53,659 bases of DNA, taken from NCBI GenBank assembly GCA_902826575.1, contig CADEFJ010000009.1, positions 1 through 53,659 of the forward strand, read 5' to 3'. The position numbers and the translations under genes were made by a program. The DNA comes from an uncultured Pseudomonadota bacterium (GTDB taxonomy: Bacteria > Pseudomonadota > Gammaproteobacteria > Steroidobacterales > Steroidobacteraceae). This document shows positions 1 through 53,659 of the stretch, piece by piece (the first letter of the stretch is position 1; every line of letters begins with the position of its first letter). The notes under the pieces were generated by a model. It saw only the letters and a program-made list of their open reading frames with translations, was not told where the DNA came from and searched no databases.

Positions 1-885
1 CGCCGCGATCAGCATGCCGACCACGAATGCGCCGATGCCCGCATAGGCCACCCGATACTCGCCGAAGCGCGGCACCAGCACGCGCACGAGTCCGCCCTGC
101 ATGATCACCGGGATGAACGACAGCGCGAGCAGCAGCAGCCCCACCGTGCGCGGTCCGTATCCGAAACGCGCCAGCGCCCAGAGCGCGAAGATCGACTCGA
201 ATATTGCCTGCGCAATCGCGACCAGCAACGCTGCAAGCGTGACATAGCGCAGCGCGGGAATCTGCGTGAGCAACTGGAGCGGCGCACGGCGCGGCGTCGC
301 GTCACGCGCGGCCAGTGCGCGATGTTCCGCCGTATGGCTTTCGGGCAGGAGCCACGCGACCAGCATGATCGCCAGCATGCTCAGCGCCATCGAGGCGAGG
401 GCGGGGCGCACGAAGCTCGCAGTGGCGATATCCTCACCGGCCAGCACGCCACCGATCGCGGGCCCCAGCATGAAGCCGATGCCAATGGCCGCGCCCACGG
501 TGCCGAGCGCCTTGGCGCGATCCTTGTCGGTGCTGATATCGGACGCGTACGCCATGGCCGCGGAAATGTTCCCGGCCATGAACCCGCCGAGGATGCGCGA
601 GACGAGAATCCACTCGATGCTCGGCGCAAAGCCAAGGATCAGGTACGAGACACAGGCTCCGGCGAACGTGTACATCAGGATCGGCCGGCGACCGAAGCGA
701 TCGCTGAGCCGGCCCCACAGCGGCGCGGAAATCAGCTGGCACAACGCATGCGTGCCGAGGATCGCGGTGATCAGCGCGGGCGAGGCATCGAAGCGCGTCC
801 CCATGTACGGGATCAGCGGCACGATCACGCCGAAACCGAGCACATCGATCACGCAGACGATGAACAACGTCAGCAGGGGCTTCAA
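1..885 (-). CDS. MFS transporter, TetA/DHA1-like, partial
   Basis: Inner-membrane major facilitator superfamily exporter, probably a drug:proton antiporter of the TetA-like DHA1 group. The gene runs off the left edge, so 295 N-terminal codons are visible. They begin LKPLLTLFIVCVIDVLGFG (first membrane segment), followed by the loop 2-3 signature GRLSDRFGRRPIL, the motif-C-like GFMLGPAIGGVLAG and, after a cytoplasmic loop, at least three more hydrophobic segments. No ATG or GTG is available near the front. I chose TTG at 885 because a GGAG lies 7 bases upstream (893-896). It is the last visible gene of a four-gene minus-strand operon, 13 bases after the serine hydrolase stop. The substrate cannot be told. 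Fold assignment is firm; the TetA resemblance rests on the motif pattern. Confidence 0.85.
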   Translation of the reverse strand, partial: MKPLLTLFIVCVIDVLGFGVIVPLIPYMGTRFDASPALITAILGTHALCQLISAPLWGRLSDRFGRRPILMYTFAGACVSYLILGFAPSIEWILVSRILGGFMAGNISAAMAYASDISTDKDRAKALGTVGAAIGIGFMLGPAIGGVLAGEDIATASFVRPALASMALSMLAIMLVAWLLPESHTAEHRALAARDATPRRAPLQLLTQIPALRYVTLAALLVAIAQAIFESIFALWALARFGYGPRTVGLLLLALSFIPVIMQGGLVRVLVPRFGEYRVAYAGIGAFVVGMLIAA

Positions 886-898
886 GCTGGAACTCCAG

Positions 899-1753
899 TC
901 AGTGTGCTGGCACGAAAATGGACGGATCGGGCGCGTCCCCGTCCGCCTCGACCGCGCGAGGTCGGTCGATCGCACCGCGCATCACGGCGTCGAGAATTGT
1001 CGCATCGATCGACGCCTCGTCACCGCCTGCCTGTGCGCCTGTCCGCAGCACGACGAGCCGCAGCGCCGGAACGACCCACAGGCACGCGCCATTCGCGCCC
1101 GGCAGACGCCAGGCGCCGCGATGGGGCGCCGCGCCCGACGCATCATCCTCCGCCACGGCGTGGCGCAAGAGCAGCGGCTGCACCCAGCCGGGCGGGACGA
1201 TCTGCTCACCCTGGTAGACGCCGTCGTTCGCCAGCGTTTCGCCGATCCGGATCCAGTCGCCCTGCGCCGCCACCAGCTCCGGCGCAAGCACGGCATCCGC
1301 CGCGCCGATCGGCCGCCACAGTCGCTTTGACAGGTACGCGGCAAAGCTTGTGCCCGCGGCCTGCTCGATCGCTTCGCGGGAAGGCACGCTGGCGGTATCG
1401 ATCGGCCTGCGATCGTTCACGAGGGCGCCGGCCAGCAGGTCGTCGATGACCCCTTGCCACGCCCCGGCGGCGAGTGGCGTCGCGAAGTCCGTATCGTGCC
1501 AATAACGCTCCAACAGCAAATGGCCGTTGCGCGCGATCAGCAGCGCATCGCTGGCCGCGTTGCGCGCGAGGATGGCCGCGGCCTCGAGTGCAGCCGACTC
1601 GATGTTCGCATCCTGCGGCGCCAGGGGCGGCAAGGCCGGCATGTTGCCGCCCGCGACGGGAATCCCGACGGGTGGCGGCTCATGTCGGGCGCAGGCGCCC
1701 AGCACCAGGGCGACAATTGTCGCAGCGACTCGCCCGCTTGCCCGTCTCGTCAT
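899..1753 (-). CDS. Beta-lactamase-family lipoprotein lacking the SxxK nucleophile
   Basis: A 284-residue lipoprotein: signal peptide with lipobox LGAC (Cys21), then a domain related to class C beta-lactamase / 6-aminohexanoate-dimer hydrolase serine hydrolases. Family features visible are IARNGHLLLERYW (about 73-85), FAAYLSKRLWRPIGA in the middle and the block RIGETLANDGVYQGEQIVPP. The place where relatives carry the catalytic Ser-x-x-Lys reads GAWQGVID (about 97-104), so both Ser and Lys are gone; no convincing Tyr-x-Asn is seen either. The protein probably binds rather than cleaves, or is a degenerating paralogue. Its ATG overlaps the stop of the upstream ABC gene by 4 bases, so it is translationally coupled. 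Periplasmic or membrane-anchored location follows from the lipobox. Confidence 0.75.
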   Translation of the reverse strand: MTRRASGRVAATIVALVLGACARHEPPPVGIPVAGGNMPALPPLAPQDANIESAALEAAAILARNAASDALLIARNGHLLLERYWHDTDFATPLAAGAWQGVIDDLLAGALVNDRRPIDTASVPSREAIEQAAGTSFAAYLSKRLWRPIGAADAVLAPELVAAQGDWIRIGETLANDGVYQGEQIVPPGWVQPLLLRHAVAEDDASGAAPHRGAWRLPGANGACLWVVPALRLVVLRTGAQAGGDEASIDATILDAVMRGAIDRPRAVEADGDAPDPSIFVPAH

Positions 1754-3234
1754 GTCCGCCTCGCCCCCTGGTAGAGGATCCTGCCGCCGCCCATTTCAAG
1801 TTCCTGCGTCGCGATGTCGGGCCATTCGTCCCGATGATGGGTCGCAATGACGATCGCGGCACCCGCCGCGGCGCGACGCTCGAGCCGGCGCAGCAGATCT
1901 GCCCGGGTGCGGGGATCGAGGCCCGAGAAGGGCTCATCGAGCAACAGCAGGTCCGCGCGCCCGACTGCCGCGCGAGCAAACAGCACGCGCCGCGCCTGGC
2001 CGTATGACAACTCGGCGAGCGGGCGTGCGGCAAACTTCGCGAGACCGAATTCCCGCATCACGGCGTCGGCTGCCGCGCACTCGCGCGCCGTGGCGCGCCC
2101 GTCGAGTCCGATGCTCGCCCGCAGGCCCGACTGCACCACCTCGGCGACAGTCAGGTGCATGGGGTGATCGGCCTGCAAGTGCGGCGCAACCAGGCCGGCG
2201 CGCATCTTGAAGGCCTCGAGTGCAATCCCCGGCTCCATGCCGTCGCGATACACCGTGCCACCGCTCGCGACGCCAAAATCACCATACAGCGTGCGCAGCA
2301 GGGTCGTCTTGCCGGAGCCATTGCCGCCATGCACGACCCAGCATTCCCCGGCGCGCACCTCGAAGTCGATGTCCTGCAGCACCTGCACACCGTCGAGATA
2401 GACATCGGCCTGCGTGAGCCGAGCGAGTGCGCGGCCGGCGCGCCGCTGCGGCTGTCGACGGCGCTTTGCGCCGCCCGACCCGAACCATTGCTCGAGCGGC
2501 GCGCGCGCGATCCTGCCTCGATAGACGATCCGGCCGCGATCGAGCACCAGTGCATGCGTGGCCGCGCGCGGGATGTCCGAGCGTCGGTGCGCTGCGAGCA
2601 CCCACGGCCGGCGCGAGCGCGCCGTGCCTTCGAGCCACGAACTCACCCGCTGGCGGAAATCCGCATCGAGGCCGGTGAACAGCTCATCGAGCAGCAGCAA
2701 CCGCGGTCGCGCCGCAAGGGCCCGGGCGATCAGCGCGAGGCGCCGCTCGCCATACGACAACGACAGGAAAGAACGGCGCGACAGGCGCCCGATGCCCAGC
2801 GTCGCAAGCGCCGCGCGAACGGCCCGGCGCGCAGTGGCGTCGACGCGATCGAGCAGTACATCGGTGCGGAAGTGCCCCGTGGCCACGACGCGCTCGACGG
2901 TCATGTCCCAGCCATAGCGCTGGTACTTGTCCTGTCGCTCGGGTCCGAGGTAAGCGATCTCGGCGAGCACGTCCTGCGGCGTGCGATGCAGCTCACCGGC
3001 GCAGCGATAGCGGCGGCGCTCCCGTCCGGTGGGCTTCGGCCACACAGCACCCGCCACGAGCTTCAACAGCTGCGTCTTGCCGGCACCGTTCGCACCGAAC
3101 AGCAGCCAGCGCTCGCCGGGACGGATGGTCCAGCGTATGTCACGCAGCACCGCGCGCCCGCCACGATCGAGATCGATGTGCGCGAGCTCAACGGCGATGT
3201 AACGCGACGCCTGTCGCGAGGCGTCAGGCGGCAC
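1750..3234 (-). CDS. modF: ModF-like protein with two ABC ATPase domains
   Basis: A 494-residue soluble protein with two complete ABC nucleotide-binding domains and no membrane segment, like E. coli ModF (PhrA). Domain 1 (about 12-235): Walker A GANGAGKT, signature LSYGERR, Walker B LLLLDELFTGLD. Domain 2 (about 270-490): Walker A GGNGSGKT, signature LSYGQARR, Walker B LLLLDEPFSGLD and an H-loop in ATHHRDEWP, which resembles the ModF-type double-His H-loop. Start is GTG at 3234, overlapping the 3' end of the upstream MBL gene by 11 bases. ModF is linked to the molybdate operon in E. coli but its role is unresolved there; no molybdate transporter is in this window. The gene name is by architecture. 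Confidence 0.8.
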   Translation of the reverse strand: MPPDASRQASRYIAVELAHIDLDRGGRAVLRDIRWTIRPGERWLLFGANGAGKTQLLKLVAGAVWPKPTGRERRRYRCAGELHRTPQDVLAEIAYLGPERQDKYQRYGWDMTVERVVATGHFRTDVLLDRVDATARRAVRAALATLGIGRLSRRSFLSLSYGERRLALIARALAARPRLLLLDELFTGLDADFRQRVSSWLEGTARSRRPWVLAAHRRSDIPRAATHALVLDRGRIVYRGRIARAPLEQWFGSGGAKRRRQPQRRAGRALARLTQADVYLDGVQVLQDIDFEVRAGECWVVHGGNGSGKTTLLRTLYGDFGVASGGTVYRDGMEPGIALEAFKMRAGLVAPHLQADHPMHLTVAEVVQSGLRASIGLDGRATARECAAADAVMREFGLAKFAARPLAELSYGQARRVLFARAAVGRADLLLLDEPFSGLDPRTRADLLRRLERRAAAGAAIVIATHHRDEWPDIATQELEMGGGRILYQGARRT

Positions 3235-4048
3235 GCCAGTGCTCCCCCTCGCGCGCGGCGCGGCCGTCGCGCGCGAGCTTGATCAGGTGCGCCTCGAGCG
3301 TCATGCGCGCGAACCGGTGCCGATCCGCCGGCACGTCGGCATACACCGGCACCAGCAACTCATCCAGCGTCGCGCGCTCGCGCGCCGCGAGCGCTGCATG
3401 CACTTTGTGCTCGCGCGCCAGCCGATGTGCGATCAGCGCGTCGATCACCTTCGGCGGCTCGCCCATCACGCGCCCGTGGCCGGGTGCGATGGCGCGTGGC
3501 GCGTAGTCCTTGAGTCGCGCGAGCGCGGCGAGGTAAGCGCTCATGTCGCCATCCGGCACGAGGATCACCGGCGTCACGCCCTCGAGGATGTGATCGCCCG
3601 AGAACAGCAGCCGCTCGCCCTCGAGCAGCCAGCACACATGATTCGATGCATGCCCCGGGGTCTCGATCGCCCGCAGCTGCAGGGCGCCGACCGCGAATAA
3701 CTCGTCACGCACGGGCTCGACGTCGGCGACGAACGTCTGATCCTGCAACCCGTCGCGCGGCGGCGCGCGCCCGATCACGCGCGCCCCGGTGATCGCCTTG
3801 AGCGCCTGCGCCGCCGGCGAGTGGTCACGATGGGTATGGGTGACGAAAATCGCCTCGAGATGCGGAGCGGCTGTGAGGATCGCTTCGATATGCGCCGGCA
3901 CGGCCGGACCGGGATCGAGTACGGCCACGGGCGGGTCGCCGAGCAGCCAGGTGTTGGTGCCCGGTCCCGTCATCATCGAAGCATTGGGCGCGAGCACCCG
4001 GTGCACGCCCGGCGCGATCGATTCCGCACGACCGGGAACGATGGACAT
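3224..4048 (-). CDS. MBL-fold metallo-hydrolase, LACTB2-like
   Basis: A 274-residue metallo-beta-lactamase-fold hydrolase. Metal ligands are visible in order: HTHRDH (motif HxHxDH), a His in TPGHASNH, Asp in FSGDHIL, and a His in APGHGRVMG. The N-terminal GTNTWLLG and the Lys/Arg-rich C-terminal winged-helix-like tail (LEAHLIKLARDGRAA) match the LACTB2/glyoxalase-like subgroup. The open frame continues upstream to 4435 but that part is antisense to the SDR and low in family resemblance. ATG at 4048 starts the conserved region MSIVPGRAESIAPGVHRVL and has a TATCCT hexamer 7 bases upstream. First gene of the minus-strand operon with ModF, serine hydrolase and MFS. Substrate unknown; RNA or thioester hydrolysis are both possible for the family. 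Confidence 0.85.
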   Translation of the reverse strand: MSIVPGRAESIAPGVHRVLAPNASMMTGPGTNTWLLGDPPVAVLDPGPAVPAHIEAILTAAPHLEAIFVTHTHRDHSPAAQALKAITGARVIGRAPPRDGLQDQTFVADVEPVRDELFAVGALQLRAIETPGHASNHVCWLLEGERLLFSGDHILEGVTPVILVPDGDMSAYLAALARLKDYAPRAIAPGHGRVMGEPPKVIDALIAHRLAREHKVHAALAARERATLDELLVPVYADVPADRHRFARMTLEAHLIKLARDGRAAREGEHWRAA

Positions 4049-4055
4049 CCAGGCA

Positions 4056-4061
4056 AGGATA
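4056..4061 (-). promoter_or_regulatory. Candidate -10 (TATCCT) for leaderless MBL transcript
   Basis: TATCCT on the minus strand ends 7 bases before the ATG at 4048, so transcription would begin at or beside the start codon. There is no Shine-Dalgarno between. No convincing -35 hexamer is seen. One of a recurring set in this window. Confidence 0.4.
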
Positions 4062-4082
4062 GCGGCCCCGCGCCCGGGTTGC

Positions 4083-4088
4083 GATACT
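4083..4088 (+). promoter_or_regulatory. Candidate -10 (GATACT) for leaderless SDR transcript
   Basis: GATACT lies exactly 6 bases before the SDR ATG at 4095, with no ribosome binding site between. It is divergent from the MBL promoter; the two start codons are only 46 bases apart. No clear -35. Confidence 0.4.
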
Positions 4089-4094
4089 GCGCGC

Positions 4095-4895
4095 ATGGCA
4101 TTCGCGGGCAAGTCGATAGTCCTGACCGGTGCCTCCGAAGGCATCGGACGCGCACTCGCGCTGTCACTGGCACGCGATCGCGCCACGCTGGTACTCGCCG
4201 CGCGCAACGCGCAGCGCCTGGAATCACTCGCCGCCGAGTGCCGTGCGCTCGGCGCCACGGTGCACACGGTGCCGGCCGACCTGACCGATCGCGCGGCCTG
4301 CGAGGCGCTGATCGCAACGACGCTCGAGTGCTGCGGCGCGCTCGACGTACTCGTCAACAACGCCGGCGGCACCATGTGGAGCCGCTTCGATGCGCTGTCG
4401 GACCTCGCGATCTTCGAGGACCTCATGCGACTCAACTACTACAGCAACGTGTGGCTGACTGCCGCGGCGCTGCCGGCGCTCAAGCGCTCGCGCGGCCTGC
4501 TGGTCGCGGTGGCAAGCGTCGCGGGACTCACCGGCGTGCCGGAGCGCACGGCGTACGCGGCCAGCAAGCATGCGGTGGTGGGCTTCTTTGAATCACTGCG
4601 CATCGAGCTCGCAGGCAGCGGCGTCGATGTGACCATCATCGCCCCTGACTTCGTGCTGAGCGAGATCCACAGGCGCGCGATCGGTCCCGACGGCAAGGCG
4701 CTCGGCACGAGCCCGCTGCAGCGCGCGCGCATCATGACAGCCGAGGAATGCGCGCGGCTCACGCACCGGGCGATGGCGCGGCGCAAGCGGCTGCTGATCA
4801 CCTCGCTACGCGGTCGGGCGGGTCGCGTCCTGAAGATTCTCGCCCCGCGCCTGATCGACCGCGTTGCGCTGCGCGCCATCCGCGACCGGCACTGA
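4095..4895 (+). CDS. SDR-family oxidoreductase
   Basis: Classical short-chain dehydrogenase/reductase, 266 residues, NAD(P)-dependent. The Rossmann motif is TGASEGIGRALA (TGxxxGIG) near residue 11, followed by an Arg that favours NADP(H). NNAG is at about residue 89, the catalytic Ser is in VASVAG, and YAASK supplies the Tyr and Lys. An N-S-Y-K tetrad is therefore complete. The last 60 residues are basic (MARRKRLLITSLRGRAGRVLK), typical of membrane-associated DHRS7-like SDRs acting on lipids, steroids or retinoid-like substrates. The frame is open upstream to 3789, but ATG 4095 begins the Rossmann fold directly. The 3' end overlaps the convergent GGDEF gene by 90 bases. Substrate not predictable. 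Confidence 0.88.
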   Translation: MAFAGKSIVLTGASEGIGRALALSLARDRATLVLAARNAQRLESLAAECRALGATVHTVPADLTDRAACEALIATTLECCGALDVLVNNAGGTMWSRFDALSDLAIFEDLMRLNYYSNVWLTAAALPALKRSRGLLVAVASVAGLTGVPERTAYAASKHAVVGFFESLRIELAGSGVDVTIIAPDFVLSEIHRRAIGPDGKALGTSPLQRARIMTAEECARLTHRAMARRKRLLITSLRGRAGRVLKILAPRLIDRVALRAIRDRH

Positions 4896-6773
4896 CGCGC
4901 CCGGCGGCGGGCACACGCGCACGGCATTGCGCCCGGCGCGTTTGGCGGCATACAAGGCCTCATCGGCTCGCTGCAGCATCGTGCTCGGCGTATCGCCAGG
5001 CACCGAAACGGTGACCCCGATGCTGACCGTGATATTGCGCCCCACGGGGCAGATGTGCGCGAGATCGACCGCGGCGACACATTCGCGCATGCGCTCGGCG
5101 GTTACCCGCCCTTCGGCAAGAGTCGTGTCGGGCAGCACGATCAGGAACTCCTCGCCACCGAGCCGGCCGAAGAAGCCCGGCTCGCGCAGCGCATCGCGCA
5201 CCGCTCCCGCCATGATCTTCAGCACTTCGTCGCCGGTCGGATGCCCATAGCGGTCGTTGATGCCCTTGAAGTGGTCGATGTCGGTGATCAGGATCGTGCA
5301 GGGCCCGGCCCCTTCACGCGTCAGCGCCGTTGCGAGGCTCCCGAGCACCGCACGCCGGTTCGGCGCACCGGTCAGTTCGTCCGTCAGCGCCAGCGCGCGC
5401 ATGCGCAGCGTCGAGCGGCGCTGGTGGATCGCAAGTGTGACGAGCAGCAGCAGCAGCAACACGCCCAGTGCGATCACGACGGCCTGCAGCCGGCGCACCG
5501 CACGGCTTTGCTCGAGGGCCAGTTCGGTGGCGCGGTTGTCGCGCAGCAGGATGGCGTTCTCGGCTTCAGTCGCCGCCGTATCGAATTCCACCCGCAGGGT
5601 CGCGAAGCGCTGGTCGATCTGGTTGCGCAACAAGCGCTCGTTGACCTGCTTGGCGAGGGCGAGCTGCGTATAGCCGCTGCGCCAATCGCCGCGCTCGGCT
5701 TCGATCGCCGCGAGTTCCGAATAGCCCGCCACCAGCTCGCCGCGCGCCTCGCCGCTCCTGAACACCTCGATGGCGGCGCGCAGCGCGGCGGCGCCCTCCT
5801 CGAGCCTGCCCAGGCCGTGCAGCGCCACGCCGCGCGCAAGGTCGATCTGCGCGCCGAGGCGCGCATCGGGCGTCTCGGCCTGCAGTGACGCAGCCTGCGC
5901 CAGCGTGTCGAGTGCCGTGCGCCAGTTGCCGGCACCGTTCTCGACTGCCGCGAGGCCTCGCAGCGCGTAGGCCTGGCCGCGCGCGTAACGGATCTCGCGG
6001 TTGATGGCGAGCGATTCGGTGAACGCACGGCGCGCTTCCGGCCACTCCTGCAGGTATTCGTGCGCGCGGCCGAGGTTGTGCAGCGTGACGGCCTGCTCGC
6101 GGAGCATGTGCGCGGCGCGCTGTCCCTCGAGCGCCGAACGGTAGATGTCGCGCGCCTGCGCATAGTCACCCATGCGGTTGTAGAGGATCGCGATGCCGTT
6201 CATGGCGGTGATCGCGTGGTGGCGCATGCCGAGCGCGTCGTACAGTCCCTGGGCGCGCCGCAAGTCCGCAAGACCCAGCGCGTACTCGCCCTGCAGGCCG
6301 AGCACATAGCCGCGCGATACCAGCGCACCGGCCATCATCTCGTCGTCGCGCGCCTCGTCGGCGACCCGGACGGCCTGCTCATAGTAGGCCAGCGCCTGGG
6401 AATTGTTGGCGAGCGTCTCGTACATTTCGCCCTGGCACACCAGCATGCCGGCGCGCAGCCCGCGACGCTGGGCGCGCGGCAACAGGTTCTCGATCGTGGC
6501 GACCTCGGCGTCGAGCATTGCCTGGTCGCGCTCCGAGTAGTAATCGCACAGGAGCAGGCGGGCGCGGATCTCGAGGTCGACGTCGGGGCGCTTGCGCAGT
6601 TCGACGAGCGCAGCCTGGGCATCCTGCAGGCTGCGGTCGGGTGCGGAGCGCATGGCCTCGGCGCCGCGCTCGATCAGCACCTCGGCTGGATGCGGGGTCG
6701 CGGCAGCGAATGCCGCAGACGCCAGTGCGCACGCGAACACCATCGCGGCTGCGGTCGAGGTGGCGACCCCCAT
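4806..6773 (-). CDS. Exported TPR-sensor diguanylate cyclase (GGDEF)
   Basis: A 655-residue cyclase making c-di-GMP from two GTP. Order: signal peptide (1-25), a helical TPR-like sensor region (about 30-400, with repeats such as ALAYYEQAVRVADEARDD and AVTLHNLGRAHEYLQEW), a coiled coil, one membrane helix VVIALGVLLLLLLVTLAI (about 432-450), and a cytoplasmic GGDEF domain (about 465-620). The active-site motif is GGEEF, compatible with catalysis. The inhibitory I-site RxxD five residues upstream is replaced by REPG, so product inhibition is probably absent. I chose ATG 6773 because it begins the signal peptide; an in-frame GTG lies at 6797. The last 30 codons are antisense to the SDR. The sensor topology implies a periplasmic ligand or partner. 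Confidence 0.88.
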   Translation of the reverse strand: MGVATSTAAAMVFACALASAAFAAATPHPAEVLIERGAEAMRSAPDRSLQDAQAALVELRKRPDVDLEIRARLLLCDYYSERDQAMLDAEVATIENLLPRAQRRGLRAGMLVCQGEMYETLANNSQALAYYEQAVRVADEARDDEMMAGALVSRGYVLGLQGEYALGLADLRRAQGLYDALGMRHHAITAMNGIAILYNRMGDYAQARDIYRSALEGQRAAHMLREQAVTLHNLGRAHEYLQEWPEARRAFTESLAINREIRYARGQAYALRGLAAVENGAGNWRTALDTLAQAASLQAETPDARLGAQIDLARGVALHGLGRLEEGAAALRAAIEVFRSGEARGELVAGYSELAAIEAERGDWRSGYTQLALAKQVNERLLRNQIDQRFATLRVEFDTAATEAENAILLRDNRATELALEQSRAVRRLQAVVIALGVLLLLLLVTLAIHQRRSTLRMRALALTDELTGAPNRRAVLGSLATALTREGAGPCTILITDIDHFKGINDRYGHPTGDEVLKIMAGAVRDALREPGFFGRLGGEEFLIVLPDTTLAEGRVTAERMRECVAAVDLAHICPVGRNITVSIGVTVSVPGDTPSTMLQRADEALYAAKRAGRNAVRVCPPPGASVPVADGAQRNAVDQARGENLQDATRPTA

Positions 6774-6876
6774 GATTTCCCGGTACCTCAAGGGCACGAA
6801 TGTATCGCAAGTCCGGGGGGCGCGTCGGCCGACTGCGACACACCCGCTTATGGCAAATGCACGCCACAGCCTGGGT

Positions 6877-6882
6877 TACCAT
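6877..6882 (+). promoter_or_regulatory. Candidate -10 (TACCAT) for leaderless gnd transcript
   Basis: TACCAT is 7 bases before the gnd ATG at 6890, with only CGGGCCC between and no ribosome binding site. No consensus -35 is visible. Confidence 0.4.
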
Positions 6883-6889
6883 CGGGCCC

Positions 6890-7816
6890 ATGCAGATCGG
6901 CATGATTGGCCTCGGCCGCATGGGCGGCAACATGTCCCGGCGACTCGCCCGGCGCGGCATTGCGGTCACCGGCTTCAGCCTCGATGCCGCGGCAGCATCG
7001 GGGTTCGCCGGCGAGGCCCGGATCAGCATTACCAGCCGGCTCGACCATCTGCTTGCCGCCCTGCCCGCACCGCGGATCGTGTGGCTGATGGTGCCCGCGG
7101 GGGACGCGACCGAGCAGAACGTCAGCGAGCTCGCCACGCGGCTCGCGGCCGGCGACATCGTCGTCGACGGTGGCAATGCGCTCTATCGCGATTCACAACG
7201 GCGCGCGGCAACGCTTGCGAAGCACGGCATCGGCTTCCTCGATGCGGGAGTGTCGGGTGGCGTCTGGGGACTCGACGAAGGCTATGGCCTGATGATCGGC
7301 GGCGAGCGTGCGCACTTCGAGGCGATCCTGCCGCTCGTGCGCGCGCTGGCACCCGCGCCCGATCGCGGCTGGGTGTACTGCGGGCCGAGTGGCGCGGGTC
7401 ATTTCACCAAAATGATCCACAACGGGATCGAATACGGCCTGATGCAGGCTTATGCCGAAGGCTTCGCGCTGCTGGCTGCGCGCAAGGACCTCGATCTGCC
7501 GCTCGGCGAGATTGCCGAGGCTTGGCGCCATGGCACCGTGATCCGCTCGTGGCTGCTCGATCTCACCGCAGGTGTGCTCGGCAATCCGGCAGCGCTCGTG
7601 CAGGTCGGTGCGCGCATTGCCGACTCCGGCGAGGGCCGCTGGACCGCGCACGAGGCGATCGACCTCGGCATACCCGCGCCGGTGATCAGCGCGGCATTGA
7701 TGGCGCGCTTCGCCTCACAGGGCGCTGACGATTTCGGGGCGCGCCTGCTCGCGCTGGTGCGCAATGCCTTCGGCGGCCACGCGCTGCCGCCTAAGGCGCC
7801 GCCGCCGGATCCGTGA
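6890..7816 (+). CDS. gnd: 6-phosphogluconate dehydrogenase, short (YqeC/GndA) type
   Basis: Decarboxylating 6-phosphogluconate dehydrogenase: 6-phosphogluconate to ribulose-5-phosphate plus CO2. It has 308 residues, which is the short form rather than the 470-residue E. coli Gnd. N-terminal Rossmann MIGLGRMGGNMSRRLARRG, conserved VDGGNALYRDS, the substrate loop GVSGGVWGLDEGYGLMIGG, and the catalytic Lys/Asn in FTKMIHNGIEYGLMQAYAEGF. The short form is often NAD-linked; the Asp/Ser-type residues after strand 2 (GFSLD) would fit either cofactor. The frame opens at 6800, but ATG 6890 begins the fold. It faces pgl and zwf, and its last 26 bases overlap pgl. Together the three genes give the full oxidative pentose phosphate branch. 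Confidence 0.92.
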   Translation: MQIGMIGLGRMGGNMSRRLARRGIAVTGFSLDAAAASGFAGEARISITSRLDHLLAALPAPRIVWLMVPAGDATEQNVSELATRLAAGDIVVDGGNALYRDSQRRAATLAKHGIGFLDAGVSGGVWGLDEGYGLMIGGERAHFEAILPLVRALAPAPDRGWVYCGPSGAGHFTKMIHNGIEYGLMQAYAEGFALLAARKDLDLPLGEIAEAWRHGTVIRSWLLDLTAGVLGNPAALVQVGARIADSGEGRWTAHEAIDLGIPAPVISAALMARFASQGADDFGARLLALVRNAFGGHALPPKAPPPDP

Positions 7817-8471
7817 AGCAGGTGGCGCGCTCCCGCGCCACGCGGCTCGCCGGAATCGACTGATCCGCGGCAAACAGCCGCGCCACCGCCGGCTGGCGCG
7901 CCGCGCCGAGCGCGAGCCACACCACGCAGCGTGCACGATCGAGCGCCGGACGAGTCAGCGTGAGGCGTGCGATGCCCTCGCGCGGCTGGCTCACGCCCAC
8001 CTCGCGACCGGTCTCATCGAGCAGCGGATCGCCCGCGAACAGCGAGGCCGTGTGGCCGTCGTCGCCGATCCCGAGTTGCACGACGTCGAGCACCGGTGGA
8101 TCGCCGCAGGTCCGCGTGAGCGTTACGGCGTAGTGCGCCGCGGCGAGTTCCGGATCCTGCATCTCGACCGGCATCGGATGGCGCTGCGCCATCGGAACGC
8201 GCGCGGCGAGCGGCGTCGCCAGCAGACGCTTCCAGTTGCGTGCGTCGTCGGCGGCTGGAACGATACGTTCATCGACCTGCAACAGATGCACGGCACCCCA
8301 ATCGAGCACGCTCCCGGCGAGGCGCCCGAACATGCGCCAGGGTGTGGTTCCGCCGCTCACCGCGAGCGTGGCGCGTCCGCGGGCCGCGATCGCCTCACGC
8401 AGGCGCGCGGCGATGAACTCCGCCGCCGCTTGCTCGGTGGTCGCGACATCCTCGCCGGTGACCCATTCCAT
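7791..8471 (-). CDS. pgl: 6-phosphogluconolactonase
   Basis: Hydrolyses 6-phosphogluconolactone to 6-phosphogluconate, between Zwf and Gnd; cytosolic. The 226-residue protein belongs to the NagB/DevB fold family: LAVSGGTTPWRMF near the N-terminus, DERIVPAADDARNW, and the signature DVVQLGIGDDGHTASLFAGDPLL containing the GxGxDGHxASLFP-like active site with its catalytic His. ATG 8471 starts MEWVTGEDVA; the longer frame upstream is antisense-like and lies inside zwf. The gene begins 4 bases after the zwf stop, so it is a classic zwf-pgl operon. Its 3' end overlaps gnd on the opposite strand by 26 bases. Confidence 0.93.
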   Translation of the reverse strand: MEWVTGEDVATTEQAAAEFIAARLREAIAARGRATLAVSGGTTPWRMFGRLAGSVLDWGAVHLLQVDERIVPAADDARNWKRLLATPLAARVPMAQRHPMPVEMQDPELAAAHYAVTLTRTCGDPPVLDVVQLGIGDDGHTASLFAGDPLLDETGREVGVSQPREGIARLTLTRPALDRARCVVWLALGAARQPAVARLFAADQSIPASRVARERATCFTDPAAAP

Positions 8472-8475
8472 GCGC

Positions 8476-9873
8476 TCAGCAGCCCTTGCCGGGATCGACC
8501 CAGCCGCCGATGTCGGCCGCCATCGCGTCAGCCGCGGCGGGGCCCCAGCTGCCCTGCGCATAGGCTTGCGGGGCACCCCCGGCACCCGCGATGACGTGAT
8601 CGACAATGCGCCACGCGGCCTCGATCGAATCCTGGCGCGCGAACAGCGACGGATCGCCGCGCAGCGCGTCACCGATCAGGCGCTCGTAGGCGCTCATCGC
8701 GCCGGTATCCGCATCGCACATCAGCAACTCCTCGTCCTCGCCACGCATCTGCTCACCCGGCGCCTTCGTGCGTACGCCGAGGCCGATCGAAACACGGTCC
8801 GGGCCGAGCCGGAAACGCAAGTGATTCGGATCGTGGGGCGCGGCGTCGAACAGCTGGGGTTCCGCCGCGCGCAACCGCACACTCACCTGCGTTGCGGTGA
8901 GCGCCATGCCCTTGCCCGCGCGCACGAGAAACGGCACGCCGCGCCAGCGCGGCGTATCGATCCCGAAACGCAGCGCCACATAGGTCTCGACAGTCGAAGT
9001 CTTCGCGACGTCCTGCTCGTCACGGTAACCCGCATACTGCCCGCGCACGATGCGCGTGGCATCGAGCGGCGCGATGGCCTCGAGCACCCTGACTTTCTCG
9101 TCGCGTAGCGCATCGCTGTCGTAATGCGCCGGCGGCTCCATCGCGAGCAGCGTCACGACCTGCAGCAGGTGGTTCTGCACGACGTCACGGACCGCACCGA
9201 GTTCCTCGTAGAGTCGACCGCGCCCCTCGACGCCGAATGCTTCGGCCATCGTCAGCTGCACGCTCGCGACATGGTCGCGATTCCAGATCGGCTCGAGGAA
9301 GCGGTTCGCGAAGCGGAAATAGAGCAGGTTCTGCACCGGCTCCTTGCCGAGGAAATGATCGATGCGGAAAATGCGCGGCTCGTCGAACACCTGCGCCAGG
9401 TGGCGGTTCAGGGCCTGCGCCGTGGCAAGATCGCGGCCGAGCGGCTTCTCGACGACGACCCTGGCCGCCCCGCCCGCGCAACCCGATGCACCCAGGTGCG
9501 CGACCACCTCGCCGAACAGGCTCGGCGGAATCGCCAGATAGAAAAGCGGCGCGCGCGCGCCGTCGAGTGCTTCCTTCAGCCCTTCGAATGTGGCTGCATC
9601 CCGATAATCGCCGGCTACATACCGGATGCGCGCCGCGAGCGCCTTGGCCGCCGCGTCGTCGTAGCCTTCCCCCTGCGCACGCAAGCTCGCGCAGACGCGC
9701 TCGCTCAGCCGGTCGGGGGTCCACTCCTCGCGCGCAACGCCGAGCACGCGCCCGTTGAATCGCCCGCGGTGCGCAAGGCCCGCTATCGCCGGGATGATCT
9801 TCTTGAACGCCAGATCGCCGGTGAGGCCGAAGATGACGAGCGCGTCGGAGGTCATCGTGTGAGGGTCCGTCAT
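8476..9873 (-). CDS. zwf: Glucose-6-phosphate 1-dehydrogenase
   Basis: First enzyme of the oxidative pentose phosphate and Entner-Doudoroff routes: glucose-6-phosphate plus NADP to the lactone. 465 residues. Nucleotide-binding [18 protein letters not shown] at the N-terminus (the family GxxGDLA), the active-site signature [13 protein letters not shown] in the middle, EKPLGRDL before it, and the dimerisation beta-sheet in the C-terminal half. The open frame runs on to 10689, but that 272-codon extension is antisense to cbpA and has no resemblance to G6PD. ATG 9873 ([16 protein letters not shown]) has TAGACT 7 bases upstream; ATG 9855 is an alternative. Forms an operon with pgl. Confidence 0.94.
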
Positions 9874-9880
9874 GGACGCC

Positions 9881-9886
9881 AGTCTA
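9881..9886 (-). promoter_or_regulatory. Candidate -10 (TAGACT) for leaderless zwf-pgl transcript
   Basis: TAGACT on the minus strand ends 7 bases before the zwf ATG at 9873. A weak -35-like TTGCGC sits about 20 bases further upstream, a longer spacer than usual. No ribosome binding site is present between. Confidence 0.42.
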
Positions 9887-10041
9887 ACGGCCATTCCCCG
9901 CCATGGGCGCAAGGAGGATAGTGTTCGCACGGCGCCCCTGTCACGGCTGTGGTGAGTGCGATCGGCGGACTCCAGGAGCGCACAGGCGCACCCATGGATT
10001 CGCGATACACTGGCTGACATCGCAGTGCCGGACACGTCCCG

Positions 10042-10971
10042 ATGGAGTTCAAGGACTACTACGCGACGATGGGCGTCCCGCGCGACGCCACGCCCGCGCA
10101 GATCAAGCAGGCCTATCGGAAACTCGCGCGGCGGTATCACCCGGATGTGAGCAAGGAGCCAGACGCCGAGGCGCGTTTCAAGGAAGTCGGCGAGGCCTAC
10201 GAGGTGCTGCGCGATCCGGACAAGCGTGCCGCCTACGACCAGCTCGGCAGTGGCCCGCGCCCGGGGGAACAATTCCGTCCGCCACCCGACTGGGGTGCGG
10301 GATTCGATTTCCGCCATGACGCGAGGCAGGCGGGCGGCGAGGGGCCAGGCTTCGCATTCGAGGGTGATCCCAGTGAGTTCTTCGAGGCCTTGTTCGGCCG
10401 CGCCGGCGGCGCGCAGGGGCGGGCACACCGCGCGCGCGAACGGGGCGCGGATCATCATGCGCGCGTCATCATCGATCTCGCCGCGTCGCTCGAGGGCGGC
10501 ACGCGCACGCTGACGGTGGGCGGGCGCACCCTCAACGTCAAGATTCCAAAGGGCATCCAGGCCGGCCAGCACATCCGGCTTGCCGGACAAGGAGAGCAAC
10601 TGCCCGGTGAGGCCAGGGCCGGTGACCTCCTGCTCGAGGTGAGCTTTGCGCCGCACCCCCTGTTCCGGCCCGAGGGTCGCGACCTGCATTTCGATCTGCC
10701 CATCGCACCTTGGGAGGCCGCGCTCGGTGCCTCGGTGGCGGTACCGACGCCCGAAGGTCCGGTGTCGCTGCAGGTGCCACCGGGCTCCCGGGCCGGCACG
10801 CGCCTGCGCCTGCGCGGCCGGGGCTTGCCCGCGCGTCCGCCCGGCGATCTTTATGCCACGCTGCAGATCGCGCTGCCGCCAGCCGACACTCCAGCGACAC
10901 GCGCGGCCTATGAGGCCTTCGCGGCCGCGACGCCGTTCAACCCCAGATCTTCCCTTGGAGCAGGATCATGA
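10042..10971 (+). CDS. cbpA: Curved-DNA-binding J-domain protein CbpA
   Basis: Type II DnaJ-family co-chaperone, 309 residues, cooperating with DnaK and, in E. coli, binding curved DNA in the nucleoid. J domain 3-70 with the essential HPD in [11 protein letters not shown] and the KxxAxxYDQLG helix; a Gly/Phe-rich linker (about 75-125); no zinc-finger CxxCxGxG repeats; then two beta-barrel C-terminal domains ([54 protein letters not shown]). ATG 10042 begins directly at [12 protein letters not shown]. The upstream TACACT at 10006-10011 could be its -10. The stop overlaps the cbpM start (ATGA), the usual cbpAM arrangement. Confidence 0.94.
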
Positions 10972-11285
10972 CCATGCAGAGCCTGTCGGTGACCCTGGGC
11001 CGCATCGTCGAGGAAGAGGAAGCCCTGAACGTGGATGAGCTCAGTCGTCTCTGTGCAGTCGAGCAATCGTTCATCCTCGAGTTGGTGCAGGAGGGTGTGC
11101 TCGAATCCCAGGGCGCCGCCGAGTCGCGCTTCGTGGGACGCTCGCTGCGCCGGGCGCGACTCGCGGTGAGGCTGCGGCGCGATCTCGGCATCAACGTCGC
11201 CGGCGCGGCCCTGGCCATCGAACTGCTGGAACGCATCGAGACGCTCGAACGGTACCAGGACAGCTTCCCCGGAGGTGCAAGATGA
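10968..11285 (+). CDS. cbpM: CbpA modulator CbpM
   Basis: A 105-residue MerR-like protein that in E. coli binds the J domain of CbpA and blocks both its DNA-binding and co-chaperone activities. It has the expected short helix-turn-helix-like layout: an N-terminal acidic stretch (IVEEEEALNVDELSRLCAVE), LVQEGVLESQG, then RRARLAVRLRRDLGINVAGAALAIELLERIETLE. Length and order match the family. Its ATG overlaps the cbpA stop, giving translational coupling and a controlled CbpA:CbpM ratio; its own stop overlaps the next gene, so the two following genes are probably co-transcribed. Confidence 0.88.
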   Translation: MTMQSLSVTLGRIVEEEEALNVDELSRLCAVEQSFILELVQEGVLESQGAAESRFVGRSLRRARLAVRLRRDLGINVAGAALAIELLERIETLERYQDSFPGGAR

Positions 11286-12007
11286 TCACCGATACCCAGT
11301 CCGGCACGAACATCAACGAAGTGGCCGACGGCATCTACCGGATCAATACGCCGGTCGCCATTCCGGGCGGCCCGGGCAAGTTCAATTTCAATCAGTACCT
11401 GATCGTGGACGATGCGCCGATGTTGTTCCACACCGGCCAGCGACAGTTGTTTGCGCTGGTGCAGGCAGCGATGAATACCGTGCTGCCCGTCGATCGCCTG
11501 CGATTTATCGGGCTTTCGCATTTCGAGGCCGACGAGTGCGGGGCGCTGAATTTGTTCCTGGCCGCAGCGCCGCAGGCCGCGCCTGTCTGCGGCCAGGTGG
11601 CTGCCATGGTCGCCATCAACGATTTTGCCGAGCGCGCGCCGCGCATCCTCGCGGACGGCGAAAGCCTGTCACTCGGTCGCCACGTGATGCGCTGGTTCGA
11701 CACGCCGCACACCCCGCATTCCTGGGAGTGTGGCCTCGCGATGGACATGACGACCCGCACATTCTTCTGCGGCGACCTGTTCACGCAAGGCGGCGCCGGC
11801 GAAGTGGCGATCACCGAGTCCGACATCCTCGGACCCAGCGAGAGCTTCCGCGTGGCGATGGACTACTATGCGCATTCACCGCAAACGGGCGCGATCCTGG
11901 AACGCCTCGCCGGCGAGCAACCGACGACGCTCGCCTGCATGCACGGCAGCGCGTGGCGCGGCGACGGCGCGAAATTGCTGCGCGCGCTGTCCGCATCCCT
12001 GGCTTGA
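11282..12007 (+). CDS. MBL-fold protein, oxygen-binding diiron (ODP)-like
   Basis: A 241-residue metallo-beta-lactamase-fold protein of the type found in flavodiiron proteins, but without a flavodoxin domain. The first metal motif reads SHFEADECGA, that is H-x-E-x-D-E, so it keeps the Glu that distinguishes diiron oxygen reductases from zinc hydrolases, with Glu in place of the second His. Further ligands: His in DTPHTPHSWECG, Asp in FFCGDLFTQGG, His in ACMHGSAW. Likely role: an iron-dependent oxygen- or NO-linked activity or sensor; the redox partner is not evident. Its start overlaps cbpM by 4 bases (ATGA). Family assignment is solid, catalytic function is inference. Confidence 0.8.
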   Translation: MITDTQSGTNINEVADGIYRINTPVAIPGGPGKFNFNQYLIVDDAPMLFHTGQRQLFALVQAAMNTVLPVDRLRFIGLSHFEADECGALNLFLAAAPQAAPVCGQVAAMVAINDFAERAPRILADGESLSLGRHVMRWFDTPHTPHSWECGLAMDMTTRTFFCGDLFTQGGAGEVAITESDILGPSESFRVAMDYYAHSPQTGAILERLAGEQPTTLACMHGSAWRGDGAKLLRALSASLA

Positions 12008-12034
12008 GCGGCCCGGAAACACTGGAGGTACGTC

Positions 12035-12469
12035 ATGACCAGCGAGAAGACATACGACGGGGGCTGCTTCTGCGGCGCAGTGCAGTTCACGGTGACCGGC
12101 GAGCCGGCCGCGATGGGCTACTGCCACTGCGACTCGTGTCGCCATTGGTCGGCCGGACCGGTCAACGCCTTCACGCTCTGGGCGCCGGCTGCGCTGCGGA
12201 TCACACGCGGCGCCGACGGCATCGGCGCGTACAACAAGACGCCGGCCAGCATTCGCAAATGGTGCAAGAACTGCGGCGGGCACCTGTTCACCGAGCACCC
12301 GCAATGGAACCTCGTGGATGTCTATGCAGCCCTGATTCCCGGCTTTCCGTACCAGGCCGGCGTCCACGTCCACTATCAAGAGACGCGCCTGCCGATGAAG
12401 GATGGCCTGCCCAAGTTCAAGGACATCCCGGCGGAGATGGGTGGCTCAGGGGCCCTGCTCGCCGAATAG
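12035..12469 (+). CDS. GFA family zinc protein
   Basis: A 144-residue member of the GFA family, named for glutathione-dependent formaldehyde-activating enzyme. Zinc ligands are visible as GGCFCGAVQF, GYCHCDSCRHWS and WCKNCGGHLF, the normal order. The family is broad, and most members have no shown activity with S-hydroxymethylglutathione, so the name gives the fold rather than a reaction. A GGAGG precedes the ATG by about 6 bases. The gene follows the ODP-like gene by 27 bases on the same strand and is probably the end of the cbpA operon. Its stop lies one base from the 3' end of the tRNA gene on the opposite strand. Confidence 0.85.
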   Translation: MTSEKTYDGGCFCGAVQFTVTGEPAAMGYCHCDSCRHWSAGPVNAFTLWAPAALRITRGADGIGAYNKTPASIRKWCKNCGGHLFTEHPQWNLVDVYAALIPGFPYQAGVHVHYQETRLPMKDGLPKFKDIPAEMGGSGALLAE

Positions 12470-12470
12470 C

Positions 12471-12547
12471 TGGCGCGCCCGGAGAGATTCGAACTCCCGA
12501 CCCTCAGGTTCGAAGCCTGATGCTCTATCCGGCTGAGCTACGGGCGC
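12471..12547 (-). tRNA. tRNA-Arg(TCG)
   Basis: The minus strand folds as a 77-base tRNA with encoded CCA. Acceptor GCGCCCG pairs with CGGGCGC, the anticodon stem TCAGG/CCTGA encloses loop CTTCGAA with anticodon TCG, and the T arm carries GTTCGAATC. The discriminator base is G. Reads CGA codons. A CATATT hexamer (12558-12563, minus) about 10 bases upstream could be its -10. It lies in the 112-base interval between the GFA gene and the regulator; no integrase or att-like repeat is seen beside it. Confidence 0.96.
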
Positions 12548-12581
12548 GAGACGCGCAATATGCCTATCGCGCGCAATGGAG

Positions 12582-13241
12582 TCACGCGTCGCGTGCCGAC
12601 GCATCGCGGGGCAGGAAGCGGAAGCGGCACACGTGGCCGCCCTTCGCCATGCATTCGTGCAGCTCGACTTTCTTGCCGGTGTAGCTCGTCATCAATGCGA
12701 GATCGAACTGGCAGACTGCGCTGTTCTGCATCGCGAGCGCGTGGAATACGCAGTTGTCGGCTTCGATCGTCGGCGCGCCGCCGACATCGCGGACCTTGCG
12801 CGCGTCATAGCCGAGCTGGTCCATGAGCGTCGAGAGGTCCTCGACCTTGTCGTGCCCGCTCGCGCCCGTAAGCGCTGGCGCTGGCGCGGGCAGTTGCGCG
12901 ACAACGGTTGCGGCAATGCGTCCGAGGCGCGTGCGCAGGCCCGCCGTCCCATGTTCCTGCGCAATGGCTTCGACGAGCAGGCGGGCGAACCAGGAGTAAC
13001 GCCGGGGAAAGACTTCGCGGCCAGCCTCGGTGAGCACGTGCAGACGCACGGGCCGCCCGCCGGTTTCGCGCTCCGCGCCCGGCTCGACGAGCCCGTCGCG
13101 CATAAGCGCGGCCAGGTGCTGGCGCACCGCAGTACGCGTGACGCCGAGCGCCTGAACCAGTTCGTCGACCGAGGCGCCCGCCTTGTTCCTGAGCAGGTGC
13201 CGTAACAGGCGACGGCGGCGATCACCGAAGAGTTCATCCAT
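12582..13241 (-). CDS. Winged-helix regulator with four C-terminal cysteines (SufR-like)
   Basis: A 219-residue transcription regulator. The N-terminal winged helix-turn-helix (about 5-75; VDELVQALGVTRTAVRQHLAALMRDGLVEP, then a GGRPVRLHVLTEAG wing) is of the ArsR/SufR kind. The C-terminal half ends with Cys164, Cys177, Cys197 and Cys205 (spacing C-x12-C-x19-C-x7-C), a layout suited to an iron-sulfur cluster; SufR has a comparable C-x12-C first pair. So the protein may sense cluster status, oxygen or redox. It is divergent from the exported protein at 13320 with a 78-base AT-rich spacer holding a direct repeat, so it probably controls that promoter and its own. The cluster is inference; the DNA-binding domain is clear. 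Confidence 0.8.
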   Translation of the reverse strand: MDELFGDRRRRLLRHLLRNKAGASVDELVQALGVTRTAVRQHLAALMRDGLVEPGAERETGGRPVRLHVLTEAGREVFPRRYSWFARLLVEAIAQEHGTAGLRTRLGRIAATVVAQLPAPAPALTGASGHDKVEDLSTLMDQLGYDARKVRDVGGAPTIEADNCVFHALAMQNSAVCQFDLALMTSYTGKKVELHECMAKGGHVCRFRFLPRDASARDA

Positions 13242-13253
13242 GCTTTTGGCATA

Positions 13254-13273
13254 TTAGTATTTCTTTAGTGTTT
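13254..13273. promoter_or_regulatory. Direct repeat TTAGTRTTT, candidate operator
   Basis: TTAGTATTT (13254-13262) and TTAGTGTTT (13265-13273) are spaced 11 bases start to start, one DNA turn, in an AT-rich island between the divergent regulator and exported-protein genes. This position and spacing suit a dimeric winged-helix regulator. On the minus strand a TAATAT lies 9 bases before the regulator ATG. Confidence 0.45.
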
Positions 13274-13319
13274 TTGCGAGCGTAAAACATGGATTCATCA
13301 ACCAACCCGGAGAGTACCC

Positions 13320-14009
13320 ATGAAAGCGCTACTGCCCACCCTGCTCGCCACCGCACTTGCGACTGCCGTGCCTGGCCTCGCCAGCGCATCCACGCAGCAC
13401 GCCAGCGCTGCCGCGACCGCGGCCGCGACCGCCACCACGGCAACTACCCCTGCCGCCGCCACCGTACCTGTCAAGGTCGCCGCGACCCGCAACGCGCTGC
13501 GCGACCTGTGGATCGGCCACGTCTTCTGGGTGCGCAACGTCGTCGTCGCCCGTTATGACGACAACAGCGCCGCCGCCAGGGCTGCCGAGGCGCAGGTGGT
13601 CGCGAACGCCAAGGCCATCGCCGGTGCGATCGAGCCGTTCTATGGCAAGGCCGCCTCCGACAAGCTGTTCGGTCTGCTCGCTGGCCACTGGGGCGCGATC
13701 AGTGACCACATCGACGCCACGAAGAAGGGCTCGAAGGCCGGCCAGGACGCCGCGACCGCGAAGCTCCTCGCCAACGCGAACGAGATCGCCGATTTCCTCG
13801 CCGGCGCCAATCCCAACTGGCCGGTGGGTACCTTGCGGGGGCTTCTTTCGGCGCACGGCGCGCACCACATCCAGCAGGACCAGCAGCTGCACGACGGTCA
13901 GTACGACGCCGAGGCGCGCAACTGGGCGGCGATGTCGGCGCACATGTACGTGATCGCCGACGCGTTGGCCGACGGGCTCGCGGCGCAGTTCCCCGACAAA
14001 TTCCGCTGA
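13320..14009 (+). CDS. Exported protein of unknown function
   Basis: A 229-residue exported protein. Signal peptide 1-24 (ending LASAS), then an Ala/Thr-rich low-complexity stretch (about 25-50), then two related helical segments: LRDLWIGHVFWVRNVVVARY and, later, LRGLLSAHGAHHIQQDQQLHDGQY, each followed by a helical stretch. Conserved-looking His and Trp residues (GHVFW, GHWGAISDH, HGAHH) hint at metal or haem binding, but no known motif is complete. I do not recognise the family. It begins 78 bases from the divergent cysteine-rich regulator and has GGAGAG about 7 bases before the ATG. The first of three consecutive exported orphans. Confidence 0.75.
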   Translation: MKALLPTLLATALATAVPGLASASTQHASAAATAAATATTATTPAAATVPVKVAATRNALRDLWIGHVFWVRNVVVARYDDNSAAARAAEAQVVANAKAIAGAIEPFYGKAASDKLFGLLAGHWGAISDHIDATKKGSKAGQDAATAKLLANANEIADFLAGANPNWPVGTLRGLLSAHGAHHIQQDQQLHDGQYDAEARNWAAMSAHMYVIADALADGLAAQFPDKFR

Positions 14010-14026
14010 GCGCAACCCTGCGCGCC

Positions 14027-14032
14027 TATACT
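14027..14032 (+). promoter_or_regulatory. Candidate -10 (TATACT) for 14072 gene
   Basis: TATACT stands 39 bases before the ATG at 14072, in the 62-base gap after the preceding gene, and gives a leader of about 33 bases containing the AGGGGAA ribosome binding site. No matching -35 is seen. Confidence 0.4.
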
Positions 14033-14071
14033 GGCCGGCAAGATCGGCCATCCAGGCCGGCAGGGGAAAAC

Positions 14072-14827
14072 ATGAACAAGGGAACTGTCATGGCGGCGGC
14101 GATGGCGTCGCTCGTCTCGGGATGGCTGTCCGGCGCAGCGCTCGCGCAGGACAAGCCTCCCGAGACGTTCATTTACTCCACCTACTTCAAGTGTGACGTG
14201 GCCCGGCAGGAGCGCGCCGACGAGATCATGAAGGAACTGCAGAAGCCACTTTGGGACGCTGCGGTCGACGACGGAACCGTGGCCTCCTGGGGCTGGCTCG
14301 TCCACCACACGGGCGGTGGATGGCGTCGTGCGCAGTACTTCGGCGCAAGCAGCCTCGAGGCGCTGCTGGCGGCGCAGAAAAAACTCGGCGACCAGGCCGA
14401 CGCGAAGAACAGCAAGCTCGGGGCCGAGTTCGCCGCGATCTGCAATGCGCACGACGACTACATCTGGAGGGCCGTCGCGGGCAAGGGCAACGAGGGGTCG
14501 CGTGGCGGTGCAAGCTTCTCGGTGTACTACACCTGCGACCAGAGCCGCGAGGATGAGGTGGATGCGCTCGTCAAACAGGTATTCGCGCCGATGTATGACC
14601 AGCTCGTCCAGGACGGCACACTGAAGTCCTGGGGCTGGAATGAGCACATCGTCGGCGCGCAGTATCGCCGGCTCTCGACGATCACCACGGCCGACGTGCC
14701 CTCGCTGCTGAAGGCACGCACTGCGGTGGTCGAGGCACTTCAGAAGAACCCGCTGTCGCGCAGTTTCGACGCGCTGTGCGGGTCGCACGCCGACTACATC
14801 TGGGAGATCGGCGCCGAAAGGCCCTGA
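14072..14827 (+). CDS. Exported protein with tandem duplicated domain
   Basis: A 251-residue exported protein: signal peptide 1-25 ending AALAQ, then two copies of one approximately 100-residue unit (about 34-134 and 148-247). Each copy has F-x-Y-[ST]-x-Y-[FY]-x-CD, a helix, DGT[VL].SWGW, an alpha/beta segment and C-x-x-H-x-DYIW at the end. The Cys pairs are 41/124 and 155/236, so each unit may hold a disulfide. The alternating pattern resembles a dimeric alpha-beta barrel fused head to tail, but I cannot name a family. Good ribosome binding site (AGGGG) before ATG 14072. Divergence between the copies shows the duplication is old. Confidence 0.8.
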   Translation: MNKGTVMAAAMASLVSGWLSGAALAQDKPPETFIYSTYFKCDVARQERADEIMKELQKPLWDAAVDDGTVASWGWLVHHTGGGWRRAQYFGASSLEALLAAQKKLGDQADAKNSKLGAEFAAICNAHDDYIWRAVAGKGNEGSRGGASFSVYYTCDQSREDEVDALVKQVFAPMYDQLVQDGTLKSWGWNEHIVGAQYRRLSTITTADVPSLLKARTAVVEALQKNPLSRSFDALCGSHADYIWEIGAERP

Positions 14828-14891
14828 GGTGCGCCAACGGGAATGGCCGCTGAACCCAGCCTGAACGCGGCAAATGTGGCCTCGGGGGGGA

Positions 14892-14916
14892 GGCAGGCCC
14901 TAATATAGGGCCTGCC
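14892..14916 (+). repeat. 11-bp stem-loop with TAATAT at its tip
   Basis: GGCAGGCCCTA and TAGGGCCTGCC form a perfect 11-bp inverted repeat around a 3-base loop. The tip contains TAATAT (14901-14906), a plausible -10 for the gene at 14945. No T-run follows, so it is a weak intrinsic terminator; an operator overlapping a promoter is the alternative. Confidence 0.6.
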
Positions 14917-14944
14917 CTCCTACTCCGACCCGAGGATGTCATCC

Positions 14945-15313
14945 ATGAAGCTGTTGATTGCCGCCGCAACACTCGCCCTTGCCGTCATCGGCGGACCCGT
15001 CTACGCGGCCTGCACCTATCCGACGAGCCCGGACAAGATACCAAACGGCGCCACCGCGTCGATGGAAGACATGCTCGCAGCCAAGAAGCAGGTGGAGCAG
15101 TACAACAAGGATATGAACGCCTACATGTCGTGCATCAAGCTAGAGTACGACTCTCAGGTCGCGAGCAACGACGGCACGCTCACCGCCGAGCAAAAGGCGG
15201 AACTCGAGAAGCGCCAGGTGCAGAAGCACAACGCCGCGGTCGACGAGCTCGAAGCTGTCGCCGGTCGCTTCAACGAGCAGGTCAAGGCTTACAAGGCCGC
15301 AAACGCCAAGTAA
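14945..15313 (+). CDS. Small exported protein, coiled-coil
   Basis: A 122-residue secreted protein with signal peptide 1-22 (MKLLIAAATLALAVIGG, cut near YAA). The mature part is helical and charged, with two Cys (CTYPT at the start and MSCIKLEYDS) and repeated QVEQYNKDMNAYM / RQVQKHNAAVDELEAV heptad-like stretches; a short coiled coil or periplasmic chaperone-like fold is possible. No family recognised. An ATG lies at 14936, but a GAGG abuts it directly; the same GAGG is about 8 bases before ATG 14945, which I therefore prefer. Third in the run of exported unknowns. Confidence 0.75.
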   Translation: MKLLIAAATLALAVIGGPVYAACTYPTSPDKIPNGATASMEDMLAAKKQVEQYNKDMNAYMSCIKLEYDSQVASNDGTLTAEQKAELEKRQVQKHNAAVDELEAVAGRFNEQVKAYKAANAK

Positions 15314-15335
15314 CACCCGCATTGCGCCAGGTGCG

Positions 15336-15351
15336 ACCCGCGATCGCGGGT
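15336..15351. repeat. Perfect 16-bp palindrome upstream of moaA
   Basis: ACCCGCGATCGCGGGT is a perfect palindrome in the 94-base gap between the small exported gene and moaA. It could be a terminator stem for the former (no T-run) or an operator for the molybdenum cofactor operon. Confidence 0.5.
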
Positions 15352-15395
15352 TGACCCTGCGCAAGCGATCGCTGTACCTGCGCGGCCACGGGCGC

Positions 15396-15401
15396 GACAA
15401 T
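15396..15401 (+). promoter_or_regulatory. Candidate -10 (GACAAT) for leaderless moaA operon
   Basis: GACAAT is exactly 6 bases before the moaA ATG at 15408 (GCCCAC between), leaving no room for a ribosome binding site. No consensus -35 or MoCo-riboswitch-like leader fits in this gap. Confidence 0.4.
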
Positions 15402-15407
15402 GCCCAC

Positions 15408-16463
15408 ATGGCCCCGACCGACTCGCCCATCCCGATCACTCGCGCGCGCGGCCCGCGGGACGTGCGCGGGCGGCCGATGCACGACCTGCGCATCTCGGTC
15501 ATGGATCGCTGCAACTTCCGCTGCACCTATTGCATGCCGCGGGAGACTTACCACGAGCGCTACCGTTTCCTGAAGAGTGCCGAACGCCTGTCGTTCGACG
15601 AAATCGTGCGCATTGCGCGCCTGTTCGTCGCGCTCGGCGTGCGCAAGCTGCGCATCACGGGCGGCGAGCCGCTGCTGCGCCCCAATCTCGCCGACCTGGT
15701 CGGCGACCTGACCACCCTCGCCGGCGTGGAGGACGTGGCGCTCACGACCAACGGCGTGCTGCTCGCGAAGTACGCGAGCGAGCTCAAGGCCGCCGGCCTC
15801 GATCGGGTCACCGTGAGTCTCGACAGCATCGACCCGCAGGTGTTCCGCGCCCTGAGCGGCGACTTCGACGAGTTGGACGCCGTGCTCGAGGGCCTCGAGC
15901 ATGCGCAGCGCGCCGGCCTGACGCCGATCAAGGTGAATGCGGTGATCCAGCGCGGCATCAACGACGCCGGGGCGCTCGACCTCGCCGCGCGCTTTCGCGG
16001 CACCGGCGTCAGCGTGCGCTTCATCGAGTACATGGATGTCGGCAATCGCAACCAGTGGACACCCGAACTCGTGGTGCCCTCCTCCGAACTGCACGCACGC
16101 ATCCACGCCCGCTGGCCACTCGTGCCGCGCGGTCGCAGCTATGTCGGTGAGGTGGCCGATCACTATGCCTATGCCGACGGCCAGGGTGAAATCGGCTTCA
16201 TCTCTTCCGTGTCGCAGCCGTTCTGCGGCGACTGTTCGCGCGCGCGCCTGTCATCGGACGGTGCGCTCTACACCTGCCTGTTCGCGACGCACGGGCTCGA
16301 CCTGCGCGCGCCGTTGCGGGCCGGGGCGAGCGATGAAGAGCTGCTGGCGATCATCCGCGGGCGCTGGAGCCAGCGCGCCGACCGTTACAGCGAATTGCGC
16401 GCCACGCAGCGGGCGGCCGCTGCGCCCGAGCGCAAAGTCGAAATGAACTACATCGGCGGCTAG
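15408..16463 (+). CDS. moaA: GTP 3',8-cyclase MoaA
   Basis: Radical-SAM enzyme for the first step of molybdenum cofactor synthesis, GTP to 3',8-cyclo-7,8-dihydro-GTP. 351 residues. N-terminal cluster motif CNFRCTYCMP (CxxxCxxC), ITGGEPLLRPN for SAM binding, and the second-cluster cysteines in FCGDCSRARLSSDGALYTCLFA. It ends MNYIGG, the conserved C-terminal double Gly needed for activity. The frame extends to 15351, but ATG 15408 (MAPTDSPIPITRARGPRD) fits the family. First gene of the collinear Moco operon; moaC follows after 12 bases. Confidence 0.96.
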   Translation: MAPTDSPIPITRARGPRDVRGRPMHDLRISVMDRCNFRCTYCMPRETYHERYRFLKSAERLSFDEIVRIARLFVALGVRKLRITGGEPLLRPNLADLVGDLTTLAGVEDVALTTNGVLLAKYASELKAAGLDRVTVSLDSIDPQVFRALSGDFDELDAVLEGLEHAQRAGLTPIKVNAVIQRGINDAGALDLAARFRGTGVSVRFIEYMDVGNRNQWTPELVVPSSELHARIHARWPLVPRGRSYVGEVADHYAYADGQGEIGFISSVSQPFCGDCSRARLSSDGALYTCLFATHGLDLRAPLRAGASDEELLAIIRGRWSQRADRYSELRATQRAAAAPERKVEMNYIGG

Positions 16464-16475
16464 GATCAACCGACC

Positions 16476-16976
16476 ATGGCAACCCGCAAAGCCAAGCCGG
16501 CGCTGACGCATGTGGATGCCGCACGCCGCCCGACGATGGTCGATGTCGGCGCGAAGGACATCACCTTGCGTGAAGCGAGCGCCGAGGCCGTCGTGACGCT
16601 GCCACGTGCGGCGGCGCTGGCGTTGCGCCGCGGCAAGGAGCGCACGAAGAAAGGGCCGGTGTTCGACACCGCCATCGTCGCCGGGGTCATGGCTGCAAAG
16701 CGCACGCACGAGTTGATTCCGTTCTGCCACCCGCTCGCGCTCGAGCGCTGCCGCATCACGATCGAGCAGCCCCGCGCGGGCCGCATCGTCATCCGCTGCG
16801 ACGTGGCAGTGCACGGGCGCACGGGCGTCGAGATGGAGGCGCTCACCGGCGCCGCCGGCGCCGCACTCACGCTGTACGACATGACGAAGGCCCTGTCGCA
16901 CGACATCGTTATCGAGAGCGTGCGACTGATTGCAAAGTCCGGCGGCAAACGCGACTTCCGCCGCGCGCGGCGATGA
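16476..16976 (+). CDS. moaC: Cyclic pyranopterin monophosphate synthase MoaC
   Basis: Converts the MoaA product to cyclic pyranopterin monophosphate. 166 residues, the normal size. Conserved stretches: THVDAARRPTMVDVGAKDIT, the central GPVFDTAIVAGVMAAKRTHELIPFCHPL (catalytic Lys, His), and the C-terminal GVEMEALTGAAGAALTLYDMTKAL. Cytosolic hexamer in homologues. Lies 12 bases after moaA, and its stop overlaps the ATG of the fused mobA-moaD gene by 4 bases, so the three are translationally coupled. Confidence 0.96.
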   Translation: MATRKAKPALTHVDAARRPTMVDVGAKDITLREASAEAVVTLPRAAALALRRGKERTKKGPVFDTAIVAGVMAAKRTHELIPFCHPLALERCRITIEQPRAGRIVIRCDVAVHGRTGVEMEALTGAAGAALTLYDMTKALSHDIVIESVRLIAKSGGKRDFRRARR

Positions 16977-17815
16977 ACGCGCTCGCGCCGCTGTTTGGCC
17001 TGGTGCTGGCCGGCGGGCGCAGCACACGCATGAAGCGCGACAAGGCCGCGCTCGCCTATCACGGCGAGGCGCAGCTCGAGCACGCATGGCGGCTGCTCGC
17101 GCCCGTCGTTGCGCAGCGTTACGTCTCGGTGCGCGCCGACCAGCAGGACGATCCGCTGCGCGCGGGCTATCCGCAGATTCGCGATTCGATCGCGGATGCG
17201 GGGCCGGCCGCCGGCATCCTGGCGGCCCTCAATGCGCACCCGGATGCAGCATGGCTCGTACTGGCCTGCGACCTGCCGTATCTCGATGCGCGCACGCTCG
17301 GCAGTCTCGTCGCGCAGCGCGATGCCGGGCGACCTGCGACCGCCTATCGCAGCGCGCACGATGGCCTGCCCGAGCCGCTGTGCGCGATCTGGGAGCCCGG
17401 CAGCCGCGGGCCGCTCGCCGCGGCGGTGGCCAGCGGGCGCAGCTGCCCGCGCAAATTCCTGATCCATGCCGGCGCGTTGCTGCTCGATCCGCTCGTCCCG
17501 CACGCACTCGACAACGTGAACGAAAGCCACGAGTATTGGTCGGCCATGAGCTTGCTGAACACCACGCCTGCCCAGCTGCACATCAAGGTCCAGTATTTCG
17601 CCTTGCTGCGCGAGCAGGCGGGCCGCAGCGAAGAGTCGCTGGCGACCCGCGCCCGCACACCCCGCGATCTCTACGATGAGCTGCGCGTGCGTTATCCGTT
17701 CACGCTGCCGCCCGAGTTGCTGCGCGTTGCCGTAAACGCGCAGTTCGGCGACTGGTCACAACCGCTCGCCGACGGCGACGCGGTGGTGTTCATTCCGCCC
17801 GTCGCGGGCGGCTGA
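16973..17815 (+). CDS. MobA-MoaD fusion protein
   Basis: A single 280-residue frame joins two Moco proteins. Residues 1 to about 192 are a MobA-type nucleotidyltransferase (GLVLAGGRSTRMKRDKAAL with the LAGGxSxRM nucleotide motif, PAAGILAAL, VLACDLPYL, ending DNVNESHEYWSAM), which would add GMP to molybdopterin. Residues about 200-280 are a complete MoaD, the ubiquitin-like sulfur carrier of molybdopterin synthase (LHIKVQYFALLREQAG, VAVNAQFGDW, DAVVFIPPVAGG), with the essential free C-terminal Gly-Gly. An in-frame ATG at 17546 sits at the domain boundary and could also give a separate 89-residue MoaD, though its ribosome binding site is weak. MoaD must dock on MoaE and MoeB, both in the next gene. 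Confidence 0.9.
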   Translation: MNALAPLFGLVLAGGRSTRMKRDKAALAYHGEAQLEHAWRLLAPVVAQRYVSVRADQQDDPLRAGYPQIRDSIADAGPAAGILAALNAHPDAAWLVLACDLPYLDARTLGSLVAQRDAGRPATAYRSAHDGLPEPLCAIWEPGSRGPLAAAVASGRSCPRKFLIHAGALLLDPLVPHALDNVNESHEYWSAMSLLNTTPAQLHIKVQYFALLREQAGRSEESLATRARTPRDLYDELRVRYPFTLPPELLRVAVNAQFGDWSQPLADGDAVVFIPPVAGG

Positions 17816-17826
17816 GGACTCCCGCA

Positions 17827-19416
17827 GTGCCGCGCTTTCGCTTCACCGGTGCACCGATCGACGTCGCTGCCGCGAAACGCGAACTCACCGATCCCGCGTT
17901 TGGTGGCCATGTGTCCTTCGAGGGCTGGGTCCGCGACTTCAACGAGGGCCGCCAGGTCGAGCATCTCGAGTACGAAGCTTTCGAACCGCTGGCGTTGCGC
18001 GAGGGCGAGCGCATCCTCGCCGAGGCCTGCGAACACCACGGCGTCACACATGCCGTCTGCATTCACCGGCTTGGCGACCTCGCCATCGGCGAACTCGCCG
18101 TGTGGGTCGGGGCCAGCGCGCCACATCGGGACGAGGCGTTCCGCGCGTGCCGCCAGATCATCGATGAGGTCAAGCACCGCGTACCGATCTGGAAGAAGGA
18201 ACACTACGTCGATGGCGACTCGGGCTGGGTGAACTGCGAGCGCTGCGCGACGGCCCCCCTCGCCCCGCATGAGCCCTGGCACGGGCACGGGCATCAAGGT
18301 GAAACGCACGCGCATACCCACCCCCACGCGGATCACGCTGCACCCGCCCCCGCGCCGGACTACTCGCGGCAGATCGCGCTGCGCGAAGTCGGCCCTGCCG
18401 GCCAGGCGCGCCTTGCGGCCGCGTCGGTGCTGGTCGTCGGCGCAGGCGGCCTCGGCGTACCGGTGCTGCAGTACCTGGCCGCCGCCGGCGTTGGGCGTCT
18501 CGGCATCGTCGATCACGACCTGCTCGAACCCTCGAACCTGCACCGGCAAACGATGTACGCGCTCGCCGACTGCGGCCAGCCGAAGGCGCAGCTTGCGGCT
18601 GCGCGACTGCGCGCACTGACACCGGCGCAGATAGATGTCCATGCCACGCGACTCGATGCGTCGAACGCATCGGGTCTGCTCACGCCCTACGACATCGTCG
18701 TCGACTGCACGGACAACTTCGCGACCAAGTTCCTGTTGAACGATGTTGCGCTCGCACTCGGGCGCATCGCCGTGTTCGCGAGTGTCTATCAGTACGAGGG
18801 GCAACTGCAGGTCGTCGATCCCGGGCGCGGCACGGCCTGCCTGCGCTGCGTGTGGCCCGCCGCCACGCGCGACGGCCTCGTGGGCAATTGCGAAGCCGCC
18901 GGCGTGCTCGGACCGGTGCCGGGAACGCTTGGCACGCTGCAGGCACTCGAAGTGCTGAAGATCCTGCTCGATTTGCCGGGCCGCCTCGGCGACGATGTGC
19001 TGTTGATCAACCTGCTGTCACTGGCCACGACCCGTTTGCAGGCGCGGCCGGCAGCGGATCACCACTGTCACGGCAGGCGACCCGCCGCAACCGCGCCTGC
19101 CGACATCGACATCAGCTTCGATTCGCTCGCCGCCGCCGCGGACGCGGGTTTCACCATCGTCGATATACGCGAGTCCGGGGAAACCGCCGCAAGCCCGCTC
19201 GTCGGGCAGGCCGTGCAGGAATTGCCGCTCGGAGCGCTGCTCTCCGGTGCGCCGCTCGCACCCGGTGAGCGCCACCTGCTCGTCTGCGCGCACGGCGTGC
19301 GCAGTCACGCTGCGGCCGAGGCGCTGCGGGCGCGCGGCATGCCCGCGGTGTATTCGCTGCAGGGTGGCACGGCAGCGCTGGCGCAGCGGCGCCGGGGCGC
19401 TCAGGCGCGCGTCTGA
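17827..19416 (+). CDS. MoaE-MoeB-rhodanese triple fusion
   Basis: One 529-residue protein holds three Moco activities. MoaE, 1-140: the synthase large subunit, with catalytic Lys116 and Lys123 in the [11 protein letters not shown] block. A linker, 148-170, has nine His in 23 residues. MoeB/ThiF-type adenylating domain, about 180-415: GAGGLG (205-210), acidic Asp230, SNLHRQ, DCTDNF, CLRC (338-341), Cys355 in GNCEAAG. Rhodanese, about 425-525: active-site CAHGVRS with Cys487. MoeB activates the MoaD C-terminus and the rhodanese would supply the sulfur, as in MOCS3/Uba4. The usual second CxxC zinc pair of MoeB is reduced to HHCHG (412-416). GTG start 17827 follows mobA-moaD by 11 bases with a GAGG. 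The 3' end overlaps proA by 16 bases. Confidence 0.92.
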
Positions 19417-20675
19417 CCGACGCCGCGCACCACGTACTTGTAGCTCGTCAGCTGTTCAACGCCCACCGGACCACGCGCGTGGAAGCGGTCGGTGGAGATG
19501 CCGATCTCCGCTCCCATGCCGAACTCGCCACCGTCGGCGAACTGCGTCGACGCATTGTGCAGCACGATCGCGCTGTCGACGCGCGTGAGGAAACGCTCCG
19601 CGGTCGCCGTGTTCGCCGTGACGATCGCCTCGGTATGTGACGACCCGTAGCGGGCGATATGCGCAATCGCCGCGTCGACGCCATCAACGACGCGTGCCGC
19701 GATCACCGCATCGAGATACTCGGCGGACCAGTCCGCCTCGTCGGCGGCGCGAACGCGCAGATCCACCGCCTGGACGGTCTCGTCGCCGCGCACTTCGCAA
19801 CCGGCATCGAGCAGGTCGCGCACCAGCACCGCGAGCAGTCCGGGGCCCGCGGCACGGTCGACGAGCAGCGTCTCGGCGGCCCCGCATACGCCTGTGCGTC
19901 GCAGCTTCGCGTTGTGCACTATCGAGCGTGCCATGCCTGCATCGGCATCGCGATCGACATAAACGTGGCACACACCTTCCAGGTGCCCGATCACCGGCAC
20001 GCGGGCTTCGGCGCGCACACGCGCGACCAGCGCCTTGCCACCGCGCGGCACCAGCACGTCGATGTACTCGCGCATGCCGCCGAGCATGCAGCCCACGGCT
20101 TCGCGATCGGTGGTCGGCACGAGCTGTATCGCCTCGAGCGGCAGGCCCGCGGCCTCGAGGCCCGCGGTGAGACAGGCGTGGATCGCGTGGCTCGAACGGG
20201 TGCTTTCCGACCCGCCGCGCAGGATCACCGGATTGCCCGACTTCAGGCACAGGGCGCCGGCATCCGCGGTAACGTTCGGGCGACTCTCGTAGATGATGCC
20301 AATGACGCCGAGCGGCACGCGCACGCGCTGGAACAGCAGGCCGTTCGGCTGACGCCACTGCCCGGCAATGGCGCCCACCGGATCCAGCAGCGCCGCAATC
20401 GCATCGAGTCCGCGTGCCATCGACTCGATCCGCGCGGGGTCCAGGGCAAGCCGGTCGAGCAGCGCGTGCGACAGGTCCCTGGCGCGCGCCGCCGCCATGT
20501 CTTCGGCATTGGCTGCAAGGATGTCGGCCGAGCGTGCGCGTATCGCAGCGGCGGCCGCTGCGAGCGCGGCATTCTTCTGTGCCGTACCGGCCTGCGCGAG
20601 CGCCGGCGCCGCTGCTCGCGCGGCGCGGCCGATCCGCGTCATCAATTCGACGATCTGCGCCTTCGTCTCACTCAT
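19401..20675 (-). CDS. proA: Gamma-glutamyl phosphate reductase
   Basis: Second step of proline synthesis: reduces glutamyl-5-phosphate to glutamate-5-semialdehyde with NADPH. 424 residues. Aldehyde-dehydrogenase fold with [43 protein letters not shown], the catalytic Cys in [15 protein letters not shown], and the C-terminal [30 protein letters not shown] 20675 begins [11 protein letters not shown]; the frame is open to 20699. It overlaps the proB stop by 8 bases, so proB-proA is an operon and the two products can channel the unstable intermediate. Convergent 16-base overlap with the Moco fusion gene. Confidence 0.96.
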
Positions 20676-21834
20676 TTTCGGTAGCCACCTCGTCGGCAAC
20701 GACGACCAGGTCGTCGCGGTGAATCATTTCATCGCGACCGCGATAGCCGAGCAGCTCGTCCAGTTCGCGGGTCTTGCGCCCCATGATGCGCGTGACATCG
20801 CCGTCGGCGTACGCCGCGATGCCCCGCGCGAACTCGCGCCCTTGTGGCGTGATGACGCTTACGGTGTCACCCCGATCGAAGCGGCCGCGAACACCTGTCA
20901 CGCCCGCCGGCAGCAGGCTCTTGCCGGCGCGCAGGGCGCGCAGGGCGCCCTCGTCGATCAGGATCGCGCCGTTCGGCCGCAGCGATCCGGCTATCCACTG
21001 CTTTCGCGCGGTCCGCGGATTGCCCTGCGGGACGAACCACGTGCAACGTGCGCCGCGCTCGATGCGGCGCAGCGGATGCTTGTGCGCTCCGGCGGCGACG
21101 CACAAGTGCGCACCGGCCGACACGGCAATCCGTGCGGCCGCCACCTTGGTGGCCATGCCGCCCGTGCCGAAGTCGGAGCGTGCGGTACCGGCCATCGCCT
21201 CGATTGCCGCTGTCACGCGTACCACGCGATCGACGAACTGCGCGTTCGCATCGACGTTCGGATCGGCCGTGTAGAGACCTTCGACGTCGGACAACAGCAC
21301 GACGCAGTCGGCCGAGGCCATTTGCGCAACACGCGCGGCCAGCCGGTCATTGTCACCGTAGCGGATTTCGGTGGTCGCGACCGTATCATTCTCGTTGATC
21401 ACCGGCACCGCGCCGAGTCCCAGCAGGCCATTGAGCGTGGCGCGCGCATTGAGGTAGCGGCGGCGACGCTCACTGTCCTCGAGGGTCAGCAGCACCTGGG
21501 CGACCGTGACGCCCTGCGCTTCGAACACTTCTTTATAGGCGTGCGCCAGCCGGATCTGGCCGACGGCCGCGGCCGCCTGGCTGGCCTCGAGGCGCAGTGC
21601 ACCGCCGGGCAGGCCGAGCTGGCGCCGCCCGAGCGCAATCGCGCCCGATGACACCAGGATGATCTGCTGGCCTCGCCGGCGCATGCGCACGAGGTCCGCC
21701 GCGAGAGTTTCGAGCCAGGCGCGATTCAGCCGCCCGGTGGTCCCGTCGACGAGCAGGGACGAGCCCACCTTGACGACGATGCGGCGGGCTTTGGCGAGCG
21801 GCGAGGCCGGCGAAACCGGTCTTCTGGTCTGCAT
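20668..21834 (-). CDS. proB: Glutamate 5-kinase with PUA domain
   Basis: First and regulated step of proline synthesis: ATP plus glutamate to glutamyl-5-phosphate. 388 residues. Amino-acid kinase domain 1 to about 270 ([86 protein letters not shown]) and a C-terminal PUA domain, about 290-380, that takes part in proline feedback in homologues. Starts at ATG 21834 ([23 protein letters not shown]). A TATACT at 21870-21875 on the minus strand gives a short leader. Downstream proA overlaps. Confidence 0.96.
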
Positions 21835-21869
21835 GGTGGGGGTGGAAAATCCGGGGGGAACCCTGCCGC

Positions 21870-21875
21870 AGTATA
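21870..21875 (-). promoter_or_regulatory. Candidate -10 (TATACT) for proBA
   Basis: TATACT on the minus strand, 35 bases before the proB ATG, is a close match to the consensus -10. No good -35 is evident. It is divergent from the TACTAT assigned to the acidic-protein gene. Confidence 0.42.
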
Positions 21876-21913
21876 CGGCACTGGCGCGTTGCCTCGGCTC
21901 CGGGGTGCCCGCA

Positions 21914-21919
21914 TACTAT
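21914..21919 (+). promoter_or_regulatory. Candidate -10 (TACTAT) for the acidic-protein gene
   Basis: TACTAT lies 26 bases before the GTG at 21946, leaving a short leader with an AGGA 8 bases before the start. Confidence 0.38.
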
Positions 21920-21945
21920 TCGCTGGCGACAACAGGATCCGCACC

Positions 21946-22254
21946 GTGAGCAGAGATTACCAACCCACACCCGGCCAGTGGTACGAGAACGTCGAGGAGG
22001 AGGAAACCTTCCGCGTGTTGACCGTGGACGAGGACTCCGAGTTGATCGAGATCGAGTATCTCGATGGCGAAATCGAGGAGATCGACGTCGAAACCTGGCA
22101 CGAGATGGATCTCGAGAAGGTCAGCGAGCCCGAAGGCTGGGCCGACCGCGATGACGATGACGATGACGACGATGAAGACGAAGATGATGATGATGACGAC
22201 GATTGGGATGACGACGATGACGACGACGACGACGACGACGACGAGGATCGTTGA
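21946..22254 (+). CDS. DUF6763-like acidic protein with poly-Asp tail
   Basis: A 102-residue cytosolic protein. The first about 65 residues form a small beta-rich domain (YQPTPGQWYE, FRVLTVDEDSELIEIEYLDG, IEEIDVETWHEMDLE) resembling the small DUF6763 family of gammaproteobacteria. The last 36 residues are almost only Asp and Glu, with one Trp, encoded by a GAC/GAT/GAA run. Start: GTG 21946 with AGGA 8 bases upstream; an ATG at 21889 would add residues without family resemblance. The tail could bind cations or basic proteins, or mimic nucleic acid; its length is probably variable because the repeat can slip. Function unknown. Confidence 0.78.
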   Translation: MSRDYQPTPGQWYENVEEEETFRVLTVDEDSELIEIEYLDGEIEEIDVETWHEMDLEKVSEPEGWADRDDDDDDDDEDEDDDDDDDWDDDDDDDDDDDDEDR

Positions 22255-22274
22255 TGCCGGGCGGCCCGGTCGGG

Positions 22275-22302
22275 CTTGAAATCCGCCGCCCCGCCCCCAA
22301 GT
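22275..22302 (+). promoter_or_regulatory. Sigma-32-like heat-shock promoter of htpX
   Basis: CTTGAAA (22275-22281) and CCCCAAGT (22295-22302) with a 13-base spacer closely fit the sigma-32 consensus CTTGAAA-N11-16-CCCCATNT. It stands about 50 bases before htpX, a known heat-shock gene in E. coli, which supports the call. Confidence 0.65.
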
Positions 22303-22351
22303 CACGAGAGGCCGCACTGCGCCGGCTCATTCAAAGGACCCTGAACGCGAT

Positions 22352-23218
22352 ATGAAGCGAGTTATCCTGTTCCTCGCCACCAACATTGCCGTCATCCTGG
22401 TGTTGTCGGTCGTGGCGCGACTGTTCGGGGTCGACCAGTACCTCGCCGCGCAGGGTGGCGATCTCGGTGGACTTCTGGTCTTTGCCGCGATCTTCGGTTT
22501 CGGCGGCGCGCTGATTTCGCTCGCGCTGTCGAAGTGGATGGCCAAGCGCTCGATGGGCGTGCGCGTCATCACGCAGCCGGCCAACCCCACCGAGCAGTGG
22601 CTCGTCAACACCGTGCGCGCACAGGCCGAGCAGGCGCGCATCGGCATGCCGGAAGTCGGCATATTCGACTCGCCGCAACCCAACGCCTTCGCGACCGGCG
22701 CACGTCGTGACGCCGCGCTGGTCGCAGTCAGCACCGGGCTGCTGCGCGCCATGAACCAGAAGGAAGCCGAGGCCGTACTGGCCCATGAAATCAGCCACGT
22801 CGCCAATGGCGACATGGTCACCCTCACGCTGATCCAGGGCGTCGTGAACACCTTCGTGATCTTCCTCGCCCGCGTGATCGGCAGCCTGGTCGACCGGCGG
22901 GAGGATGGCCGCGGCATGGCCTATTTCGCGACGGTCATGATCGCCCAGTTCGTGCTCGGCATCCTTGCCAGCATGATCGTCATGTGGTTCTCGCGGCAGC
23001 GCGAGTTTCGCGCGGATGCAGGTGGCGCGCACCTCGCCGGCACCACCAACATGATCAGTGCGCTCGAGCGCCTGAAGGCAGGGCAGCCGCAACCGCTGCC
23101 CGCGCAGATGGCCGCATTCGGCATCGCCGGCGGCAAGGGCGGCGGCCTGAAGCGGCTGTTCATGAGTCACCCGCCGCTCGATGAACGCATCGAAGCGCTG
23201 CGCACCGCCCGCCTGTAA
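22352..23218 (+). CDS. htpX: Membrane zinc protease HtpX
   Basis: Inner-membrane M48 metalloprotease for quality control of misfolded membrane proteins, working with FtsH. 288 residues: two N-terminal membrane helices ([38 protein letters not shown]), a [22 protein letters not shown] block, the zinc motif HEISH within [14 protein letters not shown], two more helices, and the third ligand Glu in [14 protein letters not shown]. All catalytic residues are present. Start at ATG 22352 ([11 protein letters not shown]). A sigma-32-like promoter precedes it. The desaturase begins 5 bases after its stop, so they are likely co-transcribed. Confidence 0.96.
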
Positions 23219-23222
23219 CGCC

Positions 23223-24212
<990 letters not shown>

Positions 24213-24223
24213 TCCACTTGCGG

Positions 24224-24251
24224 TAGGATTGGCGCTCATGGAGCGCAATCC
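24224..24251 (+). promoter_or_regulatory. TAGGAT and imperfect hairpin before leader frame
   Basis: TAGGAT (24224-24229) is 8 bases before a small ATG at 24238. GGATTGGCGCTC / GAGCGCAATCC (24226-24251, one bulge) forms a hairpin with the ATG as its loop, so the leader start codon may be sequestered. No T-run follows. Confidence 0.35.
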
Positions 24252-24300
24252 CCGTCCCGCGATCATGTCGACGCGCCTCGCAACGCACGCGGCTACCTGA
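24238..24300 (+). CDS. 20-codon leader frame coupled to the dehydrogenase
   Basis: ATG 24238 opens a 20-residue frame (MERNPRPAIMSTRLATHAAT) whose TGA overlaps the ATG of the dehydrogenase by one base (TGATG). This geometry is typical of translational coupling. There is no separate ribosome binding site directly before ATG 24300, so re-initiation from the leader is plausible. Whether the peptide itself matters is unknown. Confidence 0.35.
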   Translation: MERNPRPAIMSTRLATHAAT

Positions 24301-25733
24301 TGCCGCCAGCCGTTGCGGACAAAGTCGCACTCGCGGGCTTCCGTCGCATCCTCGGCGACGACGCGGTGCTGGTTGACCGCGGGGCCACCGCCCCTTACCT
24401 GGTCGATCAACGCCGGCTCTACGAAGGCAAGGCCCTCGCCGTGCTGCGCCCCTCCACGGTCGAGCAGGTCTCCCAGCTGCTCGCCTTCTGCCATGGCACG
24501 CGCATCGGCGTCGTCCCCCAGGGCGGCAATACCGGCTATTGCGGCGGCGCCACGCCGGATGACAGCGGCCTGCAGGTCGTGCTGTCGCTCGGGCGCATGG
24601 ACCGCGTGCGCTCCATCGATCCCGTGAATTACTCGATGGTCGCGGAAGCCGGCTGCATCCTCGCCAACCTGCAGCAGGCCGCGCTGCAAGTCGACCGTTA
24701 CTTCCCGCTGAGCCTCGGCTCGGAGGGCAGCTGCCAGATCGGCGGCAACCTTTCGACCAATGCAGGCGGCCTCAATGTCGTGCGCTACGGGATGGCGCGC
24801 GATCAGCTGCTCGGGCTCGAAGTCGTTCTCGCCGACGGCCGCGTACTGTCGACGCTCGGCGAACTGCGCAAGGACAACACCGGCTACGACCTGAAGTCGC
24901 TGTTCGTCGGCGCCGAGGGCACGCTGGGCGTGATCAGCGCCGCGAGCCTCAAGCTCGCGCCGCGACCGCGTGCGCAGGCCACGGCTTTCGTCGCGGTGCG
25001 CAACGTCGCGGCGGCGGTCGACCTGCTCAACCTGCTGCGCGAGACGAGCGGCGATCGGGTCAGCTCCTTCGAGCTGATCCCGAATATCGCGATCGAGCTG
25101 ACCACGCGCCACATCGCGGGCGTGGTGCAACCGCTCGCCGGCGAATACGCCTGGTGCGTGCTGTGCGAACTGACCTCGTCGCGCGCGGCCGACGATCTCG
25201 ACGCGATGCTGGAAAGCGCGCTAAGCGATGCGATGGACGGCGGCCTGCTCGAGGATGCCGCGCTCGCACAGAACGAGCGTCAGCGCGCCGCCTTCTGGCG
25301 CCTGCGCGAATCGATACCGGCGGCGCAGCGCCTCGAGGGTCCGAGCCTCAAGCACGACGTGGCACTGCCGATCGGCGCCCTGCCCCGCTTCGTCGCCCAG
25401 GCCTCCGAGTGGATAGCCGCGCACTTCCCGCAAGCGGTGCTGGTCGCCTACGGGCACGTCGGCGACGGCAACCTGCATTTCAATGTCAACGCGCGCCGCG
25501 GCGCGGACCCGGTGGCGTTCGTCGCATCCGCCGACGCGCTGCGCCACCACGTACACGACCTCGTCAACTCGCTGGGCGGCAGCATCAGCGCCGAGCACGG
25601 CATCGGACGCCTGAAGGTCGATGAGCTCGAGCGCTACGCGCCGGCCCTCGAACTCGAGTTGATGCGCTCGATCAAGAGTGCCCTCGATCCCAACGGCATC
25701 ATGAATCCGGGCAAAGTACTGAAAGCCATATGA
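24300..25733 (+). CDS. FAD-linked D-2-hydroxyacid dehydrogenase (D-2-hydroxyglutarate type)
   Basis: A 477-residue flavoprotein of the PCMH/VAO superfamily, closest in layout to D-2-hydroxyglutarate dehydrogenase and GlcD/Dld-type D-lactate dehydrogenases. FAD-binding half: VVPQGGNTGYCGGATPD, LGSEGSCQIGGNLSTNAGGLNVVRYG, KDNTGYDLKSLFVGAEGTLGVI. C-terminal half: the metal/substrate block AYGHVGDGNLHFN and SISAEHGIGRLK. Oxidises a D-2-hydroxyacid and passes electrons to an acceptor such as ETF or quinone. The substrate is not fixed by sequence alone. Start ATG 24300. Its stop overlaps the MFS start by 4 bases; that transporter may import the hydroxyacid. Confidence 0.88.
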   Translation: MPPAVADKVALAGFRRILGDDAVLVDRGATAPYLVDQRRLYEGKALAVLRPSTVEQVSQLLAFCHGTRIGVVPQGGNTGYCGGATPDDSGLQVVLSLGRMDRVRSIDPVNYSMVAEAGCILANLQQAALQVDRYFPLSLGSEGSCQIGGNLSTNAGGLNVVRYGMARDQLLGLEVVLADGRVLSTLGELRKDNTGYDLKSLFVGAEGTLGVISAASLKLAPRPRAQATAFVAVRNVAAAVDLLNLLRETSGDRVSSFELIPNIAIELTTRHIAGVVQPLAGEYAWCVLCELTSSRAADDLDAMLESALSDAMDGGLLEDAALAQNERQRAAFWRLRESIPAAQRLEGPSLKHDVALPIGALPRFVAQASEWIAAHFPQAVLVAYGHVGDGNLHFNVNARRGADPVAFVASADALRHHVHDLVNSLGGSISAEHGIGRLKVDELERYAPALELELMRSIKSALDPNGIMNPGKVLKAI

Positions 25734-27073
25734 CACAGACCGAACAGGGCTGGCCACGTTCCACCGTCGCCTGGTACATGGTGGGCGTCATGATGGTCGC
25801 CTACATCCTGTCGTTCATCGACAGGGTGATCCTCGGGTTGCTCGTCGGGCCGATCCGTGCCGACCTCGGCATCAGCGACACGCAGATGTCGCTGCTGTAC
25901 GGGTTCGTGTTCGCGATCTTCTACACGCTGATCGGCGTGCCGATCGCCTGGGCCATCGACCGCTACAACCGGCGCAACATCATCGCGGCGAGCGTGGCGC
26001 TGTGGAGCCTGATGACGATCCTCTGCGGCGTCGCGCGCAATTTCACCCAGCTGGCGTTCGCCCGCATCGGCGTCGCAATCGGCGAGGCCGCGCTGTCGCC
26101 TGGTGCGTATTCGATGGTGGGCGACAGCTTTCCCGAGAAACGCCTCGGGCGCGCACTGTCGGTGTTCATGTTCGGGCTGCCTGTGGGCGTCGGCCTCGCG
26201 CTGATCATCGGCGGCTTCGTCATCAGGGCGGTCTCGGGCTCACCCGAGTACGAGCTGCCGTTCATCGGCACGATACGCGCGTGGCAGCTCGTGTTCTTCA
26301 TAGTGGGCCTGCCGGGCCTGCTGCTCGCCTTGTGGATACTGACCATCCGCGAGCCCGTACGCCGCATGCGCCCCGGAGAGATGGAGAATATCTCGATCCC
26401 GGCCACGGTCGCCTACATGGCACGGCGCTGGCGCGTTTACGGGGCGATGATCCTCGGCTTCGCCCTCCTCGGGATGGTGATGAATGTCTACCAGATCTGG
26501 GGCGTGCAGTTTTTCGTGCGCGTGCACGACCTGCCGATCTCCGCGGCCGGCCTTCGTCTCGGCATTGCCATCGGCGTGTTCGGAACCGCCGGCATCCTGA
26601 TGGGCGGCTGGCTCACCGATCGCTGGCGCGCGGCGGGCCACACCGACGCGGGAATCCTCGTCGGGCTCACCGCCGGCGTCGTGCTTGCACCGCTCGCCGT
26701 CTGGTGCATGCTCGCCGGCAACCTCATCGTATCGACCTTGCTGCTGGTGCCGATCGGCTTCTTCACGAGCTTTCCGTTCGGTGCCGGCGCCGCGGCGCTG
26801 GTCGTACTGACCCCGCCGCGCATGCGCGCGCAGGCATCGGCCATCTATCTGCTGATCGTGAACCTGATCGGCCTCGGCCTCGCGCCCTTCATCACGGCAC
26901 TCATCACCGACCGCTGGTACGGCGACGACCTGGCGGTCGGCAAGTCCGTGGCCTGGGTGACGGGCGCGGCCGCGCTCATCGCGAGCGTACTGATGATGAT
27001 CACGAGACCGCTGTTCCGCGCCGAAGTGGCAGCGGTCGCCACGGCCGATCGGCAGGCCGGCAGGAGCCGCTGA
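25730..27073 (+). CDS. Spinster-type MFS transporter
   Basis: A 447-residue inner-membrane transporter with about 12 hydrophobic helices. The opening YILSFIDRVILGLLVGPIRADLGISDTQMSLLYGF and GVPIAWAIDRYNRRN are typical of the spinster/Spns-like MFS branch, as is GEAALSPGAYSMVGDSFP. The second half starts near WRVYGAMILGFALLGMV. Homologues move lysolipids, sugars or aromatic acids, so no substrate is assigned. It overlaps the upstream dehydrogenase by ATGA, and the next gene starts at the base after its stop, indicating one operon for the four genes 24300-28491. Confidence 0.88.
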   Translation: MTQTEQGWPRSTVAWYMVGVMMVAYILSFIDRVILGLLVGPIRADLGISDTQMSLLYGFVFAIFYTLIGVPIAWAIDRYNRRNIIAASVALWSLMTILCGVARNFTQLAFARIGVAIGEAALSPGAYSMVGDSFPEKRLGRALSVFMFGLPVGVGLALIIGGFVIRAVSGSPEYELPFIGTIRAWQLVFFIVGLPGLLLALWILTIREPVRRMRPGEMENISIPATVAYMARRWRVYGAMILGFALLGMVMNVYQIWGVQFFVRVHDLPISAAGLRLGIAIGVFGTAGILMGGWLTDRWRAAGHTDAGILVGLTAGVVLAPLAVWCMLAGNLIVSTLLLVPIGFFTSFPFGAGAAALVVLTPPRMRAQASAIYLLIVNLIGLGLAPFITALITDRWYGDDLAVGKSVAWVTGAAALIASVLMMITRPLFRAEVAAVATADRQAGRSR

Positions 27074-28033
27074 ATGGTCGCCTCCGCACGCTGTGTCGCC
27101 CTTGCCGGCGCGCTGCTGGTACTCGCCGGCTGCAGCCGCCAGGCCGGGCCACCGCAGGCACCGCCAGCCGATTCCGCTGCCCCCGCCGCGCAGCGCGCAC
27201 CGATCGCGGACGGCGCGCCACGCACCGTCCTCGCGCCCGATGGTGTGCATATCGACTACCGCGTATTCGGCACGGGGGAGCCGCTGGTCGTGCTGATCCA
27301 TGGCTGGTCCGCGGATGCGAACTACTGGCGCGCGCAGATCGCCGACCTGTTGCAGTCGTACACCGTCGTGGCCGTCAATCTCGCCGGCCACGGCGCATCG
27401 GGCCGCAATCGCAGCCACTGGAGCATCGAGGCCTTCGGCGGTGATGTCGTGGCCGTGCTGGACACCATGCCGGAGGGTCCTGTCGTGCTGGTCGGGCACG
27501 GGATGGGTGGCGCCGTGGCGCTCGAAGCCGCGCGGCGCGTGCCACGCGTGATCGGCATCGTCGGCGTCGAGGCCTTCGACGACATCGGCGCTCCTTCCCG
27601 GCCTGAAGCGATCGCCGCTGCCGCGACACGCATCGCGCGCCTGCGCGAGGACTATATCGGTACGGTCCGCGAACTCGTGTCGCAACAGTACTTCACCCCG
27701 CATGGCGATCCGGCCTTTGCGCGCAGCATCGCCGACGACTTTGCGCTCGCGCCCCCCGAAGTGGCCATCGCCTCGTTGATCGCGCTCGACAACTACGACT
27801 ACGGTCCGGCGCTGGCCGAACTGCGGGTACCACTGGTCGCGATCCTGTCCGACCTGCGCGGCGCGCCCGATGTCGAGCGGATCCGCCGGTTGGTTGCGGG
27901 TTTTCGCGGCCAGGTCATGCCCGGCCGCGGACATTTCCTGATGATGGAGGACCCGCCACGGTTCAATGCCCTGCTGCGCAAGGAGATCGCCGGGTTCGTG
28001 GCTGAGACGGCCGGTGCCGACGACCCGCGATGA
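27074..28033 (+). CDS. Alpha/beta-hydrolase lipoprotein lacking the nucleophile serine
   Basis: A 319-residue lipoprotein: signal peptide with LAGC (Cys20), a Pro/Ala-rich spacer to about 50, then an alpha/beta-hydrolase fold (VVLIHGWSADANYWRAQI oxyanion region, VAVNLAGHGASG). The nucleophile elbow reads GHGMGG (141-146) instead of GHSMGG: Gly143 (codon GGG) replaces Ser. The C-terminal His remains in GRGHFLMMEDPP and an Asp lies in ILSDLRGAPD. Hydrolysis by the standard triad is therefore not expected; a binding role or unusual chemistry is possible. ATG follows the MFS stop directly; its own stop overlaps the DUF4112 gene. Confidence 0.82.
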   Translation: MVASARCVALAGALLVLAGCSRQAGPPQAPPADSAAPAAQRAPIADGAPRTVLAPDGVHIDYRVFGTGEPLVVLIHGWSADANYWRAQIADLLQSYTVVAVNLAGHGASGRNRSHWSIEAFGGDVVAVLDTMPEGPVVLVGHGMGGAVALEAARRVPRVIGIVGVEAFDDIGAPSRPEAIAAAATRIARLREDYIGTVRELVSQQYFTPHGDPAFARSIADDFALAPPEVAIASLIALDNYDYGPALAELRVPLVAILSDLRGAPDVERIRRLVAGFRGQVMPGRGHFLMMEDPPRFNALLRKEIAGFVAETAGADDPR

Positions 28034-28491
28034 CGGGCGAGGAACACTACGCGCGCTACCAGCAGTTCAGTGTCCTGCTGGACCAGGCCTTCCGCGTGCC
28101 GGGCACGCGCTGGCGGTTCGGCTTCGATGCGCTGATGGGCCTCGTGCCGGGCATCGGCGACTTCGTCGGCGGACTGTTCGGCGCGTACGGCGTGTTGGTG
28201 GCGCGCCGCATGGGTGCCCCGCTCGTACTGCAGGTGAGGATGCTGGCGAACGTGCTGCTCGACTCGACGATCGGCGCAGTGCCACTCGCAGGCGACCTGT
28301 TCGATTTCGCCTTCAAGATGCACCAGCGCAACTTCGCGCTGCTCGAGAGCTGGCGGCGCGATCCACACCGCGTGGTGCGCCACACGCGGCTGATGCTGTT
28401 CGTCATCCCTCTCGCAATCGTGCTGATCGCGAGCGTGTCGCTGGTGCTCGCCATCGCGGGGATCGTTGCCCTCGCGCGCTGGCTCACCTGA
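28030..28491 (+). CDS. DUF4112 membrane protein
   Basis: A 153-residue membrane protein of the DUF4112 family, with the characteristic block FGFDALMGLVPGIGDFVGGLFGAYG, ML[AN]NVLLDSTIGAVPLAGDLFDFAFKMHQRN and a C-terminal hydrophobic helix (LMLFVIPLAIVLIASVSLVLAIAGIVAL). Function is unknown across the family. Its ATG overlaps the preceding hydrolase stop by 4 bases; it ends the operon 11 bases from the convergent cytochrome c gene. Confidence 0.85.
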   Translation: MTGEEHYARYQQFSVLLDQAFRVPGTRWRFGFDALMGLVPGIGDFVGGLFGAYGVLVARRMGAPLVLQVRMLANVLLDSTIGAVPLAGDLFDFAFKMHQRNFALLESWRRDPHRVVRHTRLMLFVIPLAIVLIASVSLVLAIAGIVALARWLT

Positions 28492-28502
28492 GGCGGCGAG
28501 CC

Positions 28503-28919
28503 CTACTTGCCGGCGACAGCCTTCGCGGGAGCGGTTTGCACGGTCAGCCAGGCAATCAGCGCCGCGCGATCCTCGGCCTTCGGCATGCCGGCGAAGGCCA
28601 TCGTATTGCCGGGTACGAGCGCACCGGGGCGCAGCAGCCACTTGTCGAGGGTCGCCGCGTCCCAGGTCAGGTTCGCCTTCTTCAGCGCAGGGGAATAGGC
28701 ATAACCCGGCGCCGTGGCAGCCTTGCGGCCCAGTACGCCACCCAGGTTCGGGCCGAGTACCGCGGGAGCGCCTGCCTTCAACTGGTGACAGGCCTGGCAC
28801 TGCATGAAGAGGACCTTGCCGCGCTTCATCTGCGCCTCGGTCGGCGCGGCATCGGCCGCCAGCGCTTGCGCTGACAGCAGCACGGCCAGGGTCAGGGTGG
28901 ACAGGAAAACGCGCAGCAT
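28503..28919 (-). CDS. Class I cytochrome c
   Basis: A 138-residue periplasmic electron carrier. Signal peptide 1-21 (MLRVFLSTLTLAVLLSAQALA), haem site CQACH, LGPNLGGVLGRKAATAPGYAYSPALK of the cytochrome c2/c550 type, and axial Met in FAGMPKAEDRAALIAWL. A TTG at 28925 could start two codons earlier, but ATG 28919 has GAGAGG 7 bases upstream. A TAAGAT about 40 bases upstream on the minus strand might be its -10. Its partner oxidase or dehydrogenase is not in the window; the molybdenum hydroxylase at 32010 is one candidate donor. Confidence 0.93.
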   Translation of the reverse strand: MLRVFLSTLTLAVLLSAQALAADAAPTEAQMKRGKVLFMQCQACHQLKAGAPAVLGPNLGGVLGRKAATAPGYAYSPALKKANLTWDAATLDKWLLRPGALVPGNTMAFAGMPKAEDRAALIAWLTVQTAPAKAVAGK

Positions 28920-28991
28920 CGGCAATCCTCTCGACAGGGTCTGCGCACAATCTTACCGTGCCAGCCTGAACGGCCGATTAAGCAGTTTCCG

Positions 28992-29972
28992 CTAGCCGGT
29001 AACCGCAGGCCGGTCGGGCGCAATCGCCGCGCAGCGCAAGTTGATCCACCCGAGGCCCAGCGTGATCGAATCTGCATCGATGCGGGTCCACGCTGCGGCC
29101 AGCGGTTCAGGACCACCGGCCTCATTGAGCATCAGGATCAGCGCATCCCGCCCGTCCGCGAACGGCCAGTCCTCGGCGTGCAACTCGACTTCGAGTTCGC
29201 GCCCGTCAGGCGTGCGGATGCGTGCCCGGCCGCCCTGGTCATGCAGGTCGACGCTCGGCAGCTCGCGCAGTTGCGCCTTGCGTCCCGTCGGCGACCAGCG
29301 CACGCGGCAGGTGAACAGCCTCGCCTGGTAGAGCGGGAACCAGGTGAAACCCGCGATCTCGTCTTCGAGTTCGTTGCCGGCGACGCGGTAGCGCCGCTTT
29401 CGATACCAGTACAGGTCCTCGCCGACCAGCAGCCGGTAGTCGATGTAGCGCGCCTCGCCGGCACCATCATCACGACAGGCATTGCCCTCTGTGCCGCCGA
29501 CGAACTGCGTGACCTCCCGGCGCAACACCAGGTCGCAGCCGGCAATCGCCTCGAGGTCATCGAGGCGCAGGCCTGCAATCCGCCGCGGTGAGCGGTGCAG
29601 GTGCCGAACCGCCAGTGGATCGCGCAGTGTGTACTGGCGCACGCGCACGCCGCCACCCGGATTCGGCGCAAGTCGCAGCAGCAACTGCCGGCGCAGTCGC
29701 TCGGGCTCATCGTGCAGGAACTCCTCCGTGTAGAGCACGTGCTCGCCGAGCCATGGCACCGCGACGCGCGCGACTATCGTGCGCACACGCAGCTCGGAGC
29801 CTTCGGCCCGCGCGGCATCGCCTGCACGGCCGAAGACGAGCTGTTCCGAAGTGTCGTAGATGCCTGGCCACCAGCTCGCCAGCACCGCGACATCATCGGT
29901 ATCGGCGGCCCGGGCAATCTGGAGTGCACTGACCGCAATCGCCACGCAAGCGAGGGGTCGCAGTGCGTTCAT
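28992..29972 (-). CDS. CpcT/CpeT-like exported protein
   Basis: A 326-residue protein with a signal peptide (MNALRPLACVAIAVSALQIARA). The mature part carries the pattern of the CpcT/CpeT family (DUF1001): LASWWPGIYDTSEQ, VLYTEEF, RQYTLRDP, then GCDLVLRREVTQFVGGTEGNACRDDGAG and a C-terminal YWYRKRRYRVAG block. In cyanobacteria CpcT attaches phycocyanobilin to a phycobiliprotein, but non-photosynthetic bacteria also hold exported relatives of unknown role, and no phycobiliprotein is here. Its start overlaps the tesB stop (ATGA). The assignment is by pattern, so the ligand is open. Confidence 0.65.
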   Translation of the reverse strand: MNALRPLACVAIAVSALQIARAADTDDVAVLASWWPGIYDTSEQLVFGRAGDAARAEGSELRVRTIVARVAVPWLGEHVLYTEEFLHDEPERLRRQLLLRLAPNPGGGVRVRQYTLRDPLAVRHLHRSPRRIAGLRLDDLEAIAGCDLVLRREVTQFVGGTEGNACRDDGAGEARYIDYRLLVGEDLYWYRKRRYRVAGNELEDEIAGFTWFPLYQARLFTCRVRWSPTGRKAQLRELPSVDLHDQGGRARIRTPDGRELEVELHAEDWPFADGRDALILMLNEAGGPEPLAAAWTRIDADSITLGLGWINLRCAAIAPDRPAVTG

Positions 29973-30835
29973 TCCTTCGGCTTTGCTATCCGGATCAGGC
30001 CCTCTTGCGCAATGCTCGCGATCAGCCGCCCATCGCGACTGTGCAGCGTACCGCGCGTGAAGCCGCGTGCGCCCGAGGCACTGGGGCTGTCCATCGAGTA
30101 CAGCAGCCAGTCATCGACGCGCGGGGGCCGGTGGAACCACATGGCGTGATCGATGCTCGCCATGATCAGGTCGCCAGACAGGTACGACGCCCCGTGCGGC
30201 CGCACCGAAGTCGTGAGCAGGTTGTAGTCCGAAACATAGGCGAGCAGGCAGCGGTGCAGCCGCTCGTCGTCAGGCAACCGCCCGACGGCGCGCAGCCAGA
30301 CGTGCTGGGTCGGCGCCATCTGACGCGGTCGCAGGTAATCGAAAGGCTCGACCGTGCGGAACTCGAACGGGCGCTGCTTCTCGAACATGCGACGCAGCTT
30401 CTCGGGCAGTTGCTCGATCACGCCGGGCGGCGGCGTACCGTTGTCCGTCAGCTGCTCGGGCGGCGGCACATCCGGCATCGGCACCTGGTGCTCGAGGCCG
30501 GGCTCGCGCACCTGGAACGAGGCCGACATGTTGAAGATCTGCTCGCCGTGCTGGATCGCGACCACGCGTCGCGCATCGAAACTGTGGCCGTCACGCGCCC
30601 GATCGACGTGGTAGACGATCGGCGCATTGAAGTCGCCGCGGCGCAGGAAATAAGCGTGCAGCGAATGCACGTCGTGCGACTCGACGGTGGAATAGGCGGC
30701 CATCAGCGCCTGGCCGAGCACCTGCCCGCCGAACACCTGGGGAGCCCCGATGTCACGGCTCGCACCGCGGAACAGGTTCACCTCGATGCGTTCGAGTTCG
30801 AATTCCCGCAACAGGTCGGCCACGCGCGGGTCCAT
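29969..30835 (-). CDS. tesB: Acyl-CoA thioesterase II
   Basis: Cytosolic thioesterase cleaving medium/long acyl-CoA. 288 residues, the family size, with the double hot-dog fold: VFGGQVLGQALMAAYSTV in the first half, then the catalytic Asp in MASIDHAMWFHRP, the Ser/Thr region DSPSASGARGFTRG and the catalytic Gln in IASIAQEGLIRI near the end, matching the Asp-Thr/Ser-Gln network of E. coli TesB. It sits 5 bases after the ferredoxin reductase gene and overlaps the CpcT-like gene, so all three are one minus-strand operon. Confidence 0.95.
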   Translation of the reverse strand: MDPRVADLLREFELERIEVNLFRGASRDIGAPQVFGGQVLGQALMAAYSTVESHDVHSLHAYFLRRGDFNAPIVYHVDRARDGHSFDARRVVAIQHGEQIFNMSASFQVREPGLEHQVPMPDVPPPEQLTDNGTPPPGVIEQLPEKLRRMFEKQRPFEFRTVEPFDYLRPRQMAPTQHVWLRAVGRLPDDERLHRCLLAYVSDYNLLTTSVRPHGASYLSGDLIMASIDHAMWFHRPPRVDDWLLYSMDSPSASGARGFTRGTLHSRDGRLIASIAQEGLIRIAKPKE

Positions 30836-30840
30836 CGCGC

Positions 30841-31887
30841 TCAGCTTCCCGTGACGCCGAGGCGCTTCTGCAGCGCCGGGCTCGTCGTGGTGTACTGTAG
30901 GAACTGCTTCTTCGCCGGGAACAGGTGATGCTGGATCGCGAATGCCGCGAGCGCCGCCTCGTGGAAGCCCGACAGGATCAGCTTCTTCTTGCCGGGATAG
31001 GTATTGATGTCACCCACCGCGAAAATCCCGGGCACCGACGTCTGGAATTTTTCGGTGTCGACCTTGAGCGCTTTCTTCTCGAGCTCGAGCCCCCACTCCG
31101 CGATCGGGCCGAGCTTCGGGTGCAGACCGAAGAACGCGAACACGTGCTCCGCCTCGAGCGCGTGCACGGTGCCTTCGCGCGCCTTCACCTCGATGCCGCG
31201 CAGTCTGGCGGCGGCGGTGCCGGCGCCATCGACGAGCAACGATTGCGCGAGACCTTCGATGTGGCGCACCTTGCCTGCCGCCTCGAACTCGCGCATCCGC
31301 GCGACCGACGCAGGTGCCGCCCGGAACTCCGCGCGCCGATGCACCAGGGTCACGGAGGTACCCTTGCTCGCGAACTCGTTCACCCAGTCGAGCGCGGAAT
31401 CACCGCCACCGAAGATCGCGAGGCGCTTGCCGAGGAAGTCGGCCGCACTTCGCACCCGGTAGTGGATCTGCGTGCCCTCGAATTCCGCAGCGCCCTCCAC
31501 CCCGATATGGCGCGGCTGGAACGATCCCACGCCTGCGGCGATGACCACGGCGCCGGCATCGAAAGTGATACCCGCGGCGTTGCGCACGAGGAAGCGCCCG
31601 GAATCGAGTTGGCGCAGCTCCGAGACCTCGGATCCCAGGTGGAACTGCGGATGGAACGGCTGCGCCTGCTGCATCAGCCTGTCGATGAGCTCCTGGGCTC
31701 CGCACACCGGCAGCGCCGGGATGTCGTAAATCGGCTTGTCCGGATACAGCTCCGTGCACTGGCCGCCCGGTGTCGGCAGCGAATCGAGCACGTGGGCCGA
31801 AATGCCCAGCAGCCCCAGTTCGAAGACCTGGAACAGGCCGCAGGGACCTGCGCCGATGATGACGACTTCCGCAGTGATCGGGTTCAA
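30841..31887 (-). CDS. Ferredoxin/flavodoxin-NADP reductase, thioredoxin-reductase-like
   Basis: A 348-residue FAD enzyme of the Bacillus YumC / Chlorobium type ferredoxin-NADP reductase. FAD site [18 protein letters not shown], the flavin loop [25 protein letters not shown] site [16 protein letters not shown], and a C-terminal [26 protein letters not shown]. It lacks the CxxC of thioredoxin reductases. No ATG or GTG fits at the front; TTG 31887 has GGGGAG 6 bases before it and begins just before the FAD motif. A possible -10 TAGAAT lies at 31914-31919 on the minus strand. Probably supplies reduced ferredoxin; leads an operon with tesB. Confidence 0.9.
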
Positions 31888-31968
31888 TCGAAACTCCCCA
31901 TGGACGAGGTGAAATTCTAGCAGTCCGGGGGCCCGGAGCCTCATTCGCCGGCAACGCCCCAAACGGAC

Positions 31969-31974
31969 TATATT
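31969..31974 (+). promoter_or_regulatory. Candidate -10 (TATATT) for the molybdenum hydroxylase operon
   Basis: TATATT lies 36 bases before the ATG at 32010, giving a leader of about 28 bases that includes GGGGAGA as ribosome binding site. It is divergent from the ferredoxin reductase gene; no strong -35 is seen. Confidence 0.42.
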
Positions 31975-32009
31975 GGGCGCAGGTCAGCGGCGCCCCGGGG
32001 AGAGTCTCC

Positions 32010-32477
32010 ATGCTCACGATCAACATCAATGGCTCTGATCGCTCAGTAGACGTTGATCCGGCCACGCCGTTGCTTTGGGTACTGCGCGACACGATCGGGC
32101 TCACCGGCACCAAGTTCGGCTGCGGCATGGCGCTGTGCGGCGCGTGTACCGTCCACCTCGACGGCCAGCCGGTCCGTGCGTGCGTCACGCCCGTGAGCGC
32201 GGTCGGCACCGCAAAGGTCACCACGATCGAAGGCCTTTCCGCCGATCGCAGCCACCCGGTGCAGAAGGCCTGGATCGAGCTCGACGTGCCCCAGTGCGGC
32301 TACTGCCAGTCCGGCCAGATCATGTCGGCGACCGCACTGCTCGCAGCGAATCCGCAACCCACCGATACGGACATCGACGCCGCCATGTCCGGCAACATCT
32401 GCCGCTGCGGCACCTACCAGCGCATTCGCGCGGCGATTCATCGCGCCGCCGAACTTGCGGCGAAGGAACAGTCATGA
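32010..32477 (+). CDS. iorA: Molybdenum hydroxylase [2Fe-2S] subunit (IorA-like)
   Basis: A 155-residue two-cluster iron-sulfur subunit of the xanthine-oxidase family, like isoquinoline 1-oxidoreductase alpha. The N-terminal ferredoxin fold has [21 protein letters not shown] with a further Cys in VRACVTPV; the C-terminal helical domain has [13 protein letters not shown] and [13 protein letters not shown]. All eight Cys are present. It moves electrons from the Mo site to an external acceptor. Strong ribosome binding site GGGGAGA. The stop overlaps the large-subunit start (ATGA). Confidence 0.93.
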
Positions 32478-34624
32478 ACGCACAACCCGGCCGGAATGCC
32501 CTGTCGCGACGGACCTTCCTGAAAAGCGGCGCCATCGGCATCGGTGGCCTGGTGCTCGCCATCGATATCACCGGCTGCTCGAAGCGCGGCGCAAAGAGTG
32601 CGGCGGGCGAGATCACCACCACCAACGCCTGGCTGAGCATCGGCACCGACAATTCGATCCACTTCCTGTGCGACCGCTCCGAGATGGGCCAGGGTGTGTA
32701 CACGGGGCTCGTCACCCTCCTCGCCGAGGAGCTCGAAGTCGATCCGCGGCGCATCGGGGTGGAGTTCGCGCCGGTGGGTGCCGCCTATACGAACGCGCTG
32801 CTCGGCGGCCAGGTCACGGGCGGCAGCACGAGCGTGCGCGACGCCTGGGACAAACTGCGCATCGCTGGCGCGCAGGCGCGCGAAATGCTGAAGGCCGCCG
32901 CCGCCAGTGAGTGGAAAACCACCGCGAGCACATGCCGCGTCGAGAATGGTGAAGTCGTTTCCTCTTTCGGCAAGCGCTTCACCTACGGCGAGTTGGCGGC
33001 TGCGGCCGCGCGCCTGCCGGTACCGGCCGACATCAAGCTGAAGGACGCGCGCGACTTCAGGTGGATCGGCAAGTCCTCCACCCGGCTCGATACACCAGCG
33101 AAGGTTGACGGTTCGGCGATTTACGGCATCGATGTCAGATTGCCGGGCATGCTGTACGCATCTCTCGCGATGCCGCCGATGCTCGGCGGCAAGGTCAGGA
33201 GCTTCGACGATGCCGCGGCCAGGGCCATGCCGGGCGTACAGGGTGTCGTGGCGACGAGCACGGGGATCGCCGTCGTCGCGGACAGCTGGTGGCACGCACT
33301 GCAGGCGCGCAATGCCCTGAAGGTCGAATGGGACGGCAGTGCGAGCGCCGCACTGAACGATGGCTCGATCCTGCGCGGGCTGAAGCAGGCCGCCGCCGCG
33401 AACGGCATCGTCGCACGCAAAGACGGCGATGCGGATGCCGCGCTCGCCGGGGCGGCACGGGTCGTGCGTGCCGAGTATCAGTTGCCGATGCTGGCCCACG
33501 CGACGCTCGAGCCGCAGGTGTGTACCGCCGACGTGCGCGCCGACGGCTGCGACATCTACGTGCCCACGCAGACACAGGGCGCGGCCCAGGCCGCCGCCGC
33601 CCGCGCCGCGGGCCTGCAACCCGGACAGGTGAACATCCACACGACCTTCCTGGGTGGCGGCTTCGGCCGGCGCCTCGATGTCGATTTCATACCCGCAGCG
33701 GTCGAGGCCTCGAAAGCCATCGGCAAGCCGGTGAAACTGCTGTGGACGCGCGAGGACGATACGACCCACGACGTGTATCGACCACCGGCCTATGACACGG
33801 TGGCGGGTGGCTTCGATCGCGACGGCAAACTGGTCGCATGGAAGCTGCACCTCACCGGGCCGTCGATCACCGCGCGGGTCTTTCCGGGCGCCGTGCCGCC
33901 GGGTGGCGTCGATCCGTTCTCGGTCGAGGCCGCCTCCAATTACCCCTACGACGTGCCGAACGTGCTGGTCGACTGGGTGCCGCATGAAGTCGGGCTCGAT
34001 GTCGGCTACTGGCGCTCGGTGAGCCACGCGCTCAATTGCTTCGTCGCCGAGAGCTTCATGGACGAGCTCGCGCTCGCCGCCGGCCAGGATCCGGCAGCAT
34101 TCCGTCGCACCCTGCTCGCGAAGCAGCCGCGCTACCTTGGCGTGCTGGAAGTCGCCCTTCGCCACTCCGGCTACGGGAAGAACGAGCCGGGCCGGTTTCG
34201 CGGCGTCGCCGTCATGGAAGGCTACGGCACGTACATGGCCCAGGTCGCCGAAATCTCGCTCGTGGACGGCAAGGCAAAGGTGCACCGCATCGTCTGCGCA
34301 GTCGATTGTGGCCAGGCCGTGAACCCCACCATCGTCGTCGCGCAGGTGGAAAGCGCGATCCTGTTCGGCCTGTCGGCCACGCTGTGGGGCGAGATCAATG
34401 TCCAGGGCGGCCGCGTGCAGCAGAGCAATTTCCACGACTATCGCGTCGTGCGCATGAACGAGGTGCCCGTCATCGAAACGCATCTCGTCGCAAGCGACGA
34501 ATCGCCCGGGGGCATCGGCGAGCCCGCCACGGCACTGGTCGCGCCGGCCCTCTGCAACGCCATCTACGCGGCGACCAGGCGGCGCCTGCGCTCGCTGCCG
34601 CTGACGAGACACAATCTGGCATGA
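32474..34624 (+). CDS. iorB: Molybdenum hydroxylase Mo-binding subunit (IorB-like)
   Basis: A 716-residue molybdopterin-binding subunit with a twin-arginine signal ([15 protein letters not shown], near residues 11-25) and a Cys in ITGCSK. Like IorB it is a single-subunit, rearranged form of the xanthine oxidase large subunit, without an FAD protein nearby. Seen: [65 protein letters not shown] and the C-terminal [19 protein letters not shown] with the active-site Glu. It would be exported folded with its partner through Tat and oxidise an aldehyde or N-heterocycle. The frame is open from 32075, but that part lies inside iorA; ATG 32474 fits. It is coupled to the aminotransferase (ATGA). Confidence 0.92.
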
Positions 34625-35925
34625 GCGGCAACAGCGACCTGCAGAAGCGGCGCGAAGCGGCGATTCCGCGCGGCGTCGGCAACAGTACCGCGATCTACGC
34701 GGACCGCGCCCGCAACGCCGAGATCTGGGACGTCGAAGGCCGGCGCTACATCGACTTCGCCAGCGGCATCGCGGTGCTGAACACCGGGCATCGCCATCCC
34801 GCGGTGCAGGCCGCGCTCGACGCGCAGATCGAGCGCTTCACCCACGCGTGTTTCCAGGTCACGCCGTACGAGAGCTACGTGGCGCTCGCGGAGGCCCTCA
34901 ACGCATTGGCGCCGGGCACGACACCGAAGAAGACCATCTTCCTGACGACGGGCGCCGAGGCCGTCGAGAATGCGATCAAGATCGCGCGTTACCACACGCG
35001 CCGTTCGGCGGTGATCGCCTTCTCCGGCGGCTTCCACGGCCGCACCCTCGCCTGCAGCGCGCTCACCGGCAAGGTGATGCCGTACAAGGCGGGATTCGGA
35101 CCCATGATGCCCGAGGTCTACCACGTGCCGTACCCGATCGCCTACCACGGCATCGGTGCGGACGATTCGCTCGCTGCGCTCGAGCAGCTGTTCAGGGCGG
35201 ATGTCGATCCGGCGCGCGTCGCCGCGATCATCATCGAGCCGGTGCTCGGCGAAGGCGGCTTCTACGCGGCGCCGGCCGATTTCCTGCGCCGGTTGCGCAC
35301 CGTTTGCGACAGGCACGGCATCCTGCTGATCCTTGATGAAATACAGACCGGCTTTGCACGCACCGGCCGCATGTTCGCGATCGAGTATGCGGGTATCGAA
35401 CCGGACCTGATGACAGTGGCCAAGAGCCTCGCGGGCGGCGTGCCGCTCTCGGCCGTGATCGGCAAGGCCGAGATCATGGACGCACCCGCACCCGGTGGCC
35501 TCGGAGGCACCTACGCGGGCTCGCCGCTCGGCTGCGCAGCGGGGCTCGCAGTGCTCGACACGATCGAACGCGAGCGGCTTGCGGAACGCGCATTGGCGCT
35601 CGGCGAGCGGCTCGTCACGCACTTGTTGGGGCTGCAGGCGCGCCATACCTGCATCGGCGACGTACGCGGCCTCGGCGCGATGGTGGCAATGGAACTCGTC
35701 AGGAATCGCCAGAGGGATGCCCCCGACGCGGACCTGACCAGACGCCTCGTGCAGGCCGCAGCCAGGCGCGGACTGGTGATCCTCTCGTGCGGGATCCATG
35801 CGAACGTGATCCGCTTCCTCGCGCCGCTCACCATCGAGGATGCGCTGCTCGATGAGGGTCTCGGGATCCTGGAGGCCGCGCTCGAGGAAGTGACGGCCTC
35901 AGCGGGCCTCGAACGCCGCGCCTGA
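34621..35925 (+). CDS. gabT: 4-aminobutyrate-type aminotransferase
   Basis: A 434-residue class III PLP aminotransferase, closest in pattern to GABA aminotransferase: GNSTAIYADRARNAEIWDVEG, FASGIAVLNTGHRHP, FLTTGAEAVENAIKIARYHT, AIIIEPVLGEGGFY, LILDEIQTGFARTGRMFA, and PLP Lys in TVAKSLAGGVPLS. Converts GABA and 2-oxoglutarate to succinic semialdehyde and glutamate; other omega-amino acids are possible. No semialdehyde dehydrogenase follows; the molybdenum hydroxylase just upstream, to which it is coupled by ATGA, might oxidise an aldehyde, but that is speculation. ATG 34621 chosen over the long upstream open frame. Confidence 0.88.
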   Translation: MSGNSDLQKRREAAIPRGVGNSTAIYADRARNAEIWDVEGRRYIDFASGIAVLNTGHRHPAVQAALDAQIERFTHACFQVTPYESYVALAEALNALAPGTTPKKTIFLTTGAEAVENAIKIARYHTRRSAVIAFSGGFHGRTLACSALTGKVMPYKAGFGPMMPEVYHVPYPIAYHGIGADDSLAALEQLFRADVDPARVAAIIIEPVLGEGGFYAAPADFLRRLRTVCDRHGILLILDEIQTGFARTGRMFAIEYAGIEPDLMTVAKSLAGGVPLSAVIGKAEIMDAPAPGGLGGTYAGSPLGCAAGLAVLDTIERERLAERALALGERLVTHLLGLQARHTCIGDVRGLGAMVAMELVRNRQRDAPDADLTRRLVQAAARRGLVILSCGIHANVIRFLAPLTIEDALLDEGLGILEAALEEVTASAGLERRA

Positions 35926-35951
35926 GCGCGTCCAGGCCCGCCTGGGGGCGC

Positions 35952-36251
35952 TTACGCGCGCCCGGCGTTGGAATCGGTCGGAGTGTGGAAATACTCGCTT
36001 TCGCCGGCGAGTTCCTCCATCAGCCGCTTCAGCTCGGCCATGCGGCCGGTCGCGGTGCTGATCGGCATGCAGTCCTGGCAGCGCGGGTCACCGCAAGGCT
36101 GGCGCGAATAGAGCCAGTACTGCACCGCACCTGCGAGCAGGCCATCCGCGATGTCCCACAGGTCGGCGTCCTTGTCCTTGTCGGCGATCTTGTTGCCAAG
36201 ATCGACCGCCTTGCTGAAGGCCGCGTCAAAACTGTTGCCGAGTTCGCTCAT
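35952..36251 (-). CDS. Small protein with C-x4-C-x2-C motif
   Basis: A 99-residue soluble protein, not recognised. N-terminal half helical and acidic (FDAAFSKAVDLGNKIADKDKDADLWDIADGLLAGAVQYWLYSRQP); then the cysteine cluster CGDPRCQDC followed by MPISTATGRMAELKRLMEEL. The three close cysteines suit metal or a labile cluster but one more ligand would be needed, perhaps by dimerisation. Leaderless-type TACAAT precedes the ATG by 6 bases. It stands alone, convergent with gabT and divergent from uup. Confidence 0.75.
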   Translation of the reverse strand: MSELGNSFDAAFSKAVDLGNKIADKDKDADLWDIADGLLAGAVQYWLYSRQPCGDPRCQDCMPISTATGRMAELKRLMEELAGESEYFHTPTDSNAGRA

Positions 36252-36257
36252 GGGGCC

Positions 36258-36263
36258 ATTGTA
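36258..36263 (-). promoter_or_regulatory. Candidate -10 (TACAAT) for leaderless small Cys gene
   Basis: TACAAT on the minus strand is 6 bases (GGCCCC) before the ATG at 36251. It is one of the best -10 matches in the leaderless set. No -35 seen. Confidence 0.48.
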
Positions 36264-36290
36264 ACCCGCGCGTCGAAGTGCTTCGACCGG

Positions 36291-36296
36291 TAAGCT
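36291..36296 (+). promoter_or_regulatory. Candidate -10 (TAAGCT) before the uup leader frame
   Basis: TAAGCT is 6 bases before ATG 36303, the start of a 14-codon frame overlapping the uup start. Confidence 0.38.
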
Positions 36297-36302
36297 GCTG
36301 CG

Positions 36303-36347
36303 ATGCGTCCCCTCGATCCTGCCCTCGCCACGGCGGTAGCGCCGTGA
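36303..36347 (+). CDS. 14-codon leader frame overlapping uup
   Basis: ATG 36303 opens MRPLDPALATAVAP and stops at TGA 36345-36347, overlapping the uup GTG in the sequence GTGA. uup itself has no ribosome binding site at the usual distance, so its translation may depend on this leader. Leader peptides regulate several ABC-F genes through ribosome stalling, but no attenuator hairpin is seen here. Expression unproven. Confidence 0.38.
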   Translation: MRPLDPALATAVAP

Positions 36348-38131
36348 CCCGTATCGCCCTGCTCGATGCGCAGCTCGCCTTCGGCCTGCTGCCGCTGCTC
36401 GATGGTGCGAACCTCACGGTGAGCGCCGGGGAGCGCCTCGGGCTCATCGGGCGCAACGGCACGGGCAAGTCCTCGCTGCTCGCGGCGCTCGCGGGCATCC
36501 TGCCCCTCGATGCCGGCGAAGTGCGCCGTCGCGAAGGCCTCACCATCGCCTTCGTGGAGCAGGAGCCGGCACTTCCCCCGGCAGCCACGTTGCGGGAAAG
36601 CCTGGCCGCGCGCGCCGGGCTCGATCGCCACGACGAGGTCGCCCGCCACGCGCTCGATGTCCGGCTGACAGCGCACCTGCACCGCTACGGGCTCGCGCCC
36701 GATCGCGATCCGGCCGCAATGTCGGGTGGTGAACGCAAGCGGGCCGCACTCGCGCTCGGCTTCGCACTCGAACCCGGCCTATTGCTGCTCGATGAGCCGA
36801 CGAACCATCTCGACATCGAGGGCATCGAACTGCTCGAGGACGACGCCACCCGCGGCCCCGCGCTGATCGTCGTCACGCACGACCGGCGGTTCCTCGACCG
36901 CGTCGCCACGCGCATCATCGAACTCGACCGCGGGGTGCTGCGCTCCTGGCCCGGCGACTTTGCCGCATACGAGCGCGCCAAGGCACAGGACCTGGCTGCG
37001 GAGGCGGTTGCGCACCGCCGTTTCGACAAGTTCTGGGCGCAGGAGGAAGCCTGGATCCGCCAGGGCGTCGAAGCGCGCCGTACCCGCAACGAAGGCCGTG
37101 TTCGCCGGCTCGAGCAACTGCGCGAGGACCGCAGCGCGCGGCGCGAGCGCATCGGCGACGTCCGCTTCTCGCTCGCGGCGGGCGATCGCTCGGGCAAACT
37201 CGTCATCGAGCTCGAAGGCCTCAGCAAGCGGTTCGGCGAACGAGCGGTGGTTGCGGATCTGTCGCTGCGGATCATGCGCGGCGATCGTGTCGGCCTGATC
37301 GGCGCCAACGGCGCCGGCAAGACGACGCTGCTGCGCCTCATGCTCGGGGAGCTTGCGCCGGACTCCGGCACGGTGCGCACCGGCACCAACCTGCGGGTCG
37401 CGTACTTCGACCAGCTGCGCTCGCAGCTCGATCCCGAGCAAACAGTAGCCGACACGATCAGTCCGGGCTCCGACTGGGTCGAGGTCGGAGGCGTGCGCAA
37501 GCACGTGGCGACCTATCTTGCCGATTTCCTGTTCTCGTCCCGGCGCGCGCGCTCCCCCGTGCGCATGCTTTCCGGCGGCGAGCGCCACCGGCTGCTGCTG
37601 GCCCGCCTGTTTGCGCAGCCGGCGAACCTGCTGGTCCTCGACGAGCCGACCAACGACCTCGACATGGAGTCCCTCGAACTGCTCGAGGCCACGCTGCAGG
37701 GCTATGCCGGCACGCTGCTGCTCGTGAGCCATGACCGCGAGTTCCTCGACAACGTGGTGACCCAGACCCTCGTCGCCGAAGGCGACGGCCGCTGGCGCGA
37801 GTACGTCGGCGGGTACAGCGACTGGCTCGCACAGCGTGGCACGGCGGTGCGGGAGAGCGCCGCGAACGCCGCGCCGGTACGCGAGCGCACGCGCGTGCGC
37901 CGGCGCTTCGGTTTTCGTGAACAGAAAGAGCTCGATGCGCTGCCGGCGTCGATCGAGGCGCTGGAAGCCGAGAAGGCTGCGCTTGCCGCCGCGATGTGCG
38001 CGCCTGACTACCATCGCACCGGGCCGGAGCGCGCGCGTACCGACTCGGCGCGGATCGCCGCGATCGACGTCGAGATCGACGCCGCCATGGCGCGCTGGGA
38101 AGAACTCGAAGCGCTGCGCGCCGCGACCTGA
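36344..38131 (+). CDS. uup: ABC-F ATPase Uup
   Basis: A 595-residue cytosolic ABC-F protein that acts on the ribosome, not in transport; E. coli Uup also affects precise excision of transposons. Two NBDs: GRNGTGKSS, MSGGERKR, LLLLDEPTNHLD; and GANGAGKTT, LSGGERHR, LLVLDEPTNDLD. Between them lies the charged P-site tRNA interaction linker (QEEAWIRQGVEARRTRNEGRV). A C-terminal coiled coil (FREQKELDALPASIEALEAEK) marks it as Uup rather than EttA. Start GTG 36344 (VTRIALLDAQLAFG). The gene ends just before a strong hairpin. Confidence 0.93.
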   Translation: MTRIALLDAQLAFGLLPLLDGANLTVSAGERLGLIGRNGTGKSSLLAALAGILPLDAGEVRRREGLTIAFVEQEPALPPAATLRESLAARAGLDRHDEVARHALDVRLTAHLHRYGLAPDRDPAAMSGGERKRAALALGFALEPGLLLLDEPTNHLDIEGIELLEDDATRGPALIVVTHDRRFLDRVATRIIELDRGVLRSWPGDFAAYERAKAQDLAAEAVAHRRFDKFWAQEEAWIRQGVEARRTRNEGRVRRLEQLREDRSARRERIGDVRFSLAAGDRSGKLVIELEGLSKRFGERAVVADLSLRIMRGDRVGLIGANGAGKTTLLRLMLGELAPDSGTVRTGTNLRVAYFDQLRSQLDPEQTVADTISPGSDWVEVGGVRKHVATYLADFLFSSRRARSPVRMLSGGERHRLLLARLFAQPANLLVLDEPTNDLDMESLELLEATLQGYAGTLLLVSHDREFLDNVVTQTLVAEGDGRWREYVGGYSDWLAQRGTAVRESAANAAPVRERTRVRRRFGFREQKELDALPASIEALEAEKAALAAAMCAPDYHRTGPERARTDSARIAAIDVEIDAAMARWEELEALRAAT

Positions 38132-38170
38132 ATAAAAAAAGCGCCCCGGCGGATCTCTCCGCCGGGGCGC
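38131..38170 (-). terminator. Strong intrinsic terminator for the subtilase gene
   Basis: A perfect 13-bp stem (GCGCCCCGGCGGA / TCCGCCGGGGCGC, 4-base loop, 38141-38170) is followed on the minus strand by seven T residues and ATT. It sits 20 bases after the subtilase stop. On the plus strand it begins 9 bases after the uup stop but is followed only by CGGTTTC, so it is much weaker for uup. Confidence 0.9.
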
Positions 38171-38190
38171 CGGTTTCAACGTCTACTCGG

Positions 38191-41100
38191 CTAGCGCTTC
38201 TCGACCGGAACCACGTCGGCTTCGAGGCCTTCGTTGGCGTCGCGGTAGAAGAACAGCAAGCCTTCCTGCGACGGCGATGCCGTCTCGCCACCCGCAGGCG
38301 CGGTGACCGTCAGCGTTGCGAGGCTGAGCGGCGCCACGCCCGCAGCCGGCGGTGCCGACACATCGAACCGCGGCAATGCCGGTGTGAACACCTTGCCGTC
38401 GATGTAGTCGGTCAGTGCGCCCGTGAAGTAGTTGTCGAACGCCAGGGCCGAGATCACCCACTGCGAGGTCGGGCTGGCACCCATCGCCGCGAGCGGCGCG
38501 GTCAGGATCACGTTGCCCGTCTCGAGATCGGTGTCAGCGTAGAAGTACGCCGTCGCCGCGCCCGTCGCCAGGTTGTAGACATACACCACGGTCTGCCCGG
38601 TGGCCGCGAAGCCCGTGAGTTCAGCCGTGTACAGCACGAAGTCGTCCACGCCGTCGGCGTTGACGTCGAGGTACACATCGAACTCGGCCGGGTAGCTCGG
38701 GTGAGCCCGGACGCCGTAGGTGCTGACCGCGATCTGGATGCCCAACTGGCCGCCGCCGATTCCGACGAGGCGCGCACCGAGCGACTGCAGGTCGACCACG
38801 GCGAAGTTCTCGCCGGGGCCGGGCAACTGCGAGCGCGGAATCCGGGCACTCGTGCCGAGCAGCGCGAAGGCATCGACCTCACCTGCCTTGGCATACGACA
38901 GATTGAGCAGCGGCAGTTGCGCCGAAGCCTGATTGCGCGGAATGACGACCTTGGCACCAACCGCCTGCACGAGTGCGGCCTTCTTCGGCAGGACGTGCCA
39001 CGGCACGTGCACGCTGTCGGCGCCTTCCTTCAGGGTCAGGTAACCGTCGTACTCCGCATTCTGCAGAAGCGCGCCATTGCCGCCCTGCGAGCCGCCAAGG
39101 CCGGTGTACGGCCAGTCGCCGAGCTTCGCCGGATTGATCGTCAAGAGCACCTTGAAGGTCGCGGTGCCGTTGGCCGGCACGGTGACAGTCGACGGCGCCG
39201 AGAGCGTGACGGCGCCGCTCGCGGCATCGTCGGCATAACGGAACGACTTCTGCACCGAATAGCGGCGCGTCTTGTTCGTGAAGTTGCGGACCTTGACGGT
39301 GCGCTGGAGCACCTTCGGGTACGTGACACTGTGATAGCCGAACGACAGCGCAGGCGTCTTCGTCTCGTTGTCCCACATCGCCGTGCGCGAAGCGAGCGCC
39401 TTGTTGACGCGCACTTCGCCACCGCCGATGCGGGTGATCGGCACGAGCATCGTGCCTTCGCCGACCAGCGCCCGCTGGAAGATCTGCGGGTCAGCCGTAT
39501 TGGTGAGCAGTGCGCGCACCAGTGTCGGGGTCAGCGAAGGGTCCTTCGAGAGCAGCAGCGCGGCCGAGCCGGCCACCATGGGTGCGGCACCCGAAGTGCC
39601 GCCGAAGGCTTCCTCGCCGTTGCCGGTACCGGCAATCGCCGACACCGACGCGCCCGGCGCGCCGATCTCGGGCTTGATCGCGGCGAAGCTCGTCGACGGT
39701 CCGCGCGAGGAGGTACCGACGATCCAGCCCTGGCGCGACTGCGCGTTGGCGTCCGAGATCGTGGCCGTCACCACCGTCGTGGCGGTCGTCGCTGCGCGGA
39801 TCGCATTGGCGACCGGCTGCGTGACGACGAGCGTGGGCACGCACTGGCCGACGCACTCGCCGCCATTCGAGAACGACACGGCGTCACCCGGGGCGATGAG
39901 GCCGAGGATCATGGCGCTCGCACCGGCCGCAGTGGCGTTGGCCACCTTGAGGCTGATCGAGCAGGTGCCGCGATTGATCAGCGCGATCTTGCCCGCCACG
40001 GTGGCGGGTACCGAGCCTGCATCGCAGGCCAGGCCCGCAACCGGCACGACCTCGCCACTGACGGTGCCCGCAATGGGCGCCCACTCGACGGTGGCCGTAT
40101 TGGTGTAGGTGCCGGCAATGCTCGCCGGCGAATCGATGACGAGCGGATATGCCAGCGCACCCGGTACTTCCGTCTGCGCCACGCTCAGCACTTCCGGCGT
40201 CGAGGCCGGTGAGCCGGTGATGAAGGGCCGGTCGGCGCTGTTGCCGGCCGAGGCCACGACCACGACACCGGCGTTGACGGCATTGATGCTGGCGAGCGCA
40301 GTGTCGTCCTGGATCTGGCCGTAGCTCGAACCGATCGACATGTTGATTACGTCCACGGCGTCGTCCATCGAGCCGTCGCCGTTGGGATCGAGCATGTAGT
40401 CGAGCGCCTGCAGCATTGCCGCGCCATTGCACGAGGTCGCAATGGAGCTGCACACCTTGGCCGAAATCAGCTTGGCGTCGGGCGCCACGCCCTTGTGCAC
40501 ACCGTCGGCCGAGAGGCCGGCGATGATGTCGGCGACGTGCGTGCCGTGACCCTGGAAGTCGATCGGGTCATCGTCCTGGACCGCCGCCGCATTCGGCCAC
40601 TGCTCGCCTATGAAGTCGTGGCCGTCGATGACCTTGCTGGTCGGGAACAGGCCATCGCGTGTGGTGTTGCGCGGATCGGTGATCGAGCTGCCGTACGCTG
40701 CCTCATAGGCGGCCAGCGTGCCTTCACCACCCAGGTTGTAGTGCGTGTAGTCGATGCCGGAGTCGATCACGCCGACGGTCACGCCGGCGCCGGTGGCGCC
40801 CTGCGCCTGGGCGATTGCCGCGCCGATGTAGGGCACGGTGGCCGACAGGTCGAGGCGATATTCACGCGTCGGCCGCACCGACACGACATCGCGATAGCTT
40901 GCGATCGAATAGAGCTGCTCGGCGTCGATGCGCACGATCACCGCGTTGTAGGCGATGCGCGTGCGACCCACTTCACGGCCGCCGAGCGCCAGCAGGCGGG
41001 CGAGCATCGCGTCCTGGTCGCGTGCCAGCGTGGCGCTGTGCGCGCGCTGCTGCTGCTTGTTCAGCAGTCCGCCGAGGCTCTTGGAGTTCTGGCCGTTCGC

Positions 41101-41319
41101 GACTGCCAGCGGCTTGCCCGCCAGCTGCACGATGACGTCGATCTCGCCCTTGACGTCGGCGAGCGATGGGTCGATCTTGCGGGAACCGATGACAGGCGCC
41201 GCCAAAGCGAGCGCGGAGGCATCCGGATGTGAGCTTGCGGTCACGGGTGCCGCAGGACTTTGTGCAGCGAGCGCCGCCAGAGTGGCGGCACAGAGCAGCA
41301 CGGACAAGTGGCGCTTCAT
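38191..41319 (-). CDS. Secreted subtilisin-family (S8) protease with PA domain
   Basis: A 1042-residue secreted serine protease. Signal peptide 1-24, an inhibitor I9-like propeptide (about 58-152), and the catalytic domain with Asp186 (GVIDSGIDYTH), His258 (GHGTHVAD) and Ser576 (GGTSGAAPMVAG), all intact; oxyanion Asn360 in ASAGN. A PA domain is inserted between His and Ser (about 400-520; KIALINRGTCSISLKVANA). A long C-terminal part (about 650-1042) has beta-sandwich-like repeats and EF-hand-like DVNADGVDDF. The whole resembles vestibular lactocepin/cucumisin-like subtilases. ATG 41319 follows GGGGG by about 7 bases. Likely a nutrient protease; single-gene transcript with its own terminator. 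Confidence 0.93.
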   Translation of the reverse strand: MKRHLSVLLCAATLAALAAQSPAAPVTASSHPDASALALAAPVIGSRKIDPSLADVKGEIDVIVQLAGKPLAVANGQNSKSLGGLLNKQQQRAHSATLARDQDAMLARLLALGGREVGRTRIAYNAVIVRIDAEQLYSIASYRDVVSVRPTREYRLDLSATVPYIGAAIAQAQGATGAGVTVGVIDSGIDYTHYNLGGEGTLAAYEAAYGSSITDPRNTTRDGLFPTSKVIDGHDFIGEQWPNAAAVQDDDPIDFQGHGTHVADIIAGLSADGVHKGVAPDAKLISAKVCSSIATSCNGAAMLQALDYMLDPNGDGSMDDAVDVINMSIGSSYGQIQDDTALASINAVNAGVVVVASAGNSADRPFITGSPASTPEVLSVAQTEVPGALAYPLVIDSPASIAGTYTNTATVEWAPIAGTVSGEVVPVAGLACDAGSVPATVAGKIALINRGTCSISLKVANATAAGASAMILGLIAPGDAVSFSNGGECVGQCVPTLVVTQPVANAIRAATTATTVVTATISDANAQSRQGWIVGTSSRGPSTSFAAIKPEIGAPGASVSAIAGTGNGEEAFGGTSGAAPMVAGSAALLLSKDPSLTPTLVRALLTNTADPQIFQRALVGEGTMLVPITRIGGGEVRVNKALASRTAMWDNETKTPALSFGYHSVTYPKVLQRTVKVRNFTNKTRRYSVQKSFRYADDAASGAVTLSAPSTVTVPANGTATFKVLLTINPAKLGDWPYTGLGGSQGGNGALLQNAEYDGYLTLKEGADSVHVPWHVLPKKAALVQAVGAKVVIPRNQASAQLPLLNLSYAKAGEVDAFALLGTSARIPRSQLPGPGENFAVVDLQSLGARLVGIGGGQLGIQIAVSTYGVRAHPSYPAEFDVYLDVNADGVDDFVLYTAELTGFAATGQTVVYVYNLATGAATAYFYADTDLETGNVILTAPLAAMGASPTSQWVISALAFDNYFTGALTDYIDGKVFTPALPRFDVSAPPAAGVAPLSLATLTVTAPAGGETASPSQEGLLFFYRDANEGLEADVVPVEKR

Positions 41320-41426
41320 GTTAATCCCCCTGAATTCTTGAGTTCGAACTGCCAAGATGCCGGAATGCCGGACACTTGATTCGCGCAGCATATCAGAGCG
41401 CACGTCAAGTGCTTGCATCGCAATAC

Positions 41427-43127
41427 ATGAATATTCCAAGAACAGTTATGTCAAACAGGCCGGCTTCGATCCTGTGGCTGCTGCTGCTCTCGTGGGCAGC
41501 CGTCGCGTCCGCACGGGGCGAGACCACCCCTCTCTCCGCCGCGATCGAGGCGCGCGTCGCAACCACGGTCAATCAGGGTGAGTTGTCGATCCGCGGCCAG
41601 GCGATCGCCGCCACGAGCGTGATCGCCGACTTCTACACGCGGCGCGGCTTTGCACCGGCCTGGACCGATCCGCGCAATGTCGATGACCTGCTGCGTGCGA
41701 TCGTCGACAGCGCCGACGATGGCCTGAGCCCCGCCGATTATCACCTCGCGACGCTCGCGCAGATGCGGCCCGAGATGCGCCTGCCCGACACGACCGACTT
41801 CGAGCGTGCCGACTTCGAACTCCTCCTGACCGACGCAATCGTGCGGCTCGGCTATCACCTGTGGTTCGGCAAAGTCGATCCCCAGCGCTTCAGCAGCAGC
41901 TGGAACCTGAGCCGCACATGGCCCGGGCTCGATGCCGCCGCGGAACTGGAGGCGGTGCTCGCCACCGGACAGCTGTACCGACAGATCGCACGTGCCCGGC
42001 CCGCGCATCCGTTCTATGCGGCGCTGCGCAGCGAGCTGGCGAAAATGCGGCGCGTCGCGCTCGCCGGTGGCTGGCCCGAGCTGTCCGCGGGCCCGACCCT
42101 CGAGCCGGGCGCGAGCGACGCGCGGGTGCCCGTGCTGCGGGAGGTGCTCCTCGCCACCGGCGATCTCGACGCCCCGCTCCGGCCGGAGGCGCCATCGGCC
42201 GGCGACCCATTGCTGTACGACGCCGCGCTGCTCGAGGCCGTCAAGCGTTTCCAGCAGCGCATGGGGCTCGGCGCCGATGGCCGCGTCGGCAGCGGCACGC
42301 AGGCCGAACTGCGCGTGCCGGTCGAAGACCGCATACGCCAGCTGCGTGTCAACCTCGACCGCGGCCGCGTGCTGCTGTACCAGATCCCGGAAGAATTCCT
42401 GGTCGTCAACATCGCGGGCGCCGAAGCCGCCTACCTGCGCGGCGACGAGGTGCTGTGGCGCAGTCGCGTGCAGGTCGGCACGCCCTATCGGGAAACCCCC
42501 GAGTATCGCTCCGAGCTCACCTATCTCGTGTTCAATCCCACGTGGACCGTCCCTCCCACCATCATCCGCAACGACATCCTGCCCGCCGCGCGCCGCGACC
42601 CCTACTCGATCACGCGTCGCGGCCTCAATGTGATCGATTCGACCGGCGCGATCATCGACCCGGGCAGCGTCGACTGGACGCGGTTCAGCACGGGCCACAT
42701 TCCCTACACGTTGCGCCAGGATCCGGGGCCGAGCAACGCTCTCGGGCGCGTCAAGTTCATGTTCCCGAATCCGTACAATGTCTACCTGCACGACACGCCG
42801 TCGAAATCGCTGTTCGACAAGGACACGCGTACCACCAGCTCGGGATGCGTGCGCGTCCAGCAGCCGTTCGAACTCGCGAAACTCCTGCTGGACGATCCCG
42901 GGAACTGGAACGAGGCCACGATAGCCGCCACGATCGCGCGCGGCGATATCCAGAACGTCACGCTGCGACGGCGCGTGCCGATCATCCTCGCCTACTGGAC
43001 GGCCTGGGTGGATCCGGAGGGCGTGGTGAATTTCAGGCGCGACGTCTACGGACGCGATGCCGCGTGGGCCAAGGCCCTCGACGAACCCTTCAGCTTCCGC
43101 CGCCAACCACTGTCCGACGAACGCTGA
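41427..43127 (+). CDS. L,D-transpeptidase, YcbB/LdtD type
   Basis: A 566-residue periplasmic enzyme forming 3-3 cross-links in peptidoglycan. N-terminal signal or anchor helix (SILWLLLLSWAAVASA), scaffold domain (TRRGFAPAWTDPRNVDDLLRAI), peptidoglycan-binding domain (LLEAVKRFQQRMGLGADGRVGSGTQAEL), then the YkuD catalytic domain with HDTPSKSLF and SSGCVRV, Cys474 as nucleophile. Length and order match LdtD rather than short L,D-transpeptidases. Start uncertain: ATG 41427 (MNIPRTVMSN) or ATG 41448; neither has a good ribosome binding site. Divergent from the subtilase, with 107 bases between. Confidence 0.92.
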   Translation: MNIPRTVMSNRPASILWLLLLSWAAVASARGETTPLSAAIEARVATTVNQGELSIRGQAIAATSVIADFYTRRGFAPAWTDPRNVDDLLRAIVDSADDGLSPADYHLATLAQMRPEMRLPDTTDFERADFELLLTDAIVRLGYHLWFGKVDPQRFSSSWNLSRTWPGLDAAAELEAVLATGQLYRQIARARPAHPFYAALRSELAKMRRVALAGGWPELSAGPTLEPGASDARVPVLREVLLATGDLDAPLRPEAPSAGDPLLYDAALLEAVKRFQQRMGLGADGRVGSGTQAELRVPVEDRIRQLRVNLDRGRVLLYQIPEEFLVVNIAGAEAAYLRGDEVLWRSRVQVGTPYRETPEYRSELTYLVFNPTWTVPPTIIRNDILPAARRDPYSITRRGLNVIDSTGAIIDPGSVDWTRFSTGHIPYTLRQDPGPSNALGRVKFMFPNPYNVYLHDTPSKSLFDKDTRTTSSGCVRVQQPFELAKLLLDDPGNWNEATIAATIARGDIQNVTLRRRVPIILAYWTAWVDPEGVVNFRRDVYGRDAAWAKALDEPFSFRRQPLSDER

Positions 43128-43172
43128 ACCCCGCGGCTCTGGCTGCAAGCTGCCAGCTGTTCGCTGTCCGCC

Positions 43173-45035
43173 TCATCGGTACCCCTTGGCCTGCAACGCA
43201 AACAGGTGCGCATACCTGCCCCCCAGCGCGACGAGCTCCTCATGGCTGCCCCGTTCGATGATGTGCCCGCGCTCGAGCACGATGATCTGGTCGGCCATGC
43301 GCACGGTGGAGAAGCGGTGCGAGATCAGGATCGTGATTCGCCCTTCGGACAATTTGCGAAAGTGCTCGAACACGTCGGCCTCGGCCTGCGCGTCCATGGC
43401 GGCGGTCGGCTCGTCGAGCACCAGGATATCGGCGCGCGAGCGCATGAACGCGCGTGACAGCGCGATCTTCTGCCACTGCCCGCCCGACAGGTCCCGCCCG
43501 TCGCGGAACCACTTGCCGAGCTGGGTCTGGTAGCCCGCAGGCAGCGTGTCGATGAAGTCATCGGCCTGGCCGCGCTCGGCGGCCACGCGCCAGCGCTCCT
43601 CGTCCTCGAAGTACTGCTCGTCGCCGGCGCCGATGTTCTCCCCGACCTGCATCTGGTAGCGCACGAAGTCCTGGAAAATGACCCCGATGCGCCCGCGCAG
43701 CGCCTCACCGTCCCATTGTTCGAGATCGAGGCCATCGAGCAGGATGCGCCCGCGCGTCGGCCGATACAGGCGCGTCAGCAACTTGATCAGCGTGGTCTTG
43801 CCCGACCCGTTCTCGCCGACCAGCGCCACGCTCGCCCCGGGCGGCAGATGCAGGTCGATGCCGGCAACTGCGGGCTCGGCCGCATCCGGATAGCGGAATT
43901 CGACATCCTCGAAGCGCACGCCGTCCTCGGGATGCGGCCCGTAAACCAGCGCGCCCCGCTCGCTCGGCACCTCGGTCTCGAGGTACTCGTACAGGGTCGA
44001 CAGGTACAGGTTGTCCTCGTACATGCCGCCGATGGCCGCCAGGCTCGCCGAGACGGCGGACTGGCCCTGGCGGAACAGCATCAGGTACATGGTCATCTCG
44101 CCCAGCGTGATCACGCCGCGCACCGCCTCGATCGCGATCCAGGCGTAGGCGCCGTACAGCGTCAGCGTTGCGATCAGGCCGAGGCCAAGTCCCCACGCAT
44201 CGCGGCGGATCGTCAGCGCGCGATCCTCCTTGTAGAGGCGCCGGAAGATGTCGCGATAACGATCGAGGAAGCGCTCGCCGAGGCCGTAGAGCTTGACTTC
44301 CTTGGCGTAGTCCTCGCGCGCAAGCACTGTCTCGAGGTAGGCCTGCATGCGCGTCTCGGGCGAGCGCCAGCGAAACAGGCGAAACGCATCGCCCGAAAAC
44401 TTGGTCTCGGCCACGAATGCGGGCAGGCCCGCGACGATCAGCACGACCACCGCCCACGGCGAGAACTGCGCGAGCAGCACGGCGAAGCTGACGATCGAGA
44501 CCGCGTTCTGCGCGAGCCCGAAGGTACGCATGACGAGCGACAGCGGGCGACTCGACGCCTCGCGACGCGCGCGCGTGAGTTTGTCGTAGAACTCGGAATC
44601 CTCGAAATGCGCCAGATCGAGCGTCAGCGCCTTCTCGAGGATCATCACGTTGACGCGCTGGCCGAGCTGCGCGCGCAGCAACGACTGGCACAGCGACAAC
44701 ATGCGCTGCGCGGCCGCCACCGCGGCGACCAGCACGCCTTCGATGACGACGAAACGCAGCGCGACCGACGGGTCGTGGGTGCCCGACACCGCGCTCACCA
44801 CGGCATCGACGATGCGTGCACCAACCCACGCCACCGCGGCCGGCAGCACGCCGGCCAGCGCCGTGAACATACCGATCGCGATCGTCAACCAGCGGTTGGT
44901 CGTCCAGACGAGTGCCAGGGCCCTGCGGCTGTACACGAACACACCGAAGAAGCCCTGCAGCGCCGCATCGTTCGGCCCGGGCGGCATGCTGCTTCGCTCA
45001 CGGCGGGCGGACGGCTTGTCGGGCGGTGGACTCAT
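43173..45035 (-). CDS. ABC exporter half-transporter (membrane plus ATPase)
   Basis: A 620-residue type IV exporter protein. A six-helix membrane domain occupies about 20-330, including WLTIAIGMFTALAGVLPAAVAW and FSPWAVVVLIVAGLPAFV. The ATPase domain has Walker A VGENGSGKTTLIKLL, Q-loop VIFQDF, signature DLSGGQWQKIAL, Walker B ADILVLDEPTAAMD and the H-loop ILISHRFSTVR. It would act as a homodimer, as MsbA does. Substrate unknown. ATG 45035 (MSPPPDKPSARRERS) is preferred over ATG 45146, which would run into the divergent barrel gene; a second ATG at about 44987 is possible. Confidence 0.88.
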   Translation of the reverse strand: MSPPPDKPSARRERSSMPPGPNDAALQGFFGVFVYSRRALALVWTTNRWLTIAIGMFTALAGVLPAAVAWVGARIVDAVVSAVSGTHDPSVALRFVVIEGVLVAAVAAAQRMLSLCQSLLRAQLGQRVNVMILEKALTLDLAHFEDSEFYDKLTRARREASSRPLSLVMRTFGLAQNAVSIVSFAVLLAQFSPWAVVVLIVAGLPAFVAETKFSGDAFRLFRWRSPETRMQAYLETVLAREDYAKEVKLYGLGERFLDRYRDIFRRLYKEDRALTIRRDAWGLGLGLIATLTLYGAYAWIAIEAVRGVITLGEMTMYLMLFRQGQSAVSASLAAIGGMYEDNLYLSTLYEYLETEVPSERGALVYGPHPEDGVRFEDVEFRYPDAAEPAVAGIDLHLPPGASVALVGENGSGKTTLIKLLTRLYRPTRGRILLDGLDLEQWDGEALRGRIGVIFQDFVRYQMQVGENIGAGDEQYFEDEERWRVAAERGQADDFIDTLPAGYQTQLGKWFRDGRDLSGGQWQKIALSRAFMRSRADILVLDEPTAAMDAQAEADVFEHFRKLSEGRITILISHRFSTVRMADQIIVLERGHIIERGSHEELVALGGRYAHLFALQAKGYR

Positions 45036-45059
45036 TACACATATCTTGAAGCAAACCGT

Positions 45060-45065
45060 TACTCT
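45060..45065 (+). promoter_or_regulatory. Candidate -10 (TACTCT) for the 45073 barrel gene
   Basis: TACTCT is 7 bases before the GTG at 45073 in the 37-base gap between divergent genes. GGAA lies only 3 bases before the GTG, too near for normal use. Confidence 0.33.
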
Positions 45066-45072
45066 TGGAAGC

Positions 45073-45900
45073 GTGTTTCGTCCCGGCTGCCCGCTGCTGC
45101 TGTTGCTGCTGCTCACGCCCGCCGCAGCGCTGGCGCAAGGCGACACGCGCGCCGAGCAACAGTTCGCGAACTACGCGTTCGCCCATGAACTCGGCTCCGG
45201 CGTCTACCAGACAGGCGGGCAGGTGCTGCAGATCTACAGGCTGCCACTGCGGTGGGACTACCGCGAAGCGACCCGCGACATGCCCGGCATCACGCTGCTG
45301 CTGCCGATGACCGTGGGCTTCCTCGACTTCAGCCCCGGGCAGCTGGTCGAATACGACTTGCCCGATCGCTTCGACTCGATCAGCTTCGTTCCGGGCATCG
45401 GCCTCGAGTTCCTGCTCGGCAACTGGAGCGTGCGGCCGTTCGCCAGGATCGGTGCCGAGATCGCCGATCAGTCAGACGTCGCGGGCACTCTCTACAGCGT
45501 CGGCGTCCACAACGAATACGGGCGCCACTTCGACGACGGCTGGCGCCTGCGCTTTCGCGACGACCTCCTGTACTCGGGGGTGAACTACCGCGGCGACCTG
45601 CCGAGCGACACGTTCATGCGCTGGCGCAATGCCATCGAAGGCACCAACGCCCCGAAGGGCAGCGAGGGCGCGCGCGCGCTCGAAACCGGCTTCTTCGCCG
45701 TGCTCGACTGGTATGTCGACCCGCCGACCGGACTCGCCACCGGCATCGACATCCCGGCCGTGCAGTTCGAACTCGGCGTGATGCTCGGCACCCGCCCCGC
45801 GTTGCGCTGGGGGCGAGTGCCGATTCCGCGCATCGGGCTCAGCTACCGCTTCGCCGGCGACATCTCGGCCTGGCGCCTGGTGCTCGGCGCGCCGTTCTAG
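45073..45900 (+). CDS. Outer-membrane beta-barrel-like protein
   Basis: A 275-residue exported protein: signal peptide CPLLLLLLLTPAAALAQG, then alternating hydrophobic/polar strands (ITLLLPMTVGFLDFSP, ISFVPGIGLEFLLGNWSVRPFARIG, DGWRLRFRDDLLYSG, VQFELGVMLGTR) ending with an aromatic C-terminal residue (GAPF), typical of outer-membrane barrels. No specific family recognised. GTG 45073 begins the signal peptide; an in-frame TTG at 45046 is an alternative. Divergent from the ABC exporter; a functional link between exporter and barrel is possible but not shown. Confidence 0.78.
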   Translation: MFRPGCPLLLLLLLTPAAALAQGDTRAEQQFANYAFAHELGSGVYQTGGQVLQIYRLPLRWDYREATRDMPGITLLLPMTVGFLDFSPGQLVEYDLPDRFDSISFVPGIGLEFLLGNWSVRPFARIGAEIADQSDVAGTLYSVGVHNEYGRHFDDGWRLRFRDDLLYSGVNYRGDLPSDTFMRWRNAIEGTNAPKGSEGARALETGFFAVLDWYVDPPTGLATGIDIPAVQFELGVMLGTRPALRWGRVPIPRIGLSYRFAGDISAWRLVLGAPF

Positions 45901-45932
45901 CGATACGTCGTACCAGCGACCCGCCGTGCGTG

Positions 45933-46517
45933 CTACGGCGCCCGCTCGACGCTGATCGCAAACGCCTCGGTGAAGGTCACCTCGACGTGATCGCCCGGTT
46001 TCAGCTGCTTGATGAATGCCCTCGCCTCATCGGTCTGCACGTTGATCGCACGCACGAGACCATCTTCACCATAAAAGCTGACGAGGTCGTTCGCGCTGTC
46101 CACCGAGGCGATCGTGACCGGCACCATGACGGTCGAGGTGGCACTCGCGGCCGGACGCTCGCCGGGTTCGGCCACGTCCGCGCTGATCTTTACGGTCGCG
46201 GGCGCGCCGGAGGCGGAGCTGCGGATCTGCGCGCCGATCGCCTCGCGATAGGTCGCCACCACCCGATCGCCGACCTTCATCTGGTCGAGGTTGCGCACGG
46301 CCGGATCGACCTCGACGGTCACCATCTCCCCCGACGGCGACTTGAGCGACAGCAGGCGCTTGGCGTGATCGATCTGCTCCACCGTGGCGGTGATCTTCGC
46401 GGTCGACTCGATCGTCTTCATCGGCTGGGGTGTCTGCGGCGTGGACTGGCATGCCACAACGAGCAGCATCGCCAGCATCGACAGCCCGGTAACTGCAATT
46501 CCTTCTGACTTCTTCAT
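45933..46517 (-). CDS. Lipoprotein of unknown function
   Basis: A 194-residue lipoprotein. Signal with lipobox LVVAC, a short Thr/Pro spacer, then two similar beta-rich segments: ITATVEQIDHAKRLLSLKSPSGEMVTVEVDPAVRNLDQMKVGDRVVATYREAI and VPVTIASVDSANDLVSFYGEDGLVRAINV..QLKPGDHVEVTFTEAF. The repeat suggests a duplicated small beta-barrel (OB/DUF5666-like) fold. ATG 46517 has AGGGTGG about 7 bases upstream. It starts 13 bases after the M48 peptidase stop, so the two are co-transcribed. Confidence 0.8.
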   Translation of the reverse strand: MKKSEGIAVTGLSMLAMLLVVACQSTPQTPQPMKTIESTAKITATVEQIDHAKRLLSLKSPSGEMVTVEVDPAVRNLDQMKVGDRVVATYREAIGAQIRSSASGAPATVKISADVAEPGERPAASATSTVMVPVTIASVDSANDLVSFYGEDGLVRAINVQTDEARAFIKQLKPGDHVEVTFTEAFAISVERAP

Positions 46518-46530
46518 GTGTCCACCCTGG

Positions 46531-47355
46531 TTATTTTTTCGCCGCCCTGTAGAGCGGCAGCACTTTGGGAATGTTGGACTCGAGATCTGCAATACGCGTC
46601 GAGCCCGACGGATGCGTGCTCATGAATTCGGGCGGTGCGTTGCCCGACTGGGCCGCACCCATCTTTCTCCAGACGCTGGGGGCCGCATGCGGATCGTAGC
46701 CGCCGCGCGCCATCAACTCGAGACCGATGATGTCCGCCTCGGCTTCCTGTTCACGGCTGTGCGGCAACTGGAAGGTGACCTGGCCGATCGCGCTGACGAG
46801 GTCCACCGTGCCCTGGCCGAGACCGGTCGCCGCGGCGACCCCCGCGATCGCGAGCTGCTGTGCGTAGGCTCGCGAGACCCGCTCGCGGCTGTGCTCGCGC
46901 AAGGCATGCGCCATCTCGTGCCCGATGACCGAGGCGAGTTCGTCGTCGGTGAGCGACAGCTTCTGCACGAGGCCCGAATAGACCATGATCTTGCCACCCG
47001 GCATGCAATACGCATTCAGTTCATCGGATGTCTCGACATTGACCGCCCAGTTCCACTGCGCCGCGTCCGGCCTGAATACCGTGGTCTGCGGGATGAGGCG
47101 GTCGGTGATGGCGCGCACCCGCGCGAGCAGCCTGGTATCCGTGTTGAGCGCATTCTTCGCGCGCGCCTTGTCGAGTTCCTGTGCATACGATTGCGCGGCC
47201 GCCTGCTCGATCTGCGCTTCGGACACGAGCATGTTCTGCTTGCGATCGACGCCCACCGCGCCGGGCGCGGTCGTGGAGACGCTCTGGCAGGCCAGCAGCC
47301 CCACGAGGAGCGACGGCACGGCAAGCGCAATGCACCACGGCTTGGTCGAGGTCAT
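46531..47355 (-). CDS. M48-family lipoprotein metallopeptidase (LoiP/YggG-like)
   Basis: A 274-residue zinc peptidase anchored by a lipobox (VGLLACQS). Catalytic motif HEMAH in ASVIGHEMAHALREHSRERVSR; third ligand Glu in QEAEADIIGLELMARGGYDP; substrate-side block AYCMPGGKIMVYSGL. The C-terminal STHPSGSTRIADLESNIPKVLPLY is characteristic of the LoiP/BepA-like periplasmic M48 group, which degrade misassembled outer-membrane proteins. The frame runs on to 47781, but ATG 47355 gives the signal peptide and is the only sensible start. First gene of an operon with the duplicated-fold lipoprotein. Confidence 0.93.
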   Translation of the reverse strand: MTSTKPWCIALAVPSLLVGLLACQSVSTTAPGAVGVDRKQNMLVSEAQIEQAAAQSYAQELDKARAKNALNTDTRLLARVRAITDRLIPQTTVFRPDAAQWNWAVNVETSDELNAYCMPGGKIMVYSGLVQKLSLTDDELASVIGHEMAHALREHSRERVSRAYAQQLAIAGVAAATGLGQGTVDLVSAIGQVTFQLPHSREQEAEADIIGLELMARGGYDPHAAPSVWRKMGAAQSGNAPPEFMSTHPSGSTRIADLESNIPKVLPLYRAAKK

Positions 47356-47458
47356 CGGCGATAACCACCCGGCGGGAACGTGAACTGCAACAGCATACCG
47401 CCAAGTATCGGCGCCTGCATATGTCAACTCCGGGACGACGCCTGCCGCGACCGGGGAG

Positions 47459-47464
47459 TAAATT
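47459..47464 (+). promoter_or_regulatory. Candidate -10 (TAAATT) for leaderless GGDEF-EAL gene
   Basis: TAAATT is exactly 6 bases (GGCCCC) before the ATG at 47471. The same GGCCCC spacer appears before the small Cys gene at 36251. No -35. Confidence 0.45.
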
Positions 47465-47470
47465 GGCCCC

Positions 47471-50032
47471 ATGAATGAGCCGGCAACAGCCCCGGGCCGG
47501 TGGCGCCTCGGCATCGCCAGCCGCCTGGTCATTGGCTTTGGCGTGATTGCGCTTGTCCTGCTGGCGGGCAACTGGTATGCGGCGCGCAGCGCGCGCTTTG
47601 CGATCGACACCCTGCATGACACCACGGTCGAGCACATCCCGCTCGAACAGGCCGCTTCCGCCATCATCGACAACCTGCTCGCCTTCGATCGGGCGGCGTT
47701 CGACCAGCTGCGGACCAACGATCCGCTGACGCGGGACGCTGCGGCGCAGGCCGCCCGCCGCCTCGCCGCGGCAGTGAACACTTATGTCGCCCAGCGTCCG
47801 GCCGGCGCCGCCGCCAACGACCGCCTGCTCGATGACATCCGCGATCATGTCGACACCGGCACGAGACTCACTGACGCAGCGGCCGAACGCGCGATGGCAC
47901 TCACCCGCTATGTCGAGGTCCTCGACGCGCTCGCGCGGCGCATTTCGCGAACCTGGGACGCGAATGCGCGCCTCGAAGTCGCAGGCAGCGCGCGCCGTTC
48001 CTTCCAGGAACTCGAGCTCGCGGTAGGCCAGCTGCGAGCGGCCTTCAACGGCTACCTGATCAATGCCAGCGCCGAGTCCGCGGCGCGCGTGCTGCGCGCC
48101 CAGCGCAATGTCAGCCGCGCACTCGCCCGCCATAGGGACGAACTCACCGCGTCTCCCGGCAAGGCATGGGTCGACCTGGTCGACGAGGATCTCGCGTCGG
48201 TGTCGCGGCTGCTCGCCGCAATCACCAGCGGCGACCGGCAGATCGATGCGATCAGCGGCGAATTCGCCTCGTCGGGCGCGGCAATCCCGGCGCTGCTCAA
48301 CGAGCGCATTGCGCGACCCGCGAGCGCCGCGGTCATCGATTCAACCGACGCCGCGGCCGCCGCGACCCTCGAGGCGCAACAGACCTATCGCAACCTCACG
48401 TTCGTCGCCATCGGACTCACGCTGCTGGTGTCGCTGCTGGCCACGCTGTCGATCACGGCACCGGTGCGCCGGCTGATTCGCGCGACGCGCTCGCTCGCGC
48501 GCGGCGCCTGGCGTACGCGCGCGCCGCGCGGCGGGCCGCGGGAGCTCGACGAACTGGCGGGCGCGTTCAATTCCATGGCCGCACAGCTCGCCACGGCAAA
48601 TGAAACGGTGGCACAGCACCAGGTCGAGCTAGAAGACCGGGTGCGCGCGCGCACGCGCAAGCTGACTTTCCTCGCGCACCACGACACGCTCACCGGGCTG
48701 CCGAACCGGCGCTACGGCTTCACGCAGCTGCGGCGCCTCACGCGCCGCGCGCTCGCCGAGCAACGCAGCGTCGGCATGCTGGCGCTCGACGTCGACAACT
48801 TCAAGGCGATCAACGATCACCTCGGGCACGCCCTGGGCGACGAACTGCTGCGGGCGATCGCCGAGCGGCTACGCACGGCCGTCGGCCAGCGCGCCTTTGC
48901 GGCGCGCCTCAGCGGCGACGAGTTCATCGTGCTGGTCGAGCACACCGAAAGCCTTGCGCAACTCGAGTCACTGGCCGAGCACATCGTCGCAGCGTTTCGC
49001 CGGCCGCTCGCCGTGGGCGACCGCGAGCTGCTGGTCAGCGTCAGTGTCGGCGTCAGCGTTTTGCCCGAGCACGCGAGCGACGCCACCGCGCTGGCGCGTG
49101 CCGCCGACGCGGCGCTGTTTCGCGCCAAATCGCTCGGGCGCAATCGCGTCAGTGTATTTACCCCTGACCTGCTCGCGGGCACCGCCGCGCGCTTTCGCAT
49201 GGAGCAGGCGCTGCGCCGCGCGATCCAGGCACGCGAGCTGGTGCTCGAGTACCAGCCGCAGGTGGCGCTCAATGGCGGGCAGACCACCTCGGTCGAGGCG
49301 CTGGTGCGCTGGCGTCGCGAGGATGGCTCGCTGGTTACCGCCGGCGACTTCATCGGGATCGCCGAGCAATCCGGTCTCATCATCGCGCTGGGCGACTGGG
49401 TGCTCGAATCGGCGATACAGACTGCCAGCGAATGGCGCAGCGCGGGCATCGAGCAGCCACGCATTGCCATCAACGTGTCGATGCCGCAGCTCCTGGACAG
49501 GAGCTTCATCGAGCGTGCCGGGGAGCTGCTCGCCCGCAACGACCTGCCACCGGCGACGCTCGAGCTCGAGCTCACTGAAACGGCGTTCCAGACGGGGGCG
49601 GCGACCATCGAGGCGCTGCAGCGAGCCCGCCAGCTTGGATTGCCGATCGCACTCGATGATTTCGGCACCGGCTACTCTTCGCTCAATTCGCTTTCGCAAC
49701 TGCCGCTGCGGCGCGTGAAGCTCGATCGCAGCCTGATCGCCGACCTCGACACCAACATGCGCTCGGCGGCGATCGCGCGCGCGATCATCTCGGTGTGCCA
49801 CAGCCTTGGCCTCGAGGTGACCGTCGAGGGCATCGAGCGCGTCGAGCAGCTGCGCCTGCTCGGTCGCAGCGGCCCGATCGCGGTCCAGGGGCACCTGTTG
49901 TCGCGCCCACTGGCGGCCGCGGACGTGCCGGCGTTCGCGCGCAACAGCGCGAAACTGCTCGCGGCACTGCTGGCCGGCGCCGAAGACGCGACCGGCAACG
50001 AAGCGGTCGTCCCGTTCAGGCCGCGCACCTAG
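47471..50032 (+). CDS. Membrane GGDEF-EAL protein
   Basis: An 853-residue c-di-GMP enzyme. Two membrane helices (about 18-37 and 303-327) bracket a periplasmic helical sensor; then a HAMP-like segment, a GGDEF domain (about 405-560) and an EAL domain (about 575-830). The cyclase motif is SGDEF, not GGDEF, so cyclase activity is doubtful though not excluded. The EAL domain looks catalytically complete: EALVRW, INVS, ELTE, LDDFGTGYSS, RVKLDRS, VEGIE and QGHLLSRP. The net effect is probably c-di-GMP breakdown, perhaps tuned by GTP binding. The stop overlaps the convergent barrel gene by 4 bases. Confidence 0.92.
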   Translation: MNEPATAPGRWRLGIASRLVIGFGVIALVLLAGNWYAARSARFAIDTLHDTTVEHIPLEQAASAIIDNLLAFDRAAFDQLRTNDPLTRDAAAQAARRLAAAVNTYVAQRPAGAAANDRLLDDIRDHVDTGTRLTDAAAERAMALTRYVEVLDALARRISRTWDANARLEVAGSARRSFQELELAVGQLRAAFNGYLINASAESAARVLRAQRNVSRALARHRDELTASPGKAWVDLVDEDLASVSRLLAAITSGDRQIDAISGEFASSGAAIPALLNERIARPASAAVIDSTDAAAAATLEAQQTYRNLTFVAIGLTLLVSLLATLSITAPVRRLIRATRSLARGAWRTRAPRGGPRELDELAGAFNSMAAQLATANETVAQHQVELEDRVRARTRKLTFLAHHDTLTGLPNRRYGFTQLRRLTRRALAEQRSVGMLALDVDNFKAINDHLGHALGDELLRAIAERLRTAVGQRAFAARLSGDEFIVLVEHTESLAQLESLAEHIVAAFRRPLAVGDRELLVSVSVGVSVLPEHASDATALARAADAALFRAKSLGRNRVSVFTPDLLAGTAARFRMEQALRRAIQARELVLEYQPQVALNGGQTTSVEALVRWRREDGSLVTAGDFIGIAEQSGLIIALGDWVLESAIQTASEWRSAGIEQPRIAINVSMPQLLDRSFIERAGELLARNDLPPATLELELTETAFQTGAATIEALQRARQLGLPIALDDFGTGYSSLNSLSQLPLRRVKLDRSLIADLDTNMRSAAIARAIISVCHSLGLEVTVEGIERVEQLRLLGRSGPIAVQGHLLSRPLAAADVPAFARNSAKLLAALLAGAEDATGNEAVVPFRPRT

Positions 50033-50655
50033 AAGGCGGCCGCAATCCCGAGCAGCGCCTGGAACTGCAGCACCGTGCTGCCGCTCGCGTGTATCAGGCA
50101 CGCACCGCCGCTTGCGCCCGACGAGCAGAAGAACGCCGTGTCGGTATCGACGAAGGTGAGAAAGCCCCGCCCCTCGAGGCGTAACGCAAAGTGCTCACCC
50201 AGCGGGAAACGCATGCCGAGGCCCAGCGAAATCGAAAAGTCGGTGGAGTCCCCGAGCCCCGCGCCGGCGGGCTTGAAGCGGCTCATGCCGAGACCCCCGA
50301 CCACGTACGGCGCGTAGTCGCGCCGGGTCGGAAAATAGCTGCCGCCAAACTGCAGGTACTCCACATCGAGCTCCACGCGCGGTGTGCCGCCGCTCACGCC
50401 GCCCGCTTCGATGTCGGTGGACTGGCGCGAATACAGGACTTCCCACTCCTGCTCCCCGCCATGGTGCATGCGCAGCGACAGCGCAAACACCTCGCCGTCG
50501 TCGATGTCGATTTTTTCGTCGGTCGCGGAATTCTCGAACGAACCGCCGACGCCGTAACCGATGGCCGGCATGATTTCGAATGTCGGGCGACGCGCGTCAT
50601 CCTGCGCCGCGCACAGGGCGGGTACAAGCAACGCGAGGGACAGGGGCAGGCGCAT
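50029..50655 (-). CDS. Outer-membrane beta-barrel protein
   Basis: A 208-residue exported barrel: signal peptide [18 protein letters not shown], then amphipathic strands with the order seen in OmpW/OmpX-like porins ([86 protein letters not shown]) and a terminal Phe. I chose ATG 50655 because GGAG lies 7 bases upstream; ATG 50670 is weaker. Divergent from the cyclophilin gene. Cargo unknown. Confidence 0.85.
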
Positions 50656-50734
50656 CGGTGCACTCCGCATCAACCGTCTTGGGTCTCCATTTGGCGCCGC
50701 GCGGCACGGGCGCGCAAGACATGTCGCTTTCTGC

Positions 50735-50740
50735 AACAAT
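50735..50740 (+). promoter_or_regulatory. Candidate -10 (AACAAT) for leaderless cyclophilin gene
   Basis: AACAAT is exactly 6 bases before the GTG at 50747, with no ribosome binding site between. Weaker hexamer than the others. Confidence 0.33.
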
Positions 50741-50746
50741 CGCCTG

Positions 50747-51646
50747 GTGCGCACCCGAATTCATGTGGCCGCGATGCTGGTGGCAATCGGCTGCGCCGTG
50801 GCGGCCTCGCCACCGAAAACGATGGGGGAGCTTCTCGCCTCCTCGGCGCCGGATGACTGGCGCGTACCTGACCCCGCCAACACGCTCTACCTCGATCTCG
50901 CTGCCGGCCGCGTGATCATCGAACTGGCCCCGCACTTCGCACCCCGCCACGTCGCCAACATCAGGGTCCTGGCGCGCGCCGGCTATTACGACGGCCTCGC
51001 CATCACCCGGGTACAGGACAACTTCGTCGTCCAATGGGGCGACCCCGCCAAGCCGATCGGCACCGCCGCCCGCACCCTGCCCGCCGAGTTCACGCGGCCG
51101 GTCGATGCATCAGTGCCGTTCACGCCCCTTGCCAGCACCGACGGCTATGCGCCGCAGGTCGGATTCGCGGGCGGCATGCCGGCCGCGCGCGATGCCGCGG
51201 GGACCACAGGCTGGCTTGCACACTGCTACGGCACGCTCGGCGTCGGGCGCGACAACGCCGCCGACTCCGGCGGCGGAGCGGAACTCTACGTGGTGATCGG
51301 ACACGCGCCGCGCCAGCTGGACCGCAATATCACCGTTGCAGGCAGGGTCCTGCAAGGCATGGAACTGCTGGCAGCTCTGCCACGCGGGACCGGACCAATG
51401 GGCTTTTATGAGGCGCCGGCAGCAGCAGTGAATATCGAGCGCGTGCGCCTGGCGGCAGATACGCCTGCCGCCGAGCGCACCCCGATCGAAGTGCTGCGCA
51501 CCGACAGGCCGCTGTTCGCGCAGCTGGTCGAACTGCGCCGCAATCGCGCCGACGAGTGGTACAAGGTCCCCGCCGGCTATATCGACCTGTGCAGCGTGCC
51601 GCTGCCGGTGCGGGTCAGCGCACCTTCCCCTTCCGGATCAGGTTGA
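50747..51646 (+). CDS. Cyclophilin-type peptidyl-prolyl isomerase, exported
   Basis: A 299-residue protein with an N-terminal signal ([16 protein letters not shown]) and a cyclophilin domain: [45 protein letters not shown] corresponds to the core with the catalytic Arg, then LPAEF, and a late [18 protein letters not shown]. The C-terminal extension (about 230-299) is longer than in PpiA. Likely assists folding in the periplasm. GTG 50747 fits the signal peptide; the frame is open to 50561 but that part overlaps the divergent barrel gene. Its last 32 bases overlap the convergent GlsB gene. Confidence 0.87.
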
Positions 51647-51881
51647 CGATCGCGAGCAGGATCACTGCGCCAAGCAATGACAACAGCAGCCCGCCGAGGC
51701 TGAAATCGCTGGAATTGATCGTACCGACGCCCAGCCTGGGCGCCATGAAGCCCGCCAGCAGCGCACCGACCACGCCGACGATCACGTTCAGGAACATGCC
51801 CTGCTGCGCGTCGGTATTCATGATCTTGCTGGCGACCCAACCGATGATGCCGCCGACGACGATCCAGATGATGAAATTCAT
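51615..51881 (-). CDS. GlsB/YeaQ/YmgE-family small membrane protein
   Basis: An 88-residue protein of three hydrophobic helices ([58 protein letters not shown]) with the family pattern GGIIGW.AS..M and Gly-rich helix 2. These transglycosylase-associated proteins are general-stress membrane proteins of unknown mechanism. The start ATG 51881 overlaps the stop of the histone-like gene (ATGA), and its 3' end overlaps the cyclophilin gene by 32 bases. Confidence 0.92.
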
Positions 51882-52414
51882 TGCGGTTCTCCTTCCTGGG
51901 AATCGGAATCGGCGGGCGACTGCGGTCCGCCAACAGGTTCCTGCGTGAGTTCTGCGGTGCGATCCGCCACGCGCTCGAGCGCCGCGGCGCCCGTTTCGAC
52001 GCCGCGGATGATGACGTTCTCGACCTTCCGGGTCGCCTGCTGGACCCCGGTGGAGCCGCCCTGGATGACGGGCTTCGCGCGGCGGCGCGCGCGACGCGCG
52101 ACCCGCCGTGTGGTGAGTGCGGCCCGATGGATGCCTGCCTTGGCCTTGCGCTTCAGGCGGCGCGCGCGGGTGGCAACCTTGCGTCCGGTAACGGCCAGCT
52201 TGCGCTTGGCGACGGCGACCTTGCGCTTCGCCTTGCGCCTGGCACCCGCCACACCGCGCTTGACCTTGCGCTGCGCGCTGCTCGCCTTGCGCCTGGCCGT
52301 GGCGACCTTGCGCTTGGCCGTAGCCACCTTGCGCCTGCGCACGATGGTACGGCGCACCTTCGCGACCTTCTTGCCTGCCTTGCTCTTGCGCTGGGCGCGC
52401 TTCGTGGCTGCCAT
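51878..52414 (-). CDS. Histone-H1-like Lys/Arg-rich protein
   Basis: A 178-residue very basic protein. Residues 2 to about 125 are composed of short basic repeats (RKVATAKRKVATARRK, KRKVAVAKRKLAVTGRK), like AlgP/AlgR3 and eukaryotic histone H1 tails; the C-terminal 50 residues are mildly acidic. It would bind DNA nonspecifically and may compact the nucleoid or, by analogy with AlgP, act in gene regulation. ATG 52414 (MAATKRAQRKSKAGKK) is the sensible start; the frame extends to 52474. The gene is coupled to glsB, so a stress-related role is conceivable. Confidence 0.82.
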   Translation of the reverse strand: MAATKRAQRKSKAGKKVAKVRRTIVRRRKVATAKRKVATARRKASSAQRKVKRGVAGARRKAKRKVAVAKRKLAVTGRKVATRARRLKRKAKAGIHRAALTTRRVARRARRRAKPVIQGGSTGVQQATRKVENVIIRGVETGAAALERVADRTAELTQEPVGGPQSPADSDSQEGEPQ

Positions 52415-52470
52415 GTTCCGCGACTCCCTGCTGGCTGGTCGCGTCACATTGCGATATGACGCCGGTGGCG

Positions 52471-53517
52471 TCAATGCCCCTGTTTGGGCCCCACATTCAG
52501 GGTCGAGATGTCCATGACGTAGGTGAAGACGCCCACTTCGTGCGCGCTCTTGCGCGTGAACAGCATCTTCGTGCCGTCGGGCGACACCGACGGAAACCCG
52601 TCGAAGCCGTCGTTGTAGGTCAGGCGCACGGGCTCGCCACCCTCGAGGTCGCCGAGGAACACCTCGCGGTTGTTCTTCTGCTCGCCCACATTGCGGACGT
52701 ACACATAGTGACGACCGTCCGGGGCCGGGAACGGCGCCCAGTTCATTTCATCGTCGAAAGTGAGCTGCTTGAGCCCCGTGCCGTCATGCCTGATCGTGAA
52801 CAGCGTCATGGGCAGCGGGCTGCGGCCGTAATCGCTGCGCTTCCACGCCCGGAACAGGATCGTCTCGTTGTCCGGCAGGTAGGCGGCGCCACCTTCCTGC
52901 CAGTCGCCCGTGAAGGTGATCTGCTGCTCGCCGCTGCCGTCCGGGCGCATGCGCCACAGGTCCATCCTGCCCTCGATCTGCCGACCGAAGAGAATCCACT
53001 CGCCATTCGGCGAGACCGTGACCTCGGCGTCGTAATACTGGTTGTGCGTCAGGCGCCGCACATTGCCGCCCTCGAGGTCCGACACATAGAGCTCGGCGCC
53101 GGTCGGATAGTCCGCGTCGTCGTTCCAGTTGCCGGCCGGCAGCTGCGGGTTGTCACGAGTCGAAGTCCATACCAGGCGCAACATGTCCGGGAAATAGTAC
53201 GAGCACGCATCGTTGCCGCGATTGTTGATGCGGCGGATTTCGGTCCCGTGATCGGTGAACGTGTAGGTGAACGAGCCGAACTGCGCGCGCGGATCGACGG
53301 GCTTCGTGGCGTCCGGATCCTGGACCTGAGCGATTACGTGGAAGCTGTCCGGCGCGTAGTACGCCTCGCCCCCGATGCCGAGGTTCGGCACCTTCCACAC
53401 CGGCAGCTCCTGCGGATGCATCTTCACGGCGAACGGGGGCGCCACGGTCTCCGTCGTCGTGGCGGCGCAACTTGCGCACACCGCCGCAGCGCATGCCAGG
53501 ATCAGTCGGTGCATCAT
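52471..53517 (-). CDS. TolB-like beta-propeller protein, exported
   Basis: A 348-residue protein with an N-terminal hydrophobic signal (LILACAAAVCASC; lipidation possible but the lipobox is imperfect) and repeated TolB/WD40-like PD40 motifs: GGNVRRLTHNQYYDAEVTVSPNGEWILF, GSGEQQITFTGDWQEGGAAYLPDNETILF, GTGLKQLTFDDEMNWAPFPAPDGRHYVYV, GGEPVRLTYNDGFDGFPSVSPDGTKMLF. A periplasmic six-blade propeller used for protein binding is likely. ATG 53517 or the adjacent ATG 53514 both fit (ATGATG); both overlap the stop of the upstream gene. Confidence 0.85.
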   Translation of the reverse strand: MMHRLILACAAAVCASCAATTTETVAPPFAVKMHPQELPVWKVPNLGIGGEAYYAPDSFHVIAQVQDPDATKPVDPRAQFGSFTYTFTDHGTEIRRINNRGNDACSYYFPDMLRLVWTSTRDNPQLPAGNWNDDADYPTGAELYVSDLEGGNVRRLTHNQYYDAEVTVSPNGEWILFGRQIEGRMDLWRMRPDGSGEQQITFTGDWQEGGAAYLPDNETILFRAWKRSDYGRSPLPMTLFTIRHDGTGLKQLTFDDEMNWAPFPAPDGRHYVYVRNVGEQKNNREVFLGDLEGGEPVRLTYNDGFDGFPSVSPDGTKMLFTRKSAHEVGVFTYVMDISTLNVGPKQGH

Positions 53518-53659
53518 TTCGTCCTTTCGATGTAGCGATAGAAAACGCGCCGCAACAGCTGCTCGTCCCACTGCGCCTGCTCCTCGCGCTGCGCGACGTC
53601 CGGCTCGTGCCGATCGAGCGCGCCTGCGGGCAGCACGCCGGCAGCGGCGGCGATCACCT
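53514..53659 (-). CDS. C-terminal fragment of an unidentified protein
   Basis: The right edge cuts this minus-strand gene. Only the last 48 codons are seen, reading VIAAAAGVLPAGALD at the left and ending LLRRVFYRYIERTK before TGA (53514-53516). No family can be assigned from so little. The stop overlaps the start of the propeller gene (ATGA), so they form one operon. Confidence 0.7.
   Translation of the reverse strand, partial: VIAAAAGVLPAGALDRHEPDVAQREEQAQWDEQLLRRVFYRYIERTK

Follow-up and report, generated by a model that had tools for sequence, protein, structure and literature searches.

The window, by which we mean the whole stretch of 53,659 nucleotides that was analysed, carries a moaA-moaC-mobA:moaD operon, and the last gene of this operon is a fused moaE:moeB:rhodanese gene. 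The genes, domains and residues used below are as follows.

15351-16463, plus strand: moaA (TIGR02666 over cut-off; start codon uncertain)
16476-16976, plus strand: moaC (PF01967, E 7.4e-47; TIGR00581 over cut-off)
16973-17815, plus strand: mobA:moaD fused gene, 280 aa (PF12804, PF02597)
17827-19416, plus strand: moaE:moeB:rhodanese fused gene, 529 aa plus stop, GTG start (ORF analysis, Pfam)
17827-18234, plus strand: MoaE domain, residues 1-136 (PF02391, fold match)
18172-18174, plus strand: Lys116
18193-18195, plus strand: Lys123
18235-18357, plus strand: linker with CxxC (Cys137, Cys140) and a His-rich stretch, residues 137-177
18358-19068, plus strand: MoeB/ThiF adenylating domain, residues 178-414 (PF00899, fold matches)
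18889-18891, plus strand: catalytic-type Cys355 of the E1 domain
19105-19413, plus strand: rhodanese-like domain, residues 427-529, active loop CAHGVR (PF00581, Uba4 fold match)
19285-19287, plus strand: Cys487 of the rhodanese active loop

The fused protein and its operon

ORF analysis found no internal stop in the fused frame; its GTG start comes 11 bases past the stop codon of mobA:moaD and has a GAGGA in front of it. Pfam placed MoaE (PF02391) at residues 8-118 (E 2.1e-35; 121.8 bits against a cut-off of 23.4) and ThiF (PF00899) at residues 179-414 (E 6.3e-67; 225.6 bits against 28.1). The rhodanese is marginal by sequence: PF00581 just passed its cut-off of 22.2, with 23.5 bits, in a scan of only the last 109 residues, and the scan of the whole protein at 1e-3 reported no rhodanese. 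Together with the fold match described below, these results give an E1-like domain followed by a rhodanese, which is the order of the MOCS3/Uba4/MoeBR type. Of 26 NCBIfam models that matched the fused protein, none of the 25 listed reached its cut-off. The best score among those listed was that of the MoeB equivalog NF006444 (277.3 bits against 449), and the MoeB equivalog TIGR02355 (155.2 against 376.55), the MoeZ equivalog NF005902 (209.3 against 647) and the E. coli-type MoaE equivalog NF007959 (70.1 against 175) also stayed below theirs. TIGR02356 (ThiF), at 215 bits, scored above TIGR02355 (MoeB), at 155. We read the N-terminal domain as a MoaE family member outside the E. coli-type NF007959 equivalog, and we filed the middle domain as E1-like, presumably acting like MoeB, outside the MoeB and MoeZ equivalogs.

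An AlphaFold model of the fused protein, built from 56 aligned sequences, had a mean pLDDT of 88.9 and a pTM of 0.64. The MoaE, ThiF and rhodanese regions were confident, and pLDDT fell below 50 at residues 139-162 and 164-168. The model thus points to a low-confidence linker of about 30 residues that is probably disordered. The first PDB match in Foldseek was full-length Uba4 (6yub_A), aligned over 417 columns (chain length, 423 residues) with an rmsd of 17.7, which implies that the two domains are placed differently relative to each other. From the length of this match, its aligned ranges not being displayed, we infer that it takes in the rhodanese. E. coli ThiF and MoeB matched with TM scores of 0.88-0.91 by target length (ThiF about 0.90, MoeB 0.88-0.90), and the MoaE structures 2qie and 9jbd matched with TM scores of 0.93 and 0.91 by target length.

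Residue conservation was read from an alignment of 56 rows, which are the window and 55 of the 85 available references. Every residue of the following set was present in 56 of 56 rows: Arg36, His100, Lys116 and Lys123 in MoaE; Gly208, Asp231, Asn237, Arg240, Lys253, Asp296, Cys338, Cys341 and Cys355 in the E1 domain; and Cys487, Gly490 and Arg492 in the rhodanese. Among the 89 unique fused sequences, Lys116 and Lys123 were found in 88 (1 gap), Cys355 in all 89 and Cys487 in 87 (2 gaps). We take Lys116 and Lys123 to be the active-site pair of MoaE and Gly208, Asp231, Asn237, Arg240, Lys253 and Asp296 to be nucleotide-site residues; these roles, like those of Arg36 and His100, are assumed from known enzymes. 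Cys355 and Cys487 are presumably placed like the two relay cysteines of MOCS3. In MOCS3, the two-cysteine relay consists of rhodanese Cys412 and Cys239 (PMC5372717, available part). The initial annotation had described one 529-codon frame holding MoaE, MoeB and a rhodanese with Lys116, Lys123 and Cys487 in place, and the uninterrupted ORF, Pfam, the fold matches and the alignment all agree with this description.

The E1 domain also holds zinc-type pairs. The first is Cys338/Cys341. At the place of the second, residues 408-422 (19048-19092), the window reads DHHCHG, and an automatic pattern over 89 rows gave C..H in 44, C..C in 27, H..H in 8, H..C in 4, none in 5 and missing in 1. This place is unusual and is a putative metal site.

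The MoaD domain encoded at 16973-17815 stands behind MobA and ends in a free Gly-Gly. MoaD therefore does not share a chain with MoaE, as it does in MoaX, and is encoded in the adjacent frame. A profile search of the genome from which the window comes found one MoaE, one ThiF-family match and one MoeA, with mobA:moaD as the sole ThiS/MoaD-family match; this is an assembly of 225 contigs that is 89% complete, and absences from it are provisional. Within that assembly we found no second E1 or sulfur carrier that could take over. Each of the six other genomes of the genus showed a single ThiS/MoaD-family match; three of them had a further ThiF match that passed the Pfam cut-off, and the other three did not. 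The operon holds the sole MPT synthase parts found in the assembled genome, and MobA-MoaD is the sole Ubl carrier found there.

Downstream, on the opposite strand, lie an aldehyde-dehydrogenase-family ORF and an ORF with amino-acid kinase and PUA domains, which are most likely proA and proB. An ORF of 121 aa at 21889-22254 ends in a long Asp/Glu run. Rfam at gathering thresholds gave no molybdenum-cofactor riboswitch in 11000-22000; it gave a tRNA gene alone (12474-12547, minus strand).

Distribution and probable history of the fusion

We used the fused protein as a query to fetch 99 distinct loci, and the fractions below describe this family, not bacteria at large. Both genes were present in 96 of the loci, and MoaE and MoeB were fused in 89 of these. 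Of 215 relatives, 80 were retained in the GTDB scan; 73 of the 80 were fused, with isolates of Povalibacter uvarum, Rhodanobacter, Dyella and Frateuria among the carriers; the other 7 were split at one junction. There were 36 family genomes including that of the window: 24 fused, one split (G012) and 11 with MoaE and no MoeB in frame. One of the 24 (G005) has a run of 100 N inside the gene, and its frame is unproven there.

Beyond the family, 28 of 196 sampled genomes of the window's order matched at 1e-72 or better, 27 of them fused and one split (again G012), as judged by an ORF check or by the absence of internal stops from the row. Four of the strong matches had a row with an in-frame stop; the fetched loci showed these four, and one partial match, all to be fused (5 of 5). 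At the level of the class, only 2 of 369 sampled genomes matched at this level, both of the window's order. The phylum sample had a MoaE match in 197 of 249 genomes, and a frame-length check of the matches listed, besides the window's own, gave five frames of at least 450 aa (L118-L122), none with a MoeB match, and so no further MoaE-ThiF fusion among them.

The fusion is real and is conserved in a bacterial lineage. The initial annotation had pointed to a stop or frameshift between the domains as the observation that would speak against it, and had proposed the fusion for this one gene; its spread across the lineage had been missed. Since the window comes from a 225-contig assembly that is 89% complete, an assembly or gene-calling artefact was worth considering. 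The fused copies in 73 of 80 GTDB loci, isolates among them, and in a one-contig genome (G016) refute it, and we give it next to no chance.

Some records carry labels that do not fit their content. Two loci, L035 and L056, are titled as Klebsiella pneumoniae MAGs and carry the operon of this lineage. Their species label is probably wrong: on the tree, L035 has its E1 domain among sequences of the window's family, and L056 has exactly the same fused frame as L013 (family genome G018). A third locus titled Candidatus Hydrogenedentota (L103) has a fused gene that groups with the order-level L026 and L028 (support 85, unstarred); transfer, misbinning and mislabelling are candidates.

The operon order is the same in relatives, and all six genes lie inside the fetched stretch in 67 of the 99 distinct loci. 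MobA and MoaD were fused in 59 of the 95 distinct loci holding both. This second fusion was also present in three loci with an unfused MoaE (L029-L031), and MoaC-MobA fusions were seen in the operons of L019, L071 and L090. A moaD-moaE fusion occurred in 0 of 99 distinct loci.

We placed 115 E1 domains on a quick tree that spans Steroidobacteraceae and Rhodanobacteraceae, has SH-aLRT supports only and carried long-branch warnings; L022, from the genome with the run of N, was excluded from it and from the linker counts. The 88 fused and 7 split rows fell on one side and 20 stand-alone rows on the other (97, starred). The seven split rows make up a single clade (100, starred) that branches within the fused rows; the forks that nest it there have supports of 85 and 87, unstarred. 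Each of the seven split loci has a stop at the end of MoaE, followed 1-2 codons on by the ATG or GTG start of MoeBR in the same frame. Fission would leave such a shared frame; between ancestral neighbours it would arise by chance with a probability of one third. The simplest reading, which is not firm, would be one fusion followed by one later fission. It is also possible that the split state is ancestral, because the starred branches force just one change. The fusion most likely arose once, through loss of the stop codon between the adjacent operon genes moaE and moeBR, and a CxxC/His tail that MoaE already had would have turned into the linker.

Loss of that stop codon need not have brought any gain beyond equal expression, with each domain keeping its normal job. 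Such a neutral fusion fits the operon, where other neighbouring pairs have joined as well (MobA-MoaD in 59 of 95 loci, MoaC-MobA in 3 of 91), and it fits a linker predicted to be disordered and a split clade whose junction is in frame. That clade keeps the genes untethered, which implies that the tether is dispensable. However, 88 of the 95 rows on this side of the tree, which spans Steroidobacteraceae and Rhodanobacteraceae, are fused, albeit among loci fetched with the fused query, and none of the 99 loci has a moaD-moaE fusion, in which the tail of MoaD would be blocked. We regard a neutral fusion as possible and somewhat unlikely.

A CxxC/His-rich tail of MoaE

We examined the stretch between MoaE and the E1 domain in the 88 fused proteins. 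A CxxC was present in 74 of them. The stretch ranged from 8 to 107 residues (median, 33), and His made up 668 of the 3,045 linker residues (21.9%) compared with 2.5% in the rest of the proteins. At least 4 His were found in 78 of the 88 linkers, and fewer than 2 in three (L024, L026 and L028). In the 56-row alignment, Cys137 was kept in 56 rows and Cys140 in 48.

A linker of this kind could be a place where the protein is cut after translation into MoaE and MoeBR, much as MoaX is processed into its MoaD and MoaE parts (PMC4326299, available part). A disordered linker of about 30 residues, as the AlphaFold model suggests, would suit such a cut. However, MoaX must be cut since its MoaD tail is blocked, and no tail is blocked here; moreover, the varying length and sequence of the linkers show no fixed cleavage site. 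We think that cleavage has only a slim chance of being right.

We then compared the linker with the ends of MoaE proteins that are not joined to MoeB. These counts describe picked loci and not a random sample (L118-L131 were chosen for long frames and L172-L211 by hand from other listed rows), and they exclude six loci missed by the pattern (L030, L181, L198, L203, L205 and L206). In the window's order, 16 of the 22 unfused MoaE parsed end with CxxC, in a number of cases with His after it. In the phylum sample, the CxxC tail was found in 0 of the 37 parsed MoaE with short ordinary tails, and all 12 long-tailed MoaE had CPGC at that place. A domain scan took in 8 of these 12 (L122, L125, L128 and L193 lay outside it) and found a MoCF_biosynth domain, of the MogA/MoaB type, after the linker in 8 of 8. 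The MoaE-MoCF_biosynth fusions, all from other Pseudomonadota, are L118, L120, L123, L124, L126, L129, L130 and L131. Not all CPGC linkers are His-rich; those of L123 and L126 have few His.

Judged from sequence, the linker is MoaE's own tail, found in unfused relatives too, and MoaE appears to have been joined to another Moco enzyme at least twice via the same kind of tail. We offer a wider hypothesis tentatively, as one that is rather unlikely to hold. The CxxC/His tail may be a functional module, handling metal, sulfur or fresh dithiolene, that turns MPT synthase into a hub. Different lineages would then have independently tethered to it either MoeBR, which recharges the sulfur carrier, or an enzyme of the MogA/MoaB type, which takes up the product of MPT synthase, with MobA riding on MoaD in many of the MoeBR ones, as convergent assembly lines. 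That two kinds of MoaE fusion have a CxxC tail, often with many His, suggests a feature of MPT synthase that is unstudied as far as open-access PMC papers go, among which no study of a histidine-rich or CXXC MoaE was found.

A separate candidate, that the tethered adenylating domain replaces MogA, was based on the seven genomes of the genus, where no MoCF domain over cut-off was found outside frames of at least 403 aa. Long MoCF frames were read as MoeA by their length and, in the genus, by an adjoining MoeA_N match too. The candidate was weakened in two ways: unfused family members (G008, G009, G015 and G022) lack a MoCF domain outside long frames as well, and a genome with the fused gene (G038) has a MoCF frame of 172 aa. 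Across 23 family genomes, MoCF matches over cut-off occurred only in frames of more than 400 aa, the size of MoeA, with the exception of one frame of 183 aa (G021), and the profile search gave zero MoCF matches in G017. Most of these 23 genomes seem to be without a separate MogA/MoaB.

Proposed sulfur transfer on one chain, and known systems

Taken together, we consider it probable that the fused protein is a single-chain, sulfur-recharging molybdopterin synthase. In the known pathway, MoeB or MOCS3 adenylates MoaD and a persulfide gives MoaD-COSH; MoaD is sulfurated in the MoeB complex and then re-associates with MoaE, where sulfuration of cPMP takes two sulfurs from two carriers (PMC5372717; for the MOCS3/MoeBR mechanism also PMC3227635; available parts of both). 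On the fused chain, Cys487 of the rhodanese would carry the persulfide, and sulfur would go via the rhodanese, probably with Cys355, to yield MoaD-COSH. This carrier would dock in the MoaE active site at Lys116 and Lys123 and sulfurate cPMP. The flexible Cys/His-rich linker would hold the carrier's sites on one chain, and the tethered E1-rhodanese most likely recharges MobA-MoaD for the adjoining MoaE. All MoaD docking sites would lie on one chain, with the carrier as a separate chain whose tail is free, an arrangement that should raise the local concentration of carrier. The chemistry is deduced from homology and is apparently that of the known pathway, with its parts arranged in a new way; the reactions and any oligomer are predictions.

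The initial annotation had proposed a tether between the enzyme that recharges MoaD and its consumer, and this, like the three-domain reading, is well supported by the sequence, the predicted fold, the operon and the content of the genome. It had also called the protein a possible substrate-channelling factory. Channelling in the strict sense is plausible but hypothetical: the linker is predicted to be disordered, and a related clade has the genes as two separate frames. Two further elements had escaped it, namely the fusion of MoaD to MobA and the identity of the linker as a conserved Cys/His-rich MoaE tail.

A tethered E1 might instead conjugate MoaD to lysines of MoaE in a regulatory manner. 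In Haloferax, MPT synthase is inhibited when SAMP1 is attached to MoaE, an effect that HvJAMM1 undoes (PMC4443979, available part). However, the window's genome gave no match to the Prok-JAB profile, the only profile used for this, and one of the seven genus genomes had one; in addition, the rhodanese favours sulfur transfer. We consider conjugation very improbable and keep to sulfur recharging as the preferred reading. A natural protein that brings both MoaD docking sites together, while the carrier stays outside with its tail free, would allow a direct test of whether MoeB-MoaE exchange limits molybdopterin synthesis, and the fused, naturally split and linker-variant forms could be compared with one MoaD.

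The initial annotation had regarded the triple order as uncharacterised, and we found no description of it in open-access PMC papers. Among the papers that the searches listed, none has a title or abstract opening that describes a MoaE-MoeB-rhodanese fusion; subscription papers and architecture databases lie outside this scope. The string "MoaE-MoeB" returned no open-access PMC paper, and the open-access PMC searches for a MobA-MoaD fusion and for MoaE with MogA/MoaB gave no description of the moaE:moeB:rhodanese protein. What is new here, on the sequence evidence, is MoaE's own CxxC/His-rich tail as a linker, seen in two kinds of MoaE fusion. The chemistry is probably familiar, and the protein is conserved in its lineage.

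MOCS3, Uba4 and the mycobacterial MoeBR and MoeZR have ThiF followed by a rhodanese, an order alike in the fused protein, for which Uba4 (6yub) was the first fold match. In contrast to these, MoaE is fused in front here; to our knowledge, the known proteins of this group carry no MoaE. Fusions named among Moco-synthesis proteins are MoaD-MoaE, MoaD-MoeB, MoaD-MoeBR, MoeB-rhodanese, MoaC-MoaE and MoaC-MoaB (PMC1779556, PMC11237513, PMC5372717, PMC4443979, PMC6147048, PMC3227635 and PMC4326299, available parts). MoaX and other MoaD-MoaE fusions likewise join parts of MPT synthase. MoaX has MoaD and MoaE on one chain and needs a cut to free the MoaD tail (PMC4326299, available part), whereas here MoaD is outside, attached to MobA on its N-terminal side, with its tail free. 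The archaeal MoaD-MoeB, MoaD-MoeBR, MoaC-MoaE and MoaC-MoaB proteins are Moco enzyme fusions too, and MoaE-MoeBR is absent from the archaeal fusions named in the available part of the source (PMC11237513). There is also a likeness in layout to the MoaE-MogA/MoaB-type fusions, in which a MoaE with a CxxC end, with a His-rich linker in several, is followed by another Moco enzyme, as in the fused protein. There the attached enzyme is a MoCF_biosynth domain of the MPT-adenylylating type, whereas here it is the sulfur-supply enzyme.
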